Position numbers and translations under genes: made by a program. 64,000 nucleotides of DNA from Pelagibacteraceae bacterium. GTDB lineage: Bacteria; Pseudomonadota; Alphaproteobacteria; Pelagibacterales; Pelagibacteraceae. Within the stretch, counting starts at the first letter, position 1, and each line of letters starts with the position of its first letter. Shown piece by piece: positions 1 to 64,000 of this stretch. Location: the NCBI GenBank assembly GCA_009693705.1, contig SHWS01000004.1, positions 1 through 64,000 of the forward strand. Direction: 5' to 3'. The notes under the pieces are model-generated. The model worked only from the letters and a program-made list of their open reading frames with translations, had not been told where the DNA came from and searched no databases.

Positions 1-46
1 ACTCATAAGCCTGAGGTCAGTGGTTCGATCCCACTTCCCGCTACCA
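1..46 (+). tRNA. 3' part of a CAT-anticodon tRNA (Met or Ile2), cut by the left edge
   Basis: The window opens inside the anticodon loop. CAT at 4-6 follows T33 at base 3. A T-arm with stem AGTGG/CCACT around the loop TTCGATC follows, then the 3' acceptor strand, a discriminator A and encoded CCA ending at 46. The D-arm and 5' acceptor strand lie outside, so elongator Met, initiator Met and lysidine-type Ile2 cannot be separated. Base 1 (A) opposite base 9 (G) would be a mismatch at the top of the anticodon stem, so the exact class needs the missing half. Confidence 0.85.
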
Positions 47-87
47 TTTTTTGCTTCAGTTAACTTCCTATAATTAAAATAATTTTA

Positions 88-615
88 TTAATGTCCTGAA
101 AAATTTATTAAGCTTTCAACTTTATAGCCTTTTTGTAATAATTTATCAGATCCACCTAGATCAAACAAATTAATTACAAATAAAAATGCTACAACTTTTC
201 CTTTTGATATTTCAACAAGCTTTGCAGCAGCTTCTGCAGTACCACCCGTTGCAATTAAATCATCAATAATTAACACTGACTCGTTTTCATTAATGGAGTC
301 TTTATGTACTTCGATAGTTGCAGTACCATATTCTAGTTCAAAATCGATTGAATGAACTTCTGCAGGTAATTTATTTTTTTTTCTAAGCATTATAAAAGGT
401 TTTTTAAGAATATAAGCAACAGCAGACGCAAACACAAAGCCTCTAGACTCTACAGCTGTAATTTTATCAAAACTAAATTTTTTTGATCTTTCTACAAATT
501 GATCAATTGTTTCGGCAAAAGCTTTTTCATTTTTAATTAAGGTGCTAATATCTCTAAATAAAATACCTTTTTTTGGATAATTGGGTATTGACCTAATATA
601 ATCTTTTAAATTCAT
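88..615 (-). CDS. apt: adenine phosphoribosyltransferase
   Basis: This cytoplasmic purine-salvage enzyme makes AMP from adenine and PRPP. The 175-residue length is normal for the family. The PRPP-binding signature is visible at about residues 114-127 (VLIIDDLIATGGTA). The N-terminal part, with IPNYPKKGILFRDIS, is typical of Apt rather than of hypoxanthine or orotate phosphoribosyltransferases. The gene lies between the tRNA and a divergent ABC-transporter operon, with about 220 bases between it and that operon. Nothing looks truncated. Confidence 0.95.
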   Translation of the reverse strand: MNLKDYIRSIPNYPKKGILFRDISTLIKNEKAFAETIDQFVERSKKFSFDKITAVESRGFVFASAVAYILKKPFIMLRKKNKLPAEVHSIDFELEYGTATIEVHKDSINENESVLIIDDLIATGGTAEAAAKLVEISKGKVVAFLFVINLFDLGGSDKLLQKGYKVESLINFSGH

Positions 616-683
616 GATGTTTGAATTATTAAACTTTAAATAAATTGTTTTTAGAACATAACAATCAATTAATCAGCAATTAT

Positions 684-791
684 TCATTAATTTCTTAAAC
701 CAAAAAGTGTAATTATTGAATAAGTAGAAAGTTTTCATAAAAAATCATAACTAATTGAATTATTTTTAATGAAATAATCATTAATTTTCTT
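684..791. repeat. imperfect direct repeat in the divergent apt / ABC-transporter promoter region
   Basis: The motif TCATTAATTTCTT (684-696) recurs as TCATTAATTTTCTT (778-791), each preceded by an A/T run resembling AATTATT or AAATAA. The copies are 94 bases apart in the 222-base gap between apt and the binding-protein gene. A pair of near-identical sites in front of a nutrient-uptake operon could be a regulator site. In sequence this AT-rich a 13-mer can also recur by chance, so this is weak. No structured RNA is evident in the gap. Confidence 0.25.
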
Positions 792-837
792 TTAAATTAT
801 TAGAATTATGAAATAATTATTAATAAAGGAGATAATA

Positions 838-1689
838 ATGAATATATTTAAAAAAACAATAATATCAGTTCTAGCTTCTTTATTGATTGCAGGAAATATT
901 AATGCAGATCAAATAAAAATTGGAACTGAGGGCGCTTACCCTCCGTGGAACTCCAAAGATGCTGCGGGAAACTTAATTGGCTTTGAAGTTGATTTAGCAA
1001 AAGAATTATGTGCAATCATGAAACGTGAGTGTACAATTGTTGAACAAGACTGGGACGGAATGATTCCCGCATTAGTAGGTAGAAAATTTGATGCAATCAT
1101 GGCCGGCATGTCAATTACTGATGAAAGAAAACAAACAATTACTTTTTCGCAAGGTTATGCTGATGAAGTAGCTTCATTTGCTGTGGTAAAAGGTTCGTCG
1201 CTTGAGGGCATGGATACACCTGAAGGAATTAATTTATCCCTAGGAGGTTCTGCCGCCACTAAAAGTCTTAAAACTCTAACACAAGCACTTGATGGAAAAA
1301 CAGTTTGTACTCAAACAGGAACAATTCACCAAAATTTTCTAGATTCCGGTGATGTAGGTAAAATTAATCTTCAAACATACAAAACTCAAGATGAGGTTAA
1401 CTTAGATTTAACGGCTGGAAGATGTGATGTAGCCTTAGCTGCCGCAGTAGCTTTTACTGATTATGCAGCAAAATCTGGTACACCCGTTGTTTTAGTCGGA
1501 CCAACATTGTCTGGTGGTGCATTTGGTAATGGTGTTGGAGTTGGTATTAGACAGGCAGGAGATGACAAGGTTGGTAAAGGAGACGCTCAACTTTTAAAAG
1601 ACTTCAATAAAGCAATTGATAAAGCTAGAAAACAAGGAATTATTAGAGAGCTTGCAATTAAACACTTTGGTTTCGACGCTTCCATGTAA
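838..1689 (+). CDS. polar amino-acid ABC transporter, periplasmic substrate-binding protein
   Basis: This is a family 3 solute-binding protein of 283 residues, like HisJ, ArgT and OccT. A signal peptide ends near residue 23 (cleavage after INA). The mature protein starts QIKIGTEGAYPPWNSKDAAGNLIGFEVDLAKEL-like, with the family's ligand-binding opening. Basic amino acids or opines are the likely ligands by family, but the substrate is not readable from sequence. It has one of the clearest Shine-Dalgarno sequences in the window (AAGGAG, 826-831), fitting an abundant protein. The two permease genes follow directly after a strong hairpin. Confidence 0.9.
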   Translation: MNIFKKTIISVLASLLIAGNINADQIKIGTEGAYPPWNSKDAAGNLIGFEVDLAKELCAIMKRECTIVEQDWDGMIPALVGRKFDAIMAGMSITDERKQTITFSQGYADEVASFAVVKGSSLEGMDTPEGINLSLGGSAATKSLKTLTQALDGKTVCTQTGTIHQNFLDSGDVGKINLQTYKTQDEVNLDLTAGRCDVALAAAVAFTDYAAKSGTPVVLVGPTLSGGAFGNGVGVGIRQAGDDKVGKGDAQLLKDFNKAIDKARKQGIIRELAIKHFGFDASM

Positions 1690-1701
1690 TTAATTTAAGA
1701 T

Positions 1702-1728
1702 TTGGCGACTATAGATTATAGTCGCCAA
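1702..1728 (+). terminator. perfect 12-bp hairpin between the binding-protein and permease genes (attenuator or mRNA-stabilising element)
   Basis: TTGGCGACTATA (1702-1713), a three-base loop GAT and TATAGTCGCCAA (1717-1728) pair perfectly. There is no downstream T-run, so full intrinsic termination is unlikely. Such hairpins after binding-protein genes commonly protect the upstream message and lower permease expression. Only five bases separate the stem from the permease ATG at 1734, so the hairpin could also occlude ribosome loading. No separate Shine-Dalgarno sequence is visible for that gene. Confidence 0.8.
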
Positions 1729-1733
1729 TCTAT

Positions 1734-2426
1734 ATGGAACTCTTAGCATTCGGTAAAACTGGTTGGGGTGATGAGTTGTTTTATGCAACTCTAATGACAA
1801 TAGCTGTGTCTATTACCGCAATGTTAATTGGTTTTTTATTCGCATTAATTTTTACACCGTTAAAGTTATCTAAATATAAATTCTTAAACATTTTTGGTAA
1901 TTTTTATACTACTCTTATAAGAGGGGTTCCTGAACTTTTGGTAATTTATCTTTTGTTTTTTGGGGGTAGTGGTGCCGTTATGTATGTTGCATCTATCTTT
2001 GGTTATTTTGAATATATAGAAATTAATGCTTTTTTAATAGGTTCATTAGCTATTGGAATTATATCTGGAGCTTATTCAACAGAAGTATTTAGGGGCGCAA
2101 TAAAATCAATTGATAAGGGTCAGTTTGAAGCTGCTAAGGTTTTAGGACTTAGTAAATTTACAAGGTTTTATAAAATTATTTTTCCTCAAATGTTACGGTT
2201 TGCTATTCCAAACTTAAGCAATGTTTGGCAAATAACTTTAAAAGACACTTCTTTAATCTCTGTTACAGGTTTAGTTGAAATTATGAGACAGTCTCGTATT
2301 GCCTCAGCTTTTACCAGAGATCCACTATTTTTCTACTCTATTGCTGGATTAATTTTTTTAATACTTACTTTTTTAAGCATGAAGTTAATAAATAAATTTG
2401 AAGCTAAATACATGAATAAATTTTAA
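1734..2426 (+). CDS. polar amino-acid ABC transporter permease, HisQ-like subunit
   Basis: This inner-membrane permease has 230 residues and about five membrane spans. The family's cytoplasmic coupling loop is visible in EAAKVLGLSKFTRFYKIIFP and the segment after it, which docks on the ATPase. The N-terminal stretch FYTTLIRGVPELLVIYLLFF is typical of the HisQ/OccQ subfamily. It ends in TAATG, sharing one base with the next permease gene, which indicates translational coupling. Its partners are the upstream binding protein and the downstream permease. Confidence 0.92.
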   Translation: MELLAFGKTGWGDELFYATLMTIAVSITAMLIGFLFALIFTPLKLSKYKFLNIFGNFYTTLIRGVPELLVIYLLFFGGSGAVMYVASIFGYFEYIEINAFLIGSLAIGIISGAYSTEVFRGAIKSIDKGQFEAAKVLGLSKFTRFYKIIFPQMLRFAIPNLSNVWQITLKDTSLISVTGLVEIMRQSRIASAFTRDPLFFYSIAGLIFLILTFLSMKLINKFEAKYMNKF

Positions 2427-3097
2427 TGGATATTGATTTAATAATAACCAGTTTACCTAAATTACTTAGTGCCAGTCTAATTACCCTAAAGCTTTTATTA
2501 ATTTCGTTAATAATTGGTATGTTTTTAGGATTATTTTTTGCAATTTGCAGAATGAGTAAAAATATTTTTATTAAACAGTTTGCCTATGGGTATTCGTATA
2601 TTTTTAGAGGAACTCCTCTTTTGGTTCAAATATTTATAATCTATTTTGGATTAGCACAATTAGAATGGCTAAAAAATAGTTTTTTGTGGATAATTTTAAA
2701 AGACCCTTATTGGTGTGCGATCATTGCTTTTTCATTAAACAGTGGAGCCTATACTTCTGAAATTTTAAGATCCGCATTTCAAACTATCAAACCGGGGATG
2801 ATTGAGGCTGGAAAAAGTTTAGGAATATCAAATAAAATAATTTTTTATAAAATTCAAATTCCAATTGCGATTAGACAATCTTTGCCCGCATATGGAAACG
2901 AAATGATATTGATGATGAAAGGTACATCATTAGCAAGTACGGTAACTTTGATGGATATAACTGGGGTTGCTCAAAAGATAATATCAACAACATTTAAACC
3001 TATAGAGGTTTTTATTATTGCAGGTAGTATTTATTTATTTATGACATTTTGTATCAATAACCTGATTAAGTTATTAGAAAAAAAATATAATTTCTAG
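2426..3097 (+). CDS. polar amino-acid ABC transporter permease, HisM-like subunit
   Basis: This second inner-membrane permease (223 residues) forms a heterodimer with the preceding gene product. The segment YIFRGTPLLVQIFIIYFGL and the EAGKSLGISNKIIFYKIQIP coupling motif are characteristic. The start overlaps the previous stop by one base. The gene that follows is a nitrilase-family hydrolase, not the expected HisP-type ATPase, so the energising subunit must be encoded elsewhere or shared with another transporter. Confidence 0.92.
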   Translation: MDIDLIITSLPKLLSASLITLKLLLISLIIGMFLGLFFAICRMSKNIFIKQFAYGYSYIFRGTPLLVQIFIIYFGLAQLEWLKNSFLWIILKDPYWCAIIAFSLNSGAYTSEILRSAFQTIKPGMIEAGKSLGISNKIIFYKIQIPIAIRQSLPAYGNEMILMMKGTSLASTVTLMDITGVAQKIISTTFKPIEVFIIAGSIYLFMTFCINNLIKLLEKKYNF

Positions 3098-3098
3098 C

Positions 3099-3884
3099 AT
3101 GAAGGTAGCCTGTATCCAATTATCGTCAGGAGAGAACTATAAAAAAAATATCATAGATATTTTAAAATTTGTTAATCAAGCAATTAAGCAAAAATCCGAT
3201 TTAATAATTACTCCAGAAACATCTTCTATAATTACAGTAAATAAAACTAAACTTTTAAAGTATTCGTATGAAATGCAAACAGACCCTTTAATAAATTCAC
3301 TAAAAAAAATTTCAAAAATAAAAAAAAAGTGGATATTAATAGGTTCTTTATCTATTAAAGTAAAAAATAAATTAAGAAATCGTTCAATTTTAATTGGCCC
3401 GAATGGAAAAATAGTTGGCTACTACGACAAAATTAATATGTTTGATGTCAGAGTTTCAAAAAAAGAATATTACCATGAGAGTAAAACGTATCAAGCGGGC
3501 GAAAAATTAGTTACAGCAAAATTACCTTGGGGCAGATTAGGATTAACTATTTGTTATGATTTAAGATTTCCAGAAATATTTAGAAATTTATCAAAGAAAA
3601 AATTAAATTTTATTGCTGTGCCATCTGCATTTACTAAAATTACAGGAAAAAGACATTGGTTAGAACTTCTTAAAGCTAGAGCAATAGAAAATTTTTGTTT
3701 TATTTTTGCACCAAATCAAACTGGAAAAAATACATCTAAAAGAGAAACATTTGGTCATTCTGTGATTATCTCACCGGATGGAAAAATTCTTAAATTAAAA
3801 AAAAGAGGAAAAGGTGTGATTTATGCGAAAATTAATCCAGAACAATCAATGAAACTAAGAAAGATTATTCCTAGTTTAATTTGA
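3099..3884 (+). CDS. nitrilase-superfamily carbon-nitrogen hydrolase
   Basis: This 261-residue cytoplasmic amidase-type enzyme has the Glu-Lys-Cys triad at E40 (ITPETSS), K111 (YYDKINMFD) and C152 (ICYDLRFPE). The spacing resembles the Nit1/omega-amidase branch (deaminated glutathione or short omega-amides). It starts one base after the upstream permease stop, so it is very likely cotranscribed with the transporter. It may process an imported amide or repair a metabolite, but the substrate is not determined by the sequence. Confidence 0.85.
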   Translation: MKVACIQLSSGENYKKNIIDILKFVNQAIKQKSDLIITPETSSIITVNKTKLLKYSYEMQTDPLINSLKKISKIKKKWILIGSLSIKVKNKLRNRSILIGPNGKIVGYYDKINMFDVRVSKKEYYHESKTYQAGEKLVTAKLPWGRLGLTICYDLRFPEIFRNLSKKKLNFIAVPSAFTKITGKRHWLELLKARAIENFCFIFAPNQTGKNTSKRETFGHSVIISPDGKILKLKKRGKGVIYAKINPEQSMKLRKIIPSLI

Positions 3885-3904
3885 TATTATATTTTCTCAA
3901 TTTT

Positions 3905-4294
3905 TTAATAACTTGTATATTTCTTAATTTCTCTAATTTTTGATCCAGTAAGATTGTTTATCTTTAATTTTATTGTAGCTCTAATGTCATTTAAAAAATG
4001 AACATTTCTTGAAAGTTTAATAAATTTTTTTCCAAAATTTTTATCTTTTTCACATTGCCTTTTATTATCTTCAATTATCCATAGTTTGCTGTTTATTTTT
4101 TTTAAAGTATTAAACAATTTTTTAATTTTATTATTTGACTTTATATTTTGATTTAGCTGATTTTTTAAGATCGAATGTTCATCTCTAATAAACTTGAGTT
4201 TTTTGGGGTCCTTAATTTTTTTCTTTTTAATTTCTAAGATAGAAATTTTATCAAAAAGTTCTCCAACTGATACCTCAACTAATATCTTATTCAT
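3905..4294 (-). CDS. DUF6165 family protein
   Basis: This 129-residue, Lys/Asn-rich soluble protein has an N-terminus (VEVSVGELFDKISILEIKKK, then DPKKL and a coiled-coil-like middle) that matches what I remember of DUF6165 proteins, often found near glycosyltransferases. No catalytic motif is visible. It is divergent from the GT9 gene at 4327 and convergent with the nitrilase gene. Its role is unknown; the neighbourhood suggests cell-surface glycan assembly. Confidence 0.65.
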   Translation of the reverse strand: MNKILVEVSVGELFDKISILEIKKKKIKDPKKLKFIRDEHSILKNQLNQNIKSNNKIKKLFNTLKKINSKLWIIEDNKRQCEKDKNFGKKFIKLSRNVHFLNDIRATIKLKINNLTGSKIREIKKYTSY

Positions 4295-4326
4295 AAAATA
4301 AAATAGTATGATAAGTTGTTAAAAAT

Positions 4327-5268
4327 ATGTCTAATATTTTGATTATCAAGCACGGTTCATTGGGAGATATAGCTCAAGCAAGTGGCGCTATTCAAGATAT
4401 TTATCAAAATCATCCAAACGATCAAATACATATATTAACCACACAGCCCTATGTACAATTATTTGAAAAAAACCCAATGATTCATAATGTTCTTCTGGAT
4501 AAACGATCATCAAGATTAAATTTAATTTATCTATATCATTTAACAAAAAATATTAAAAAATTTAGTTTTATTAAAATTTTCGATCTACAAAATTCATCAA
4601 GATCAATATTTTATAAAAATATTTTTTTTCCAAAAGCAAATTATCAAGTTTGGTCAAGTTCAAGCACAACATTACCAAAAAATACTGACAAAAATGAGTT
4701 TGATAAAAAACCAGTTTTAGATCGCTTTGATCATCAACTGAAAACTTCAGGGTTAAAAACTTTAAATACTTTAAAACCAGATTTCAGTTGGGCTTGTGAA
4801 GATATTACTGAGATTAAAAAAAAATTTAATTTAAAAAAATATATTATTCTTTTTCCTTTTTGTTCAGAACATTTGACAATTAAGAAATGGCCTTTTTTTA
4901 ATGATTTAATCAAATTAATTTCTGATAAATTTAATGATCAATATCAAATTCTCACCGCTCCAGGACCAACCGAGATTAAAGAAGCAAATAACTTTAACGC
5001 AAAACCAATATTAATTGATAATAAAGCATTAAATATTTCACAATTGGCATCACTAATTAAGGATAGCTCCTTTGTTGTGGCTAACGATACAGGACCTGCT
5101 CATATGGCAGCTCATTTAGGCGTAAAAGGACTAACTTTATTTGGAAAGCATACAAGTGCTTATAAAGTAAGCATAGAAAGAGAAAACTTTAAAGCAATTC
5201 AAGTGGCAGATCTTTATAATTTAAGTGCTGAAAAAGTATTTGAACAATTAATCGTAAACATTAATTAA
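4327..5268 (+). CDS. glycosyltransferase family 9 (heptosyltransferase-like)
   Basis: This 313-residue GT-B enzyme probably adds a sugar during LPS core or surface-glycan assembly. The N-terminus (ILIIKHGSLGDIAQASGAIQ) is the family 9 acceptor-side signature. The C-terminal half carries the nucleotide-sugar site, KKWPFFNDLIKLIS and VVANDTGPAHMAAHLGVKG. The 3' end overlaps the convergent GT4 gene by eight bases. The sugar donor cannot be told from sequence. Confidence 0.88.
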   Translation: MSNILIIKHGSLGDIAQASGAIQDIYQNHPNDQIHILTTQPYVQLFEKNPMIHNVLLDKRSSRLNLIYLYHLTKNIKKFSFIKIFDLQNSSRSIFYKNIFFPKANYQVWSSSSTTLPKNTDKNEFDKKPVLDRFDHQLKTSGLKTLNTLKPDFSWACEDITEIKKKFNLKKYIILFPFCSEHLTIKKWPFFNDLIKLISDKFNDQYQILTAPGPTEIKEANNFNAKPILIDNKALNISQLASLIKDSSFVVANDTGPAHMAAHLGVKGLTLFGKHTSAYKVSIERENFKAIQVADLYNLSAEKVFEQLIVNIN

Positions 5269-6346
5269 TTAAAAATTTTTTATATTCCTCGATAATATTG
5301 GGCCAGAGAAATTTAACTGCATAGTCTTTGGCATTTTTTCCATATTCAATATATTTTTTATTTATCAGCATTGAATTAATGGATGTGTAGACATCATCTA
5401 AACTATTGCCATCACAAATTAATCCTGTTTGTTCATGCTTTATTGCATCGGCCGCGCCACCATTCTTACCACCAAGAGAGGGAACCCCATACTGAGCAGC
5501 TTCAACATAGGCAATACCAAATCCTTCCACAGATTTTTTGTGAATAATAGAGGGCATTACAAATATGTTAGATTTAGCAACTAATGCATTTTTTAAATTA
5601 TCGCTGATATCTTTGAAAAACATAACTTGTTTTTCCAAATTTAATTCTTCGACTAGTTTTTTAATATTTTTTTCTTCATCACCGTAACCTACGCAGATAT
5701 AGACAATATCAGGATACAATTGCTTTAGATTTCTTAAAGCCATTATTATTTTTTCGTGATTTTTTCTTTTATCAAATCTTGAAACAGTTATTAATCTAGG
5801 AGTTTTAATTTTTAACAAACTTTCAACTTTATCTAATAATTTTTCATCAAGGTTTTCCACTAGATCAATTCCAGGATTGATGACAATAATTTTGCCTTGA
5901 TTAACCCCATTATTAATCGCTAAATTTTTAGTAAATTCAGAGTTTGCTATGACTTTCTCAGTGGCGTTTAATACACTTATTAATCGCCTATTTAGATCTG
6001 AGCCTTTCGAATGATTAATTTCTTTGCTGTGAATTAGACAATATTTTTTTTTATTTGTTTTTAATAATTCTAAACTTTTCCAATGATCTGCAATTATTCC
6101 TTGAACTTTATTGTCTTTAATAAATTCATTAATTAATTGGGCTTTTCGATATTTTCTTAATAATTTTATTCCCGCAACTCTTTCAATTGAAAATGAAGCT
6201 TGTTCATCAAATTTTTTATGATCTTCGTGATAATCAGCAAAAACTTTTATCATAAAGTTTTTTGCTAATTCTTTTGAAAGACCCCACATCAGATTTTGCA
6301 TACCGCCCAACTCAGGAGGAAAACTTCGGCTAACAATTAAATACAT
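5261..6346 (-). CDS. glycosyltransferase family 4 (GT1-type)
   Basis: This 361-residue GT-B glycosyltransferase opens with SRSFPPELGGMQNLMWGLSK, the acceptor-side glycine loop. The donor site is SRFDKRKNHEKIIMAL, followed by the E-x7-E region in SVEGFGIAYVEAAQYGVPSL. It probably works on a surface polysaccharide or glycolipid with the neighbouring GT9 gene. Its ATG shares one base with the stop of the upstream thioredoxin-fold gene, so the two genes are an operon. Confidence 0.88.
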   Translation of the reverse strand: MYLIVSRSFPPELGGMQNLMWGLSKELAKNFMIKVFADYHEDHKKFDEQASFSIERVAGIKLLRKYRKAQLINEFIKDNKVQGIIADHWKSLELLKTNKKKYCLIHSKEINHSKGSDLNRRLISVLNATEKVIANSEFTKNLAINNGVNQGKIIVINPGIDLVENLDEKLLDKVESLLKIKTPRLITVSRFDKRKNHEKIIMALRNLKQLYPDIVYICVGYGDEEKNIKKLVEELNLEKQVMFFKDISDNLKNALVAKSNIFVMPSIIHKKSVEGFGIAYVEAAQYGVPSLGGKNGGAADAIKHEQTGLICDGNSLDDVYTSINSMLINKKYIEYGKNAKDYAVKFLWPNIIEEYKKFLIN

Positions 6347-6900
6347 TAATTATTTTTCCATTTAATACCGCAGCCAGCACTAGGAATTTGGTTTTTAGGA
6401 CCTTGTCCAGTTTTTACAATCTCTTGCATGGCTATTAGCAAATCACTATCTCCATTTCTAACTGGAATTAAATTTTTAATTTCTCTAAGTCTGCCTCGAT
6501 ATTGTAATTCTAAGTTTTTATTATATCCAAAAAAATCCGGTGTACATACTGCGTCATAATTTTTAGCAATTTCTTGGGTTTCATCAATTAAATAGGGGAA
6601 ATTAAATTGATTATTTTTTGCAAACTTGATCATATTTTCAAATGAGTCCTCCGGATAGTTCTCTGCATCATTAGCGGATATTGCAACAGAGTTAATTCCA
6701 ATTTTTTTTAATTTATTACAATCTTCAACTATGTCTTTAGTTATAGCCTTTACATAAGGACAATGATTACAAATAAACATTATTAACGTCCCATTTACAC
6801 CTTTGATATCTTCTAAAGATAAAATTTTATTTTCAGTAGATTTTAACTTGAATGGTAAAGCTTTTTTACCAAAATCGCATATTGGAGTTTGAATGGGCAT
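6346..6900 (-). CDS. thioredoxin-fold redoxin-family protein with a CxxC motif
   Basis: This 184-residue protein has the AhpC/Redoxin fold. The motif FICNHCPYVKA carries a CxxC pair (Cys-Asn-His-Cys) where peroxiredoxins and thioredoxins have their active site. The rest matches the thioredoxin-like proteins usually named 'thioredoxin family protein', with YDAVCTPDFFGYN downstream. No signal peptide is evident, so it is probably cytoplasmic. It is translationally coupled to the GT4 gene (one-base overlap). The physiological substrate is unknown. Confidence 0.82.
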   Translation of the reverse strand: MPIQTPICDFGKKALPFKLKSTENKILSLEDIKGVNGTLIMFICNHCPYVKAITKDIVEDCNKLKKIGINSVAISANDAENYPEDSFENMIKFAKNNQFNFPYLIDETQEIAKNYDAVCTPDFFGYNKNLELQYRGRLREIKNLIPVRNGDSDLLIAMQEIVKTGQGPKNQIPSAGCGIKWKNN

Positions 6901-6920
6901 GTTATAAGAATATATAAATT

Positions 6921-7433
6921 ATGTTTTATGATTTAAAAGATAAAAAACCAAAAAACTCTGGCGAAAATTGGGTCGCACCTAATGCGACGGTCATTGGTAA
7001 TGTTACTTTAGAAAAAAATTCAAGCATTTGGTTTAATGCTGTTTTAAGAGGAGATATTGAAAATATCTATATTGGCGAAGGTTCCAATATACAAGATGGT
7101 TCTGTTCTTCACACAGATCCAGGGTGTCCTTTAAAAATTGGAAAAAATGTAACTGTTGGACACCTTGTTATGCTCCACGGATGTACCATTGATGACAATA
7201 GTTTAATTGGTATTGGGGCAGTCATTCTTAACAATGCTAAAATTGGAAAAAATTGCATTATAGGTGCTAAAGCTTTAATTACAGAAAATAAAGAAATTCC
7301 AGATAATTCATTAGTGGTTGGATCTCCAGGAAAAATAATCAGAAATGTTACAGACATAGAAATTAAGCATATAAGTGAAAACGCCAAGCACTACCAAGAT
7401 AATTGGAAAAAATATTCTAAATCTATCTTTTAA
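6921..7433 (+). CDS. gamma-class carbonic anhydrase family protein
   Basis: This 170-residue left-handed beta-helix protein has hexapeptide repeats throughout (for example VIGNVTLEKNSSIW and IGKNVTVGHLVMLHG). The three zinc ligands of the gamma carbonic anhydrase family are present as H64, H81 and H86 (spacing 17 and 5). It resembles YrdA/PaaY/Cam-like proteins, for which CO2 hydration is not always demonstrated. It is divergent from the redoxin gene with a 20-base gap. Confidence 0.88.
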   Translation: MFYDLKDKKPKNSGENWVAPNATVIGNVTLEKNSSIWFNAVLRGDIENIYIGEGSNIQDGSVLHTDPGCPLKIGKNVTVGHLVMLHGCTIDDNSLIGIGAVILNNAKIGKNCIIGAKALITENKEIPDNSLVVGSPGKIIRNVTDIEIKHISENAKHYQDNWKKYSKSIF

Positions 7434-7435
7434 AT

Positions 7436-8035
7436 TTAAGGAGTTAGCCAAGTTTCTTGGTTAAGCACCAAATCAAATCTAGCCCTTCGGTGTCCTTTGG
7501 CTGCTAAATAAAGCCATTCCATACTTTTTATATTACATTGAATTACGGTAAAGTTTTTATAACCTTGTTCACTTTGTTCTAAAGTAAATTCAAAGTTATC
7601 TAATTCAGGTTTTAATCCAGAGGTGGGTGTATCAGATTTTGTTCCAGGTCCTTCTCCAACTAAATAACATTTTCTACTGATATGTTGAGTTTTTGACCAA
7701 GATTCTTTGGTGATTTTATTATTATAATTTATAACACACTCAACTTTTAATCTAACCTGAATTTTTTCTTCCTTATCATAAAAAATCATCGCCGCATTTT
7801 TATTTAATTTTAATTTAGCTATTTTATCTGAGCGAATATCAGTGTGATATTGTAAAAGATTGTTAGTTTGATCTGATTTTCTAAGAACGATAATTCTTCC
7901 ATCAAAATCAGATTGATCTCCGCAAATAAAAACAGGTACTCTAAATGAGGAACTTCTATTAGTTACTGAATCATTTAGCATAGACCAAATTTTTTTTTTT
8001 ATTTCATCTAAATTTTCATAGTAAGGTGGTTGCAT
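7436..8035 (-). CDS. pyridoxamine 5'-phosphate oxidase-like FMN-binding protein
   Basis: This 199-residue protein has a split-barrel flavin-binding fold. The segment SSSFRVPVFICGDQSDFDGRIIVLRK followed by LLQYHTDIRSDKIAKLKLN resembles the PNPOx-like family, with the FMN phosphate site around the RIIVLRK strand. The C-terminus has YLAAKGHRRARFDL-type residues also seen in pyridoxamine oxidases. It is not clearly PdxH itself, and the substrate is unknown. It lies four bases downstream of the GarR-type dehydrogenase and is probably cotranscribed. Confidence 0.75.
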   Translation of the reverse strand: MQPPYYENLDEIKKKIWSMLNDSVTNRSSSFRVPVFICGDQSDFDGRIIVLRKSDQTNNLLQYHTDIRSDKIAKLKLNKNAAMIFYDKEEKIQVRLKVECVINYNNKITKESWSKTQHISRKCYLVGEGPGTKSDTPTSGLKPELDNFEFTLEQSEQGYKNFTVIQCNIKSMEWLYLAAKGHRRARFDLVLNQETWLTP

Positions 8036-8039
8036 AAAG

Positions 8040-8906
8040 TTACTTTCTCAATCTTTTTATTAAACTAGAAGTATCCCAACGGTTGCCACCCATTGATTGT
8101 AATTCACCGTAAAACTTATCAACTATTTCAGTTATAGGTAAAATTGAACCATTATTTTTTGCTTCATCAATAGCAATTTTTAAATCTTTTCTCATCCAAT
8201 CAACTGCAAACCCGAATTCAAATTTATTATCAATCATGTTTTTGTATCTATTTTCCATCTGCCATGATTGGGCAGCTCCTTTTGATATAACTTCTATAAC
8301 ATCTTCCATTTTTAGACCGGCTTTAATTCCAAAGTTAATTCCCTCAGATAAACCTTGAACCAATCCAGCTATACAAATTTGATTTACCATTTTAGCAAGC
8401 TGTCCGTTACCAGCTGGACCAAGTAGCTTCATTTTTTTGCTATAACATTTAATGATATCTTTTGCTTTTTCGTAATTTTCTTGGTCTCCACCGATCATTA
8501 CGGTTAAAATTCCGTTTTCGGCACCCGCTTGACCACCTGAAACAGGAGCATCTAAAAATCCAAAACCATTTTTTTTTGAATGCTGATATATTTCTCGAGC
8601 TATAGTTGCTGAGGCAGTTGTGTTGTCGATGTAGATCGCGTCTTTTTTAATTTTTTTAAAAATTCCATTATTGCCAAAAGTTACTTCTCTAAGATCATTA
8701 TCGTTTCCAACACAAGTAAATATAAAATCAGCGCCCTCAGTAGCTTTTGCTGGAGTATCGGCTTTAGAACCTTTAAATTCACTAATCCATTTATCAGCTT
8801 TGATAGCCGTTCGGTTATAAACGGTTACATTATGTCCAGCTTTTGATATATAGCCTGCCATTGGATAACCCATGACACCTAAACCTATAAAGCATACACT
8901 GCTCAT
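8040..8906 (-). CDS. beta-hydroxyacid dehydrogenase (GarR / 3-hydroxyisobutyrate dehydrogenase family)
   Basis: This 288-residue NAD(P)-dependent oxidoreductase opens with a Rossmann motif (FIGLGVMGYPMAGYISK). The family substrate-site signature follows (FLDAPVSGGQAGAENGILTV), then the catalytic Lys region (NGQLAKMVNQICIAG). Tartronate semialdehyde and 3-hydroxyisobutyrate are the usual substrates; the sequence does not decide. It is adjacent to a PNPOx-like gene and divergent, with an 11-base gap, from an MFS transporter that could import its substrate. Confidence 0.9.
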   Translation of the reverse strand: MSSVCFIGLGVMGYPMAGYISKAGHNVTVYNRTAIKADKWISEFKGSKADTPAKATEGADFIFTCVGNDNDLREVTFGNNGIFKKIKKDAIYIDNTTASATIAREIYQHSKKNGFGFLDAPVSGGQAGAENGILTVMIGGDQENYEKAKDIIKCYSKKMKLLGPAGNGQLAKMVNQICIAGLVQGLSEGINFGIKAGLKMEDVIEVISKGAAQSWQMENRYKNMIDNKFEFGFAVDWMRKDLKIAIDEAKNNGSILPITEIVDKFYGELQSMGGNRWDTSSLIKRLRK

Positions 8907-8917
8907 ATTTTCTTTTT

Positions 8918-10129
8918 ATGATTTTTAAAAGTTTGAATTTTAAATTAATTTTATTTGGATTTATCTTTACATTTTTTTCAAGTTTTGGACAGAGTTTTTT
9001 TCTTGGATTATTTAATTCCAACATAAGAGATACTCTCTCTATTAGTCAGGGACAATTTGGTACAATTTATGCGTCTGCAACATTATTAAGTAGCTTTATT
9101 CTTATATGGATTGGAAAAAAAATTGATGATGTGAATATTTTAAAGTTTTCATTCTTTGTCATCATTTTGTTAGCAGCCTCAAGTTTTGTTTTTTCCAAAA
9201 TTTCTTCATTAATTTTTTTATTTTTTTCAATTTTCTTAATGAGACTTTCTGGTCAAGGATTAATGTCTCATACAGCCTCGACAACAATTTCAAGATATTT
9301 CGATAAAAGTCGAGGTAAAGCACTAAGTGCATCCTGGTTGGGATTATCTTTGGCAGAATTTACTTTACCACTGTTAATAGTTTTTTTATTAAATTTATTT
9401 GAATGGCGAAATATTTGGATTTCTATTTCAATTTTAATAATTTTGATTTTACCTTTAGCTTCTTTTTTTTTAGTTAAGGATATTAATTTTGAGTCTAGAG
9501 AAATTTCAAATAAAGAAAATTTAATTGAAAAAGAAATTAAACAGTGGCAAAGAATTGAAATTATTAAAGATTATAGGTTTTATATCATTTGCTTAAATAT
9601 GATAGCAATGCCGTGGATAGCAACTGGTACTTTTGTTTATCAGTCATTTATCTCCGCTTCAAAAGATTGGGGACCTTATATAATTGCTCAATCATTTATG
9701 TTCTATTCAGTATTTTCCGTTATTAGTTTATTTTTTTCAGGCTTTTTAGTAGACAAATTTAGTAGTAGAAAATTATTAATCTATACGAATGTTCCTTTAT
9801 TTTTTTCCACATTGGTACTTTTTTATTTTGATAACCCAATCTCATCATTTTTCTTCTTTGGCTTACTTGGTCTATCCAATGGTTTAGCGAATGTTCTAGG
9901 CTCTTCAACTTGGGCTGAAATATATGGTGTTAAATATATTGGATCAATAAAAGCTTTAACAACTTCATTGATGGTGTTTTCTACCGCCTTTGGTACAGCG
10001 CTTTTTGGTATTCTTATCGATAAAGGGTTAACTATTGAACAAGTTTCTATTATCTCAGGAGTCTATGTTTTAGGTACAATAGTATTATTATTTTTGATTA
10101 AGAATAAGCTAAATCCTCAATATTTATAA
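8918..10129 (+). CDS. major facilitator superfamily transporter
   Basis: This 403-residue inner-membrane protein has about 12 predicted spans. The loop 2-3 signature is degenerate (GKKIDDVNILK), and the central loop is long and charged (VKDINFESREISNKENLIEKE) between the two six-helix halves. It resembles monocarboxylate/oxalate-formate antiporter-like MFS proteins, but the substrate is unknown. It is divergent from the GarR-type dehydrogenase, and the two may form a uptake-and-oxidation pair; this is inferred from position only. Confidence 0.85.
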   Translation: MIFKSLNFKLILFGFIFTFFSSFGQSFFLGLFNSNIRDTLSISQGQFGTIYASATLLSSFILIWIGKKIDDVNILKFSFFVIILLAASSFVFSKISSLIFLFFSIFLMRLSGQGLMSHTASTTISRYFDKSRGKALSASWLGLSLAEFTLPLLIVFLLNLFEWRNIWISISILIILILPLASFFLVKDINFESREISNKENLIEKEIKQWQRIEIIKDYRFYIICLNMIAMPWIATGTFVYQSFISASKDWGPYIIAQSFMFYSVFSVISLFFSGFLVDKFSSRKLLIYTNVPLFFSTLVLFYFDNPISSFFFFGLLGLSNGLANVLGSSTWAEIYGVKYIGSIKALTTSLMVFSTAFGTALFGILIDKGLTIEQVSIISGVYVLGTIVLLFLIKNKLNPQYL

Positions 10130-10171
10130 ATTCTCCTTGATTTTTTAAACTTCGCTGTATAAATACTGCGC

Positions 10172-10675
10172 ATGGCAAGAGTAACCGTAGAAGACTGCAT
10201 CGATAAAGTAGAAAGTCCATATGAATTGGTATTGGTTGCTAAAGAAAGAGCGGCTCAACTAAACTCAGGCATCGAACCAAACTTAGACAGAGATAACGAT
10301 AAAAACACAGTTATTTCTCTAAGAGAAATTGCAGAAGAAAAAATTAAAGTATCTGATTTAAGAGAAAATGCAATTTACAAACTTAGAAAACATGTTGAAC
10401 AAATAGACGATGGTTCACTGGATGACGAAGAAGTGGGTGATGATTTTGAAAGCATGTACAAAGGTGAAATTTCAAAAAGCGGAACACCAATTTTACCATC
10501 AAAAAGGGCTAGAAAAACTCCAGAAAAATTTCAGATATTTAAAAATGATGTAGCTGAATTATCAAAAAAAGCTGAACCAGAAATTGATATTCAGGGCAGT
10601 GAAGAAACTATCAGTGAAGATGGTGAAGTTTCTTTAGATAAAATAGCAGAAAAAGAAATTAATTCAGAAGATTAA
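10172..10675 (+). CDS. rpoZ: DNA-directed RNA polymerase omega subunit with a long C-terminal extension
   Basis: The first 75 or so residues are canonical alphaproteobacterial omega (MARVTVEDCIDKVESPYELV, then LVAKERAAQL and NDKNTVISLREIAE). Omega stabilises beta' during RNA polymerase assembly. At 167 residues it is longer than most omega subunits. The tail beyond residue 80 is strongly acidic, with a short basic, proline-containing insert (PILPSKRARKTPEKFQI), and is probably disordered. The gene is single, with a small possible leader frame following. Confidence 0.93.
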   Translation: MARVTVEDCIDKVESPYELVLVAKERAAQLNSGIEPNLDRDNDKNTVISLREIAEEKIKVSDLRENAIYKLRKHVEQIDDGSLDDEEVGDDFESMYKGEISKSGTPILPSKRARKTPEKFQIFKNDVAELSKKAEPEIDIQGSEETISEDGEVSLDKIAEKEINSED

Positions 10676-10689
10676 TTAATTCTGATTTA

Positions 10690-10791
10690 ATGTTTCAGAA
10701 TAAATCTATTCAAGAAACAACTTTATCAATAAAGTCAAAAAAAATTTTTAACTTTTTAAAAATAAAACTAACTTTTTTAATTAAATTATGA
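10690..10791 (+). CDS. possible 33-residue leader peptide overlapping the DMT transporter start
   Basis: An ATG at 10690 opens a short frame (MFQNKSIQETTLSIKSKK, then FNFLKIK and a hydrophobic end) that stops with TGA at 10789-10791. The stop forms an ATGA overlap with the transporter start at 10788. The overlap is the form used in translational coupling. The product is basic and amphipathic and I recognise no family. No good Shine-Dalgarno sequence is visible, and chance is a real possibility in such AT-rich sequence. Confidence 0.22.
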   Translation: MFQNKSIQETTLSIKSKKIFNFLKIKLTFLIKL

Positions 10792-11690
10792 GACACCCTC
10801 ATTATTTTAAAATTGCCATAGCATTAACTATTTCTGCAGGAGTGTGGGGTATTTATTGGTTACCTCAAAGAATATTCGAGGATGGAGGTTTAACAGGGGG
10901 CTGGGGCTCAGTAGCTCAAATGTTAATTGCAATTATATTTTTATTACCAATTACCGTTTGGAGATTGATTAAAGGCAAAAGTAGCGGTCTAGAATTACCA
11001 CTTACTGGTTTATTACTTGGGGGCGGTTTTATTCTTTATGCGCTCAGTTTTCTTTTAACCGATGTGGTTCGGGCATTAATATTATTTTATATGTCGCCTG
11101 TTTGGACAACTATCTTTGAGATCTTATTTTTAAAAAAAAAACCTGGGTGGCAAAGAGTAATTAGCTTAGCTTTAGCAATTGGAGGTTTGTGGGTTGTTTT
11201 TAGTGAAAATAAAATTATACCATTGCCTCAAAACTCGGGAGATTGGATTGCCTTTGCGGGAGGTGCTATATTTGCAGCAGGGATGATCCGACTTGAAGTT
11301 ATTAAAACAGAAGGTATTTTTCCGTTGGTCATGTCATTTTTTTTCTACGGGGCTTTGTTTAATATTGTTATAGGATTTTTGCTGTCAGATCATTTAGGCC
11401 CAATTCCATCAATTAATTCGTTTATTTCTATGTCAATTTTATTAATTCTTTTTGGTCTATTTTTTTATATTCCAACAATAATAATAATACTTTGGGCTCC
11501 GACACAAATAGGTGCAGGAATATGTTCTATTCTTTTTCTTAGCGAAGTACTGGTTGGTGCAGTCACGTCTAGCATTCTTACAGACGAGCCATTTGGTTGG
11601 CGTCAAATCGTAGGGAGTTCTCTAATTATTACTGGAGGTATTCTTGCGGTAGTCCTTTCACCTAAAGAAAATATAAGTTTAAATAAATAA
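10788..11690 (+). CDS. DMT-superfamily (EamA) transporter
   Basis: This 300-residue membrane protein has two EamA repeats of about five spans each. The first starts at GVWGIYWLPQRIFEDGG and the second near DWIAFAGGAIFAAGMIRLE. The family exports or imports small metabolites; the substrate is unknown. The loop GGLTGGWGSVAQMLIA between the first two spans is glycine-rich. It stands between rpoZ and dusA on the same strand; four other DMT or MFS genes in this window show a general wealth of small-molecule permeases. Confidence 0.85.
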   Translation: MRHPHYFKIAIALTISAGVWGIYWLPQRIFEDGGLTGGWGSVAQMLIAIIFLLPITVWRLIKGKSSGLELPLTGLLLGGGFILYALSFLLTDVVRALILFYMSPVWTTIFEILFLKKKPGWQRVISLALAIGGLWVVFSENKIIPLPQNSGDWIAFAGGAIFAAGMIRLEVIKTEGIFPLVMSFFFYGALFNIVIGFLLSDHLGPIPSINSFISMSILLILFGLFFYIPTIIIILWAPTQIGAGICSILFLSEVLVGAVTSSILTDEPFGWRQIVGSSLIITGGILAVVLSPKENISLNK

Positions 11691-11710
11691 ATTTTTATAA
11701 CAATAACTAA

Positions 11711-12706
11711 ATGCAAAAAATTAATAGAAAAGTATCAGTAGCGCCTATGATGGATTGTACAGATAGGCACGATCGCTACTTTTTGAGATTGATGAGTAAA
11801 AACGTCATGCTTTATTCGGAAATGGTTGCAACTAAATCTGCAATTCATGGAGATAGAAAAAAGATACTTTCTTTTAGCCCTGAGGAAAAACCACTAGCTC
11901 TCCAAGTTGGAGGATCTAATAAATTAGAGTTAGCAGAAGTCTCTAAAATAGCTGAAGATTTGGGATACGATGAAATTAATATTAATCTTGGATGTCCAAG
12001 TAAAAAAGTTCAAAAGAATATGTTTGGTGCTTGCTTAATGAAAGAACCTAACCTTGTTGCTGAATGTATTAATGCAATGGTTAATTCTTGCAATATACCT
12101 GTTACCGCTAAAACCAGAATAGGTTTTGATAATACTGAAGATTTTGAATATTTAAATAGTTTTATTCATAAAATGAATGGTGCGGGATGTAAAACTTTTA
12201 TTTTACACGCAAGGAAAGCAATTCTAACTGGTCTTTCACCAAAGCAAAATCTAAATATTCCAAAATTAAATTATAATATGGTTTACAAAATAAAGGAGCA
12301 AAATCCTGATTTAGAAATTATTATTAATGGTGGAATTTCTAAGATTGATGAAATAAATAATCACTTAAATTTTTGCGATGGAGTTATGATTGGTAGATCA
12401 ATTTATCAAAATCCATATTCATTAGTAGAAATTGAAAAAGAGATTTTTGGTACCAAAGAAAATCCAACACGAGAAGAAGTTGCTGCAAAACTTCTAGAGT
12501 ATTTAGAAAAAGAAGTGAAGCTAGGTACCAAAGTTAATCATATCATGAGACATACAGTTGGTTTATATCATGGCCAGGTAGGTTCAAAAGATTGGAAGAG
12601 ATACTTAAGCGATAATATGATGGCAAGAGATTCAGACTTTCAAAAAGCAAAACACATAATGACCATTGTCCAAAATAACGAAAAAGCTAACTTAGCTAGT
12701 GCTTAA
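11711..12706 (+). CDS. dusA: tRNA-dihydrouridine synthase A
   Basis: This 331-residue FMN enzyme reduces uridine to dihydrouridine in the tRNA D-loop. The N-terminus (KVSVAPMMDCTDRHDRYFLR) is the DusA flavin-barrel opening. NINLGCPSKKVQKNMFGACLM contains the catalytic Cys at residue 108, and the DusA-specific FGACLM sequence distinguishes it from DusB and DusC. The TAATGG junction at 12704-12708 overlaps the following TSUP gene by one base, so both are translated from one message. Confidence 0.95.
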   Translation: MQKINRKVSVAPMMDCTDRHDRYFLRLMSKNVMLYSEMVATKSAIHGDRKKILSFSPEEKPLALQVGGSNKLELAEVSKIAEDLGYDEININLGCPSKKVQKNMFGACLMKEPNLVAECINAMVNSCNIPVTAKTRIGFDNTEDFEYLNSFIHKMNGAGCKTFILHARKAILTGLSPKQNLNIPKLNYNMVYKIKEQNPDLEIIINGGISKIDEINNHLNFCDGVMIGRSIYQNPYSLVEIEKEIFGTKENPTREEVAAKLLEYLEKEVKLGTKVNHIMRHTVGLYHGQVGSKDWKRYLSDNMMARDSDFQKAKHIMTIVQNNEKANLASA

Positions 12707-13542
12707 TGGACATTCTAAATTCTAATGAAATAATTAATTTATTATTAGTTTTAGTTTTATCCGCGTCTGTAGCTGGTTTTATGGCTGGGTTGCTAGGTGT
12801 TGGGGGCGGAATTATTATGGTGCCAGCACTGTATTATGCATTTACCGTTTTAGGTTTTGATATTGCAACTAGAATGCACTTATCGGTTGGAACATCTTTA
12901 GCTATTATTATTCCAACCTCTATTATCTCAACCAAAACTCACATGGAACACGATGCGGTTGATATTAAAATGGTCAAGCAATTTGGAGTTTTTATTCTTA
13001 TCGGCGTTATCGCTGGAGGCTTTTTAGCAGTAAATTTAAAAACTTCAGAATTAGTTTTATTTTTTTCAATATTTGCTTTTTTGGTCGGGATGTTTTTTAT
13101 TTTTTTAAGAGAAAAAATTGTTGAAAATCCAAAAAAAATATCAGACTTAGTTAAAAAAATCTCAGGAATTATAATTGGTTTTATCTCTATTCCCTTAGGA
13201 ATTGGGGGTGGTTCTTTAATGGTGCCTTTGATGAGAGCTTTTGGATATGATATTAGAAAATCGATTGGTACCGCTGCTGCGATTGGTTTTTTGATTGCAG
13301 TTTCTGGTACTATTACGATGATAGCCGGAGGCAAAATTATTGATAATATCAATAACCCATTTAGCTTGGGTTATATTAATTTATTAGGCTTTATCGTCTT
13401 TGTTCCTGTGACTGTGCTTATGGCAAGACTTGGCGCCAAAGCTGTTTATAAAATTAATAAAAGTTTATTAAGTAAAATATTTGGATTATTTTTAATTATT
13501 GTTTCAATAAGATCTTTTGTTGAGTATTTATCTCTAAATTAA
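12706..13542 (+). CDS. TSUP-family (TauE/SafE) permease
   Basis: This 278-residue inner-membrane protein has about eight spans. It shows the two-repeat architecture of the sulfite-exporter/TauE family, with each half carrying a GxGGG-type motif (LLGVGGGIIMVPALYY and PLGIGGGSLMVPLMRAFG). Members export sulfite, sulfoacetate or other organic anions. It is coupled to dusA by a one-base overlap and is separate from the sulfonate block at 38-48 kb, so its substrate is not implied by its neighbours. Confidence 0.88.
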   Translation: MDILNSNEIINLLLVLVLSASVAGFMAGLLGVGGGIIMVPALYYAFTVLGFDIATRMHLSVGTSLAIIIPTSIISTKTHMEHDAVDIKMVKQFGVFILIGVIAGGFLAVNLKTSELVLFFSIFAFLVGMFFIFLREKIVENPKKISDLVKKISGIIIGFISIPLGIGGGSLMVPLMRAFGYDIRKSIGTAAAIGFLIAVSGTITMIAGGKIIDNINNPFSLGYINLLGFIVFVPVTVLMARLGAKAVYKINKSLLSKIFGLFLIIVSIRSFVEYLSLN

Positions 13543-13598
13543 AATAATGATTTTAAATTTTTTCTCAAAAATATTTGTAATTTAACCTATGTAAACAA

Positions 13599-13994
13599 TT
13601 GAATAAAATAAATAAAAATTTCTTAAAATCATCTCATTATGTTGGGGATTTGAAGCTGTGTAAAGTAAGACTTATTGATAATGAAAAATTTCCTTGGATA
13701 ATATTAATTCCTAAAAGAAAAGGGGTTACCGATATCACTAACTTAAACTCAAAAGATCAAGCACTGTTAATGAAAGAAATAGTTCATGGGAGCAAAATAA
13801 TGAAAAAAGTTTTTAAAACAACAAAGCTAAATGTTGAAAAAATAGGTAATATTGTCCCGCAATTGCATATTCATATTATTGCAAGATATCAAAATGATTA
13901 TACCTGGCCACTTTCAGTATGGGTTAAAAAGGGCAAAAATTATCCAAAGGATAAATTAAATTTAGTACTAAATAAATTACAGAAAGTTTTTTAA
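13599..13994 (+). CDS. HIT-family hydrolase
   Basis: This 131-residue nucleotide-binding protein starts with TTG at 13599; no ATG lies upstream in frame before a stop. The histidine-triad region is PQLHIHIIARY, with Gln at the first triad position, so the motif reads Q-x-H-x-H-x-x; this is the usual pattern in a proteobacterial HIT subgroup. The second H is the expected nucleophile. Nucleoside phosphoramidates and related compounds are the family's substrates. Confidence 0.85.
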   Translation: MNKINKNFLKSSHYVGDLKLCKVRLIDNEKFPWIILIPKRKGVTDITNLNSKDQALLMKEIVHGSKIMKKVFKTTKLNVEKIGNIVPQLHIHIIARYQNDYTWPLSVWVKKGKNYPKDKLNLVLNKLQKVF

Positions 13995-13998
13995 AGCA

Positions 13999-14028
13999 GA
14001 GGTGGTTTCAGTCTCCCTACACCACCTC
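13999..14028. terminator. hairpin between convergent HIT and SDR genes
   Basis: GAGGTGGT (13999-14006) pairs with ACCACCTC (14021-14028) across a 14-base loop. It sits five bases past the HIT stop codon and in the gap between convergent genes, so it may end transcription in both directions. Neither side has a good T-run, which weakens the intrinsic-terminator reading. It is one of the few GC-rich inverted repeats in the window. Confidence 0.6.
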
Positions 14029-14203
14029 ATGTATAATATTTAAATGATTCGCAGGTATTTTTAAAACACTTAATAGTAGAAACTTTGATTTGTTATTTTT
14101 AGTTATTAAAATAATAATGAGAAATATAGTTGTTAGGCGTTTACTTAAGAATAATAAAAAACTGTTTTTAATCTTCGCTAAATAGTTGCTTAAAATATTA
14201 AAA

Positions 14204-14961
14204 TTAAGGCTTAGAAGTAATGCCACCATCAACAATAATTTCTGTGCCAGTTATGTAATTTGTTTGATCACTCAATAAAAACATCGATGTATTTGCAATA
14301 TCTTCTGGTTTTCCAACTCTTTGAAGAGGTATAAATTTTTCTAAATTTTTCTTCGCTAAAGGATTTTTTTTCCATCTTTTTTGCATACCAGTATCAATTG
14401 GTTCAGGTAATATAATATTTGATCTAATATTTTTTGAAGCAAATTGAATTGCTAGAGATTTTGATAACCTAATCATAGCAGCTTTTGATGAACCATATGC
14501 ATCTTGTGGTTTATCGTCACCCGATAAAGCATCTATTGAAGAAATATGAACCATCGAACCAAAACTATTTTTAATCATTTTTGGAATTACAATTTTCGAC
14601 AGATACATCATCGATTTAAGGTTTATTGCAAAAACTTGATCCCATATTTTAGGCTCAATATCTACTGAAGATACGTCCATATTAAACCATAATACTCCAG
14701 TGGTATTAACTAAATAATCAATTTTTTTATTTTTTTTATAAAATGCCTCAATTATTGACTTTAACTTGGTGTAATTATAGTAGTGTCTACTTTTTGAAAT
14801 GAACAATTTATATTATTAATTAAAAAATCTTTCGAAGGGCTTCGAAGATCTAACATTAAAACTTGGATATTGTTTTGAGAAAGCTTAGATGAGATTTCTA
14901 AGCCCATCCCGCCAGCAGCACCAGTAACAATTGCAGATTTACCATTAAAAGTAAGTTTTAT
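14204..14961 (-). pseudogene. short-chain dehydrogenase/reductase, broken by a frameshift and a lost start codon
   Basis: Two overlapping frames together make one SDR. The first carries the cofactor motif (SAIVTGAAGGMGLEISSKL). The second carries the NTTG-type strand, the catalytic Ser-Tyr-Lys region (SSIDALSGDDKPQDAYGSSK) and the C-terminal YITGTEIIVDGG. The reading frame changes at about 14776-14779. The natural start, one base after the ALDH stop, is ATA (14959-14961) instead of ATG; the only in-frame ATG is at 15012, inside the ALDH gene. Two lesions in one gene favour decay over a sequencing error. It was probably part of the ALDH/Fe-ADH pathway. Confidence 0.8.
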
Positions 14962-14962
14962 A

Positions 14963-16339
14963 TTATTGTTGCTTTCTAAGATGAAAACTTTTTGGAGCCG
15001 TAAGGGTTTCATAAGCCATTTCAGACAAAGAACATCCTTTTCCAGTCTCCTTAACTCCAGTCCAAGCTAATGCTGGATCAAGATAATCGCAACGGTTCAT
15101 AAAAAAAGTTCCTGTTTGAACTTGATCGCCAACTTTTTTAGCAATTTCAATATCATTGGTCCAAATCGAAGCAGTTAAGCCATAAGGACTATCATTCATT
15201 AATTTTATCGCCTCATGCTCGTCTTTGACCTTCATAATCCCAACACAAGGTCCAAAAGTTTCCTCCATCATAAAATCCATATCATGATTTACATTAGTTA
15301 AAACTTGCGGTACTAAATAATTTTTATGTTGTTTTGGAAAACTAAATTTATTTTCATCAATCATTTTTTTCGCACCTTTTTTTACTGCAGCATCCATTTG
15401 GTTTTGAATAAATTCAGCCGCTGATATTTTTACTACAGGGCCAAGGTTAGTTTCTGTATCTAAGGGGTTACCCAGTTTATAATTATACGTATTGGCTATA
15501 AATAGTTCTAAAAAATTATTATAAATTTTTTCATCAACGTATATTCTTTCAACTCCACAACAAGATTGTCCAGAATTATAAAAAGAACCATCGACTAAAT
15601 TTGCAACAGTTTTTTCTAAATCGCAATCGTATCTTGCGTAAGCTGGATCTTTGCCACCTAATTCTAGGGTTGCATTGATGAATTTGGTATGCGTTGCTTT
15701 TTGTACTTCGTAGCCCGCTTTAACGGAACCAGTAAAAGAGATAAAATTAATTCTTTTATCTGAGACTATTTTTAAACTATCTTGATGAGTGAGGTGTAGA
15801 TAATTAAACACATCTTTAGGCAGAGTATTTTTAGCAGACTGATATAATTGTTCAGCGCATAAAGGAGTTTGTGCTGAGTGTTTTAAAATTACTGAGTTTC
15901 CGGCAGCTAGAGCTGGAATAAGAGAATTTACTGCTGTTAAAAGAGGGTAATTCCAAGGTGCAATAATAAAAACTAATCCTAAGGGTCGTCTTTTTATATA
16001 ATTAGTAAAATTGCTATCTTTTGAGACATTAATTTCAGCTAATTTTTTTTCAGCTATTGCTAGCATGTAGTCTGCACGTTCTTTAAAACCTCTAAGTTCT
16101 CCAGCAGCTTGTGAAATCGGCCGACCGATTTGTCGGGTGAGTTCTTCTATGATAATTTTATCACGTTTTAAAAAATCACTGACAAAATTTGAAATTAAAA
16201 CAACTCTTTCTTTAACACTTAAACTAGCCCACGCTTTTTGGGCTTTTATTGAGTTGTTTAGAGTATCTTCAATTTTAGCTGTGTCATACTCTCTTTCAAT
16301 ATAAACGGTGTTATCAACCGGTGTAATAGTTTTAAACAT
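14963..16339 (-). CDS. aldehyde dehydrogenase (NAD(P)+-dependent, ALDH superfamily)
   Basis: This 458-residue cytoplasmic enzyme oxidises an aldehyde to its acid. The motifs in order are IIAPWNYPLLTAVNSLIPAL, FTGSVKAGYEVQKA (cofactor loop), LELGGKDPAYA (general-base Glu) and SGQSCCGVERIYV (nucleophile Cys). The start at MFKTITPVDNTVYIE (16339) is chosen over an upstream ATG at 16417 because the extra 26 residues are low-complexity and would overlap the divergent Fe-ADH start at 16412. The decayed SDR follows; the substrate is unknown. Confidence 0.92.
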   Translation of the reverse strand: MFKTITPVDNTVYIEREYDTAKIEDTLNNSIKAQKAWASLSVKERVVLISNFVSDFLKRDKIIIEELTRQIGRPISQAAGELRGFKERADYMLAIAEKKLAEINVSKDSNFTNYIKRRPLGLVFIIAPWNYPLLTAVNSLIPALAAGNSVILKHSAQTPLCAEQLYQSAKNTLPKDVFNYLHLTHQDSLKIVSDKRINFISFTGSVKAGYEVQKATHTKFINATLELGGKDPAYARYDCDLEKTVANLVDGSFYNSGQSCCGVERIYVDEKIYNNFLELFIANTYNYKLGNPLDTETNLGPVVKISAAEFIQNQMDAAVKKGAKKMIDENKFSFPKQHKNYLVPQVLTNVNHDMDFMMEETFGPCVGIMKVKDEHEAIKLMNDSPYGLTASIWTNDIEIAKKVGDQVQTGTFFMNRCDYLDPALAWTGVKETGKGCSLSEMAYETLTAPKSFHLRKQQ

Positions 16340-16411
16340 AAAAATTTTTATTAAATTTAATTGATAAATTGATATATTATAATAATTTTTATACAAACCC
16401 AAAATTATAAT

Positions 16412-17575
16412 ATGCAAAAATATAATTGGAATTATCCAACCACAATTTGGGCTGGTGAAAATCGAATTAACGATTTAAGTTTAGCTTGTAAAAAATTAAA
16501 TATTAAAAAACCATTACTCGTAACAGACAGTGGTTTAGCAAAAACTAAAATTATTTTAAATAGTTTGCAGAGCTTAAAAAGTGATAATATTCCTGTTGAA
16601 ATTTATTCTAATGTTGTCGGCAATCCCACTGGCACCAATGTCAACGAAGGTGTTGAATTTTATAAAAAAAATAAATGTGACGGTGTAATAGCTTTAGGTG
16701 GTGGCAGTGGTTTAGATGTCGGTAAAGCAATTGCTTTTATGTCAGGACAATCATTGCCGATATGGGATTTTGAAGATGTTGGCGATAATTGGACTAAAGC
16801 TAATTCAGATAAAATTGCACCAATTATTGCAGTACCAACAACAGCAGGAACTGGTTCAGAAGCTGGAAGAGCTTCGGTTATTTTAAATGAAGCAACAGGT
16901 GTTAAGAATATTATTTTCCATCCAAAATTTTTACCATCAGTAGTAATCCTTGATCCAATTCTCACAATTAGTCTACCAGCTAACATTACCGCTGCAACAG
17001 GGATGGATGCTCTTGCACATAACTTAGAAGCTTATTGCGCCCCAGGATTTCATCCGATGGCTGATGGTATTGCTTTAGAAGGAATGCGATTAATAAATCA
17101 ATGGTTACTGATAGTGTTTAAAAATGGATCTAATATTGAAGCAAGAATGAATATGTTAACCGCTGCAAGTATGGGCGCAACTGCATTTCAAAAAGGACTT
17201 GGCGCCATTCATTCTCTAAGTCACCCAGTAAATGCCGTAAATAATATTCATCATGGATTATCGAATGCTATATTTATGCCTTACGTTTTAACTTTTAATA
17301 AAGATGTAATTGAGCAAAAAATTATAAAAATCTGCCATTATCTAGAATTGAAAGATCGTTCATTTAATGGCTTTATCAATTGGGTTTTAGATTTAAGAAA
17401 ACAACTGGAAATGCCTCATAAATTATCTGAAGTAATAATGGAAAAAGATTTTGATATAAATCGATTATCAAAAATGGCACTTGAAGACCCATCAACCGGT
17501 GGCAACCCAAAGAAATTAGTTTTAGCAGACATGAAAACTATGTACGAACATAGTATGTCAGGAACTTTATTCTAA
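16412..17575 (+). CDS. iron-containing (group III) alcohol dehydrogenase
   Basis: This 387-residue enzyme has the NAD-binding GGGSGLDVGKAIAFM and TTAGTGSEAGRASVI segments. The metal-site residues are visible as Asp and His in MDALAHNLEAYCAPGFHP and in HSLSHPVNAVNNIHHG. It likely reduces aldehydes or oxidises an alcohol. It is divergent from the ALDH gene (72-base shared promoter region with TATAAT-like sites on both strands) and is followed by an amidotransferase-like gene, so the alcohol-to-acid chemistry may be coordinated. Confidence 0.92.
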   Translation: MQKYNWNYPTTIWAGENRINDLSLACKKLNIKKPLLVTDSGLAKTKIILNSLQSLKSDNIPVEIYSNVVGNPTGTNVNEGVEFYKKNKCDGVIALGGGSGLDVGKAIAFMSGQSLPIWDFEDVGDNWTKANSDKIAPIIAVPTTAGTGSEAGRASVILNEATGVKNIIFHPKFLPSVVILDPILTISLPANITAATGMDALAHNLEAYCAPGFHPMADGIALEGMRLINQWLLIVFKNGSNIEARMNMLTAASMGATAFQKGLGAIHSLSHPVNAVNNIHHGLSNAIFMPYVLTFNKDVIEQKIIKICHYLELKDRSFNGFINWVLDLRKQLEMPHKLSEVIMEKDFDINRLSKMALEDPSTGGNPKKLVLADMKTMYEHSMSGTLF

Positions 17576-17579
17576 AAAA

Positions 17580-18374
17580 TTGATTAACAATTTAAATATT
17601 TTAATTGTTGAAGGAAACATCAGAAAAGATAGTGAAATTTTTATTAAAGCAGCAGGTTCAACTGCTTCAGAAAATTTAAAAAAACTATTACTTAAATTAG
17701 AGCCAGGGAGCAATATTGAAATTATTAATCCTGGTAACGACATCATGACCAGTCAAGCATTAAACAATATCAATAAATTTGATGGTGTAGCTTTTACTGG
17801 AGGTGCATTAAGAATTAATGACATGACCGATGAAATTAAAAAACATATTAATTTTGCATCAAATTGTTTTAACAAAAATAAAAAAATTCTAGCCATTTGT
17901 TGGGGTTTACAAGTTTGTTCAACCGCTGCTGGTGGTAAGGTTGGTAGGGGAATTAATGGCGCTCATATTGGAATTGCATCTAATGTACAGATTAACCAAG
18001 AGGGTAAAACTAATTTAGTTTATAAAAATAAAAAAAATATTTTTAATACACCAGCATTTAATTATGATGAGGTTTGTGAAATTCCAAAAAATGCTGAAAT
18101 TTTATCAAGTAATGATGTTAATAAAGTTATGGGATTATATTTTAAATCAGGTAAATCTGAAATATGGGGTTTTCAATATCATCCAGACTATGAATATTAT
18201 CAAATGATTAATCTATCGAATGCAAGAAAAGAAAGAATTCTTCAAAATAAATATTTTAAAAGTGAAGAAGATTTTCAAAAACATCTTTCTTATATAGAAG
18301 CCGAAGATAAAAAATTAGATTTTGATAATCGAACTTGTGAAATTAAAAATTGGATAGACATTATTAAAAATTAA
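17580..18374 (+). CDS. class I glutamine amidotransferase-like protein
   Basis: This 264-residue protein starts with TTG at 17580, four bases after the Fe-ADH stop. The nucleophile elbow is ILAICWGLQVC, with Cys after the Ile, and the downstream His is in GFQYHPDYEYY. This is the GuaA/PuuD-type amidotransferase fold with no synthetase domain, so it could release glutamine-derived ammonia for a partner or hydrolyse a gamma-glutamyl compound. No amidation partner is adjacent. It has a charged C-terminal tail (about residues 216-264). Confidence 0.8.
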   Translation: MINNLNILIVEGNIRKDSEIFIKAAGSTASENLKKLLLKLEPGSNIEIINPGNDIMTSQALNNINKFDGVAFTGGALRINDMTDEIKKHINFASNCFNKNKKILAICWGLQVCSTAAGGKVGRGINGAHIGIASNVQINQEGKTNLVYKNKKNIFNTPAFNYDEVCEIPKNAEILSSNDVNKVMGLYFKSGKSEIWGFQYHPDYEYYQMINLSNARKERILQNKYFKSEEDFQKHLSYIEAEDKKLDFDNRTCEIKNWIDIIKN

Positions 18375-18402
18375 TTATTTTGATTGTGAAAACATTAAAC
18401 TT

Positions 18403-19029
18403 ATGTGTGGTAGATACGTTATAACTAACCCGGTGTCGAAAACTGAAAAGCTTGTTAAGTCAGCTATTCAAGTGGAAGATAAAGAAAATTATAATGCGCA
18501 CCCATATCAAAAACTTCCGGTTATTAAAAAATACAAAAATGGCAATACTTTAGAGAATTTAACGTGGGGCTTAGTGCCCAGTTGGGCAAAAAAAAAAGAT
18601 TATAAAGCGTTAATTAATGCAAGATTAGAAACTATTGATGACAAAATTTCTTTTAAAAAATTAATTAAACTTCATCGATGTGTTGTGGTTGCTGACGGTT
18701 TTTATGAATGGAAAAGGGTAGAACAAGAAAAAACTCCTCACTATTTTTTAAGAAAAGATAAAAAACTTCTCTATATCGCAGGTATTTATGAAGAAGATCA
18801 ATTTTGTTTAATTACCGAAGCTGCTAAAGCAAATATAAAAGATATTCATGACCGACAACCAGCTATTCTCAATCAAGCAGATGTTAATCGATATTTAAAC
18901 TTAGAATTACAAGGGTCTAGTTTTTTAAAAGAATGTAAAAAACCAGATCTTATTTTTTATCAAGTTTCAAAAGACGTTAATAAACCAACCAATAACAGCA
19001 TATCTCTTATTCAGGGTTTAACTAATTAA
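18403..19029 (+). CDS. SOS-response-associated peptidase (SRAP / YedK family)
   Basis: This 208-residue protein begins MCGRYVITN. Family knowledge says Cys2, exposed after Met removal, forms a thiazolidine crosslink with abasic sites in single-stranded DNA. The catalytic Glu lies in DGFYEWKR and the conserved His in DIHDRQPAIL, which replaces the usual HxRMPxxL. The bacterial YedK and human HMCES share this architecture. It is a stand-alone gene with no SOS regulator visible nearby. Confidence 0.92.
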   Translation: MCGRYVITNPVSKTEKLVKSAIQVEDKENYNAHPYQKLPVIKKYKNGNTLENLTWGLVPSWAKKKDYKALINARLETIDDKISFKKLIKLHRCVVVADGFYEWKRVEQEKTPHYFLRKDKKLLYIAGIYEEDQFCLITEAAKANIKDIHDRQPAILNQADVNRYLNLELQGSSFLKECKKPDLIFYQVSKDVNKPTNNSISLIQGLTN

Positions 19030-19106
19030 TAATATTTTATATATATATATTTTATTTAAATAAAAAATAATTAAAATTATAAGAAATTTATATATAATTT
19101 ATATAA

Positions 19107-20672
19107 ATGATTATAAATAACAAATTTTTAACTATAATAGTTTTTTTGATATTTGTTACTAGCGAAGCATTTGCGGTACAACGTAATTTCGATGGAAGCA
19201 AAATAGATGTAAATGGAAAACTAATCAAAAGACCAAGTTATCTGGATTTTCAAAAAGCTTTGAATGACTATTGGAATTCACTTTATCCCACTTTAGCTCC
19301 AGAAGGTGAAGAGGTTCCTGAAGACTCACAGGAGAAGCAGCCTGAAGATTCAAATGTGCAGACAACTGAGAACTTGGACCAGGACTCTCTTGAGCCTTGG
19401 CCTACTGTAAAATTAGATCAAAGCGGCAATCCTATAAAAGTACCAGGTTATTTTGGTCATAATATTTTTAAAGAAGGCGCTCCATTACTCGAATTACCAG
19501 TAACTGTTAGCAAAACAAATCCAGAAGAAGATATAGCATTTCATAATGGTCTTGCACCTGAAGATTTTATTAAAGTGCTGATAGCTTTTTCAAATCCAGA
19601 ATGGCAAAATGAAAAAAATATTAGCGAAGCAGTTGTAAATATGTCGGTAGAATATATAGACAGTTTAGCAGATACTGAATTTGAAACTTATGAAATAGCC
19701 AAAATAACAGATCTCATTTCTGATTCCGGTGATAAAGCTTTTAAAGACGGTTCAAAGCAAAATGAAGCCATAAAAGATAAAATGGAAGAATTTTTTAGTT
19801 TAGAAAGTGATGATGAGAACGATGAGACAACCGAAGGGTCAGATGAGCAGCAAACACAAGATTTAAATAAGAAGATAACTTCTGATGATGTTTTAAAAGA
19901 TATTCTAGCCGAAAAAAAAGAAATAAGTAATTTAGATTTAAGTAAAGCAGAAGAAGATGTTTTATTGCAAGCTCAATTAAAAACAGAAATCGAAATAGCA
20001 ACCAATGATCCAATTGAAGATCTTGGATTAACCATGTCTAATTTAAATAATATAATTAAAGATCAAGATTCAAAAAATGGAAATGTAGACGAGGGGGTGA
20101 CAAGAGCCTGGGCTTATACCACACAAGCAAAAAGAGATTTAACAGTTAATCAAATAGCATTAAATATTGGACAATTTAAAAATATTATGGAAAAATCAGG
20201 TGCTAAAACTCAAGGATTTGGTGGAGATGCGGTTTCAACAGAGTTAATGGTAAAAGCTATAGCTTCTTATGATGAAAATCCTGGCTCAATTATGGCTAAA
20301 TTTATAGAATTTAGTCAATTTCTTGATGCAGATGCTGTTGCTGATCTAGCGGAAGATTTTAATGCCTCGGTTAGAAATTCAATAGCATTGGTAGGAAACG
20401 GTGACTATGATCTTGGTGTAAAAGTTATGGGATTGAGGGACTTAGAAACAAGACAATTTCAAATGAACCAGGATGTCTTCGCAGGTCTTGAGGTAGATGT
20501 GCCTCAAAAAGAGGCTCTTGATCAACAAGTCAAACAGCTGCAACAAGAATTGGGTCTTGGAAGTGAGACAACAAGCTTAGGTAATTCATGGTTTGATAGT
20601 TGTCAGTGTGAGCGTGAAGTAACACAAGAAGATGTAAACAACGCAGATCCTGTTACAGGTCAATACCAGTAA
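19107..20672 (+). CDS. exported acidic protein of unknown function with an internal repeat
   Basis: I do not recognise this 521-residue protein. A signal peptide is visible (hydrophobic residues 7-19, cleavage near AFA, residue 23). The mature protein is rich in Asp, Glu, Gln and Asn. A 14-residue motif occurs twice, KIDVNGKLIKRPSY (32-45) and KLDQSGNPIKVPGY (102-115), separated by a Glu/Pro/Gln-rich linker. The central half looks helical and acidic (about 210-340). The only two cysteines I see are in a CQC near the C-terminus. It is flanked by unrelated genes; the AT-only leader at 19030-19106 contains a TATATATATA tract. Confidence 0.85.
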   Translation: MIINNKFLTIIVFLIFVTSEAFAVQRNFDGSKIDVNGKLIKRPSYLDFQKALNDYWNSLYPTLAPEGEEVPEDSQEKQPEDSNVQTTENLDQDSLEPWPTVKLDQSGNPIKVPGYFGHNIFKEGAPLLELPVTVSKTNPEEDIAFHNGLAPEDFIKVLIAFSNPEWQNEKNISEAVVNMSVEYIDSLADTEFETYEIAKITDLISDSGDKAFKDGSKQNEAIKDKMEEFFSLESDDENDETTEGSDEQQTQDLNKKITSDDVLKDILAEKKEISNLDLSKAEEDVLLQAQLKTEIEIATNDPIEDLGLTMSNLNNIIKDQDSKNGNVDEGVTRAWAYTTQAKRDLTVNQIALNIGQFKNIMEKSGAKTQGFGGDAVSTELMVKAIASYDENPGSIMAKFIEFSQFLDADAVADLAEDFNASVRNSIALVGNGDYDLGVKVMGLRDLETRQFQMNQDVFAGLEVDVPQKEALDQQVKQLQQELGLGSETTSLGNSWFDSCQCEREVTQEDVNNADPVTGQYQ

Positions 20673-20685
20673 CTAAGAAATAATT

Positions 20686-21558
20686 TTAATTTTTTTGTTT
20701 AATAACTAAAATTGCTCCAATTAATAAAAAAGGCAATCCTATAATTAAATCTAATTGCCATTCTAAATTTTCAAAATAAGTAGAAATTAATAAAGCAATT
20801 GGTGGCATGACCACGGAAACGTAGGCTGATCTTCCTGAGCCAACTTTGTCTATCAACTTTAAAAAAAAGATAAAAGCAAATATGGTGCTAAATATCGAGA
20901 GATAAATTAAAGAGGTAATATAACTAAAGCTATATTCAAATAATATGGGTGTATGATTTATTTGAGAAAACAACAAAGTAATTATAGCACCATAGAACGT
21001 AGCATACGCAATCGTTTCAATAAGTGGAAAATTATTATTGGTGTTTCTTTGATGTATTATATTACCAGCAGATGCAGCTAAAGTTCCAACAAAAGCAAAA
21101 AATAAACCAAGGTGAGCCCTGTTATCTAAAGTGAAATTAAAAATTTCATTGTTAAATATTATAATAATACCCAACATACCAATGCTAGCGCCAATTAAAG
21201 TTTTACCAGTTGGTTTTCTTTTAAATATTAACCATTCACCCATGATGGTCATGATGATAGAAGCTGAATAAATAACTGCTGGAAAAGCACTGATGACATA
21301 AATATTTGCAATATAAAAGAAAACGTAATTGATCGAGTAAATACACGTTCCAAAAATAAAAAACCAAATATGATGATTTACAGAAAATTTTAAATTTTTT
21401 CTTTTTAAGATTAAATAGCCAAAAATAAGTAAGGACGCTAATAAAAATCGATAAAACACTGAAATTAATGGATCTACGTAACCTAATTGAAATTTAATGA
21501 TGTACCAGGCAGGTGTCCAGCATAAAATGGTTAAAAAGAATAGAGCTAAATTATTCAT
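20686..21558 (-). CDS. DMT-superfamily (EamA) transporter
   Basis: This 290-residue inner-membrane protein has ten predicted spans in two repeats, opening with LALFFLTILCWTPAWYIIKFQ. The second repeat begins at about residue 150, HLGLFFAFVGTLAASAGNII. The substrate is unknown, though amine or amino-acid export is common in this family. It is convergent with the exported-protein gene (13-base gap) and divergent from the GFA gene at 21623. Confidence 0.85.
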   Translation of the reverse strand: MNNLALFFLTILCWTPAWYIIKFQLGYVDPLISVFYRFLLASLLIFGYLILKRKNLKFSVNHHIWFFIFGTCIYSINYVFFYIANIYVISAFPAVIYSASIIMTIMGEWLIFKRKPTGKTLIGASIGMLGIIIIFNNEIFNFTLDNRAHLGLFFAFVGTLAASAGNIIHQRNTNNNFPLIETIAYATFYGAIITLLFSQINHTPILFEYSFSYITSLIYLSIFSTIFAFIFFLKLIDKVGSGRSAYVSVVMPPIALLISTYFENLEWQLDLIIGLPFLLIGAILVIKQKN

Positions 21559-21622
21559 TTGATCGTTATATTTAATTACCTGTAAATTAGTATAAAATCA
21601 AAAAAAAAGTTAATTATATAAA

Positions 21623-22048
21623 ATGAAAAATTTATCTCTTGAAGGAAGTTGCTTATGTGGAAGTATTAAATTTCGCACCGAAGGTAATCATAGAAATATA
21701 ATAAATTGTCATTGCAGTCATTGCATGAAAACACACGGGCATTATGGAGCTTATACTAAAATTGAGGAACAAAATATCAAGTTTATCAAAAAAAATAATC
21801 TGAAATGGTTTAGGTCATCAAAAAGAGCTAAAAGAGGTTTTTGTGGGAAATGTGGCGCGAGTATATTTTTTAAAGTTTTAAAGACTAAAAAAATTTCCAT
21901 TGCCGCAGGGATGTTTGATAAACCACTAAAACTTAAGACGATAATGAATATATTTACTAAAAATAAATTAGATTATTATCAAATACCAAATAACGGTCTA
22001 AAGTTTAATCGTTATCCAACAAATACTTTAAAAAATGCCAAACGTTAA
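21623..22048 (+). CDS. GFA / CENP-V-like zinc protein
   Basis: This 141-residue protein is of the glutathione-dependent formaldehyde-activating (GFA) family. The zinc-binding cysteines are at 10 and 12 (SCLCGSI), 29, 31 and 34 (NCHCSHC) and 74 and 77 (CGKCGAS). It may handle a thiol adduct of formaldehyde, but most members are uncharacterised. It lies 38 bases upstream of a DAO-family oxidase that could release an aldehyde from a methylated or alkyl amine; this functional link is inferred from position. Confidence 0.85.
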   Translation: MKNLSLEGSCLCGSIKFRTEGNHRNIINCHCSHCMKTHGHYGAYTKIEEQNIKFIKKNNLKWFRSSKRAKRGFCGKCGASIFFKVLKTKKISIAAGMFDKPLKLKTIMNIFTKNKLDYYQIPNNGLKFNRYPTNTLKNAKR

Positions 22049-22086
22049 AATATATGTTTAGTAAGTGACTTATTAAAATTAAAAAA

Positions 22087-23433
22087 ATGAAAAATCTTTA
22101 TCACTCCGATATGTACCAATTTAATTCCCCGGTTAAGAGTTATTGGGAAGATACAACCAAAGTTAATTTAAATTTAGAAAAATTAACTAAAGATATTAAT
22201 TGTGAAATTGTAATTATTGGTGGTGGTTACACAGGTCTATCTTGTGCAATTAACTTAATTAAAAATTATCAGTTAGATGTCATTTTAGTTGAAGCTGGAA
22301 AAATAGGTTGGGGTGCATCATCGAGAAATGCAGGCTTTTGTAGTTTCCCACCGAGCAAATTACCATTTGATAAAATGGTTAAAAAATACGGCAAAGAAGA
22401 AACAAAAAATTTTTATTTAGATTCAATTGAGTCTGCAAAATATACTAGAAGTATAATTTCTGAATATAATATTGATTGTGATATCACCGGTGATGCTAAT
22501 TTAGTAGTAGCGCACCATCCTAAAAAATTTAATGACTTAAAAGAGCAAGCAGAACTTTATAAAAATGAGTTTGGTCTTGAAACAGAAATTTATTCAAAAG
22601 ATGAGTTTGAAGCTATTGGCCATGGTGGCACTGAGCAATTTGGTGCTTTTTCTTATAAGCCTGGTTTTGCTCTTAATCCTATAAAATTTGTAAACGGTAT
22701 GGCACAATTTGCTTTATCTAAAAAATTAAAAATATTTCAAAATACTTTTATTAATAAAATTGAAAAGAACTCGGGTAAGTATATTCTAAAAACTAAAGAA
22801 GGTTCAATTAATGCTAAGAAAATTGTTGTTGCAACTAATGGGTTCTATCAAGAAGGTTTAATTCCTCAATTAAATTCAAGAATTTTGCCAGTGATTTCAA
22901 ATATTATTTTAACTAGAAAATTAACCGAACAAGAACTTGATCAGCACAATTTTAAAACATTGAACCCAATTGTTAATACCAAGAACCTTTTGGCTTATTA
23001 TCGAAAACTCAAAGATAATCGTATTCTCTTTGGAATGCGAGGTGACTTAACTGGTAGCGATCAGTCTAGTAAAGAAAAATCAAAAGATATGGAAAAGCAA
23101 TTTAAAGCAATATTTCCTAAATGGGCTAATGTTTCTATTGAATATAGCTGGCGAGGTTTTATTGCCTTATCACAAAAACTTGCACCTTCTATTGGTAAGA
23201 TTGATCAAGAGGAAATTTATTATGGTTTTGGCTATAATGGTGTTGGAGTTGGCTCGGCGCCTTGGTTTGGCAAGCAATTATCTAAACTAGTTTTTTCATC
23301 AAACAGTAAAGATCTTGATATATCTAAAATTTATCAAGGTTTACCTAAAAAATTTATTTTTCCAAGTTTACGATTATTCTACTTTAAATTAGCAATTTGG
23401 TATTACACTCTTCGCGATAAATTAAATATATAA
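22087..23433 (+). CDS. FAD-dependent oxidoreductase of the DAO family (PuuB-like)
   Basis: This 448-residue protein has the dinucleotide-binding motif VIIGGGYTGLSCAINL at about residues 43-58. GWGASSRNAGFCSF follows, the flavin-anchoring Asn-Ala-Gly motif of gamma-glutamylputrescine oxidase and related amine oxidases. The C-terminal FAD contact FGYNGVGVGSAPWFG is intact. It likely oxidises a secondary amine or amino acid. The same architecture recurs at 47605-48909, next to Xsc. Confidence 0.88.
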   Translation: MKNLYHSDMYQFNSPVKSYWEDTTKVNLNLEKLTKDINCEIVIIGGGYTGLSCAINLIKNYQLDVILVEAGKIGWGASSRNAGFCSFPPSKLPFDKMVKKYGKEETKNFYLDSIESAKYTRSIISEYNIDCDITGDANLVVAHHPKKFNDLKEQAELYKNEFGLETEIYSKDEFEAIGHGGTEQFGAFSYKPGFALNPIKFVNGMAQFALSKKLKIFQNTFINKIEKNSGKYILKTKEGSINAKKIVVATNGFYQEGLIPQLNSRILPVISNIILTRKLTEQELDQHNFKTLNPIVNTKNLLAYYRKLKDNRILFGMRGDLTGSDQSSKEKSKDMEKQFKAIFPKWANVSIEYSWRGFIALSQKLAPSIGKIDQEEIYYGFGYNGVGVGSAPWFGKQLSKLVFSSNSKDLDISKIYQGLPKKFIFPSLRLFYFKLAIWYYTLRDKLNI

Positions 23434-23450
23434 TACAATTTATTTAATTT

Positions 23451-23750
23451 TTAGATAAATCCAAAGTGTTTAGCAATTTCTAAATTATAAACTGTGTAGC
23501 TTTCAAGAGTTTCGTCCATAATAGGCTTTGTTATTTTATTGCCTCTTAAGAAGCCATGTAAAGCTTCTTCGTCGTGAATAAACATTTTAAAAAAAGCGTA
23601 TCTTTTATCAGATGCGGAACCAGAAATACTTTTCTCAACTGTTGCAAATTTTCTTCTTTCTTCCAAGCCCTCGTTTGAATTCACAAAATTTATAAATTTA
23701 TTAAACATATTGTCTTTGAATTTTACGACTACTAGCATTTCTTTTTCCAT
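23451..23750 (-). CDS. small conserved-looking protein, unknown function
   Basis: This 99-residue soluble protein is unrecognised. The pattern beta strand (LVVVKFKDNMFNKFINFV), polar helix, then strand (YAFFKMFIHDEEALHGFL) would fit a ferredoxin-like dimeric alpha-beta barrel, but that is a guess from pattern. It contains no cysteine. It is convergent with the DAO gene (18-base gap), with a gap of about 220 bases on its 5' side. Confidence 0.6.
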   Translation of the reverse strand: MEKEMLVVVKFKDNMFNKFINFVNSNEGLEERRKFATVEKSISGSASDKRYAFFKMFIHDEEALHGFLRGNKITKPIMDETLESYTVYNLEIAKHFGFI

Positions 23751-23974
23751 TTTTAGTCCTTTAGTTTTTAATAAGATATATTTTACTATTAAAACTATCT
23801 ACTAAAAGAATTAATATTTATAACAAATTATCTGATAAATTTAACGCAATAACACCTATTACGAATGCAGGATTAATATTTTATTTAATTGGGTTTATTA
23901 AACTTTATAAATAACTAGCATTAAGTTGTAGTTTTTTGTAATGTTGGGTGACTCAATTAAATAAAATATTAATT

Positions 23975-24511
23975 ATGATCAAAAAAATTGGCGTAATCAA
24001 AAATATTGAGAAAAAACTAGAGTCTTCTATGTTTGCCAGTCGTTGGTTTATGGCACCTGTGTACGTAGTGCTCTCAATTTCATTAGCGATCATTATGCTT
24101 AAAGTTGTTCAAGAATTTATTCATAATATTCCGGCATTTGTTTCGATGGATATGAGAAACTTATTATTATTTGTTCTACATATAATTGACATGGCTTTAA
24201 TTGGTAATTTAGTTTTGATGATTTTGTTTTCAGGTTATGAAAATTTTGTATCAAAAATTGAATCTGCCAAAAATAATACAGATAAACCATCGTGGATGGG
24301 TAAGATTGATTTTAGCGGATTAAAATTAAAATTAATCGCTTCAATAGTTGCGATTTCTGGAATTAATTTATTGGAGTCTTTTATGGATTTAGGAACCCAG
24401 TCCGATCGAGATTTAAAATGGCAAATAATTATTCATGTAGTCTTTTTAGTTTCTGGAGTTTTATTAGCGCTAATGGATTATATTGCTGGCAAAACACCAA
24501 ATAGTTATTAG
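23975..24511 (+). CDS. YqhA family membrane protein (UPF0114)
   Basis: The protein has 178 residues from the ATG at 23975; an in-frame GTG at 23948 would add nine polar residues. The family pattern FASRWFMAPVYVVLSISLAII, then IDMALIGNLVLMILFSGYENF, is clear. Three or four spans are predicted. No function is established for this family, which occurs widely in Gram-negative bacteria. About 220 bases upstream hold no recognisable gene with a normal start. Confidence 0.85.
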   Translation: MIKKIGVIKNIEKKLESSMFASRWFMAPVYVVLSISLAIIMLKVVQEFIHNIPAFVSMDMRNLLLFVLHIIDMALIGNLVLMILFSGYENFVSKIESAKNNTDKPSWMGKIDFSGLKLKLIASIVAISGINLLESFMDLGTQSDRDLKWQIIIHVVFLVSGVLLALMDYIAGKTPNSY

Positions 24512-24541
24512 ATTTTTTATCAATAAAACTTCAAAGAAAAT

Positions 24542-24856
24542 TTATGCAATCGATTCTTTTGCAATTTCCATAAATTCATTCATTTTAGTTCTAATCTCAT
24601 CGTCGATATTATTAATGCCAGCTTCAGCTAAGTCTTTTTTAACTTTTCTAAAAACATCTTCATCACCAGGCTCGGCCATATCTGATTTTATTACTTGTAA
24701 AACATAATCTTCTTTAGCTTGATTAGTTTTATTTAATTTATCAGCAGCCCATTGCCCTAAAAGTTTGTTACGTCTTGCATTAATTTTAAATAACTTTTCC
24801 TCATCTAGAGCAAACTTGCTTTCAAAACCTTTTTTTCTATCATCAAATGTATTCAT
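24542..24856 (-). CDS. F1-ATPase inhibitor subunit zeta (DUF1476)
   Basis: This 104-residue basic helical protein has MNTFDDRKKGFESKFALDEE at its N-terminus, which is the segment known from the alphaproteobacterial zeta subunit that blocks rotation of the F1FO-ATP synthase. The C-terminal part forms a helical bundle in that family. It is encoded away from an atp operon, as is usual. It is convergent with the YqhA gene. Confidence 0.9.
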   Translation of the reverse strand: MNTFDDRKKGFESKFALDEEKLFKINARRNKLLGQWAADKLNKTNQAKEDYVLQVIKSDMAEPGDEDVFRKVKKDLAEAGINNIDDEIRTKMNEFMEIAKESIA

Positions 24857-24967
24857 AATTTTTTTTATTTTACTTTAGTATAAAATTATCTAATTAAAAG
24901 AATTAATTTACCATTATGCTTTAATACTTTTATTTTTATCTTTTGTAAAATAAGATATGATTGTATT

Positions 24968-25378
24968 ATGAATTTAGAAAAATCCTTTAAAAGAACAATT
25001 CTTTGGTATTTTTTTCTTTTATTTTTATATTTTATTTCAACATTTTATTACGAGTCCAGTGAGGTCCAGGAATTTAATAATATCAATTTTCCTCAGTGGT
25101 GGAATAATGAGTCTAGTTTATATGCTGCTTCAATTTTTATGTTGATTGTTTCCCTAGTTAATTTGTTTAGTCTTTATCTCTTGTATAACTTTAAAAAAAA
25201 TGGAAAAAAAATTTATATTATCACCTTTGTTATTTTAATTTTAATGGGCTTTTTAACTGGACCATTAGCAGCAGATCCGCTGACTTATGTGATTGAAGGC
25301 TTGTCAGCTACTTTAAATGGCGCCTTAATCGTCTTTTTGTATTTTACTCCGATAAGTAAAAAATTTAATCAATTTTAA
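24968..25378 (+). CDS. small integral membrane protein, unknown
   Basis: The protein has 136 residues and about four predicted spans: ILWYFFLLFLYFISTFYY, SIFMLIVSLVNLFSLYLLY, IYIITFVILILMGFLTGP and a last one near the C-terminus (LNGALIVFLYFTPI). I recognise no motif or family. It is the first of three small membrane-protein genes on the + strand (24968, 25450 and 25654) between the DUF1476 gene and rseP. Confidence 0.7.
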   Translation: MNLEKSFKRTILWYFFLLFLYFISTFYYESSEVQEFNNINFPQWWNNESSLYAASIFMLIVSLVNLFSLYLLYNFKKNGKKIYIITFVILILMGFLTGPLAADPLTYVIEGLSATLNGALIVFLYFTPISKKFNQF

Positions 25379-25449
25379 TATTAGTTTAAAAAGATAATTT
25401 AAATGTTCGTAAAAGTTTTTCATAATATTAAATAATCAATTTAAACATT

Positions 25450-25615
25450 ATGGATCAATTACTTCATTTGGTATATGTGTTAGGAGTTCTTTTATTAGTT
25501 CTTCCTGCTTTTTTAGCAACTAACTCTAAACTAAAACAATTTTTAACCAATCTAACGGTGGATTGTTATAGTTTTGATTATTTTAACGATTATTTATTTA
25601 TCTAATTTCAAATAA
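25450..25615 (+). pseudogene. small two-span membrane protein disrupted by a frameshift
   Basis: From ATG 25450 the frame encodes MDQLLHLVYVLGVLLLVLP, then AFLATNSKLKQFLTNLT, and runs out of frame to a stop at 25603. Reading on in the +1 frame from TGG at 25559 gives WIVIVLIILTIIYLSNFK with a stop at 25613-25615, a natural second span. Removing one G in ACGGTGG (about 25555-25561) would join them into a small two-span membrane protein. This looks like a one-base insertion, either real decay or an assembly error. Confidence 0.6.
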
Positions 25616-25653
25616 ATTTGACTTATTAAAGACTAATAATTAGAGTTATAACA

Positions 25654-26022
25654 ATGAATATGGGTCAATCAATCTCCGCTTGTTTTGCAAATTACTTTAA
25701 TTTTAATGGCAGGGCCTCAAGGTCAGAATATTGGTGGTTTTATCTGTTTTGTCTTTTGTTAGGCGTTTTAGGAAATGTTGCAGACGCAGCAACTGGATAT
25801 GCTGGTGGTTATGGAACCATGTATTGGTTAATCGTTGCTGCAACTTTTTTTCCATCGCTTGCTGTAGCCGCAAGACGTCTTCACGATGTCGGAAAATCTG
25901 GTTGGTGGTTATTAATTGCAATTACTATAATTGGTATAATACCTCTGATTATTTGGTTAGCAAGTCAAGGAACTAAGCAAAATAATTCATATGGCAAACC
26001 GATAAAGTTAAAAAATAATTAA
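25654..26022 (+). CDS. DUF805 family membrane protein
   Basis: This 122-residue inner-membrane protein has the DUF805 signature: FNFNGRASRSEYWWFYLFC at the N-terminus and ARRLHDVGKSGWWLLI in the middle. Three to four spans are predicted. The family occurs in many bacteria and its function is unknown. It precedes rseP by about 115 bases on the same strand. Confidence 0.9.
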   Translation: MNMGQSISACFANYFNFNGRASRSEYWWFYLFCLLLGVLGNVADAATGYAGGYGTMYWLIVAATFFPSLAVAARRLHDVGKSGWWLLIAITIIGIIPLIIWLASQGTKQNNSYGKPIKLKNN

Positions 26023-26137
26023 AATTTTAAATTTTTTTCATATTCTCTCAAAATAGAATAAATAAAAAACTGAAAAAAATGTCACTATTACTGATAATCT
26101 ATGTTGAGATTAATTTAAAACTCTATAAAATTAAACT

Positions 26138-27250
26138 ATGTTAACTTATATTATTCCATTTATCATTTTAATCTTAGTAGTTGTATTTATTCACGAGTAC
26201 GGACATTATTATTTTGCAAGAAAATATGGAGTAGGGGTTACTGATTTTTCAATTGGTTTTGGTAAAGAAATTATTGGTTGGAATGACAAATTTGGTACAC
26301 GCTGGAAAATATGTTGGATCCCGCTTGGGGGCTACGTTAAATTTTTTGGCGATCGAAATGTATTTTCACAAGCTGATCAAGAGAAAATTTTAAAACAATA
26401 TAATAAAGAAGATCAAGATAAGTTATTTGTTTTAAAACCTTTATATCAAAGAGCTTTAATTGTGTTTGGCGGTCCGTTGGCTAATTTTTTATTAGCAATT
26501 TTGATCTTTTTTTCAATTTATACCTTTATCGGTAAAGATTTTACACCTGCAGTGATCAATGAAATAGACAAAGATAGTCCGGCCATGGTCGGTGGACTTA
26601 AGCAAAATGATATAATTTTAGAAATTGATAATAATGAAGTTAAATCAATTATGGATGTTTCAAAATTTATCACATTATCCACGGGTGATTTTATTGATTT
26701 TAAAGTTAAACGAACCGATGGCGACTATCTATTAAAAATAAAACCTAATATGGTCTTAAGTGATGATGAATTAGGTAATAAAATTAATAAAAGAATGGTC
26801 GGGATTAAACTTGGCGCTTATAATAATGAGATTAACCATGTAAAATTAGGCCCAGCTCAAGCTTTAATTTATTCTATCAAAGAAGTTTATTTTGTTTGTA
26901 GTTCTTCACTTAAATATATTTGGACGATGATCAAAGGTACTGGTGATACTTCTCAATTAGGTGGACCAATTAGAATTGCAAAGATTACAGGACAAGTTGC
27001 AGAAATCGGTATTTTACCTTTTATTTCGATAATGGCTTATATTTCAATAAGTTTAGGTTTAGTAAATTTATTTCCTATTCCTATGTTAGATGGTGGACAT
27101 TTAATGTTTTATGGAATTGAAAAAGTTTTAGGTCGCCCTTTATCGCAAAAAACTCAAGAAGGTTTTTTTCGAATCGGTATGTTTTTATTGGGATCATTGA
27201 TGTTTTTTACGACATTTAATGATCTAAAAGACCTTGGTTTATTCAATTAA
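26138..27250 (+). CDS. rseP: site-2 protease RseP
   Basis: This 370-residue intramembrane zinc metalloprotease has the HExxH motif at H19-H23 (FIHEYGH), a PDZ-like domain (about 120-220) and the LDG motif in LFPIPMLDGGHLM, the third metal-binding region. RseP cleaves anti-sigma factors and leftover signal peptides in the inner membrane. In many bacteria it sits beside dxr and bamA. Here the next gene is HU, so that gene order is not kept. Confidence 0.92.
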   Translation: MLTYIIPFIILILVVVFIHEYGHYYFARKYGVGVTDFSIGFGKEIIGWNDKFGTRWKICWIPLGGYVKFFGDRNVFSQADQEKILKQYNKEDQDKLFVLKPLYQRALIVFGGPLANFLLAILIFFSIYTFIGKDFTPAVINEIDKDSPAMVGGLKQNDIILEIDNNEVKSIMDVSKFITLSTGDFIDFKVKRTDGDYLLKIKPNMVLSDDELGNKINKRMVGIKLGAYNNEINHVKLGPAQALIYSIKEVYFVCSSSLKYIWTMIKGTGDTSQLGGPIRIAKITGQVAEIGILPFISIMAYISISLGLVNLFPIPMLDGGHLMFYGIEKVLGRPLSQKTQEGFFRIGMFLLGSLMFFTTFNDLKDLGLFN

Positions 27251-27403
27251 TTGAAATCATTTTAATTATCAAAAATAAGTAAAATCAACGTTTATTTGAT
27301 AAATACAACATATTGTGTGTTTTATTTTTTAGAACACTAAAAAAAAGCTTGATATTTCAACATTAATGACAAATAAGGTCAATTATCAACAACCGGAGCT
27401 AAA

Positions 27404-27679
27404 ATGAATAAAAAACAATTAATTGCAAAGCTTTCTGGCAAATTAAATATGAGCAAAGCTGATGCAGAACGTACTTTTGACACCATTACCTCAACAATTT
27501 TAGATGCATTAAAAGGTGATGATAATGTAAAAATTGCTGGGTTTGGTACATATAAAGTAGCTAAACGTAAGGCTAGAGTTGGAAGAAACCCTAGAACAGG
27601 TGAGCAAATTCAAATCGGCGCATCACAAAAAGTTAAATTCTTGCCTGCTAAAGCTTTAAAAGAAGTATTCAATAAATAA
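27404..27679 (+). CDS. hup: HU family DNA-binding protein
   Basis: This 91-residue histone-like protein binds and bends DNA non-specifically. It has the HU arms (GFGTYKVAKRKARVGRNPRT) and the helical dimer domain at the N-terminus. The PRTGEQI sequence at the arm tip includes the intercalating Pro. A Shine-Dalgarno GGAG is visible at 27395-27398, six bases before the ATG. A long hairpin follows the gene. It is the only evident DNA-binding nucleoid protein in the window. Confidence 0.95.
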   Translation: MNKKQLIAKLSGKLNMSKADAERTFDTITSTILDALKGDDNVKIAGFGTYKVAKRKARVGRNPRTGEQIQIGASQKVKFLPAKALKEVFNK

Positions 27680-27688
27680 GTAATTTTT

Positions 27689-27724
27689 TAACAACCTTAA
27701 TGCGATTAAACATTAAGGTTGTTA
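27689..27724. terminator. 14-bp inverted repeat after HU, between convergent genes
   Basis: TAACAACCTTAATG (27689-27702) pairs with CATTAAGGTTGTTA (27711-27724) across an eight-base loop. It lies ten bases after the HU stop and in front of the convergent bcp gene's 3' end. A T-run precedes the stem on the + strand, and an A-run follows it, so it does not look like a standard intrinsic terminator on either strand. It may stop transcription or shield 3' mRNA ends for both neighbours. Confidence 0.65.
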
Positions 27725-27797
27725 AAATGCAGATTCTGCATACCAATTTTTCTATATCAACATTAGTTATTTCGTAATTTAAAAAATAGGGTCTTTT

Positions 27798-28268
27798 TTA
27801 CTTATTGATAATATTTTCGAGTGTTTCTAAAACTTCCTTTGCGTGATCTTTTACTTTAACATTTTCCCAGATTTTTATAATTTTACGATTTTGATCAATT
27901 AGGAATGTAGTTCTAAGAATACCCAAAAACTCTCGACCCATAAATTTTTTCATGGCCCAAACTTTATATTGTTTAAGAACTTTTATTTCTTCGTCTGCTA
28001 ATAAATTAAATTTTATTTTATATTTATCTCTAAATTTATTGTGAGAATTTATGGTATCTTTTGAAATACCGTAGATTTCACAATTTAGTTTTTGAAATTT
28101 TGGTAGCAATTTATTAAAATCAACAGTTTCAATAGTGCATCCAGGTGTATCATCTTTTGGATAAAAATATAACACAACATATTTACCAATCGTATCTTTT
28201 AATGTGAAATTTTTTTCATCGGTTGAAGATAATGAAAAGCTAGGTGCTTTGGAATTTATTTTTAACAT
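27798..28268 (-). CDS. bcp: thioredoxin-dependent peroxiredoxin (Bcp / PrxQ)
   Basis: This 156-residue cytoplasmic peroxidase has the peroxidatic Cys44 in DDTPGCTIETVDF. The usual resolving Cys five residues later is missing (Asp). Another Cys at position 63 (KLNCEIYG) is the only other one, so it may work by a different cysteine partner or as a one-Cys type. The stop of the upstream GT-like gene (28268) overlaps this start by one base. Confidence 0.9.
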   Translation of the reverse strand: MLKINSKAPSFSLSSTDEKNFTLKDTIGKYVVLYFYPKDDTPGCTIETVDFNKLLPKFQKLNCEIYGISKDTINSHNKFRDKYKIKFNLLADEEIKVLKQYKVWAMKKFMGREFLGILRTTFLIDQNRKIIKIWENVKVKDHAKEVLETLENIINK

Positions 28269-29239
28269 TATAATTTATTTTCCTTCCATAATTTTTTGTA
28301 ATCTATAAAGGGTGCTAAACCATAATCTGAATTTACATTTGTTAAATGTAAAGATAAACTTTTAAGTGGTGAAATACAAATTTCATTTTTATACATTTTA
28401 TTTAAATATTTTTCAAAAGGATCATGTCGATCGAGACAGGTTTGATAAAAATTTTTCCAGTATTTTTTTAATAATTCTTTACTTGTTAAAAAAGTACAAA
28501 GTGTTCTATCAATTGTTTGCCAATGACGCTTACTTCCTATTAAAATATTAGTTTTTTTATTATTCGTATAAAGGTAAGGATAGTCTGATGGACACATGAA
28601 AATATCTCTTTCTAGTTGAGAGGCAATTCTTTCATAAGTAGCAATCATTTCCTCCATCATTGACTCAAAATGTAGATAATCGTCTTCAACAAAGAATAAT
28701 AAATCTGAATCTTCAGTTTTACCCATCTCAAAGGATTGTAATAAACTTGCAAGATTTGAGAATGTTTCTTTTGTTTTTTGTTTTTTGATAATGGATATAT
28801 ATTTATTGTGATTTAATTTAACAATATCAATATTGTTATCTTTTGATAATTTTTTTATTTTTATAAGATTTTTATCTTTAGAGCTGTCATCTATAACAAT
28901 TATTTTAAATTTTATCTTTGGATATTTGCTTTTACAAAATTTAGTTGATTTGATTAATGAATTTAAAGATCTAATTGAGTATTCTACTTTGGGCTGTTCA
29001 AATAATCTCTTTTTATTTTGATCCCAAATTTGAACCTCTGTATTCATTCTTAAAATAACTAGAACGGATTTAACTTTTTTGATAATTTTTACTTCTCCTA
29101 ATGGTAAAACAATAGATTTTTTATTAATGATCGAAAGATTTTCATTCAACTCTTTATTGAGTGTAGGTGATGTAAAGTTATTTTGATCTATAATTTCATA
29201 TCCTAGCAATCGTGCAATTTTTATAAAAATTTTTTTCAT
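28268..29239 (-). CDS. GT-A (family 2-like) glycosyltransferase domain protein
   Basis: The protein has 323 residues with a basic, unusual N-terminal section (1-80). A nucleotide-sugar-like section follows (FKIIVIDDSSKDKNLIKIKKL). The DLLFFVEDDYLHFESMMEEM segment contains an EDD in place of the DxD metal site. No membrane span is evident. The substrate is unknown. It is translationally coupled to bcp (one-base overlap) although the two functions are unrelated. Confidence 0.7.
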   Translation of the reverse strand: MKKIFIKIARLLGYEIIDQNNFTSPTLNKELNENLSIINKKSIVLPLGEVKIIKKVKSVLVILRMNTEVQIWDQNKKRLFEQPKVEYSIRSLNSLIKSTKFCKSKYPKIKFKIIVIDDSSKDKNLIKIKKLSKDNNIDIVKLNHNKYISIIKKQKTKETFSNLASLLQSFEMGKTEDSDLLFFVEDDYLHFESMMEEMIATYERIASQLERDIFMCPSDYPYLYTNNKKTNILIGSKRHWQTIDRTLCTFLTSKELLKKYWKNFYQTCLDRHDPFEKYLNKMYKNEICISPLKSLSLHLTNVNSDYGLAPFIDYKKLWKENKL

Positions 29240-29277
29240 AAATAATAAAATTTTATGTTATAAACAATTATATTAAT

Positions 29278-29661
29278 ATGAACATTAAATCATCACAAAC
29301 TCTAGTTTCTGAAGCTCTCAAAGAGATTAAGACAATAAACGTTAACGAAGCGTTTCAAATGATGAGTGATGCTCAGTGTAATATTATTGACATTAGAGAT
29401 GTTCGTGAATTAGAAAATGAAGGGCGTGTTGAAAACTCTCATCATATTCCACGGGGCATGCTTGAATTTTGGTTGGATCCTAGTAGTCCGTATTTTAGAG
29501 AAGGTAAATTAGACATTAATAAAGAAATGGTTTTATTTTGTGCTGGAGGTTTAAGATCAGCCTTAGCAGCTAAATCATTAAAAGACATGGGTTTTAAAAA
29601 AGTATCTCATATTGAAGGTGGATTTAGTGCAATGAGTCGTAGTAAATTTAAAATAATTTAA
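29278..29661 (+). CDS. rhodanese-like single-domain sulfurtransferase
   Basis: This 127-residue protein has the rhodanese CH2 motif (IIDIRDVRELENEGRVENS) and the active-site loop VLFCAGGLRSALAAKSL, whose Cys would carry a persulfide. The loop C-A-G-G-L-R-S has the six-residue length typical of rhodaneses rather than Cdc25-type phosphatases. It could move sulfane sulfur for thiosulfate or cysteine metabolism. It is divergent from the GT-like gene with a 38-base gap. Confidence 0.9.
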   Translation: MNIKSSQTLVSEALKEIKTINVNEAFQMMSDAQCNIIDIRDVRELENEGRVENSHHIPRGMLEFWLDPSSPYFREGKLDINKEMVLFCAGGLRSALAAKSLKDMGFKKVSHIEGGFSAMSRSKFKII

Positions 29662-29764
29662 GATAAAAACTTTTCTATTGAGCAATTTAAACTATCTTAC
29701 ATTTTAAACATTTTTAAATACACTAGTTAAGAATATAAAACGAGGATTAAAAAAATTTATATAT

Positions 29765-30238
29765 TTAATCATATAGATTTATTCTTCTTGCGTAGAATAT
29801 TCTAATAAACCAATAAAAAAATAAACCAACAGGTCCAATTAAATACGTTACAACCAGAGGTATGATTAAATGAATTTTATTGATTTGAAATTTTTGTGCA
29901 TCTGTGACAATCCAGCTACCAACAAATAAATTAATCGCTAAAAAATGGATCCAAAACATTATTAAAAATGAACTATTTGAAAATAAACTAGTTAAATTAT
30001 TAAAGCTTAGATAAAGACTAAAATTATTACTAAAATCATATAGGTTCGTATAAGATTTATAGAACATTAAAATATAAGAAGCGCCCAAAAGAAAAATAGG
30101 AAATATTGAAGTTACAAAGTACTTACATAGATATGATTGTGGAAAAAAAATTAACAATAACCAAAAGGGCAATACCCCTAAATTTATCCAGTAATAAAGA
30201 GTTTCTATTGTTAAATAGTTATAAATTTGTTCGTACAT
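29765..30238 (-). CDS. ABA4-like (DUF4281) membrane protein
   Basis: This 157-residue inner-membrane protein has four predicted spans. The pattern LPFWLLLIFFPQSYLCKYF, then WIHFLAINLFVGSWIVTDAQ, then VVTYLIGPVGLFFYW is what I know as the ABA4-like family. Plant ABA4 is a neoxanthin-synthesis factor, but bacterial members have no assigned function. It is divergent from recX with a 26-base gap. Confidence 0.75.
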   Translation of the reverse strand: MYEQIYNYLTIETLYYWINLGVLPFWLLLIFFPQSYLCKYFVTSIFPIFLLGASYILMFYKSYTNLYDFSNNFSLYLSFNNLTSLFSNSSFLIMFWIHFLAINLFVGSWIVTDAQKFQINKIHLIIPLVVTYLIGPVGLFFYWFIRIFYARRINLYD

Positions 30239-30264
30239 AGGATTATATTATATTAAATTCACTA

Positions 30265-30828
30265 ATGATTCCTATAAGAAATAGAAAAAAAACGTTAACC
30301 GCTACCGTCGAGGAAATGCGTAATTTTGCATTCAGTTATACCGAAAAATACGCTCCGTCCAAACAACAACTTAAAACTTATTTATTAAAAAAATATCTTA
30401 AAACTTCAATTACCAATGTTAAAAAACAAGACATAGTTGCTCTAATAGACGTAGTTTTATCCGATCTAGAGAAAAATAAATTTATTAATGATAAATTTTA
30501 TTCAGAAAGCAAAGCAAAAAGTATGATTCAAAGAGGTAGCTCAATCAATAAGATTAGAAATTATTTGTTAGGAAAAGGAATTCAAAACCAATTTATTAAA
30601 GATACAGTAAATAAAATTAAAGAAGAAAATTTAGATCAAGATTTTTTTTCAGCAATAAAACTTTGTAAAAAAAAAAGGATTGGACCAGCACGAAATGAAG
30701 ATAATAGACCTTTGTTTTATAAAAAAGATATATCCTTACTTGCTAGAAATGGTTTTGATTTTGAAACCTCAAAAAAAATAATGGACATTAACAAGGACGA
30801 ATATCTTAAAATAATTAATTTACTTTAA
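30265..30828 (+). CDS. recX: regulatory protein RecX
   Basis: The protein has 187 residues with three-helix repeats, including a KNKFINDKFYSESKAKSMIQRGSS-like middle and RIGPARNEDNRPLFYKKDIS near residues 135-154. RecX limits RecA filament extension. The sequence resembles the divergent, Lys-rich RecX of alphaproteobacteria. It is convergent with a 45-residue membrane-peptide gene, with a four-base overlap at the 3' ends. Confidence 0.8.
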   Translation: MIPIRNRKKTLTATVEEMRNFAFSYTEKYAPSKQQLKTYLLKKYLKTSITNVKKQDIVALIDVVLSDLEKNKFINDKFYSESKAKSMIQRGSSINKIRNYLLGKGIQNQFIKDTVNKIKEENLDQDFFSAIKLCKKKRIGPARNEDNRPLFYKKDISLLARNGFDFETSKKIMDINKDEYLKIINLL

Positions 30829-30962
30829 GTTTTATTTTTTTCTTTTTTAACTAAATTATTAGTTTTACTTCTGATAAAATTTCTTACAAAAACAAATACT
30901 AATAAACCAAAAATTGATACCGATACAATAATTATTAATATTATTCTTAATTGTTCATTCAT
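30825..30962 (-). CDS. single-span small membrane protein in the cysQ operon
   Basis: The product has 45 residues: MNEQLRIILIIIVSVSIFGL, then a hydrophobic stretch to about residue 26, then a basic cytoplasmic-looking tail (RNFIRSKTNN to the end). Its ATG at 30962 shares one base with the cysQ stop (TAATG), as in coupled operon genes, and its stop overlaps recX by four bases. I recognise no family. The clean coupling supports a real gene. Confidence 0.6.
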   Translation of the reverse strand: MNEQLRIILIIIVSVSIFGLLVFVFVRNFIRSKTNNLVKKEKNKT

Positions 30963-31735
30963 TATAAAATATTCTTACTTTTTAAAATTAAGCTTGGATT
31001 TTTAAAATCTTTTTTGCCATATAAAATTTCATTCCCATCAAAATCTGTAACCTGACCTCCAGAATGTTCTAATATTGCATGACCTGCAGCAATATCCCAT
31101 TCAGAGGCTCTTGGTTCTGCGGCATACAAATCAAATTCCCCTGCTGCTACAACGCAAAATTTATAAGAACTTTTCATTTTCTGGAAGTAGGTAATATTAT
31201 TAGATTTATGGATTTCCAAAATATCATTTCTTAATTTATTAGCGTAACTTACTGCTTTAATTTCAGTTGATATCTTTTTTTTTTTATTACTTAAATTAAT
31301 TTCATTATTATTTACGAGTTCATAACTATTTGACTTACTATATGCATAGAAAATTCTTTTTTTGCCAGGAGCCGTGACAATACCTATTAAAGGTCGGTTG
31401 TTAATAATTAAACCAGCATTTAAAGTAAATTCATCTCTGTTATCTATATAGTCTTTTGTTCCATCTATGGGATCAATTAACCAAAAATTTTTAAGTTCTT
31501 TTATATTTTTGTTCTTGGAGTTTTCTTCTGAAATTATCGGTATATTTGGAGTTAATAGTGAAATTCTTTCAGTTAGAATTTTGTTAACTTCAAGATCTGC
31601 ATCGGTTACTGGAGTTTTGTCAGCTTTGATTTGAATTTTAAGTCCATTTCTTCTTAATTCTAAAGCGGCATTTCCAGCTATTTTAAAAGTTTGTATTAAA
31701 TTTAAAGTTATCTTTTTTGACTCATTAATATTCAT
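30962..31735 (-). CDS. cysQ: 3'(2'),5'-bisphosphate nucleotidase CysQ
   Basis: This 257-residue enzyme of the inositol-monophosphatase fold hydrolyses PAP to AMP. The metal sites are visible as ISEENS, DPIDGTKDYI and EWDIAAGHAILEHSGGQV. It recycles PAP from sulfate assimilation or acyl-carrier transfer. Its ATG overlaps the DUF3553 gene by four bases. Given the sulfur genes at 38-48 kb it may serve general PAP clearance, but it is not part of that block. Confidence 0.92.
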   Translation of the reverse strand: MNINESKKITLNLIQTFKIAGNAALELRRNGLKIQIKADKTPVTDADLEVNKILTERISLLTPNIPIISEENSKNKNIKELKNFWLIDPIDGTKDYIDNRDEFTLNAGLIINNRPLIGIVTAPGKKRIFYAYSKSNSYELVNNNEINLSNKKKKISTEIKAVSYANKLRNDILEIHKSNNITYFQKMKSSYKFCVVAAGEFDLYAAEPRASEWDIAAGHAILEHSGGQVTDFDGNEILYGKKDFKNPSLILKSKNIL

Positions 31736-31902
31736 TTATAAAATTTCTCAATTCTAACTTCTTTAACATTAATGACTTTTTTTCCAACATTTTCAAAATT
31801 AATTGTCGCTTTATAGTTAATTATTGACTGAACTTGTCCAATACCCCAATCTTTACGAGCTGGATTAATTACTCTGTCACCTGGATCAAAATCTAAAATC
31901 AT
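31732..31902 (-). CDS. DUF3553 small protein (CarD-like Tudor fold)
   Basis: The protein has 56 residues from ATG 31902; a longer frame to 31995 would overlap the divergent mnmA gene and adds an unrelated sequence. The body [20 protein letters not shown] resembles the RNA-polymerase-interacting domain of CarD/Mfd, and DUF3553 is my best family match. It overlaps cysQ by four bases (ATGA) and starts 41 bases from mnmA on the opposite strand. Function is unproven. Confidence 0.75.
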
Positions 31903-31943
31903 ATAATTTAACTTATATTGTAAATAAGTATAAATACTATCAA

Positions 31944-33062
31944 ATGAATAAAGTTTTAAACACAATTGGATTAGATAAAAAGCCCTCAGAGACAAAAGTA
32001 GTGGTTGCCATGTCTGGTGGAGTTGACTCTTCTACAGTTGCGGCAATGATGAAGAAAGAAGGTTATGATGTCATTGGAATAACTTTAAAGCTTTATGATG
32101 AGGGCAAAGAAGTAGCTAAATCTAAACAGTGTTGCTCAGGTCAAGATATTATGGATGCCAAAAGAGTTTCTAATAAATTGGATATCGAACATAAAATTTT
32201 ATATTATCAAAATAAATTCAAGCAAGGAGTAATAGATAATTTTGTTGAAAGTTATTTAAAAGGAGAAACGCCAATTCCTTGCGTGCAATGTAATCAAACT
32301 GTAAAATTTAGAGACCTTTTTGAAGTATCTAAAGATCTTAAAGCAGATGCTTTGGTGACTGGTCATTATGTAAAAACTATAACATCGAATAATAGAACTG
32401 ATATGTATAGAGCTATAGATGAAAATAGAGATCAAAGTTATTTTTTATTCAACACCACTAGAGAACAACTAAATTATTTAAGATTTCCATTAGGTGGAAT
32501 GTTAAAAAATGAAACTAGAGAAATTGCAAAAAAATTAGAATTAAATGTTGCAGATAAACCTGATAGCCAAGACATCTGTTTTGTTCCTAATGGAGATTAT
32601 GCGTCTGTTATTCAAAAACTTAGACCTGACTCTTTCCGAAAAGGAAATATTAAAAATTTAAATGGAGATGTGGTTGGTGTGCATGATGGAATAATCAATT
32701 TTACAATAGGTCAAAGAAAAGGAATTAAAGTTTCAGATAAAGAAGCTTTATATGTTCTTAAAATTAATTCTGATAAAAACGAAATTATTGTTGGTCCAAA
32801 AGAAAAATTAGCAAAAAAAAAAATATCTTTAAAACAATTAAATTTATTAGCTGATATAAAAGAATTTGATCAAAATATTTTTGTTAAAGTTAGATCAACA
32901 GGCAGTTTATTAAAAGCTAAAATTATTCTTAAGGAAAATAACACAGCAGAGGTAAATTTAACAAATTCAGAGGATGGTATTTCACCTGGACAAGCCTGTG
33001 TTTTCTATACAATTGACCAGTTTGGTCATAAAGTTTTAGGTGGTGGCTGGATCGAAGAGTAA
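31944..33062 (+). CDS. mnmA: tRNA-specific 2-thiouridylase MnmA
   Basis: The enzyme has 372 residues and adds the 2-thio group to wobble U34 of Lys, Glu and Gln tRNAs. The P-loop is SGGVDS (24-29). The catalytic cysteines are C113 ([12 protein letters not shown]) and C212 (SQDICFV). The conserved N-terminal extension is short. It is divergent from the DUF3553-cysQ operon and followed on the opposite strand by a basic peptide gene. Confidence 0.96.
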
Positions 33063-33068
33063 AAAATA

Positions 33069-33152
33069 CTATTTCTTTTTATTTTTTCTTTTAGCTCTTC
33101 TTTTTTTAGAACCCTGTTTTCTTCGGCCTCTATGTTTTTTTGGGTAACTCAT
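33069..33152 (-). CDS. 27-residue very basic peptide with a Shine-Dalgarno site
   Basis: On the minus strand ATG at 33152 opens a 27-residue frame (MSYPKKHRGRRKQGSKKRRA, then a Lys/Arg/Asn tail) with a stop at 33069. The sequence is about 60% Lys and Arg. AGGA sits five bases before the ATG, one of the few clear ribosome sites here. Similar KQGSKKRR-type peptides occur as short annotated proteins in related genomes, as far as I recall. The gene fills a 163-base gap and is convergent with mnmA. Confidence 0.5.
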   Translation of the reverse strand: MSYPKKHRGRRKQGSKKRRAKRKNKKK

Positions 33153-33225
33153 TTAATCCTATTTTTTAATTGATTGACGTATTAAAGGGGATATAGCATT
33201 GTCTTAAATATTTTTCAAATTTTTT

Positions 33226-34401
33226 ATGTCAAAATCTTTTAAAACATTTTTAAAACATACCGCTAAAGATTATCATAACCACTCAATTAACCCGCCCGTA
33301 GTAAGAGCATCGACAATAATCTTTAAGTCAATGCAAGAAATAAGAAAAATGCAAAGGAAAGCTATAAAAGATCCAACAGGAGGTCATTTTGATTATGCAA
33401 GAGCCGGAACATCTACCACATATGTTCTACAAAAAATATTAACAGAACTTGAAGAATGTTATCACGTATTTGTTGCCCCTTCGGGAATGGCTTCAATTTT
33501 TTTAGCTATTATTAGTGTAGTTCGACCTGGTGATGAAATAATTATTTCAGATCCAGTTTATAGTCCAACAAGAATTTTAACTCAAGATTTTTTAAAAGAA
33601 TTTAATATAAAAACAAATATTTATAATCCTTACGATTTAAAAACTTTAGAAGAAAATATAACTAATAAAACAAAATTAATTTATGTTGAAAATCCAGGTA
33701 GTAATTCATTTGAATTTCAAGATTTAGGAAAAATTATTTCAATAGCAAAAAAAAATAAAATCTTGACAGCAATGGATAATACTTGGGCTACACCATACTA
33801 TTTTAAACCTATCAAGTTTGGTTTTGATATGGCAATCGTTTCCGCAACAAAATATTACTCTGGTCATTCAGATGTTATGGGGGGCAGCTTAGCAGTTAAT
33901 AAAAAAGTTTTTGATCGAGTTAAAATTTCTGAAAAGATTATAGGTTTAAGATTAGGACCGGATGATGCATATTTAATAACCAGAGGTTTAAGAACACTAG
34001 ATGTTCGATTAGATAGGCACTCAGAAAACGCACAAAAAATAGCAAAATTCTTATCTACTTATAAAAATATTGAACTTTTGTATCCATACAAAAAAAATTC
34101 TTTGAACTATAAAATGTGGAAAAAATATTATTCTGGTGCATCAGGATTAATTGGTCTTAAAATTAAATCTAATAATGTTAACTCGGTAAGAAAATTTGTT
34201 AATTCACTTAAGCTATTTGGTTATGGCTATAGTTGGGGAGGATTTGAAAGTTTAGTTTTACATCAAGAGCTCAGAGAAACGGGTAAAAGAAAATTTATGA
34301 ATGTAACTAAAAATCAACATTTAGTTAGATTACATATAGGCTTGGAAGACCCAAAAGATTTGATTGATGATTTAAAACAAGCCTTAAATAAATTAAAATG
34401 A
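33226..34401 (+). CDS. metC: cystathionine beta-lyase-like PLP enzyme
   Basis: This 391-residue enzyme of the Cys/Met metabolism family has the PLP-lysine in VSATKYYSGHSD (K209), the cofactor-binding FVAPSGMASIFL (82-93) and the family's YARAGTST loop. It likely cleaves cystathionine to homocysteine; gamma-lyase and beta-lyase members cannot be separated by eye. Its stop overlaps the MFS gene by four bases (ATGA), so both are an operon. Confidence 0.8.
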   Translation: MSKSFKTFLKHTAKDYHNHSINPPVVRASTIIFKSMQEIRKMQRKAIKDPTGGHFDYARAGTSTTYVLQKILTELEECYHVFVAPSGMASIFLAIISVVRPGDEIIISDPVYSPTRILTQDFLKEFNIKTNIYNPYDLKTLEENITNKTKLIYVENPGSNSFEFQDLGKIISIAKKNKILTAMDNTWATPYYFKPIKFGFDMAIVSATKYYSGHSDVMGGSLAVNKKVFDRVKISEKIIGLRLGPDDAYLITRGLRTLDVRLDRHSENAQKIAKFLSTYKNIELLYPYKKNSLNYKMWKKYYSGASGLIGLKIKSNNVNSVRKFVNSLKLFGYGYSWGGFESLVLHQELRETGKRKFMNVTKNQHLVRLHIGLEDPKDLIDDLKQALNKLK

Positions 34402-35618
34402 GTGGTGAAAAATTTATTACTAATAAAGGAGCATTAGTCACTTTATTGGCTGCTTGTACCATTGTAATTATTTCACTTGGAATAAGACAAACATTTGGAA
34501 TGTTTTATTTTGATTTTTCACTTGATTTAAATGTAACTCTGTCACAATTTGGATTTGCAATGGGTCTTCAGCTATTTATGTGGGGACTTTTTGGACCAGT
34601 TTTTGGTTTTATAACAGATCGTTATGGTGGAAACATCGCTGTATTTATCGGTTTTATTTTTTATCTTTTAGGCATCACGCTTCTTCACTCAAGTTATAAT
34701 ACTGGAATTTATTTTGTAACCTCAATGGGTATTTTAATTGGCATTGGGTTAGGCTCTACTGCTATTTCTATCCCAGTTTCAATTGTTGCAAAACATTTTC
34801 CAGCCTCAAATCGAACTATAGCTATTAGTCTTGTGACTGCCGCTGGATCCTTCGGTTATTTTGTATCTCCAATATTTGTAAGTTTCACGTTAAATGAATA
34901 TGGTTGGGAAAATACGTTATTAATTTTTTTTGGATTTCTGGTTATTGGTTTATTCGTAGCATTGTTATTAATAACTCCAAAAAATGTTGTTGGTGGAAAA
35001 ATTAATGATAAACAAACATCTTCTGAAGCTATTTGGGAAGCACTAAGAAATAATAGTTTTTTATATTTAACAACAGGTTTTTTTGTGTGTGGATGGCATA
35101 TTGCTTTAGTTGCAACTCATATACCAATGTATGTTGCAGAAAGAGGTTTGCCAGATTGGACTGCAACGACCATCTTAGCCATGATAGGTTTATTTAATAT
35201 TCTAGGAACATTAACTTCAGGATATCTCTCATCCAAATATCCAAAAAAAATAATCTTAAGTTTTATCTATTTTTTAAGAGGATTGGTAATCGCAGCATTT
35301 ATTTTTTTACCAACTGATCCGATTATCGCCGTGTTATTTGGAATTATGTTTGGTTTTTTATGGCTTGCTACAGTTCCTCCGACTAATGGTTTAGTTGGAG
35401 TTATGTTTGGAACAAAACATATAGGACTACTTTACGGAATTGTTTTTTTTAGTCATCAGCTTGGATCTTTCTTGGGCGCATACCTTGGTGGTAAAATCCA
35501 CGATTTATTTGGTAATTATGATTATGCTTGGTACATTTCTATCGCATTATCTATTTTTGCTGGTCTGATACATTTACCTATAAAAGAAACACCAGTTTCG
35601 AGATTACAATTGGCTTAA
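34398..35618 (+). CDS. major facilitator superfamily transporter (MCT/OFA-like)
   Basis: This 406-residue protein has 12 predicted spans. The first helices (LLAACTIVIISLGIRQTFGMF) and the SLDLNVTLSQFGFAMGL segment, with a Gly-rich loop (FGFITDRYGGNIAV), resemble the monocarboxylate/oxalate-formate antiporter branch. It overlaps the metC-like gene by four bases, suggesting transport of a related amino or keto acid. The substrate is unproven. Confidence 0.85.
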   Translation: MSGEKFITNKGALVTLLAACTIVIISLGIRQTFGMFYFDFSLDLNVTLSQFGFAMGLQLFMWGLFGPVFGFITDRYGGNIAVFIGFIFYLLGITLLHSSYNTGIYFVTSMGILIGIGLGSTAISIPVSIVAKHFPASNRTIAISLVTAAGSFGYFVSPIFVSFTLNEYGWENTLLIFFGFLVIGLFVALLLITPKNVVGGKINDKQTSSEAIWEALRNNSFLYLTTGFFVCGWHIALVATHIPMYVAERGLPDWTATTILAMIGLFNILGTLTSGYLSSKYPKKIILSFIYFLRGLVIAAFIFLPTDPIIAVLFGIMFGFLWLATVPPTNGLVGVMFGTKHIGLLYGIVFFSHQLGSFLGAYLGGKIHDLFGNYDYAWYISIALSIFAGLIHLPIKETPVSRLQLA

Positions 35619-35621
35619 ATA

Positions 35622-36785
35622 TTGAATAAAAAAAATTATTTAGAAGAAATATCAAGATCAAAAAAACCATTCATAATTTATAAATCAATCAAAGGTTTTG
35701 ATTTATATACTGATTTTTCAAGAAAAATTGTTTTAACTAATAAAAATATTAAAGACTTTGTTAAAAAAATAAATTTTATTAAGTCAAAAATTAAAGAAAC
35801 AGATTTGTTTATTGGTTTCTTTGGATATGAGATTTTGAACAATCTAATAGGTGTTAAAATAAAAAAACAAAGAAGTCTAAATTTTCCAAAAGGAATTTTT
35901 TATAAACCCGAAACTATAATAAAATTATCTAATAATTTAAATTACAAACCTGAAAAGGTTATAAAATATAATAAGTCTTTCAAAATTAATTTAAATAAAA
36001 ATTCCTACTCAAATATTTTTGCTAAGTTTAAAAAAAAGATTAAATCTGGCGAAACGTATCAGATTAAAATATGTACAAAATATAAAAATAATTCAAAAAT
36101 AGACCCTCTAGACTTTTTTTGTAGATTATCCAAAACTAATCTTGCGCCCGAAGCATTTATGATCAAAGATAAAAATTATTCAATTATTAGTTGTTCACCA
36201 GAAAATTTGATTAATAAGAAAGGTCTAAAAATTACCACAAAACCAATAGCTGGAACCCTTAAAAAAAATAAAAATATTACTAAAAAAAAAGCATTATCTT
36301 TTTTCCAAAAAAATATTAAAGAAACAAAAGAACATAATATGATAGTCGACATGGAAAGAAGCGATCTATCAAAAATTTGTATTCCAGGCTCTGTAAAAAT
36401 TTTGAGAATGAAAATAGTTGAAGAATATAAAGACCTTTACCACTATGTTAGTTTAATAGGTGGTATTGTTAAGAAAAATATAAAAACAATTGATATAATT
36501 AAAGCGATGATGCCGGGGGGGTCTGTTATTGGTTGTCCAAAAATAAGCACTTTAAATCTTTTAAATAATCAAGAGAGAGAAAATAGAAATATTTATACAG
36601 GCAGTTTTGGTTATATTAAATTTAATGGTGATATGAAATTTAATATAATTATAAGATCGCTACTCAATTATAAAAATAATTCTGAAATTGCAGTTGCGTC
36701 AGGTGTTGTGGTCGATAGTAATCCAACAAATGAGTTCAATGAAAATTACATTAAAGCAAAAGCCATAATTGATCTTTTTCAATGA
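35622..36785 (+). CDS. pabB: aminodeoxychorismate synthase component I (PabB-like)
   Basis: This 387-residue chorismate-binding enzyme has a TTG start at 35622. The catalytic region includes SGETYQIKICTKY, KPIAGTLKKNKN and MPGGSVIGCPKISTL, typical of PabB and TrpE. It is shorter than most TrpE proteins. With pabA and pabC following, it should make aminodeoxychorismate for folate. The TrpE alternative is not excluded by sequence, but the pabC-like neighbour favours PabB. Confidence 0.85.
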   Translation: MNKKNYLEEISRSKKPFIIYKSIKGFDLYTDFSRKIVLTNKNIKDFVKKINFIKSKIKETDLFIGFFGYEILNNLIGVKIKKQRSLNFPKGIFYKPETIIKLSNNLNYKPEKVIKYNKSFKINLNKNSYSNIFAKFKKKIKSGETYQIKICTKYKNNSKIDPLDFFCRLSKTNLAPEAFMIKDKNYSIISCSPENLINKKGLKITTKPIAGTLKKNKNITKKKALSFFQKNIKETKEHNMIVDMERSDLSKICIPGSVKILRMKIVEEYKDLYHYVSLIGGIVKKNIKTIDIIKAMMPGGSVIGCPKISTLNLLNNQERENRNIYTGSFGYIKFNGDMKFNIIIRSLLNYKNNSEIAVASGVVVDSNPTNEFNENYIKAKAIIDLFQ

Positions 36786-37339
36786 TTTATATTATTGATC
36801 ACAAAGACTCATTTACACACAATGTAGTTCATCAGTTTTCAAGCTTTGATGACGTACAATTTGATGATTATAATGAAATCAATCGATCATTATTGAATAA
36901 AGCAAGTGTAATTGTTTTGTCTCCAGGACCAGGAAGTCCAAAAGATTATCCAAAAACTTCGAATATTTATAATAATTACAAAGGTAAAAAAAAAATTATT
37001 GGAATTTGTTTGGGTTTTCAACAAATTTTACACTGCGAGAAAGGCAAAATTATTCAGCAAAATAAAATTTATCATGGATATCAATCAAATATTAAAGTTA
37101 TTACCAATAATTCATTGTTTAAAAAAGGTAAAATTTTTAAGGTTGGTAGATATCACTCATTAAAATTAAAAGAACCATTCCGAGCAAAAAATTTTGAAAT
37201 AACTATGAGATGTGCTGAAACTAATGTTGCAATGACCATTGAAAATAATATAGATAAAATTTATGGTTTTCAATTTCACCCTGAATCTTTTTTAACTATC
37301 AATGGTAACTTACTTATTAAAAAAATCTTATCAACTTAA
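36782..37339 (+). CDS. pabA: aminodeoxychorismate synthase glutaminase component (PabA)
   Basis: This 185-residue class I amidotransferase provides ammonia for component I. The nucleophile is C76 in IIGICLGFQQIL and the His/Glu pair is in FQFHPESF. The frame overlaps pabB by four bases (ATGA), consistent with coupled subunits. Its length is a little shorter than the E. coli protein. Anthranilate synthase component II is the alternative assignment. Confidence 0.9.
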   Translation: MIYIIDHKDSFTHNVVHQFSSFDDVQFDDYNEINRSLLNKASVIVLSPGPGSPKDYPKTSNIYNNYKGKKKIIGICLGFQQILHCEKGKIIQQNKIYHGYQSNIKVITNNSLFKKGKIFKVGRYHSLKLKEPFRAKNFEITMRCAETNVAMTIENNIDKIYGFQFHPESFLTINGNLLIKKILST

Positions 37340-38072
37340 AGATCTCAAAGAAATTGAGTTTCAGGATCTCTGGGGTGATCATGGTGTTTTTACAACAATG
37401 AGGATTTTAGGTAAGCCTGCAAAAATTTTATTTTTTAAAGATCATATTAATAACTTAGTAAAGTCAGCTAAAGAATATAATATTATAAAGCTCTCAATAA
37501 GAAATAATATTTTAAAACTTATTAATAAATTGGTTAATAAAAAAAGAACTTATAATCATTTACTTCGTGTGGCAATGACAAGAACTATAATATCTATTTC
37601 TCTAAGAAAAAGAATAAAACCTAAAATTAATTTCAATTTAAAATTAGTTAATTTAAAACGAGATAGACCAGAATATAAAAATTTAAAATATAAAGAAATT
37701 TTAAAACATTTGTCAAAATTAGATAACTCAAGATCGGATATCGGTTTATGTTCCAACAATAAAATTTATGAAACGGGAACCTCAAATATTTTGTTTATTA
37801 AAAATAATAAAGTATATTCACCTGTTAATAGATTTTACTTAGGAATTACTTATAAATTTTTTCAATCTAAAATTAAACAAATTTTTAAAAAAAATATATT
37901 TCTAAATTCATTAAAAGAATTTGACGAGATTATTTTAATAGGGTCTGGCAAAGGTGTTGCTTCAGTTAAAACTATTGATCAAATTAATTGGAAAAGAAAA
38001 AATTTAAAGTTCTTTAAAAAATTATCTAAGTATTATTTATTAGCTACTAAACAATGTGCTATTTATCAGTAA
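37302..38072 (+). CDS. pabC: aminotransferase class IV, probable aminodeoxychorismate lyase (PabC)
   Basis: This 256-residue PLP enzyme of fold type IV overlaps pabA by 38 bases. LWGDHGVFTTMRILG opens the family fold; ETGTSNILFIKNNKVYSP near residue 157 is the typical C-half motif. The exact PLP-lysine is hard to place from the divergent central part. Two other class IV functions (branched-chain or D-amino transfer) are possible, but the pab context supports PabC. No in-frame ATG lies after the overlap and before the fold. Confidence 0.78.
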   Translation: MVTYLLKKSYQLKDLKEIEFQDLWGDHGVFTTMRILGKPAKILFFKDHINNLVKSAKEYNIIKLSIRNNILKLINKLVNKKRTYNHLLRVAMTRTIISISLRKRIKPKINFNLKLVNLKRDRPEYKNLKYKEILKHLSKLDNSRSDIGLCSNNKIYETGTSNILFIKNNKVYSPVNRFYLGITYKFFQSKIKQIFKKNIFLNSLKEFDEIILIGSGKGVASVKTIDQINWKRKNLKFFKKLSKYYLLATKQCAIYQ

Positions 38073-38222
38073 ATAATTCCTGATAAATCCATATAATCCT
38101 TGTTTATTTTCTTTAAGTTCTTGATTGCATGATTATGTGATAACTTTGGCAATCAGAAGTTGTTGTAAAATGAGCAATATCTTAAAAAAATACTATAACC
38201 ATAAAATAAAAGTTGTCGTTAA

Positions 38223-38238
38223 TGACTAGTTGACTAGT
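38223..38238 (+). promoter_or_regulatory. tandem 8-bp repeat upstream of aprM
   Basis: TGACTAGT occurs twice in direct tandem (38223-38230 and 38231-38238), each containing the palindrome ACTAGT. It lies about 65 bases upstream of aprM in a 230-base gap that also holds a TGATTGC / GCAATCA inverted pair (38122-38155). The arrangement would suit an operator or two binding sites phased at eight bases. No regulator is adjacent, and functional evidence is absent. Confidence 0.35.
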
Positions 38239-38303
38239 AGTTGTTGTTTGAATAATAATAAACTATACGTAAGTTCAATTTTTTTTATTTCTATTAATTT
38301 ATT

Positions 38304-39098
38304 ATGATCGGCATTAATCCTTTTTCATTTTTATCTGAAACAGTTTCACCTATGGTAATGCAAGGTTTTATATTGGCAATGGTATTTTTGATTGCAAGTG
38401 GAACAATCATCCAAATGATAATTCATAAAAATATTACTTATTTTTTTAATAATGCTAAAAAAGCTAAACTTAGCGCTACTAGAGAAATTAGTGCTACTGA
38501 AAAAATATCTATAATATCCAAAACGATTGTTTATGACATTGGCACAACTGCCGAACTAGGTTTTGGCAAAAGACGACTAGCACACGTTCTTGGCATGTAT
38601 GGAACAATTTTATTCTGGATTTCTTCAGTTGTTCTTGTGTTTTCTTATACAGGAGCAGAAAAGATGTCATCACCAACATGGTCTATGTTATGGCATGTTG
38701 GAGCTATACTAACTTGCATAGGTGGTTATTGGTTTTGGTTATTTTTAAGAGTCGATGTTTCAGCCGAAGCTCATCCCTGGTATAGAATTATAAAAGCTGA
38801 TTTATTTGTTTTGGCATTATTAGCCTGCGCGACATTCGGTCTTGCTTGGTCATACACTCAATATAATGGACTAACAACACTATCTTTTTTATTTTTAACT
38901 TTATTTATGCTTTCAAATTTAATTTTGTTTGGCGGAGTTTATTGGTCAAAATTTGCTCATATGATTTATAAACCTGGTGCGGCAATTCAAAAGAATTTAG
39001 CAGAGGCAGATGGTTCAAGAGATAATCTTCCAGCACCTTCAGATGCACCCAAACAATTTGGTTTAGGTATTAAAAGAGAACAGCCAAAACATTATTAA
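38304..39098 (+). CDS. aprM: AprM-like membrane anchor of APS reductase
   Basis: This 264-residue membrane protein has about five spans and precedes aprB and aprA, as in the aprMBA arrangement known from SAR11 and sulfur-oxidising bacteria. The spans contain His residues at positions suited to bind heme (RLAHVLGMYGTILF and LWHVGAILTCIGG). The C-terminal tail (about 225-264) is polar and probably contacts AprB. It likely passes electrons between the soluble AprBA and the quinone pool; this role is inferred from family position. Confidence 0.85.
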   Translation: MIGINPFSFLSETVSPMVMQGFILAMVFLIASGTIIQMIIHKNITYFFNNAKKAKLSATREISATEKISIISKTIVYDIGTTAELGFGKRRLAHVLGMYGTILFWISSVVLVFSYTGAEKMSSPTWSMLWHVGAILTCIGGYWFWLFLRVDVSAEAHPWYRIIKADLFVLALLACATFGLAWSYTQYNGLTTLSFLFLTLFMLSNLILFGGVYWSKFAHMIYKPGAAIQKNLAEADGSRDNLPAPSDAPKQFGLGIKREQPKHY

Positions 39099-39132
39099 TA
39101 TGATAAATTTAAAAAAGGAGATAAAATAAAAT

Positions 39133-39603
39133 ATGTCAACATTTGTATACATGACTAGATGCGATGGATGTGGTCATTGTGTGGATATTTGTCCATCAGA
39201 TATTATGCACATTGATGAAAATATTAGACGAGCAGTAAATATTGAACCTAATTTTTGTTGGGAATGTTATTCATGCGTTAAAGCGTGTCCAAACCATGCA
39301 ATTGATGTTAGAGGTTATGCTGATTTTGCTCCAATGGGGCATAGTGTTAGAGTTAGAAGAGAAGAAGAAAAGGGAACAATTTCATGGAAAATAAAATTTA
39401 GAAATGGAACGGAGAAAAACTTTGTTTCACCCATTACAACAAAACCTTGGGGTAAATTTATTCCTAAACTTTCAGAATTACCTAAGCCAAATGAAGGTGA
39501 GATAAACTCTCAAACATTATACTCAGAGCCGCAAGGTTTAAATATTAATGGTGAATTACCCTCAATACCTAAAGAGTCTTTTAAAAAAGGAGTTTATTAT
39601 TAA
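39133..39603 (+). CDS. aprB: adenylylsulfate reductase beta subunit
   Basis: This 156-residue ferredoxin-like subunit carries two 4Fe-4S clusters: cysteines 10, 13, 16 and 20 (CDGCGHCVDIC) and 42, 45, 48 and 52 (CWECYSCVKAC). It transfers electrons between AprA's FAD and AprM. A clear Shine-Dalgarno AAGGAG (39115-39120) precedes it. Its stop shares a base with the aprA start (TAATG). Confidence 0.95.
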   Translation: MSTFVYMTRCDGCGHCVDICPSDIMHIDENIRRAVNIEPNFCWECYSCVKACPNHAIDVRGYADFAPMGHSVRVRREEEKGTISWKIKFRNGTEKNFVSPITTKPWGKFIPKLSELPKPNEGEINSQTLYSEPQGLNINGELPSIPKESFKKGVYY

Positions 39604-41462
39604 TGGCAAAACATAAAACTCATTACGAGGATTGTGATATTTTGATTGTTGGTGGGGGTATGGCAGGAAGTGGTGCTACTTTTGAAGCTAGACACTGGGG
39701 TAGAGATATGAAAATTGTTTGCGTTGAAAAAGCTAACATTGATAGAAGTGGAGCAGTTGCCCAAGGTCTTTATGCCATTAATTGTTACATGGGAATGCAG
39801 TGGGGTGAAAATCAACCTGAAGACCACGTAAGGTATGCTCGTAACGATTTGATGGGTTTAGTTAGGGAAGATTTAGGATTCGATATGGCTAGACATGTAG
39901 ATTCCACAGTTCACATGTTTGATGAGTGGGGCTTGCCAATGATGAAAAATGAAAAAACCGGCAGATACTTAAGAGAAGGCAAATGGCAAATCATGATTCA
40001 CGGTGAAAGTTACAAACCGATAGTTGCTGAGGCAGCAAAAAAATCTGCAGATAAAATTTATAATAGAATAATGGTTACTCATCTACTAATGGATGAGGCT
40101 CAAGAAAATAGAGTGGCTGGTGCGGTTGGTTTTAATATGCGTACTGGTGATTTTTATGTGTTTAAAGCTAAAGCAGTAATAGTTGCTGCTGGTGGAGCAT
40201 CACATATCTTTAAACCAAGAGCTGTTGGAGAAGGTATGGGCAGAACTTGGTATGCACCTTGGAGCAATGGTTCAGCTTATGCATTACCGATAGCTGTTGG
40301 AGCTAAAATGACTCAAATGGAAAATAGAATTGTATTATGTAGATTTAAAGATGGCTATGGTCCTGTTGGTGCTTATTTTCTGCATCTTAAAACTTACACA
40401 CAAAATGCTAATGGAGAAAACTACGAAAAAAAATGGTATAATCAAACAAAAGAATTAGTGGGTGAATATATTGATCACCACCCAACTCCTACTTGTTTAA
40501 GAAATCATGCATTTATTCAAGAAACAATGGCTGGTGGAGGCCCTATTCACATGGTTACTGTTGAAGCTTTTCAGGATCCACATTTAGAAACGATAGGATG
40601 GGAAAACTTTTTAGGAATGACGGTAGGCCAAGCTGTAGTTTGGGCTTCCCAAAATATTGATCCAAAATATACTAATCCAGAATTAACTACATCTGAGCCT
40701 TATGTTATGGGTAGTCACGCGACCTGTTCTGGTGCTTGGGTTTCAGGACCTGAAGATTTATCTCCCCCAGAATATTTCTGGGGCTATAATAGAATGTTGA
40801 CTGTAGATGGTTTATTTGGCGCTGGGGATACAGTTGGCGGAAGTGCTCATAAATTTTCATCAGGCTCTTTTACTGAAGGTAGATTAGCTGCAAAAGCTGC
40901 TGTAAAATACGTCCAGGACAAAAAAGCAGAGGGCATTAAAGTTTCTGAAAAACAATGTGAGGATTTTAAGACTAAAGTTTACAAACCTCTAGAAACTTAT
41001 ACGGTTGCGCAAAATGAGATTACAGGTGGTACAGTTTCTCCAAGCTATATATCCCCAATTCAAGGACTACAACGCCTTCAACGAATTATGGATGAATATG
41101 TGGGTGGTATCGCAACTAATTATATGACCAATGCTAATATGCTTAAAAAAGGTTTAGAACTTTTAGCTTGGCTTGAAGAAGATTTGGAAAAAGTTGGAGC
41201 AGAAGATTATCATCAATTAATGAGAGCTTGGGAGCTAAAACACCGAGCTTTAACCTCTCAATGTGTAACAGAACACACTATGTTTAGAGAGGAAACTCGT
41301 TGGCCAGGTTATTACTATAGAGGTGATTATAAAAAACTAGACGATCAAAATTGGCATTGCCTTACTGTTTCTAGAAGAGACCCTAAAACTGGAAAATTTA
41401 CTCTTGAAAAAGTTCCTGTCTACCACATTGTAGATGAAAAAGAGAAAAAAAAAGCTTCCTAA
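39603..41462 (+). CDS. aprA: adenylylsulfate reductase alpha subunit
   Basis: This 619-residue FAD protein opens with DILIVGGGMAGSGATFEARH and the family's EKANIDRSGAVAQGLYAIN. It interconverts APS and sulfite plus AMP. The substrate-site His is in AWVSGPEDLSPPEYFWG-like sequence near the C-third. In this genome, sulfite oxidation is the likely direction given the sulfite-releasing neighbours. A Shine-Dalgarno AAGGAG lies at 39587-39592. Highly conserved throughout, with no truncation. Confidence 0.96.
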   Translation: MAKHKTHYEDCDILIVGGGMAGSGATFEARHWGRDMKIVCVEKANIDRSGAVAQGLYAINCYMGMQWGENQPEDHVRYARNDLMGLVREDLGFDMARHVDSTVHMFDEWGLPMMKNEKTGRYLREGKWQIMIHGESYKPIVAEAAKKSADKIYNRIMVTHLLMDEAQENRVAGAVGFNMRTGDFYVFKAKAVIVAAGGASHIFKPRAVGEGMGRTWYAPWSNGSAYALPIAVGAKMTQMENRIVLCRFKDGYGPVGAYFLHLKTYTQNANGENYEKKWYNQTKELVGEYIDHHPTPTCLRNHAFIQETMAGGGPIHMVTVEAFQDPHLETIGWENFLGMTVGQAVVWASQNIDPKYTNPELTTSEPYVMGSHATCSGAWVSGPEDLSPPEYFWGYNRMLTVDGLFGAGDTVGGSAHKFSSGSFTEGRLAAKAAVKYVQDKKAEGIKVSEKQCEDFKTKVYKPLETYTVAQNEITGGTVSPSYISPIQGLQRLQRIMDEYVGGIATNYMTNANMLKKGLELLAWLEEDLEKVGAEDYHQLMRAWELKHRALTSQCVTEHTMFREETRWPGYYYRGDYKKLDDQNWHCLTVSRRDPKTGKFTLEKVPVYHIVDEKEKKKAS

Positions 41463-41486
41463 AATTAAGTTCACATTTTAATTGAT

Positions 41487-41837
41487 ATGGATCTTTTGAC
41501 TAAATCAAATGAAGATATCTTTAAGATAGCAAAGCCTATGTGGGATAATTTAGTTAGATCTTCAAATCTCAAAGATTATGGCGGATTTACAAGAGATTTT
41601 TCAACTCAAATGTTATTTGGTGCAAACGAAGTAGAGCTTGGAAAGCAATGGGCCAATAATAAATTAATTACAAATTTAAAAGAAACTTTTGAGCCATTTG
41701 GCTGCCTTAGAAGAGGAGATTATGTTACGGTTCTTATTAAACAAACAAACAAGGAAATACCAGGCGAATTTCTTGGAAGATTGGTTCTTGGAGTTGAAGA
41801 CTCTTTAATTAAAGTTTTTGGTGCAACTATCTATTAA
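41487..41837 (+). CDS. unknown 116-residue protein of the apr operon
   Basis: I do not recognise this 116-residue soluble protein. It starts 24 bases after aprA on the same strand. Residues include an alpha-helical N-half (ILKAKPMWDNLVRSSNLKDY-like) and a beta-rich C-half (LRRGDYVTVLIKQTNK, then GEFLGRLVLGVEDSLIKVFG), with a single Cys at about residue 74. A chaperone, subunit or regulator of APS reductase is possible by position only. Nothing suggests a membrane span. Confidence 0.75.
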   Translation: MDLLTKSNEDIFKIAKPMWDNLVRSSNLKDYGGFTRDFSTQMLFGANEVELGKQWANNKLITNLKETFEPFGCLRRGDYVTVLIKQTNKEIPGEFLGRLVLGVEDSLIKVFGATIY

Positions 41838-41905
41838 TTTAAAAAAAATTACTTAAAATATAGTATTTATTTGACAAATTTTAGTCTTGGTATATCTCCC
41901 TGTGA

Positions 41906-42040
41906 ATGCAATTTTCCGATAAATCAATTATTAAGAGAATATTTAAGTTTAAAAGCAACTTATTTAAAACAGGTATTTTTTTAACACTTGCTACTTATTG
42001 GGTTCTTATTTTAGTTGGAACTTTTATCAGTTTTAACTAA
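41906..42040 (+). CDS. 44-residue single-span peptide upstream of the TSUP gene
   Basis: From ATG 41906 the frame reads MQFSDKSIIKRIFKFKSNLF, then a hydrophobic span (TGIFLTLATYWVLILVGTF) and a stop at 42038-42040. The basic N-terminus and one span resemble small accessory peptides of transporters. It lies 30 bases upstream of the TSUP gene on the same strand. No clear Shine-Dalgarno sequence is visible, and no family is recognised. Confidence 0.5.
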   Translation: MQFSDKSIIKRIFKFKSNLFKTGIFLTLATYWVLILVGTFISFN

Positions 42041-42070
42041 GTTGTTTTTAAAAAGCATTTTAAATTAATT

Positions 42071-43165
42071 ATGGAAGTTTATTTACCAATAGCACAAGTT
42101 TATATTAATGCTGTTGAAATACTTTTATTAAGTGCAATTGTTGGAGTTTTATCTGGTTTATTTGGTGTAGGAGGCGGATTTTTAATGACTCCTTTTTTAA
42201 TTTTTTTAGGAGTACCACCAACTTATGCTGTTGCAAACGAAGCTAATAATATTTTAGCAACCTCCGTATCTGGATCTACAACACATTATTTAAAAAATAC
42301 TTTAGATTATAAAATGGGTTTGATGATTGTGGCTGGGGGTAGTATTGGAACCTTATTAGGGATTTATACTTTTTCATACTTTAAGGAAATTGGAAAAATA
42401 GATACAGTTATTTCATTGGCTTATATGTACATATTAGCAATTATTGGAACCTTGATGTTAGTTGAAAGCCTTAGTGAAATTGACAGAGCCAAAAGAAATT
42501 TTCAAGGAAAAAAAAAATTGCATGTTCATTATTGGATACATGGTCTTCCTTTAAGAATGCGATTTCCACATTCTAAATTATATGAAAGTATATTTACACC
42601 TATTATAATTGGTTTAATCGTCGGGTATATCGCTGCAATTATGGGTATAGGAGGTGCTTTCATTTTAGTGCCTGCGATGATTTATATTATTAAGATGCCG
42701 ACTAAATTAGTTCCGGGCACTTCTTTATTTGTGACAATTTTTGTTAGTGTCATAGTAACATTTTTACATTCAATTAATTATGGATCTATTGATCTAGTGT
42801 TAGTATTTCTGTTGGTTGTTGGATCAATTATTGGTGTTCAAACAGGACAAAAATTAGGTGAAAAAATAAATAGCAGTGGTCTTAGAGCTTTACTTGCAAT
42901 TCTTTTGTTAATAGTTGGAATAGCAATTGCGTATGATACATTTTTTGCTTACCATGTTGAAACAAAAATAATTAAATTACCAATTTCTGAGCTTAATTTT
43001 TTCTCAAAATTAGTTTATAAATTTTCAAAAGAATCAGCGTTATCTTATGGTTTACTTTCAATAATATTTGCAATCTTTTTAGGTGCTGCAGGCGCTTTAA
43101 TTAGAAAATTTTTTTCTAAGTTTATAAAAAAAATGTTATTTAAATCTAATACAAAAAATTTATAA
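42071..43165 (+). CDS. TSUP-family (TauE/SafE) permease, sulfite export candidate
   Basis: This 364-residue inner-membrane protein has about eight to nine spans with the family's two-repeat form: LFGVGGGFLMTPFLIF and IMGIGGAFILVPAMIYIIK. A charged loop of about 30 residues separates the halves. Members near sulfonate genes export sulfite or take part in taurine catabolism. The location after aprMBA and next to Suy and Xsc supports such a role; direct evidence is absent. Confidence 0.85.
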   Translation: MEVYLPIAQVYINAVEILLLSAIVGVLSGLFGVGGGFLMTPFLIFLGVPPTYAVANEANNILATSVSGSTTHYLKNTLDYKMGLMIVAGGSIGTLLGIYTFSYFKEIGKIDTVISLAYMYILAIIGTLMLVESLSEIDRAKRNFQGKKKLHVHYWIHGLPLRMRFPHSKLYESIFTPIIIGLIVGYIAAIMGIGGAFILVPAMIYIIKMPTKLVPGTSLFVTIFVSVIVTFLHSINYGSIDLVLVFLLVVGSIIGVQTGQKLGEKINSSGLRALLAILLLIVGIAIAYDTFFAYHVETKIIKLPISELNFFSKLVYKFSKESALSYGLLSIIFAIFLGAAGALIRKFFSKFIKKMLFKSNTKNL

Positions 43166-44219
43166 AAATCTCCAAACACAATACACATACAATCCCCGCA
43201 GTTACCATGGCGATAAATCCAACGATAAAAGGTTTAAAACCCATAATTTTTAAATCTTTTAGGTTAGTTGAAAGACCAATAGCGGTCATTGCCATGGATA
43301 AAAAAATTTTAGAGAACGTTTCTATTGAATTAACAGCATATACCCAGTGATCATTAAATGTAGAAATAAAAATTTGGTCTCCAATGTTTCTAATAATAAT
43401 CATCCCAATAAAACCTAAGATAAAATATGGAAAAATACCTAAGATTGAGTAATTTTTTTTTTTTGTCATTCCTCTGTTATAGACGAAAGCGAAAAGAGGT
43501 ATCATAATCACTAAAAAAGCATTCCTAATTAACTTTGTAACCGTTGCGAAATTCAAAGTTTCAGGACTATTGAATTGTTGATCGTATATTAATCCTGCAG
43601 CTGCAACTTGTGAAGTTTCATGAATTGATGTACCTAAAAATAATCCAATTAACATTGGATCGTTATCAAAATATATGTTTGCAAAATATGGATAAATTAA
43701 CATCGAGAGTATTCCAAATAAAGTGATGTTAGCTATCGCGTAAGATACTTCATTTTTATTTGCTTTAATCACAGGAGCTGTGGCCATAATTGCTGTTGAT
43801 CCACAAACTGTGCTACCAATTGATATTAGGTAAGCCATTCTAGTTGAGACTTTAAGTTTTTTGATTAATAGTTTGATAACTATTAAAACACAAATAATAC
43901 AAATTGTTATGAGTGGAATAGCTATTTTTCCAAATTCTAAAAATTCAAATGGTTTTAATTGTATTCCAAGGCAAATAATTCCAAATTTAAGAATATACTT
44001 TTGAGTAAAATCTAAACCTATAATAAAAAATTTTTTTATTTTAAAAATATTTCCAATAAAAATTCCAATTAGTATTGCTATCATTGCTGTTGAAATTGGA
44101 CTTTTATTATAGCCTAAAAGCTCAATACCAATAATATTATTAAAACCTTGGGATAATGAGTAAAGAATGAATGTAAAAATAATACCTGGTAAAAATATCA
44201 AATAATTTTTTAATAACAT
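43146..44219 (-). CDS. YeiH-family putative sulfate/sulfite exporter (UPF0324)
   Basis: This 357-residue inner-membrane protein has about ten spans. The family signatures are visible: ISIGSTVCGSTAIMATAPVI and LFLGTSIHETSQVAAAGLIY. It overlaps the convergent TSUP gene by 20 bases. YeiH proteins are often called putative sulfate exporters. With the sulfonate lyase gene just upstream (18 bases), it may be cotranscribed with suyBA, so that sulfite from SuyAB is removed. Confidence 0.88.
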   Translation of the reverse strand: MLLKNYLIFLPGIIFTFILYSLSQGFNNIIGIELLGYNKSPISTAMIAILIGIFIGNIFKIKKFFIIGLDFTQKYILKFGIICLGIQLKPFEFLEFGKIAIPLITICIICVLIVIKLLIKKLKVSTRMAYLISIGSTVCGSTAIMATAPVIKANKNEVSYAIANITLFGILSMLIYPYFANIYFDNDPMLIGLFLGTSIHETSQVAAAGLIYDQQFNSPETLNFATVTKLIRNAFLVIMIPLFAFVYNRGMTKKKNYSILGIFPYFILGFIGMIIIRNIGDQIFISTFNDHWVYAVNSIETFSKIFLSMAMTAIGLSTNLKDLKIMGFKPFIVGFIAMVTAGIVCVLCLEIFINFLY

Positions 44220-44236
44220 TAAAAATTATTTTTTGA

Positions 44237-45403
44237 TTAAGCGCTTCGATAAAGCTTAGTCATAACAAATTCCTTATGACCCAAAGCTTCAGCACAAGTT
44301 AATCTACCGTTGGCAACTCTAAGAGTTATCTTTATTAATTCATCTCCTGCTTCTGATAGATTCATTTCTCTTGAGAGTATTTTTGAAACATCACAATCAA
44401 TATGTTCGCCCATTGTCTTTACAGTTAATGGGTTGGCAGTTAATTTTATTACTGGTTCAATAGGATTTCCTACAATATTTCCTTGCCCTGTAGGGAATAA
44501 ATGAATATTAAATCCAGCTGCAGCTTGAAGGGTTACGCATTCCGCCGCCGCTGATGATGTATCCATAAAATATAAACCTTTACCTTTTTTGGGTTCTTCT
44601 GCAGGTTCTAATACATCTATAAATTTGCATGATCCAATTTTTTGAAAGTTTCCAAACGCTTTTTCTTCAATTGTTGTAAGGCCACCAGCAATATTACCTG
44701 CTGTTGGTTGACTTTCTGAAAGATCATCAGTTGCTTCTTTAAGTATAAAATTATTATATGAATTCCAAGTTTTCATAAACTTTTCTGATGCTTCTGGGGT
44801 TGCACCTCTTTTTGCACATACAGTTTCAGCGCCTGTAAGTTCTGAAGTTTCACCAAAACATAAATGAACTCCTAATGGTTCCAACTTATCCATCAAATTA
44901 CCAACAGTTGGGTTAGATGCTAATCCAGATGTGGTATCTGACTCTCCACATTTAACTGATATCCATAAGTCACTTATCGGACATTCTTCTCTTTGTTTTT
45001 CTGAGGCCCACATTACAAACTCTTGAGCTTTTTTTGAGGCTTTCATCACCGTACCAATATCACCAGTTCGTTCAATATGAAATCCTTCTACTGGTTTTCC
45101 AGTTTTTGCAATACCATCTACTATTTTTTTTGTCCATTTTGGCTCAATTCCAATAACTATTACTGCAGCTACATTAGGATTGCTTCCCGTTCCAATCATA
45201 GTCCTAAAATGTAATTCTAGATCGGCACCAAATTGAAGTCTACCGTATGAATGAGGCAGAGCCATAGTTCCTTTAATATTGTTAGCAACTGCCTCGGCAC
45301 ATGCGTTAGAAATATCATCTACAGGTAGAATAATTACGTGATTTCTAGTACCTGTTCTGCCGTTTTCTCTTTTATACCCTAAAAAACTTTTTGGAATTTT
45401 CAT
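44237..45403 (-). CDS. suyB: sulfolactate sulfo-lyase large subunit (SuyB-like, UxaA family)
   Basis: This 388-residue UxaA-family lyase contains [20 protein letters not shown] and a Cys-rich fold with the conserved [20 protein letters not shown] region. Family relatives include altronate and galactarate dehydratases and sulfolactate sulfo-lyase, which yields pyruvate and sulfite. The split into a 388 and a 94-residue gene and the sulfite context support SuyB. The dehydratase alternative cannot be excluded. It follows suyA by three bases. Confidence 0.8.
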
Positions 45404-45406
45404 ATT

Positions 45407-45691
45407 TTACCACTTCTTAGTTTTTACATTATGAACATGAACATGCTCACCTTTTTTAATTGATTTAACAACTTTGCCTATGTCGTGACCATATTTTAAA
45501 ATAGTATCACCCTCATTTAGGTCAATCATTGCAATTTTGTGTCCTAGCTGAATTTCATTGATAGATTGGATTTTTATAGTCTTGTCGTTTTCCATAATCC
45601 AACAAGAACATTGTTGTTTAGGAGTTATTTTTTCAACCACTACAACTCCGACATTATCTCTTTCGTCGTGAATTATAATATCTGTAGTCAT
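45407..45691 (-). CDS. suyA: sulfolactate sulfo-lyase small subunit (SuyA-like, SAF domain)
   Basis: This 94-residue SAF-domain protein has IHDERDNVGVVVVEKITPKQ at the N-terminus and KIAMIDLNEGDTILKYGHDIG in the middle, as in the small subunits of UxaA-type lyases. It works with the next gene product (three-base gap). Assignment as SuyA rests on the size, the pairing and the sulfonate surroundings. It is divergent from xsc, with 89 bases between. Confidence 0.8.
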   Translation of the reverse strand: MTTDIIIHDERDNVGVVVVEKITPKQQCSCWIMENDKTIKIQSINEIQLGHKIAMIDLNEGDTILKYGHDIGKVVKSIKKGEHVHVHNVKTKKW

Positions 45692-45780
45692 TATATGTGT
45701 CGATTTTTTATTTGAAATAAATTTAATCTTATATATTAATTAACAAAATTAACAATTTTTTATCAAGAAAGTTCTTTTTA
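45692..45780. promoter_or_regulatory. divergent promoter region between suyA and xsc
   Basis: This 89-base, almost purely A/T region separates the suyA and xsc starts, which read away from each other. It must hold the promoters of both sulfite-releasing branches, so shared control is plausible. No repeat, hairpin or clear -35/-10 pair stands out. No regulator gene is adjacent. Confidence 0.5.
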
Positions 45781-47565
45781 ATGACTAAAATGACAACTGA
45801 AGAAGCCTTTGTAAAAGTTCTTCAAATGCATGGTATCGAACATGCTTTTGGAATTATTGGTTCTGCATTTATGCCTATTTCAGATATATTTGCTGATGCG
45901 GGTATCACTTTTTGGGATGTTGCTCATGAATCTAACGGAGGTTTAATAGCTGATGGTTACACGCGTGCAACTGGAAAAATGTCAATGGTTATTGCACAAA
46001 ATGGACCAGGCATAACTGGTTTAGTAACACCAATTAAAACCGCTTATTGGAATCATACTCCTCTTTTATTAGTAACTCCTCAAGCTGCAAATAGAACTAT
46101 GGGCCAAGGAGGTTTTCAAGAAGTTGAACAAATGAATTTGTTTAGAGATATGGTTTGTTATCAAGAAGAGGTTAGAGACCCCTCTAGAATGGCAGAGGTA
46201 TTAAATAGAGTTATAGAAAAAGCGATTAGAGGTTCGGCCCCTGCACAAATTAATGTTCCAAGAGATTATTGGTGCCAAGTTATAGATATAGAGTTACCAG
46301 CAATTGTTAGGCTCGAAAGACAAGCGGGTGGAACTGAAGCTATTAAAAAAGCAGCAAAACTTTTATCAGATGCAAAATTTCCAGTGATTTTAGCTGGAGC
46401 AGGAGTTGTTATAGGAGGAGCAATTGAAGAAACAAAAAAACTTGCTGAAAAATTAGACTCACCTGTTTGTTCAGGCTATCAACACAACGATAGTTTTCCA
46501 GGAAGTCATCCTTTGGCTTGTGGTCCTTTGGGTTATAATGGATCAAAAGCAGCTATGGAATTAATTGCAAAAGCAGATGTAGTATTAGCTCTGGGCACTA
46601 GATTAAATCCTTTTTCAACATTACCAGGATATGGAATTGATTATTGGCCAAAAAATGCCAGTATTATTCAGGTAGATATTAATTCAGATAGAATTGGTCT
46701 TACGAAGAAAGTATCGGTTGGAATTTGTGGTGATGCAAAATTAGTTGCAAAACAAATTTTGTCTAATTTGTCTTCAGATGCTGGTAATAAAGATCGCCAA
46801 TCAAGAAAAGATTTAATTCATCAAACAAAATCAGCTTGGTTACAAAAGTTATCTAGTTTAGATCATGAGGATGACGATCAAGGTACCAGTTGGAATAAAG
46901 ATGCAAGAGAAAGAGACTCAGATCGAATGTCACCAAGACAAGCCTGGCGAGCAATACAAGCGGGTATGCCAGATGATGTAATTATATCTAGTGACATTGG
47001 AAACAATTGTGCAATAGGAAATGCCTACCCTACATTTGAAAAACCAAGAAAATATTTAGCTCCAGGTTTATTTGGTCCTTGTGGCTATGGTTTTCCTTCA
47101 ATCTTAGGCGCTAAAATTGGCTGCCCTGATACACCGGTTATAGGTTTTGCGGGTGATGGTGCTTTTGGAATAAGCATGAACGAAATGAGCTCCTGCGCTA
47201 GGGAAGAATGGCCAGCAATAACAATGGTTATATTTAGAAACTATCAATGGGGTGCGGAAAAAAGAAACACTACTCTTTGGTTTGATAATAATTTTGTTGG
47301 TACAGAACTTGATCCTAAATTAAGTTATGCAAAAGTCGCTGATGCATGTGGTTTAAAAGGTATAACTGTTAGAACTATGCAAGAAACAACTAACGCTATC
47401 AAAAAATCATGTGAAGACCAAAAGAAAGGAATTACTACATTTATAGAAGTAATTTTAAACCAAGAATTAGGCGAACCTTTTAGAAGAGATGCTATGAAAA
47501 AACCAGTTAGAATTGCTGGAATTAAAAAAGAAGACATGAGGAAGCAAGCTTCGTTAATTTCTTAA
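45781..47565 (+). CDS. xsc: sulfoacetaldehyde acetyltransferase
   Basis: This 594-residue ThDP enzyme converts sulfoacetaldehyde and phosphate to acetyl phosphate and sulfite. The ThDP-activating Glu is E50 (VAHESNGG). The metal/ThDP site begins at GDG (458-460) and continues to YQWGAEKRNTTLWFDNNFVG, which matches Xsc rather than acetolactate synthase. It is 594 residues, the usual length. Sulfoacetaldehyde usually comes from taurine. A phosphotransacetylase is not in the window. Confidence 0.94.
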   Translation: MTKMTTEEAFVKVLQMHGIEHAFGIIGSAFMPISDIFADAGITFWDVAHESNGGLIADGYTRATGKMSMVIAQNGPGITGLVTPIKTAYWNHTPLLLVTPQAANRTMGQGGFQEVEQMNLFRDMVCYQEEVRDPSRMAEVLNRVIEKAIRGSAPAQINVPRDYWCQVIDIELPAIVRLERQAGGTEAIKKAAKLLSDAKFPVILAGAGVVIGGAIEETKKLAEKLDSPVCSGYQHNDSFPGSHPLACGPLGYNGSKAAMELIAKADVVLALGTRLNPFSTLPGYGIDYWPKNASIIQVDINSDRIGLTKKVSVGICGDAKLVAKQILSNLSSDAGNKDRQSRKDLIHQTKSAWLQKLSSLDHEDDDQGTSWNKDARERDSDRMSPRQAWRAIQAGMPDDVIISSDIGNNCAIGNAYPTFEKPRKYLAPGLFGPCGYGFPSILGAKIGCPDTPVIGFAGDGAFGISMNEMSSCAREEWPAITMVIFRNYQWGAEKRNTTLWFDNNFVGTELDPKLSYAKVADACGLKGITVRTMQETTNAIKKSCEDQKKGITTFIEVILNQELGEPFRRDAMKKPVRIAGIKKEDMRKQASLIS

Positions 47566-47604
47566 AACCTTTAAAAAAATAAAAAAAAATCGTAATCTCT
47601 CTAG

Positions 47605-48909
47605 ATGCAAGTGGTAAATGACAATGGTTGTAGCTGGATAAATGATCTTACTAACAGGACAAATATTAAGACTTTGGGATCCAATGAAGAATGTGATTGG
47701 CTAATTATAGGAGCGGGATACACAGGATTATCAGCAGCAAGGAAATTAGGACAATTATATCCTGGTCAAAAAATAATATTAGCAGATTCTCAATTAGCGG
47801 GTGAGGGTGCGAGTGCAAGAAATTCTGGATACTTAGTTGATACAACACTTAATGATGGGTTTACATCCAATAAGGAATTAGAAAATTATAAAAAAAAATC
47901 AGATATTTATAAATTAGGAGTTGATTCTGTTAAAAAATTTATCAAAGAATATCAAGTTGATTGTGAATGGAATGAGTGCGGAAAATATTTTGCTTCATCT
48001 AAAATTGAAGATCAAAAAATTTTAATTAGGTTTTCAGACACACTTAAAAAATTAGGATTTGAACATAATTTATTATCATCTGTAGAGTTAAAAAAAAAAT
48101 TAGGTACAGATTTTTATAATATTGCTCTTTATACTAAAGGAGGAATTTTATTGCATCCAGGTAAATTAGTTAGAGCGATGATTGATACTTTGCCTGTCAA
48201 CGTTAAATTATTTGAAAATTCAACTTTATTAAAATGGTCGAAAAAAAATGATACTATTTCTTGTAATTTTAAAAATGGAACAATAATTACAAAAAAAATT
48301 ATATTTGCTACTAATGGGTTTTTAAGATCACTTGGAATTAAATCTAATTACAATTTTCCCATTACTTTAACAGCTAGTATGACAAGACCTCTAACTGATG
48401 AAGAATTTAATTCTATCGGAAGACCAAAAGAATGGGGTGTCTTATCAGTACGTCCTATGGGTGCAACTATTAGAATGACCAGAGATAGAAGAATTTTAAT
48501 AAGAAATACTGCAGAAGTTCATAATCCATTTAAAATGTCCCAATTAGAATTAGACAATAGAGCCATTAAACAAAAGATCGGTATAAAAAAAAGATTTCCT
48601 CAATTATCTAGTGATATTATTCAATCTTCATGGTCTGGAATTGTATCTAGATCAAGAAATGGCTCACAAATTTTTGAAAAAATTGATAATAATATTTTTG
48701 TTGCAGGCTGTTATAACGGGTCTGGTATTGGAGTTGGTACTTTATTTGGAGAGCAAATCGCCCTTAAAGCAAGCAATGAAAACACTTTTGAGATTAAAGT
48801 TATCGAGTCAAGAAATAACCCTACTTGGTTACCACCTCAACCGTTTTTAAACTTAGGTGTAAAAACAAGATTATTTTATGAACGTTTTAAGGCAAGATCA
48901 GAAATATAA
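47605..48909 (+). CDS. FAD-dependent oxidoreductase of the DAO family, candidate taurine or amine dehydrogenase
   Basis: This 434-residue protein has DWLIIGAGYTGLSAARKLGQ near residues 31-50, then GEGASARNSGYLVDT, the same flavin-binding arrangement as the PuuB-like protein at 22087. The C-terminal GCYNGSGIGVGTLFGEQ is the second FAD contact. It begins 40 bases after xsc on the same strand and may supply sulfoacetaldehyde from taurine, as TauY does with TauX. No small TauX-like gene is visible, so the assignment is inference from position. Confidence 0.85.
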   Translation: MQVVNDNGCSWINDLTNRTNIKTLGSNEECDWLIIGAGYTGLSAARKLGQLYPGQKIILADSQLAGEGASARNSGYLVDTTLNDGFTSNKELENYKKKSDIYKLGVDSVKKFIKEYQVDCEWNECGKYFASSKIEDQKILIRFSDTLKKLGFEHNLLSSVELKKKLGTDFYNIALYTKGGILLHPGKLVRAMIDTLPVNVKLFENSTLLKWSKKNDTISCNFKNGTIITKKIIFATNGFLRSLGIKSNYNFPITLTASMTRPLTDEEFNSIGRPKEWGVLSVRPMGATIRMTRDRRILIRNTAEVHNPFKMSQLELDNRAIKQKIGIKKRFPQLSSDIIQSSWSGIVSRSRNGSQIFEKIDNNIFVAGCYNGSGIGVGTLFGEQIALKASNENTFEIKVIESRNNPTWLPPQPFLNLGVKTRLFYERFKARSEI

Positions 48910-49009
48910 TAAAAAAATTTAGTTTTACTTATACATTGCTGAGGGACAATTAGACACACATTTGATTAATTTTTCTTTAATAATTAAAAATGTGCTATAA
49001 AATATTTTT

Positions 49010-49351
49010 ATGTATAAAATTTTATTAAGTATTTTTATTTTATTCTTTACAAACAATTTTGCATTATCATCTTCGCACGATGATCCTCATAAAAATCATG
49101 TCAATATGCCATTTCAAGAAGCAATGAAAAAGATGCATGAAGACATGATGATTATATCTTCAGGAAATATTGATATAGATTTTTTAAATAGCATGATTCC
49201 GCATCATCAAGGTGCAATTGATATGTCCGAAGAATTAATAAAAAAATCAAATAACTCTGAACTAAAAGCATTAGCTTTAAAAATTATTGGTGCGCAAATT
49301 AATGAAATTAAGCAAATGCAAGATTTAATCAAAAAGATAGAGAAAGAATAA
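49010..49351 (+). CDS. DUF305 family exported protein
   Basis: This 113-residue protein has a signal peptide (cleavage near ALSS, about residue 20). Its DUF305 core is DFLNSMIPHHQGAIDMSEEL, with the HH motif, and a helix ending KIIGAQINEIKQMQDLIKK. Members are periplasmic four-helix proteins, some of them involved in metal (often copper) handling. The Met/His-rich segment after the signal (DDPHKNHVNMPFQEAMKKMH) supports metal binding. It is unlinked to the sulfonate genes. Confidence 0.9.
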   Translation: MYKILLSIFILFFTNNFALSSSHDDPHKNHVNMPFQEAMKKMHEDMMIISSGNIDIDFLNSMIPHHQGAIDMSEELIKKSNNSELKALALKIIGAQINEIKQMQDLIKKIEKE

Positions 49352-49382
49352 AAGATAACTTAATTCATTTCATAAAGTAACT

Positions 49383-50534
49383 CTATAAAACAACTAAATC
49401 TATTTTTTGTTTACCAAGTCTTTCATTGCCGTTTTTAGTTACAAGGTAAGTTTCACCCAAATTCATAGCTAACTGATTATCTGAATCCATCAAGATCATG
49501 TGCATAAAAAAGACATTGCCTGGTTTGATGATGTAAGGATTTCCAGTGTAAAGCATTGGCCAATCCATCCAATTTGGAGAAAACGTTGAACCAAGTGAAT
49601 ATCCACAAGCATTCATTCTTGATTTATTGTAACCTAAATCATCAAAAGTTTTTGCATGAGTATCGAAAACTTCTCCAACAGTGTTATTTGGAATTAATTT
49701 TTTTTGACAATTTGTTAAAGCTTCAACACAAGCTTCGTGCATTTTAATATGTTTTGGATTTGATTTTCCAATCAAAATAGTTCTAAACATTGCTGAATGA
49801 TAATGTTTATAAGTTCCTGCCCATTCAATACTTAGTTGATCATCGGCAGATAAGTTTCTTTTTTCAGATTGGTATCTACAAAGTAGAGCGTTATGTCCAG
49901 ATCCTATAATATAATCATTAGCAGGATAATCACCACCGCCTTCCAAAACAACTTTTTGCATTTCTGCTAAAATCTTTGATTCACTTGCTCCATTTTTTGC
50001 GTACTTCCAAGCTTGATCAAGAGCATTATCCGCTAGTTCAGCCGCTTTTTTTACATAAACTATTTCTTCTTGAGATTTTATTACTCTATGTTTTGTAATT
50101 AATTCTGATTGATCTTCAATTTCACAATATTCTTTTAAAGACTTATTTAGTCTCAAAGCGTTACGACCGGTCATTCCATAAGCTTCATATTCTATACCAA
50201 TTTTTTTTCCTTTTAGATTAAGTTCATTTAAAATTACCTTAAGATCGTCCGTAGGATTAGATCCATCTTTATCAATCCAAATTCTTATGTCTTGAATATT
50301 GGATGTGTTTTGTGCTTGTCTTAAATCAGGAGCTCTAGTTAAAAGAATTATGTTTCCTTTTTGATCAAGAACTAAAGTTTGAAAAAAAACATAACCAAAA
50401 GTGTCGTAGCCAGTAAGCCAATACATAGACTCCTGCCTAAACATTAGCAAGGCATCAAGATTTTGATCTTCCATTGACTTTAAGACAAGAGATTTTCTTT
50501 TTTTAAATTCTTCTTTACTAAAATGTAATGCCAT
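49383..50534 (-). CDS. M24-family hydrolase, EutD/DoeA-like
   Basis: This 383-residue pita-bread-fold protein has an N-terminal creatinase domain and a C-terminal M24 domain (from about 160). The metal-ligand Asp pair of standard aminopeptidases is replaced in SIEWAGTYKHYHSAMFRT, where E and H appear, as in ectoine hydrolases (DoeA/EutD). It may therefore cleave a compatible solute amide rather than a peptide. It is convergent with the DUF305 gene and faces the same way as the DMT gene that lies upstream. Confidence 0.8.
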   Translation of the reverse strand: MALHFSKEEFKKRKSLVLKSMEDQNLDALLMFRQESMYWLTGYDTFGYVFFQTLVLDQKGNIILLTRAPDLRQAQNTSNIQDIRIWIDKDGSNPTDDLKVILNELNLKGKKIGIEYEAYGMTGRNALRLNKSLKEYCEIEDQSELITKHRVIKSQEEIVYVKKAAELADNALDQAWKYAKNGASESKILAEMQKVVLEGGGDYPANDYIIGSGHNALLCRYQSEKRNLSADDQLSIEWAGTYKHYHSAMFRTILIGKSNPKHIKMHEACVEALTNCQKKLIPNNTVGEVFDTHAKTFDDLGYNKSRMNACGYSLGSTFSPNWMDWPMLYTGNPYIIKPGNVFFMHMILMDSDNQLAMNLGETYLVTKNGNERLGKQKIDLVVL

Positions 50535-50587
50535 TAATTAAATTTTATTATATTTTAAACTCTTAGTCTAGTTGCAAACGAGCAAAT

Positions 50588-51451
50588 CTAATTTTTATAG
50601 GTCTGATTAATAACATAAATTCCAGATAAAGAAATTATTAATGCCCCAACAATTGTAAATATATCTGGAATATCATCATAAAAAAAATATCCAAAAATAA
50701 TAGCCCAAAAAATTAGAGTATAATGAAACGGTTGTATTATACTCGCTCTAGCTTTGCTTAAAGCAATTATTTGCAAATAAACCCCTAATGAAAAAAAAGT
50801 TCCTATCCCAAAAAACATAAAATATGAATTTAAATTCACTGGTTTCCAAAATATAAATGCTAAAAAAGACATAATTGAAATACCAACTATTGAAGTGAAG
50901 AACAAAGTTACTTCTGATGAGTCGTACTCAGATACTTTTTTAGTAATAATTTGATATAATCCTAAAAAAAATGCCGCTAACAATGGTAGCATTGATTTTG
51001 GATCAAAGATTGATGAAGCTGGACGCAAAATAATTAGAACCCCGATAAAGCCAATAAAAATTGCTGCCCATGTTTTAGCTGATACTTTTTCTTTCAATAT
51101 CATGGCCGATAAAGCCACTATTATAATAGGTGCTGTTGCACCAATACTATGTGCGTCTGCTAATGATAAATATTTGAAAGCTAAAACAAAACAACCAGAC
51201 TCAATTAAAGAAAGTACACTTCTAATAAGTTGTAATTTAATATTTTTCGAATGATAAAATTTTGGATTTTTTTTTCTCTTTGACTCAGAAATACTTAAAA
51301 ATAAAATAAAAAAATACTTAACTAACAATAATTGAAAAATTGAATGATTGATTACGGCAGTTTTTTGCAAAACATCGAGTAAAGAGAAGGAAAAATATGC
51401 GGTAATACCATATAAAATACCTATAGTTTCAGTAGATTTAACTTTTAACAT
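50588..51451 (-). CDS. DMT-superfamily (EamA) transporter
   Basis: This 287-residue inner-membrane protein has ten predicted spans; the first repeat includes LADAHSIGATAPIIIVALSAMIL and the second includes FFSLGVYLQIIALSKARASI. The substrate is unknown. A position 53 bases upstream of the M24 hydrolase suggests possible cotranscription. It is separated by seven bases from the M23 peptidase stop. Confidence 0.85.
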   Translation of the reverse strand: MLKVKSTETIGILYGITAYFSFSLLDVLQKTAVINHSIFQLLLVKYFFILFLSISESKRKKNPKFYHSKNIKLQLIRSVLSLIESGCFVLAFKYLSLADAHSIGATAPIIIVALSAMILKEKVSAKTWAAIFIGFIGVLIILRPASSIFDPKSMLPLLAAFFLGLYQIITKKVSEYDSSEVTLFFTSIVGISIMSFLAFIFWKPVNLNSYFMFFGIGTFFSLGVYLQIIALSKARASIIQPFHYTLIFWAIIFGYFFYDDIPDIFTIVGALIISLSGIYVINQTYKN

Positions 51452-51458
51452 ATAATTA

Positions 51459-52262
51459 TTATTTTAGTACAGACATTGGATCAAGTCTTGTTTGAAACCA
51501 GTTAATTCTAAAGTCAAGATGAGGACCCGTCGAACGTCCGGTAGATCCTACGGTTCCAATTATACCTCCCTGTTTAATTTGATCTCCAACCTCAACCAGT
51601 ACTTTTTGAAGATGTGAATATATTGTTGAAATTCCATGTCCATGATCCATAATAATTGTACCACCGGTGTAATAAAGATCTGATTCTGCCATAGTAACAA
51701 CACCAGTACCGGATGATTTTATTTTAGTTCCCTCATTTGCGGCAATATCAATGCCATAATGAGGTACTTTAGGAACACCATTTAAAATTCTTTGACTACC
51801 ATAAACTCCGCTAACTATACCTTCTACAGGCATAATAAATTTCTCACTAAAAAAAGTAAAATTAGAATTTATCCCTCGAGCTTCACCGATTCGATTGTTT
51901 TCCTCTTTTATTCTTTGAAAAACAGAATCAGGTGGGGTCACTTTACTTTCGGGTAGACCATCTATTTTTTGAATGGCATAATTTCTTTTTTGAACTTTTT
52001 TTATAATTTTTTCTTTTTTATCATTAAAAGTTTTAGTGAATATCAAATCATTTTGATGATCACGGTCAATGCCAAATACAAAATATCCATCTTTGGATAC
52101 TTTAAGTTCTTTTTTATCAATCGTAATTTTAGAATTCGGATCAGTTTTTCCTAATATGTAATGTCCTTGAATGAACTCTCCTTGAAATTCTAAAGCCATG
52201 ACTTGAAAAGAAGTAAAAATTAGAAAAAATAGAGTTATTCTAAAAACTATTGTGCTGTCCAT
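51459..52262 (-). CDS. M23 family peptidase (LytM-like), exported
   Basis: The protein has 267 residues from ATG 52262 (MDSTIVFRITLFFLIFTSFQ), chosen because a signal peptide starts here; an upstream ATG at 52325 adds 21 residues without function. The catalytic zinc site is HYGIDIAANEGT and the HLDFRI terminal motif, in which the usual HxH becomes HLD. The N-terminal half has an Ig-like fold and the C-terminal half the LytM fold. It probably trims or remodels peptidoglycan. It overlaps the SDR gene by 16 bases. Confidence 0.82.
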   Translation of the reverse strand: MDSTIVFRITLFFLIFTSFQVMALEFQGEFIQGHYILGKTDPNSKITIDKKELKVSKDGYFVFGIDRDHQNDLIFTKTFNDKKEKIIKKVQKRNYAIQKIDGLPESKVTPPDSVFQRIKEENNRIGEARGINSNFTFFSEKFIMPVEGIVSGVYGSQRILNGVPKVPHYGIDIAANEGTKIKSSGTGVVTMAESDLYYTGGTIIMDHGHGISTIYSHLQKVLVEVGDQIKQGGIIGTVGSTGRSTGPHLDFRINWFQTRLDPMSVLK

Positions 52263-53005
52263 CCACCGTCTATTAAAATTGATGTACCAGTTATCATTGA
52301 GGATGCTGACGAAGCTAAGAAACAAACAGTTGTGGCTATATCACTTTCGGTTGCTGTTTTACCCATAGGAATTTTATCAATTACCATTTTTTTAAATTTT
52401 TTATTTTTAAAAAATCTTTTAATCATTGGTGTTTCAACAAAAGTTGGTGCAACTGAGTTTACTCTGATGTTTTTTTTTGCAAATTCTATACTCATGCCTT
52501 TGGTTAAACCTTCTATACCAAACTTTGTCATTATATAAATATTTCTTCCACTCATTCCAACATGACCTAGTTGAGAAGACATATTTATTATTGAACCAGG
52601 TCTTTTTTTATTTTTTAGCATTTTTTTAACCACCAACTGTGCTACGTTAAATGCAGCTTTTAGATTTAGATCAATCAAATAATTCATATTTTGTTGTTTA
52701 ATTTTTTCAAATGGCTCAGGAATATTAGTTCCAGCGTTATTAACAAGAATATCAATAATTTTAATCTTGCTTAATTTTTGTTGAAGATCTTCATAATTCA
52801 TTACATCACATTGAATTTTGATCATTTTACCTTTAATTTTTTTAATTTCTTTTTCCAATTTTTCAAGATCTGAGATTGTTCTACTTAATGCGATTACCGT
52901 TGCACCTCCCTCTGATAAAGCAAGACAACAAGCCCTACCAATTCCTTTGCCAGCACCAGTTACCAATGCATATTTATTTTTTAAATTTATTTTTTGTAAA
53001 TACAT
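52247..53005 (-). CDS. short-chain dehydrogenase/reductase (SDR family)
   Basis: This 252-residue NAD(P)-dependent enzyme has the Rossmann motif ALVTGAGKGIGRACCLALSE, the NNAG strand, and catalytic Ser in INMSSQLGHVGM with the Tyr-Lys pair represented by IYIMTKFG. It is complete and unlike the damaged SDR at 14204. The substrate is unknown. The ATG shares a base with the TerC stop, so it lies in the same operon as TerC and the M23 peptidase. Confidence 0.88.
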   Translation of the reverse strand: MYLQKINLKNKYALVTGAGKGIGRACCLALSEGGATVIALSRTISDLEKLEKEIKKIKGKMIKIQCDVMNYEDLQQKLSKIKIIDILVNNAGTNIPEPFEKIKQQNMNYLIDLNLKAAFNVAQLVVKKMLKNKKRPGSIINMSSQLGHVGMSGRNIYIMTKFGIEGLTKGMSIEFAKKNIRVNSVAPTFVETPMIKRFFKNKKFKKMVIDKIPMGKTATESDIATTVCFLASSASSMITGTSILIDGGWTAQ

Positions 53006-53619
53006 TATAAAATTAATATTTTAATATCTGTGTAGATTAAATCAATAGCAACTACCAAGATAGCAACCAATCCAACCCAAGCTATCCATTTATATTCTTT
53101 AATCCATTTCGATATAAGATTGGCTGCTGTTGCCATCAAAATTACTGATAAAGCCAAGCCGAATACTAAAAGGCCATAATGATCACCCGCTGCACCGGCC
53201 ACTCCTAGAACGTTATCTAAACTCATTGTAAAATCCGCTAACAAAATCGTCCAAAGCGCTTTTAAAAAATTTAAATTATCAACTTTAATATCTTCTTTGT
53301 TTTCCAAATTTTCATTTTTTTTAATTACATCAATAAAAAGTTTATAAACTATATAAAGAAGTAATAACCCCCCGATTAATCTTAAACCTTTTATTTGAAG
53401 TAAATACGATGTTAGTAATGTTAAAATAATTCTTAAAATTACTGCACCGCCAATCCCAATGAAAATTATCTTTTTTCTTTGTTCGATAGGAAATTTTGAA
53501 GCAACCATGCCAATTATAATTGCATTATCACCCGCAAGAATAAGATCTATAAAAATAATCTGACCAAGAATTGTTAATTCTTGAGGTGAAAGTAATTCAA
53601 AAAACATCGAACTAGACAT
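53005..53619 (-). CDS. TerC-family integral membrane protein
   Basis: The protein has 204 residues and about six or seven spans. The TerC Asp motifs are present in IDLILAGDNAIIIGM (first half) and DFTMSLDNVLGVAG (second half). TerC/YkoY-type proteins are linked to manganese or other metal handling in secretion. It is the first gene of a minus-strand operon with an SDR and an M23 peptidase. About 200 bases upstream hold no gene. Confidence 0.9.
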   Translation of the reverse strand: MSSSMFFELLSPQELTILGQIIFIDLILAGDNAIIIGMVASKFPIEQRKKIIFIGIGGAVILRIILTLLTSYLLQIKGLRLIGGLLLLYIVYKLFIDVIKKNENLENKEDIKVDNLNFLKALWTILLADFTMSLDNVLGVAGAAGDHYGLLVFGLALSVILMATAANLISKWIKEYKWIAWVGLVAILVVAIDLIYTDIKILIL

Positions 53620-53820
53620 AGCATATACTTATCTTTTTAAGCAATCACAATCTTTGCTAAATCAGTTTAATATTATTAAAGAATGTAATTTTGATTATTG
53701 ATGCTAATTCTTATTTATTTTTAATATTTTGTTATTTACAATATATCTCTAGCAATTAGGTTGTTTCTAAAAATTCATCTTTAATGGACAGGAGAAATTA
53801 AAAGTTTAATATAATTTAAA

Positions 53821-55278
53821 GTGAATCAAGATAAAGTTATATATTCGCAATCAAATTGGGAACTTGCTTCTGTAAATCCAAATTTTAAAAATTGGGATTG
53901 GAAAGATTTATTTTGCTTTTGGGGTGTTAATATACAGAGTATTGTTGGTTTTTCATTGATCACATCTTTTTATACAGCTTATAGTTTAAATGCTTTTGTA
54001 ATTTTGTTTGGTACTATTTTTGGAAGTTTATTGGTATATTTTTTTTCAAACCTGATTGGCAAGCCATCTCAAAAATATGGATTACCTTTTTCAGTCATTT
54101 TAAGATCATCGTTAGGATATAATGCCGCAAGATACCTTGGGCTATTAAGAAGTCTACTTGGTATTTTTTTGTTCGGAATACAAACATATTTTCTGACACA
54201 AGTTTTTACTTACCTTATAAGAATAGCATTATTTACTTTTAATAATCTGATTTTAGAAAATGAAATATTATTAATTTATTACTTAGGATTAAATATTATT
54301 GATTGGGTTTCGTTATTCATTGTCATTTTTTTGCAGGTTTTTTTGTTTAGTCAAGGTATAAATTTTAATAGAAAAATAATTAATATTTCAGCAGTTACAG
54401 TTTATTTGGGCATAATCATATTTTCTTTTATGATTTTTTTTACAAATCCAAAACTTATTATCCAAGCATTTGTAGATATATTTAATTTTAATAATTTTTT
54501 TCAAATAAATAATTTAATTGCATTATTTACAATAGCAGGATTTATCTTTGCATACTTTTCAAATGTAATTTTAAATTTTGGTGATTTTTCGCGTTATGTA
54601 AAAAATGATAAAGAATTAAAAAAAGGTAATTTTAGTTTAATCTTAAATTTAATCTTATTTTCATTTTTTACAGTTTTTTTAGTTTTAGGTGCTGATGTTT
54701 TTTTAAATCAAAAATTTCAAGATCTTGATAAAATTTTAACTAATCCAAGAGATATAATTGCTAAATTTGATAATCTGCAAATTACACTCATAGGTATTTT
54801 TTTCATAATTATTGCTGTTTCTTCAAGCAGTTTAATTGCAAACTTTATTCCATCTCAATATTCGCTAATTAATTTCATTCCAAATAAATTAAGTTTGAAA
54901 AGCTCAAGTTACATTATTGCTGTTTTTAGTTTTCTAGTGGCACTTTTTTGGCCAACTATTTTACAGCCTAGTAGAATCTTTTCACTTTTTAATACTTTGT
55001 CGACTTTATTTGGACCTATTTTTGGAGTTATGATTGCTGATTATTACTTTATTAAAAAAGAAAATTTGAGCAATAAAGATATTAATTCTACTCAATCCGA
55101 TAGTGCATATCATTTTTCTAACGGATGGCATCTTAAAGGAATTTATAGTTTGTTTTTAGGTTTTATCTTTTCGGCGGCAACAATATGGAATAGTAATTTA
55201 ATTTTTATAGAATCATATTCTTGGCTAATGGGGATGTTTATTTCTTTTATAACTTACTATCTTTTAGCAAAAAAATAA
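53821..55278 (+). CDS. NCS1-family nucleobase/allantoin/cytosine permease
   Basis: The protein has 485 residues and 12 predicted spans, with a GTG start at 53821. The opening NPNFKNWDWKDLFCFWGVNI and GFSLITSFYTAYSL mark the NCS1 fold. The loop FGDFSRYVKNDKELKKGNFS is the typical cytoplasmic motif. The substrate could be a pyrimidine, purine, hydantoin or thiamine precursor. No catabolic partner is adjacent. A 200-base region upstream holds only an AGGAG-like site (53793-53797). Confidence 0.85.
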   Translation: MNQDKVIYSQSNWELASVNPNFKNWDWKDLFCFWGVNIQSIVGFSLITSFYTAYSLNAFVILFGTIFGSLLVYFFSNLIGKPSQKYGLPFSVILRSSLGYNAARYLGLLRSLLGIFLFGIQTYFLTQVFTYLIRIALFTFNNLILENEILLIYYLGLNIIDWVSLFIVIFLQVFLFSQGINFNRKIINISAVTVYLGIIIFSFMIFFTNPKLIIQAFVDIFNFNNFFQINNLIALFTIAGFIFAYFSNVILNFGDFSRYVKNDKELKKGNFSLILNLILFSFFTVFLVLGADVFLNQKFQDLDKILTNPRDIIAKFDNLQITLIGIFFIIIAVSSSSLIANFIPSQYSLINFIPNKLSLKSSSYIIAVFSFLVALFWPTILQPSRIFSLFNTLSTLFGPIFGVMIADYYFIKKENLSNKDINSTQSDSAYHFSNGWHLKGIYSLFLGFIFSAATIWNSNLIFIESYSWLMGMFISFITYYLLAKK

Positions 55279-55363
55279 TTATTGTTAATTTTTTTTAATT
55301 AAAAAAATTTAACTTAAACACTTTTTCAATTTAATTTTATTAAAATTCTTTATGTATATTATT

Positions 55364-55480
55364 TTAAGGTAAGTTGACTACTTTATCATATTGATTCATA
55401 TTGTTTTTTTTAGATGCATATGGCATTGAAATCATTATGGACCAATAAATTAATAATATAAAAATGGAAATTAGTTTCAT
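55364..55480 (-). CDS. possible small exported peptide
   Basis: A 38-residue frame from ATG 55480 reads MKLISIFILLIYWSIMISMP, then YASKKNNMNQYDK and a short tail. The N-terminus resembles a signal peptide with a cleavage-like PYA near residue 22. AAGGA lies immediately before the ATG, too close for a normal ribosome site. It is the only candidate gene in the 280-base gap after the NCS1 permease. Evidence is weak. Confidence 0.3.
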   Translation of the reverse strand: MKLISIFILLIYWSIMISMPYASKKNNMNQYDKVVNLP

Positions 55481-55560
55481 TCCTTAAAATTAGCCATAAA
55501 TATAGATTTTATCTTGTTTAAATCTTGTCTAAAAAGTGTATTTAAAAAATTAAAAATATA

Positions 55561-56202
55561 ATGACAAATTTTTTTAAACTAATATTAGCAGCGATATTTT
55601 GTATTCAATCAGCATCAGCTGATGTTGTTAAGGTTTTTGATTTTACCAAAGAGGAATTTGAGACATTAAAAGTAAAGAAAATAAAGGGCGAAACCTTATG
55701 GTCTTTAGGATCAAACGAAAATGGTAATTTCATTAGATCGGAAGCAGAAGGAGTAGGCTCTTTTCTTGCCAAGGAAACTTTCGTCGACTTAAATAAAACG
55801 CCTTTTTTAAACATCACTTGGAAAGTAGAAAAAAATTTGCCAGGTATTGTTGAAAATTCCAAAAAAAGTCACGATTACGCAGCAAGAGTCTTGGTTGCTA
55901 TAAAAACTGGTTCAACAGCACTCTCTAATAGGGCTATGAATTACGTATTTTCTAGTAACAATAATATAAATGATAGTTGGCAAAGCCCTTTCACCAAAAA
56001 ATCAGTAGATTACATTTTGTCGACCACTAAACTGAATTTTAATGAATGGGTCACAGTTAAAGTCAATGTGAAGCAACATTTTAAAAAATTTTATAATTTG
56101 GATATTGATAAAATAGATGCTATCGCCCTTATGACAGACACAGATAACACTGGATTAAAAGCAATTGCTTATTTTCAAAATATATACTTTTCCAAAGAAT
56201 AA
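55561..56202 (+). CDS. DUF3047 domain exported protein
   Basis: This 213-residue protein has a signal peptide (cleavage near ASA, about residue 20). The DUF3047 fold shows FLNITWKVEKNLPG, SHDYAARVLVAIKTG and AIALMTDTDNTG. Family members occur in many Gram-negative bacteria; the function is unknown. The mature protein is beta-rich and probably periplasmic. It ends directly against a small membrane peptide on the other strand. Confidence 0.85.
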   Translation: MTNFFKLILAAIFCIQSASADVVKVFDFTKEEFETLKVKKIKGETLWSLGSNENGNFIRSEAEGVGSFLAKETFVDLNKTPFLNITWKVEKNLPGIVENSKKSHDYAARVLVAIKTGSTALSNRAMNYVFSSNNNINDSWQSPFTKKSVDYILSTTKLNFNEWVTVKVNVKQHFKKFYNLDIDKIDAIALMTDTDNTGLKAIAYFQNIYFSKE

Positions 56203-56343
56203 TTAAATCTTCAAATATTTTTTTAAACCAATGGTCATAAAAGATAAAAGTATAGATAAAATAACGTCTTGAAATGGCGAAGCATTCGGAAAACCAAAAT
56301 TCCACAACACAACTCCTAATAACCAAATAATATAAATTTTCAT
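56203..56343 (-). CDS. 46-residue small two-segment membrane protein
   Basis: The frame from ATG 56343 reads MKIYIIWLLGVVLWNFGFPN, then ASPFQDVILSILLSFMTIG and a basic end (KKYLKI). Two hydrophobic segments flank a polar turn. Its stop (56203-56205) abuts the DUF3047 stop (56200-56202). Similar LWNFG..ASP peptides are, to my memory, found in related marine alphaproteobacteria. No Shine-Dalgarno sequence is evident. Confidence 0.55.
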   Translation of the reverse strand: MKIYIIWLLGVVLWNFGFPNASPFQDVILSILLSFMTIGLKKYLKI

Positions 56344-56400
56344 TTAATAAATTATAACTTAGTTTCTGTTAAATAATTAGTTTTTTTGATAAAAGAATTT

Positions 56401-56823
56401 ATGCATAAAAATTTTTACTACAAGCTAAAAGTATACTACGAGGATACCGACGCTGGAGGTATTGTTTACTATGCAAATTATTTAAAATTTCTTGAAAGAG
56501 CAAGAACAGAGGCTTTACTAACATTTGGATTTAGTAATACTAAAATAAAAAATGAATTTGATTGTCATATAATCGTTAAATCTTGCAACATTGAATATAA
56601 AAAATCGGCAGTATTAGAGGATCAATTAAACATCAGAACTTTTGTTAAATCAGTAACAAATACCTCTTTTATTATGAATCAAATTATTACTAGAGATGAA
56701 GTTCTTATTGTTGAGGCTAAAATTCATTTAGTTTTTGTTAATAAAAAAGGTAAGCCAATTAAAGTTCCTGATTCAATTTTTAAAAACTTTAAACCTTATT
56801 TTTGTGAAAGTATTAAAATCTAG
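56401..56823 (+). CDS. ybgC: acyl-CoA thioesterase, YbgC/FadM family (hot-dog fold)
   Basis: The protein has 140 residues from ATG 56401; an in-frame TTG at 56386 would add five residues. The catalytic YYEDTDAGGIVYYANYLKF and ERARTEALLTFGF segments define the tol-pal-associated YbgC thioesterases. It cleaves short acyl-CoAs or acts on phospholipid precursors. No tolQRA genes follow here. It is convergent with the uracil-DNA glycosylase gene and overlaps its 3' end by 11 bases. Confidence 0.9.
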   Translation: MHKNFYYKLKVYYEDTDAGGIVYYANYLKFLERARTEALLTFGFSNTKIKNEFDCHIIVKSCNIEYKKSAVLEDQLNIRTFVKSVTNTSFIMNQIITRDEVLIVEAKIHLVFVNKKGKPIKVPDSIFKNFKPYFCESIKI

Positions 56824-57487
56824 CTAATTTTTTAGCTTTTTTTAATAAAGCAATCATCATTGATGACGTAATAATTTTTCTATTAAAATTTCTAGGACTA
56901 GGATGATAGCAACATATTAAAAATATATTATCAGGTAATAAATAAGTATTTCCATGTTTAAAAATTATTTTTTTATCTTTTTTATATATTTTGTTATAAA
57001 ATTTAAGGCAATTATCAAAAGCTACTTTACCCAGTGTAATAATAACTTTTAATTTTTTTAAATTTTTTATTTCATTATCAAAATATATTGAGCAATTATT
57101 TAGCTCTTCTTTAAGTGGTTTATCTCCTGGAGGTACACATTTTAAAATATTTGTTATGTAGGCATAATTTAACTTTAAATCATCATAAATATGATTAGAA
57201 AATAATTGATTAGAAAGATTTACTTTATGTAAACATTTAAATAAAAATTCACCAGATTTATCACCTGTGAAGGCTCGACCAGTTCTATTTCCTCCATGTG
57301 CGGCCGGAGCTAATCCTAATATCATAATTTTTGCATTATTATCACCAAATCCGGGAACTGGTTTTGACCAATAAGTTTCTTTAATATTTTTTTTTCTTTT
57401 TTTTATAGATATTTCTTTTATAAAATTAATTAATCTCGGACATTTATTGCATTTAATAATTTTTTTATTTAAGTTTTCAAAGTTCAT
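56813..57487 (-). CDS. udgB: family 5 uracil-DNA glycosylase (UdgB type)
   Basis: This 224-residue DNA-repair glycosylase has motif A as GLAPAAHGGNRTGRAFTGD, the family 5 form that lacks the polar residue of families 1 and 4. Cysteines 13 and 16 (CNKCPRL) with two later ones (LKCVPPGD and LNNC) form the 4Fe-4S site. The C-terminal motif B is CCYHPSPRNF. It removes uracil and some other damaged bases. About 195 bases upstream hold no gene. Confidence 0.88.
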   Translation of the reverse strand: MNFENLNKKIIKCNKCPRLINFIKEISIKKRKKNIKETYWSKPVPGFGDNNAKIMILGLAPAAHGGNRTGRAFTGDKSGEFLFKCLHKVNLSNQLFSNHIYDDLKLNYAYITNILKCVPPGDKPLKEELNNCSIYFDNEIKNLKKLKVIITLGKVAFDNCLKFYNKIYKKDKKIIFKHGNTYLLPDNIFLICCYHPSPRNFNRKIITSSMMIALLKKAKKLARF

Positions 57488-57682
57488 TCTCGCAAATAAA
57501 AAGTTTTCATTTTAATGATTATATGTATTATTAATACAGTTAAAGTTATTTTATAAAAATTTATAAAGAAAATTAAAAATTGTTTAAAAGATTTTTAAGA
57601 TCTTTAAAAAAAATTTTTAAATAGTAAGATTAATAAAAATTAAAATAGTAAGTTTTAGTATCTAAAAAAAAATAAAGTAATT

Positions 57683-57871
57683 ATGTCCTCAAAAAAAGCC
57701 ATGAAGCAAGCTCAAAAGTTGGGTTATGCAAAACATAGAAGTAATTTTAATAATACTAAGAATTTACTTCATAAGCCAGATCTTAATAAGATGTCAAAAG
57801 ATAAAAAAGACCAAATGAAAGATAAAAGAATTAAAAATTTAAATATACAAAAAAACAAATTTTTTACTTAA
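57683..57871 (+). CDS. small basic protein, unknown function
   Basis: The 62-residue product (MSSKKAMKQAQKLGYAKHRS, then a Lys/Asn/Asp-rich, probably helical sequence) has no motif that I recognise. It is basic overall and lacks a signal or membrane span. Its composition recalls small nucleic-acid-associated proteins, but there is no evidence. The upstream 195 bases are A/T-rich and hold a TTTTTAAGATC inverted stretch. Confidence 0.5.
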   Translation: MSSKKAMKQAQKLGYAKHRSNFNNTKNLLHKPDLNKMSKDKKDQMKDKRIKNLNIQKNKFFT

Positions 57872-57910
57872 AAAATTTTTGATTAATAAGTTATTGAAGT
57901 ATTAAAATAT

Positions 57911-58072
57911 TTATTTTTTTTCTGTTAAAAATAATCCTACCAGAAATAAAATTGTCCAAACAATTCCTATTAATGCTTTTGGACTTGTTTCAGCACTCCA
58001 TAAATCTAGAATTAAAGCTCCAAAAATTAAACCAACTATGTATACTATAATTAAAATATTTGATTTATTCAT
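57911..58072 (-). CDS. 53-residue small membrane protein coupled to DUF1289
   Basis: The frame from ATG 58072 reads MNKSNILIIVYIVGLIFGAL, then ILDLWSAETSPKALIGIV and WTILFLVGLFLTEKK. Two spans are predicted with a short polar connection. It overlaps the end of the DUF1289 gene by eight bases on the same strand, which strongly suggests a coupled operon. I recognise no family. Confidence 0.65.
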   Translation of the reverse strand: MNKSNILIIVYIVGLIFGALILDLWSAETSPKALIGIVWTILFLVGLFLTEKK

Positions 58073-58316
58073 TTTTTAAACTTTCTTTATATAGAGATAT
58101 TCCATTTTTTATTTTGTGATTATATGATTCATTAAAACTGTCTAATTGCCAGCCGGTTAATCTTTTTCTAATAATTTCAAGGTTAGTTTTTTTCCATTCT
58201 TCAGTAGTACCTTCTAGTTTCCACATTTTTTTCTCATCATTGTTTCGACCACATCCATAACAATATCCAGTTCGAGGGTCTGTTTTGCAAATACTGACAC
58301 AGGGTGAAATAATCAT
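58065..58316 (-). CDS. DUF1289 domain protein (Fe-S or zinc-binding)
   Basis: This 83-residue protein starts MIISPCVSICKTDPRTGYC and continues YGCGRNNDEKKMWKLE, the DUF1289 cysteine pattern (four Cys). The domain is common in proteobacteria, with unknown function. Its downstream partner is the 53-residue membrane protein. It lies 100 bases from the divergent tRNA-Leu gene. Confidence 0.88.
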   Translation of the reverse strand: MIISPCVSICKTDPRTGYCYGCGRNNDEKKMWKLEGTTEEWKKTNLEIIRKRLTGWQLDSFNESYNHKIKNGISLYKESLKNE

Positions 58317-58416
58317 TTTTGAATTTCTATATTATTTATATTGCAAAACATATTAATTTAACAATATTTGTCATTGGACAAATACTTTCAATAATATATA
58401 AAAACACGTAATTCAT

Positions 58417-58501
58417 GGGCTGGTGGCGAAACTGGCAGACGCACCTGCCTTAGGAGCAGGCTCCGAAAGGAATGAGAGTTCAAATCTCTCTCAGCCCACC
58501 A
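58417..58501 (+). tRNA. tRNA-Leu(UAG)
   Basis: An 85-base class II tRNA. The acceptor stem GGGCTGG pairs with TCAGCCC, with a discriminator A and encoded CCA (58499-58501). The anticodon stem CCTGC/GCAGG encloses CTTAGGA, giving anticodon TAG for CUA-type codons (UAG reads CUN). The variable arm is long (about CTCCGAAAGGAAT) as expected for Leu, and the T-arm is GAGAG-TTCAAAT-CTCTC. It stands alone, upstream of tig. Confidence 0.96.
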
Positions 58502-58617
58502 AAATTAATAATTAATTTATGAAACTTTAATTTGATGAATTACAAAAAAAGTATAATATTTTATACATAATTAATTTTTTGTGCGTTTATTAATCATTAG
58601 ACCTACCAATAAAATTT

Positions 58618-60081
58618 ATGAAAGTTACAATAGAGAATAAAAAGGGCCTTTATAAAGATCTTAAAGTTTTTATAGAAAAAGAAACGATGAACTCATACAT
58701 GGATGAGAAGTATGAAGAAATAAAAGGAACAGTTGCTTTAAAAGGTTTTAGACCAGGCAAAGTTCCTAAAGAAATTTTAAAAAGACAATTTGGTAAAGCA
58801 ATTTTTGGTGAAGTGCTGGATAAAGTGCTAAAAGATACCACCAACAAAGTGCTTGAAGAGAATAAAATTAAACCAGCTGGCCAACCTAAACTGGATCTTA
58901 AAACTTTTGGTGAGGATAAAGATTTAGAATATGTAATTTCTGTAACAGAACTACCTAAGGTAGAAATAAAATCATTAGATGATATTAAGGTTGATCAATA
59001 TATTGTTAAAATTGATTCAACTGAGACCGATAAGAGAATTAATCAAATTGCAAAAAATCAACCAAATTTTAAAGATGTCACTGCTGAAACTAAAGCTACA
59101 GAAGGAGATTTAGTTATATTCGATTATAAAGCTACTGTAGATAATAAAGATTTTAAAGGCAATGAAGGTAAAAATGTTCAATTAACTTTAGGCACAGATC
59201 TATTTTTAAAAGGATTTGATAAACAATTAATAGGTGCTAAAAAAGATGATGAAAAAATTGTTGATGCAACATTGCCAGAAAATTTTCCTGTAAAAGAGTT
59301 GGCTAATAAAAAAGCTAAATTTACTTGTAAAGTTATAAATATTAAAAATCGAGAAGACGTAATAGTTAATGATGAATTTGCAAAAAATTTAGGAGCAAAA
59401 GATTTAAATGATCTAAAATTTTTAATTTCAAAACAAATAAATGACGAATATAAAAACGCACTCAATCAATTATCTAAAAATAAAATTCTTGCAGAAATTG
59501 AAAAATTTAAAGTAGATGAAATTCCTGAAAATTTAATTGAAGAAGAGGTAAAAATTCTCTCCGAGGGTATGACGGATGATGAGATAAAAAAAGATAAAAT
59601 AAAATTTCAAGAAACTGCAAAAAAAAGAATTAAAGTTGGTTTAATTTTAAATGAATTTGGTGAACAAAATAACATAAAAGTAACAGAACAAGAAATTCAA
59701 GCAGAAATACAAAAACAATTAAGAATGATGCCTGGACAAGAAAAAATGGTAATTGATTTTTATCAAAAAAATCCATCTGCTGTTGCAAGTTTAAGAGGAA
59801 CTGTTTATGAGGAAAAAATTATCGAAAAAATTATAGAAAAAGCTAAAGTTAACAAAAAAGAGATATCTCAAGATCAGGCTGAAAAAATTTTAAAAGAATC
59901 TCATAATCATGATCACAACCATGATCATGACCATAGCCATAATCATGAACATGATAATAAAAAAAATATAGAGGTAGAAAAAAATATTAAGACAACAGCT
60001 CTAACAGAAAAAAAACCATCAGAAAAAACCACAAAAATTAAGTCTTCATCTGATAAAATAAAAAAAGTTAGCAAAAAGTAA
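58618..60081 (+). CDS. tig: trigger factor with a histidine-rich C-terminal tail
   Basis: This 487-residue ribosome-bound chaperone has the ribosome-docking [17 protein letters not shown], a PPIase domain (about 155-245) and the C-terminal arm. After residue 428 an alternating His run (nine His, every second residue, from 429 to 445) is followed by a Lys/Ser/Thr-rich end. Ordinary trigger factors lack this run. It may bind Ni, Zn or Cu. The gene heads the tig-clpP-clpX-lon group typical of proteobacteria. Confidence 0.95.
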
Positions 60082-60113
60082 TCTCTGGTTGTATAAGTAA
60101 CTCGAATCATTTT

Positions 60114-60725
60114 ATGACAGCTAAAATTTACGAACATATGAATAACTTAATCCCTATGGTTGTGGAGCAATCTAGTAGGGGTGAAAGAGCGTATGATATT
60201 TATTCACGACTTTTAAAAGAAAGAATTATTTTTTTAACAGGCCAGATTAATGATAATATTTCATCTTTAGTCACAGCTCAGCTTTTATTTTTAGAAGCTG
60301 AAGATCCAAAAAAAGAAATTTATTTATATATAAATAGTCCTGGCGGCTTAGTTACAGCGGGACTTGGTATTTATGATACTATGCAATATGTCAAACCAGA
60401 CATTTCAACTTTATGCATTGGTCAAGCCGCATCAATGGGTTCATTTTTGCTTGCTGCTGGCGCTAAAGGAAAAAGATTTTCCTTACCGAATTCTAGAATA
60501 ATGGTTCATCAACCTTCAGCGGGTTTTCAAGGACAAGCAACTGATATCGAAATTCACGCAAAAGAAGTTTTAGCTTTAAAAAAAAGACTCAATGAAATTT
60601 ATTCTAAACATACCGGAAAATCTGTTGAGGAAATAAAATCTGCCTTGGAAAGAGATAACTTTATGACAGCAGATGTTGCAAAATTGTTTGGACTTGTAGA
60701 CGAAGTAGTAGAAAAAAGATCTTAG
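60114..60725 (+). CDS. clpP: ATP-dependent Clp protease proteolytic subunit
   Basis: This 203-residue serine protease has the catalytic triad S107 (GQAASMGSF), H132 (MVHQPSAGF) and D181 (ERDNFMTA). It forms a tetradecamer with ClpX or ClpA. The start at 60114 is taken because of the in-frame ATG, and a second ATG at 60138 would remove eight residues. It follows tig with 32 bases between. Confidence 0.96.
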
Positions 60726-60814
60726 TATACCATATATAGAATTCTTCATAATAGCATCTTGATTAGTATCAGTCTTTTATAATAATGTATTAAAATTGAT
60801 TCGTTTTAAAAATT

Positions 60815-62083
60815 ATGAACACTACAAATAAAAATATTCTATATTGCTCTTTCTGCGGTAAAAGTCAGCACGAAGTAAGAAAGCTTATAGCTGGTCCAAC
60901 AGTATTTATATGTGATGAGTGTGTTGAATTGTGTATGGATATTATTAAGGAAGAAAGCAAAGATACTTTTATTAAACACCAGGATGGTCTTCCATCTCCA
61001 AAAGAAATTTGTGCAGTATTAGATGACTATGTAATAGGACAAGAGCATGCAAAAAAAGTTTTATCTGTTGCGGTTCATAATCATTACAAAAGATTAAACT
61101 ATGAGAGCAAAACTAGTAAAACAGTTGAACTCTCTAAATCAAACATTCTTTTAGTTGGACCAACTGGTTGTGGTAAAACATTACTAGCTCAAACGCTCGC
61201 TAGAATTTTAGATGTACCATTTACCATGGCTGATGCAACTACATTAACTGAAGCAGGCTATGTTGGTGAAGATGTTGAAAATATAATTTTGAAATTATTA
61301 CAAGCTGCTGATTACAACGTTGAAAAAGCGCAAAGAGGAATTGTTTATATTGATGAAGTGGACAAGATAAGTAGAAAATCTGAAAATCCTTCTATTACCA
61401 GAGATGTTTCTGGAGAGGGTGTTCAACAAGCATTATTAAAAATTATGGAAGGAACTGTTGCGAGTGTGCCACCTCAGGGTGGCAGAAAACATCCTCAACA
61501 AGAATTCCTACAAGTTGATACTACTAATATATTGTTTATATGTGGAGGTGCATTTGCTGGGTTAGAAAAAATCATATCTCAAAGAGACAAAGGGACTTCA
61601 ATTGGCTTTGGAGCAGATGTTAAAAATACACAGGATAAAACCACTGGAGAGTGGATGAAAAGTTTAGAGCCTGAAGATTTACTTAAATATGGCTTAATAC
61701 CAGAATTTATAGGAAGATTGCCAATGATAGCCTCATTAGAAGATTTAGATGAAAAATCTTTAATTAAAATATTGCAGGAACCTAAAAATTCACTTGTTAA
61801 ACAATATCAGGAATTGTTTAAGCTCGATGGTGCAAAACTTACTTTTAAAGAAAATGCTTTAAAAGAAATAGCGTTTAGAGCAATAAAGAAAAAAACAGGC
61901 GCCAGAGGTTTACGATCAATATTAGAAAATATTTTATTAAAAACCATGTACAATTTACCGAGTGAAGAGAATATTGAAGAGGTTATTGTTGACGTTGCCG
62001 CAGCAAAAGGGCAGTCTCAACCTATTATTGTTCATTCAAAAAATGACAATAAATCTAAATCAACTAAGGTATCAGCGGCTTAA
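60815..62083 (+). CDS. clpX: ATP-dependent Clp protease ATP-binding subunit
   Basis: This 422-residue AAA+ unfoldase has an N-terminal zinc domain with C11, C14, C33 and C36. Walker A is GPTGCGKT (115-122) and Walker B is [10 protein letters not shown]. The IGF-type loop that docks on ClpP appears as SIGFGADVK. Its C-terminal tail is short and polar. It is next to clpP, its partner, and ahead of lon. Confidence 0.97.
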
Positions 62084-62143
62084 TAGCCTTAATAACTTAC
62101 AAAAACCTATTGCAAAATTAAATATAATAACCATATTTGTAAT

Positions 62144-64000
62144 ATGGATGTTAAAATTTCATTACCATTATTACCTTTAAGAGACATAGTTGTATTTCCT
62201 AGTATGGTAGTTCCACTTTTTGTTGGAAGAGATAAATCTATCTCAGCTTTGCATGAGGTAATGAAAAAAGATAAAAAAATCATTTTAGTCACACAAAAAA
62301 ATTCAGAAATTGATGACCCAAAAAAAACTGATGTTTTTATGTACGGTTGTGAAGGAAGTGTTTTACAGCTATTAAAATTACCAGATGGAACCGTTAAAGT
62401 TTTAGTTGAAGGAATTAGAAGAGTAAAAATATTAGATTTTCAAGAAAAGGATAATTTTATTATATGCGAATTCAGTCATTATAATGATATTAATGAAAAA
62501 AATGAGGATTTATTTCCATTAGCAACTAATGCTATAAGAAGATTAGAAAAATTAACTTCAATAAATCGAAAAATTTCGAACGAAACTATTAATACCATAA
62601 AAGAAATCAAAGATCCTTCAAAATTAGCTGATAATATTGCATCTCATATCTCAGCAACAATTTCTGAAAAACAGCAAATATTTGAAACTGCTGACGTAAA
62701 AAAAAGATTAAATTTTCTTATTAAAATAATAGAAAATGAAACAAGCATAATAGGGGTTGAAAAAAGAATTAGAGGAAGAGTTAAAACTCAAATGGAGAAA
62801 ACGCAAAGAGAATATTATTTAAATGAACAGTTAAAAGCAATTCAAAAAGAATTGGGTGAAATAGAAGACGGCAAAGATGAAAGCAGCAATTTGAATAAAT
62901 TAATTCTTAAAGCCAAAATGCCAAAAGATGTTGAAAATAAATGTATGCAAGAGCTTAAAAAATTAAAAAATATGAGCCCAATGTCTGCTGAAGCAACAGT
63001 TGTTAGAAATTATTTAGACTGGATGGTTGAATTGCCTTGGTATAAAAAAAGTGAGACTGACATAGATTTAACTAAAGCTTTAAGTGTTTTAGATGGTGAT
63101 CATTTTGGCTTAGAAAAAGTTAAAGAGCGAATAATAGAGTTTCTTGCAGTACAGAAAAGAATGGGAAAAATTAAAGGACCTATTTTATGTTTAGTTGGAC
63201 CTCCTGGAGTAGGCAAAACCTCTTTAGGCAAATCAATTGCAAAAGCAACCAACAGAGAATTTGTTAGAATGTCTGTAGGCGGAATGAGAGATGAAGCAGA
63301 AATTAGAGGACATAGAAGAACTTATATAGGTTCTTTGCCAGGAAAAATTATTCAAATGATGAAAAAAGCTGGAACTAAAAACCCTTTAATTTTATTAGAT
63401 GAAATTGATAAAATTGGAAATGATTATAGAGGTGATCCATCTTCAGCCCTTTTAGAAGCTTTAGATCCTGAACAAAACTCAACTTTCAATGATCATTATC
63501 TGGAAGTAGATTATGATTTATCAGATGTAATGTTTGTAACAACTGCAAATACTTTGAACATCTTACCGCCATTATTAGATAGAATGGAAGTAATTAGATT
63601 AGCAGGTTATACAGAAGACGAAAAAATTAGTATTGCAAACAAGTTTCTTCTTCCAAAACAAATAAAAGACAATGGCGTTAAAGAAAATGAGATGAAAATA
63701 GAAGAAGATATTATTAAAGAAATTATTAGAAGCTACACTAAAGAGTCTGGAGTAAGAAATTTAGAGAGAGAAATCTCAAAGATAGCAAGAAAAGTTGTTA
63801 AAAAAGTAGTAGCAGCCGAAGAAAAAGAGGTTAATGTTAATAATAAAAATTTGCATGATTTTCTTGGTATACCTAAATTTAAATTTGGTGAATTAGAAAC
63901 AGAGGACAAGATTGGTATCGTAACAGGTCTAGCTTGGACTGAGTATGGTGGTGAAATTTTAAAAATTGAAACAGTAACTATGCCAGGCAAAGGACGTATG
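62144..64000 (+). CDS. lon: ATP-dependent protease Lon, cut by the right edge
   Basis: From ATG 62144 the frame stays open for 619 codons to the window edge, about three quarters of a usual Lon. The N-terminal substrate domain begins SLPLLPLRDIVVFPSMVVPL. Walker A is GPPGVGKT (352-359) and Walker B is LILLDEIDKIG. The visible end (ETVTMPGKGRM) is the start of the protease domain, so the catalytic Ser-Lys dyad lies outside. The start is 60 bases after clpX. Confidence 0.95.
   Translation, partial: MDVKISLPLLPLRDIVVFPSMVVPLFVGRDKSISALHEVMKKDKKIILVTQKNSEIDDPKKTDVFMYGCEGSVLQLLKLPDGTVKVLVEGIRRVKILDFQEKDNFIICEFSHYNDINEKNEDLFPLATNAIRRLEKLTSINRKISNETINTIKEIKDPSKLADNIASHISATISEKQQIFETADVKKRLNFLIKIIENETSIIGVEKRIRGRVKTQMEKTQREYYLNEQLKAIQKELGEIEDGKDESSNLNKLILKAKMPKDVENKCMQELKKLKNMSPMSAEATVVRNYLDWMVELPWYKKSETDIDLTKALSVLDGDHFGLEKVKERIIEFLAVQKRMGKIKGPILCLVGPPGVGKTSLGKSIAKATNREFVRMSVGGMRDEAEIRGHRRTYIGSLPGKIIQMMKKAGTKNPLILLDEIDKIGNDYRGDPSSALLEALDPEQNSTFNDHYLEVDYDLSDVMFVTTANTLNILPPLLDRMEVIRLAGYTEDEKISIANKFLLPKQIKDNGVKENEMKIEEDIIKEIIRSYTKESGVRNLEREISKIARKVVKKVVAAEEKEVNVNNKNLHDFLGIPKFKFGELETEDKIGIVTGLAWTEYGGEILKIETVTMPGKGRM

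Follow-up and report, generated by a model that had tools for sequence, protein, structure and literature searches.

Why does the trigger factor of a Pelagibacteraceae bacterium end in a string of regularly spaced histidines, and is this string kept for a use or merely tolerated? The tig gene that raises the question lies in the window, by which we mean the whole stretch of 64,000 nucleotides analysed here, and its features are collected in Table 1. A preliminary description of this DNA had reported an (HX)9 run with X mostly Asn or Asp at residues 429–446 of the tig product (59902–59955), past the normal C-terminal domain and before a Lys/Ser-rich end, and direct reading agrees with it exactly: nine His stand at every second position, X is Asp four times, Asn three times, Ser once and Glu once, Trigger_C stops at residue 407 and the Lys/Ser-rich end closes with KKVSKK, as in most Pelagibacter trigger factors. 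The product thus carries a His-dense C-terminal extension past its folded domains, and there is no Cys in this tail. In an AlphaFold2 model built with 21 Pelagibacter rows the last helix spans residues 418–434 and pLDDT is below 50 from residue 433 to 487, so the tail that bears the run is predicted to lack order.

Table 1. Features of the tig region, in positions of the window.
Feature	Position	Strand	Basis
tig, trigger factor, 487 aa, complete ORF	58618..60081	+	TIGR00115 and three Pfam domains
Trigger_N, ribosome-binding domain	58618..59049	+	Pfam PF05697, residues 1–144
FKBP_C, FKBP-type PPIase domain	59089..59328	+	Pfam PF00254, residues 158–237
Trigger_C, chaperone domain	59404..59838	+	Pfam PF05698, residues 263–407
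Low-complexity C-terminal tail of the tig product, 61 aa	end of 58618..60081	+	read from sequence
Alternating His run, (HX)9, residues 429–446	59902..59955	+	read directly
Lys/Ser-rich, predicted disordered end, closing KKVSKK	59956..60078	+	alignment and structure model
clpP, next gene	60114..60725	+	read directly
clpX	60815..62083	+	read directly

The remainder of the protein is ordinary in its N-domain signature, its PPIase domain and its C-domain. The TIGR00115 equivalog score is 334.7 bits (cut-off 180.2), and residues 43–50 read GFRPGKVP, all eight invariant in a 21-row alignment, in keeping with the ribosome-binding signature of trigger factors, GFRxGxxP. The two genes downstream, clpP and clpX, follow tig in the usual order. 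Elsewhere in the window (39133–41462) two adjoining ORFs resemble AprB and AprA of adenylylsulfate reductase.

The His run is real, is far beyond chance and is no artefact. When the 1.29 Mb genome was searched for five alternating His codons, the five overlapping matches all fell within the tig run, and the reversed control pattern had no match. For three alternating His codons, the two strands together gave 85 matches and the control gave 26, and 17 of the 20 loci inspected contain no ORF of at least 100 aa with HxHxH; a second genuine His run of the genome is the end of ZnuC (C45:9310–9330). Before its tail, the trigger factor of the window has no His at all, and over all relatives this part of the protein contains 40 His in 60,335 residues, with 402 in 7,417 residues of tail.

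That the run might be unique to this strain, a possibility raised in the preliminary description, is excluded by the tails of its relatives. We read 145 tails of the genus Pelagibacter, in sets of 30, 80 and 35 (140 distinct tails, near-duplicates included), after exclusion of a repeat of the window's own gene (L001), a gene whose reading frame breaks off (L173, in G011) and genes cut by the end of a contig (G003, G006, the first fragment of G034, and G078). His occurs in 91 of the 145 and a run of at least three His in 70; the longest run comprises 0 His in 54 tails, 1 in 8, 2 in 13, 3 in 17, 4 in 16, 5 in 15, 6 in 15 and 7–10 in 7, and D, N, K, S and E predominate among the spacers of the His runs. 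The set of 80 is skewed to close relatives because these loci were chosen as the best matches to the window's trigger factor (all are from Pelagibacteraceae, Pelagibacterales or Pelagibacter, with 77–81% trigger factor identity, from which we assign the window to SAR11); in a less biased set of 65 genomes of the genus, 18 have a run of at least three His. The trigger factor of one relative, L063, ends early, at 456 aa, with KEKKTSN in place of the usual KKVSKK, owing either to a frameshift or to a sequencing error.

On a core-protein tree of 141 genus rows, in which 69 of the 138 inner branches are unsupported, the state of the His run changes at least 19 times. The run is dispensable, since it is absent from the early branches of this tree, from most of a 29-row clade and from all 20 members read of the next SAR11 family. 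L159 has the sole run inside an otherwise His-free clade. Farther away, we surveyed top-listed rather than random rows, namely 72 loci of the class outside SAR11 (L180 and L203 coming from the same genome, and one tail running off its contig) and 25 further loci of the phylum. A His tail was found in one of the 72, L214, and in none of the 25. L214 belongs to a far alphaproteobacterium; its His/Asp tail exceeds 30 residues and is longer than the window's, its DNA has 67% G+C, and a clpP-like ORF adjoins the His-tailed tig. Judging from L159 and L214, the His tail has apparently been gained more than once on trigger factor. Within SAR11, we somewhat favour an origin of the run in the genus Pelagibacter, as part of the reading of the tail as a metal ligand that is set out below.

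Alternating His with acidic spacers bind Zn, Ni, Co and Cu, and trigger factor is abundant in other bacteria. A metal role of the tail is likely, and we incline, without great assurance, to regard the run as a disordered His/Asp metal-binding tail by which trigger factor would buffer cytosolic metal. His side chains at every second position, separated by acidic residues or by Asn or Ser, would bind Zn2+, Ni2+, Co2+ or Cu2+ weakly and by more than one mode at a time. The tail would serve as a metal buffer of the cytosol and would hold exchangeable metal near nascent chains. According to a study of 82 His-rich low-complexity regions in bacterial cobalamin-biosynthesis proteins, these contain on average 53% His, 23% Asp and 9% Glu, and His/Asp low-complexity regions accompany metal proteins in bacteria (PMC6821194).

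The preliminary description had likened the run to metal-binding tails, and both its spacer composition and three known chaperones, SlyD, HspA and GroEL1, bear out this likeness. SlyD, like the trigger factor described here, is a cytosolic chaperone and PPIase of the FKBP type that ends in a tail, which in SlyD is His-rich and metal-binding; it differs by its insert-in-flap domain and by the absence of a ribosome-binding N-domain. The tig product is not itself a SlyD, as it has both Trigger_N and Trigger_C, and a whole-genome search for FKBP_C proteins matched the tig product alone and so revealed no SlyD. Helicobacter pylori HspA is also a general chaperone with a lineage-specific C-terminal His-rich extension, being a GroES whose His/Cys extension is reported to sequester nickel (PMC7840056), but it is a co-chaperonin and its extension contains Cys, whereas the tail described here sits on trigger factor, is Cys-free and is a putative metal ligand. 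Mycobacterium smegmatis GroEL1 shares the His-rich C-terminus and is described as a major contaminant in the purification of His-tagged proteins (PMC3076238), but is a chaperonin. His-rich chaperone tails are therefore known; a trigger factor as their carrier, with a tail that is apparently selected and apparently gained more than once, was met in none of the titles and abstracts listed by our searches of open-access papers.

Which metal might be concerned? The preliminary description had spoken of a cell with few metal genes, and this fits a report that metal uptake is minimised in SAR11 with the exception of zinc; the same study gives znuA as present in 50% of its SAR11 genomes (PMC4771312). 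The genome of the window encodes a ZnuA with a His/Asp loop and a ZnuC that ends in HNHDHDH. ZnuC, the cytosolic ATPase, was detected in 44 of the 45 Pelagibacter loci given, and in each of the 44 it ends in HxHxH (L277, on C45 of the window's genome, and L328–L366). Its neighbour is a divergent ZnuA with 6–33 His in the loop that precedes PHIW; the loop of the window's genome, with 6, is the His-poorest of the 44 counted. The ZnuA loop and the ZnuC tail share HxHDHxH-style runs with trigger factor in the same genomes, but they are transporter parts, and ZnuC hardly varies in its tail, unlike trigger factor. This likeness leads us to name zinc first among the metals that the tail would bind, and nickel or cobalt second; the benefit would be buffering.

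Coupling of the tail to zinc import was rejected, since the tail tracks neither znuA nor the His of the ZnuA loop. A znuA match is present in 14 of the 18 genomes with a trigger factor run and in 34 of the 47 without (p 0.76), absence calls being weak because many of these 65 genomes are 55–90% complete; five supported independent pairs gave no link between run and znuA, and across 44 genomes the number of His in the ZnuA loop is unrelated to the run (rho 0.10, p 0.52). The incomplete genomes G074, G028, G062 and G068 have trigger factor runs, the longest included, and no znuA match. A tie of the tail to any particular metal system has so far found no support, and many relatives are devoid of the tail. 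HupE_UreJ gave a strong match in G023 and a weak one in G062, the only two of the 65 genomes in which it was detected; both have trigger factor runs of 4–5 His, and G023 is the one His gain inside the His-free clade; we nevertheless discarded a coupling to nickel/cobalt import through HupE_UreJ, as two genomes noticed post hoc are too few. The strong HupE_UreJ nickel/cobalt permease (L367, G023:C21:5710–6249) lies beside a GroEL-like ORF. In several Pelagibacter genomes (G031:C13, G054:C1, G022:C2, G067:C3 and others) a CobW-type GTPase is encoded directly beside znuA; the window's genome has no match to the CobW metallochaperone.

The metal reading has to be weighed against explanations in which the His are incidental or serve another purpose. 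The tail could simply tolerate nearly any hydrophilic sequence, so that gains and losses of CATGAT-like hexamers would spread His and Asp without any function. Such drift would agree with the range of run lengths, from 0 to 10 His, with the numerous state changes and whole clades without a run, and with the even residue number of 49 of the 58 EA/DA-type tails that have runs, as dipeptide steps predict; since the lengths of the tails differ mostly in steps of two residues, HX units must be gained and lost whole. The free slippage that the preliminary description had considered therefore stands as far as length is concerned, but not for the codons. Identical neighbouring units have the same codons in 23 of 71 cases (0.32), where 0.37 is expected from codon use, a level that is not above chance and that gives no sign of recent duplication. 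His codons also resist replacement. In 26 nearest disjoint pairs of equal-length tails, His was retained at 199 of 217 positions (0.92, bootstrap 0.88–0.95), compared with 950 of 1301 (0.73) for the other non-Lys tail residues; spacers were retained at 128 of 169 (0.76) and Lys at 920 of 939. At the codon level, the C that begins a His codon was kept in 206 of 217 cases, and a C at a fourfold site in 104 of 296. A cruder, one-way count, with positions set by the His-richer partner and pairs of up to 0.16 divergence, gave retention of H at 110 of 136 (N/S 1.86), with no advantage of H over X (p 0.22 and 0.29). A comparison with single-step expectations is saturated at C sites, and for this reason we rely on the plain retention counts. 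Codon sharing that does not exceed chance, together with the better keeping of His (92% against 73%), argues for selection and not slippage alone, and the near absence of His from the rest of the protein also speaks against drift, which we consider a rather unlikely explanation. The His tail is probably under selection, and we read the constraint as real but soft, His being held while present and the whole feature being losable.

The tail could also serve a purpose other than metal binding. A tail in which His/Asp and Lys stretches tune disorder, contacts with RNA or the ribosome, or the response to salt, as a metal-free modulator of charge, pH or solubility, would account for the predicted disorder, for the common Lys-rich KKVSKK end and for the other polar segments of His-free tails, such as QSQKQQLDQELKDQ; the strict alternation of His and the similar motif on the zinc importer ATPase of the same genomes nevertheless favour metal, and this possibility appears quite unlikely to us. 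It is highly improbable that the tail is a metal-sensing switch, in which metal would dimerise trigger factor or alter its binding to the ribosome and folding help would respond to an excess or a lack of metal. The carrier is indeed a chaperone with an intact ribosome-binding signature, but the variable length and repeated absence of the run suggest a simple, additive role.

We therefore retain, with the measured preference given above, the reading of the run as a metal-binding tail. Spacer composition, recurrence among relatives, retention of His, independent gains, likeness to the ZnuC motif and the failure to find a SlyD are the points that we count for it, and the lack of tracking of znuA, the dispensability of the run and the one-way count without a difference between H and X are those that we count against it. 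A stronger version, to which we give only a slim chance, is that the tail makes trigger factor a ribosome-docked reservoir from which nascent metalloproteins, on emerging from the exit tunnel, would be given zinc (or nickel). If this were true, a single protein would couple folding to metal loading during translation in streamlined ocean bacteria that have no SlyD. If the tail is, more simply, a selected tail of the metal type, it would provide SAR11 with cheap metal buffering on its nascent-chain chaperone. The tail would then allow the supply of metal to proteins in the course of translation to be tested, and the spread of 0–10 His between close relatives would offer a natural series for such tests.
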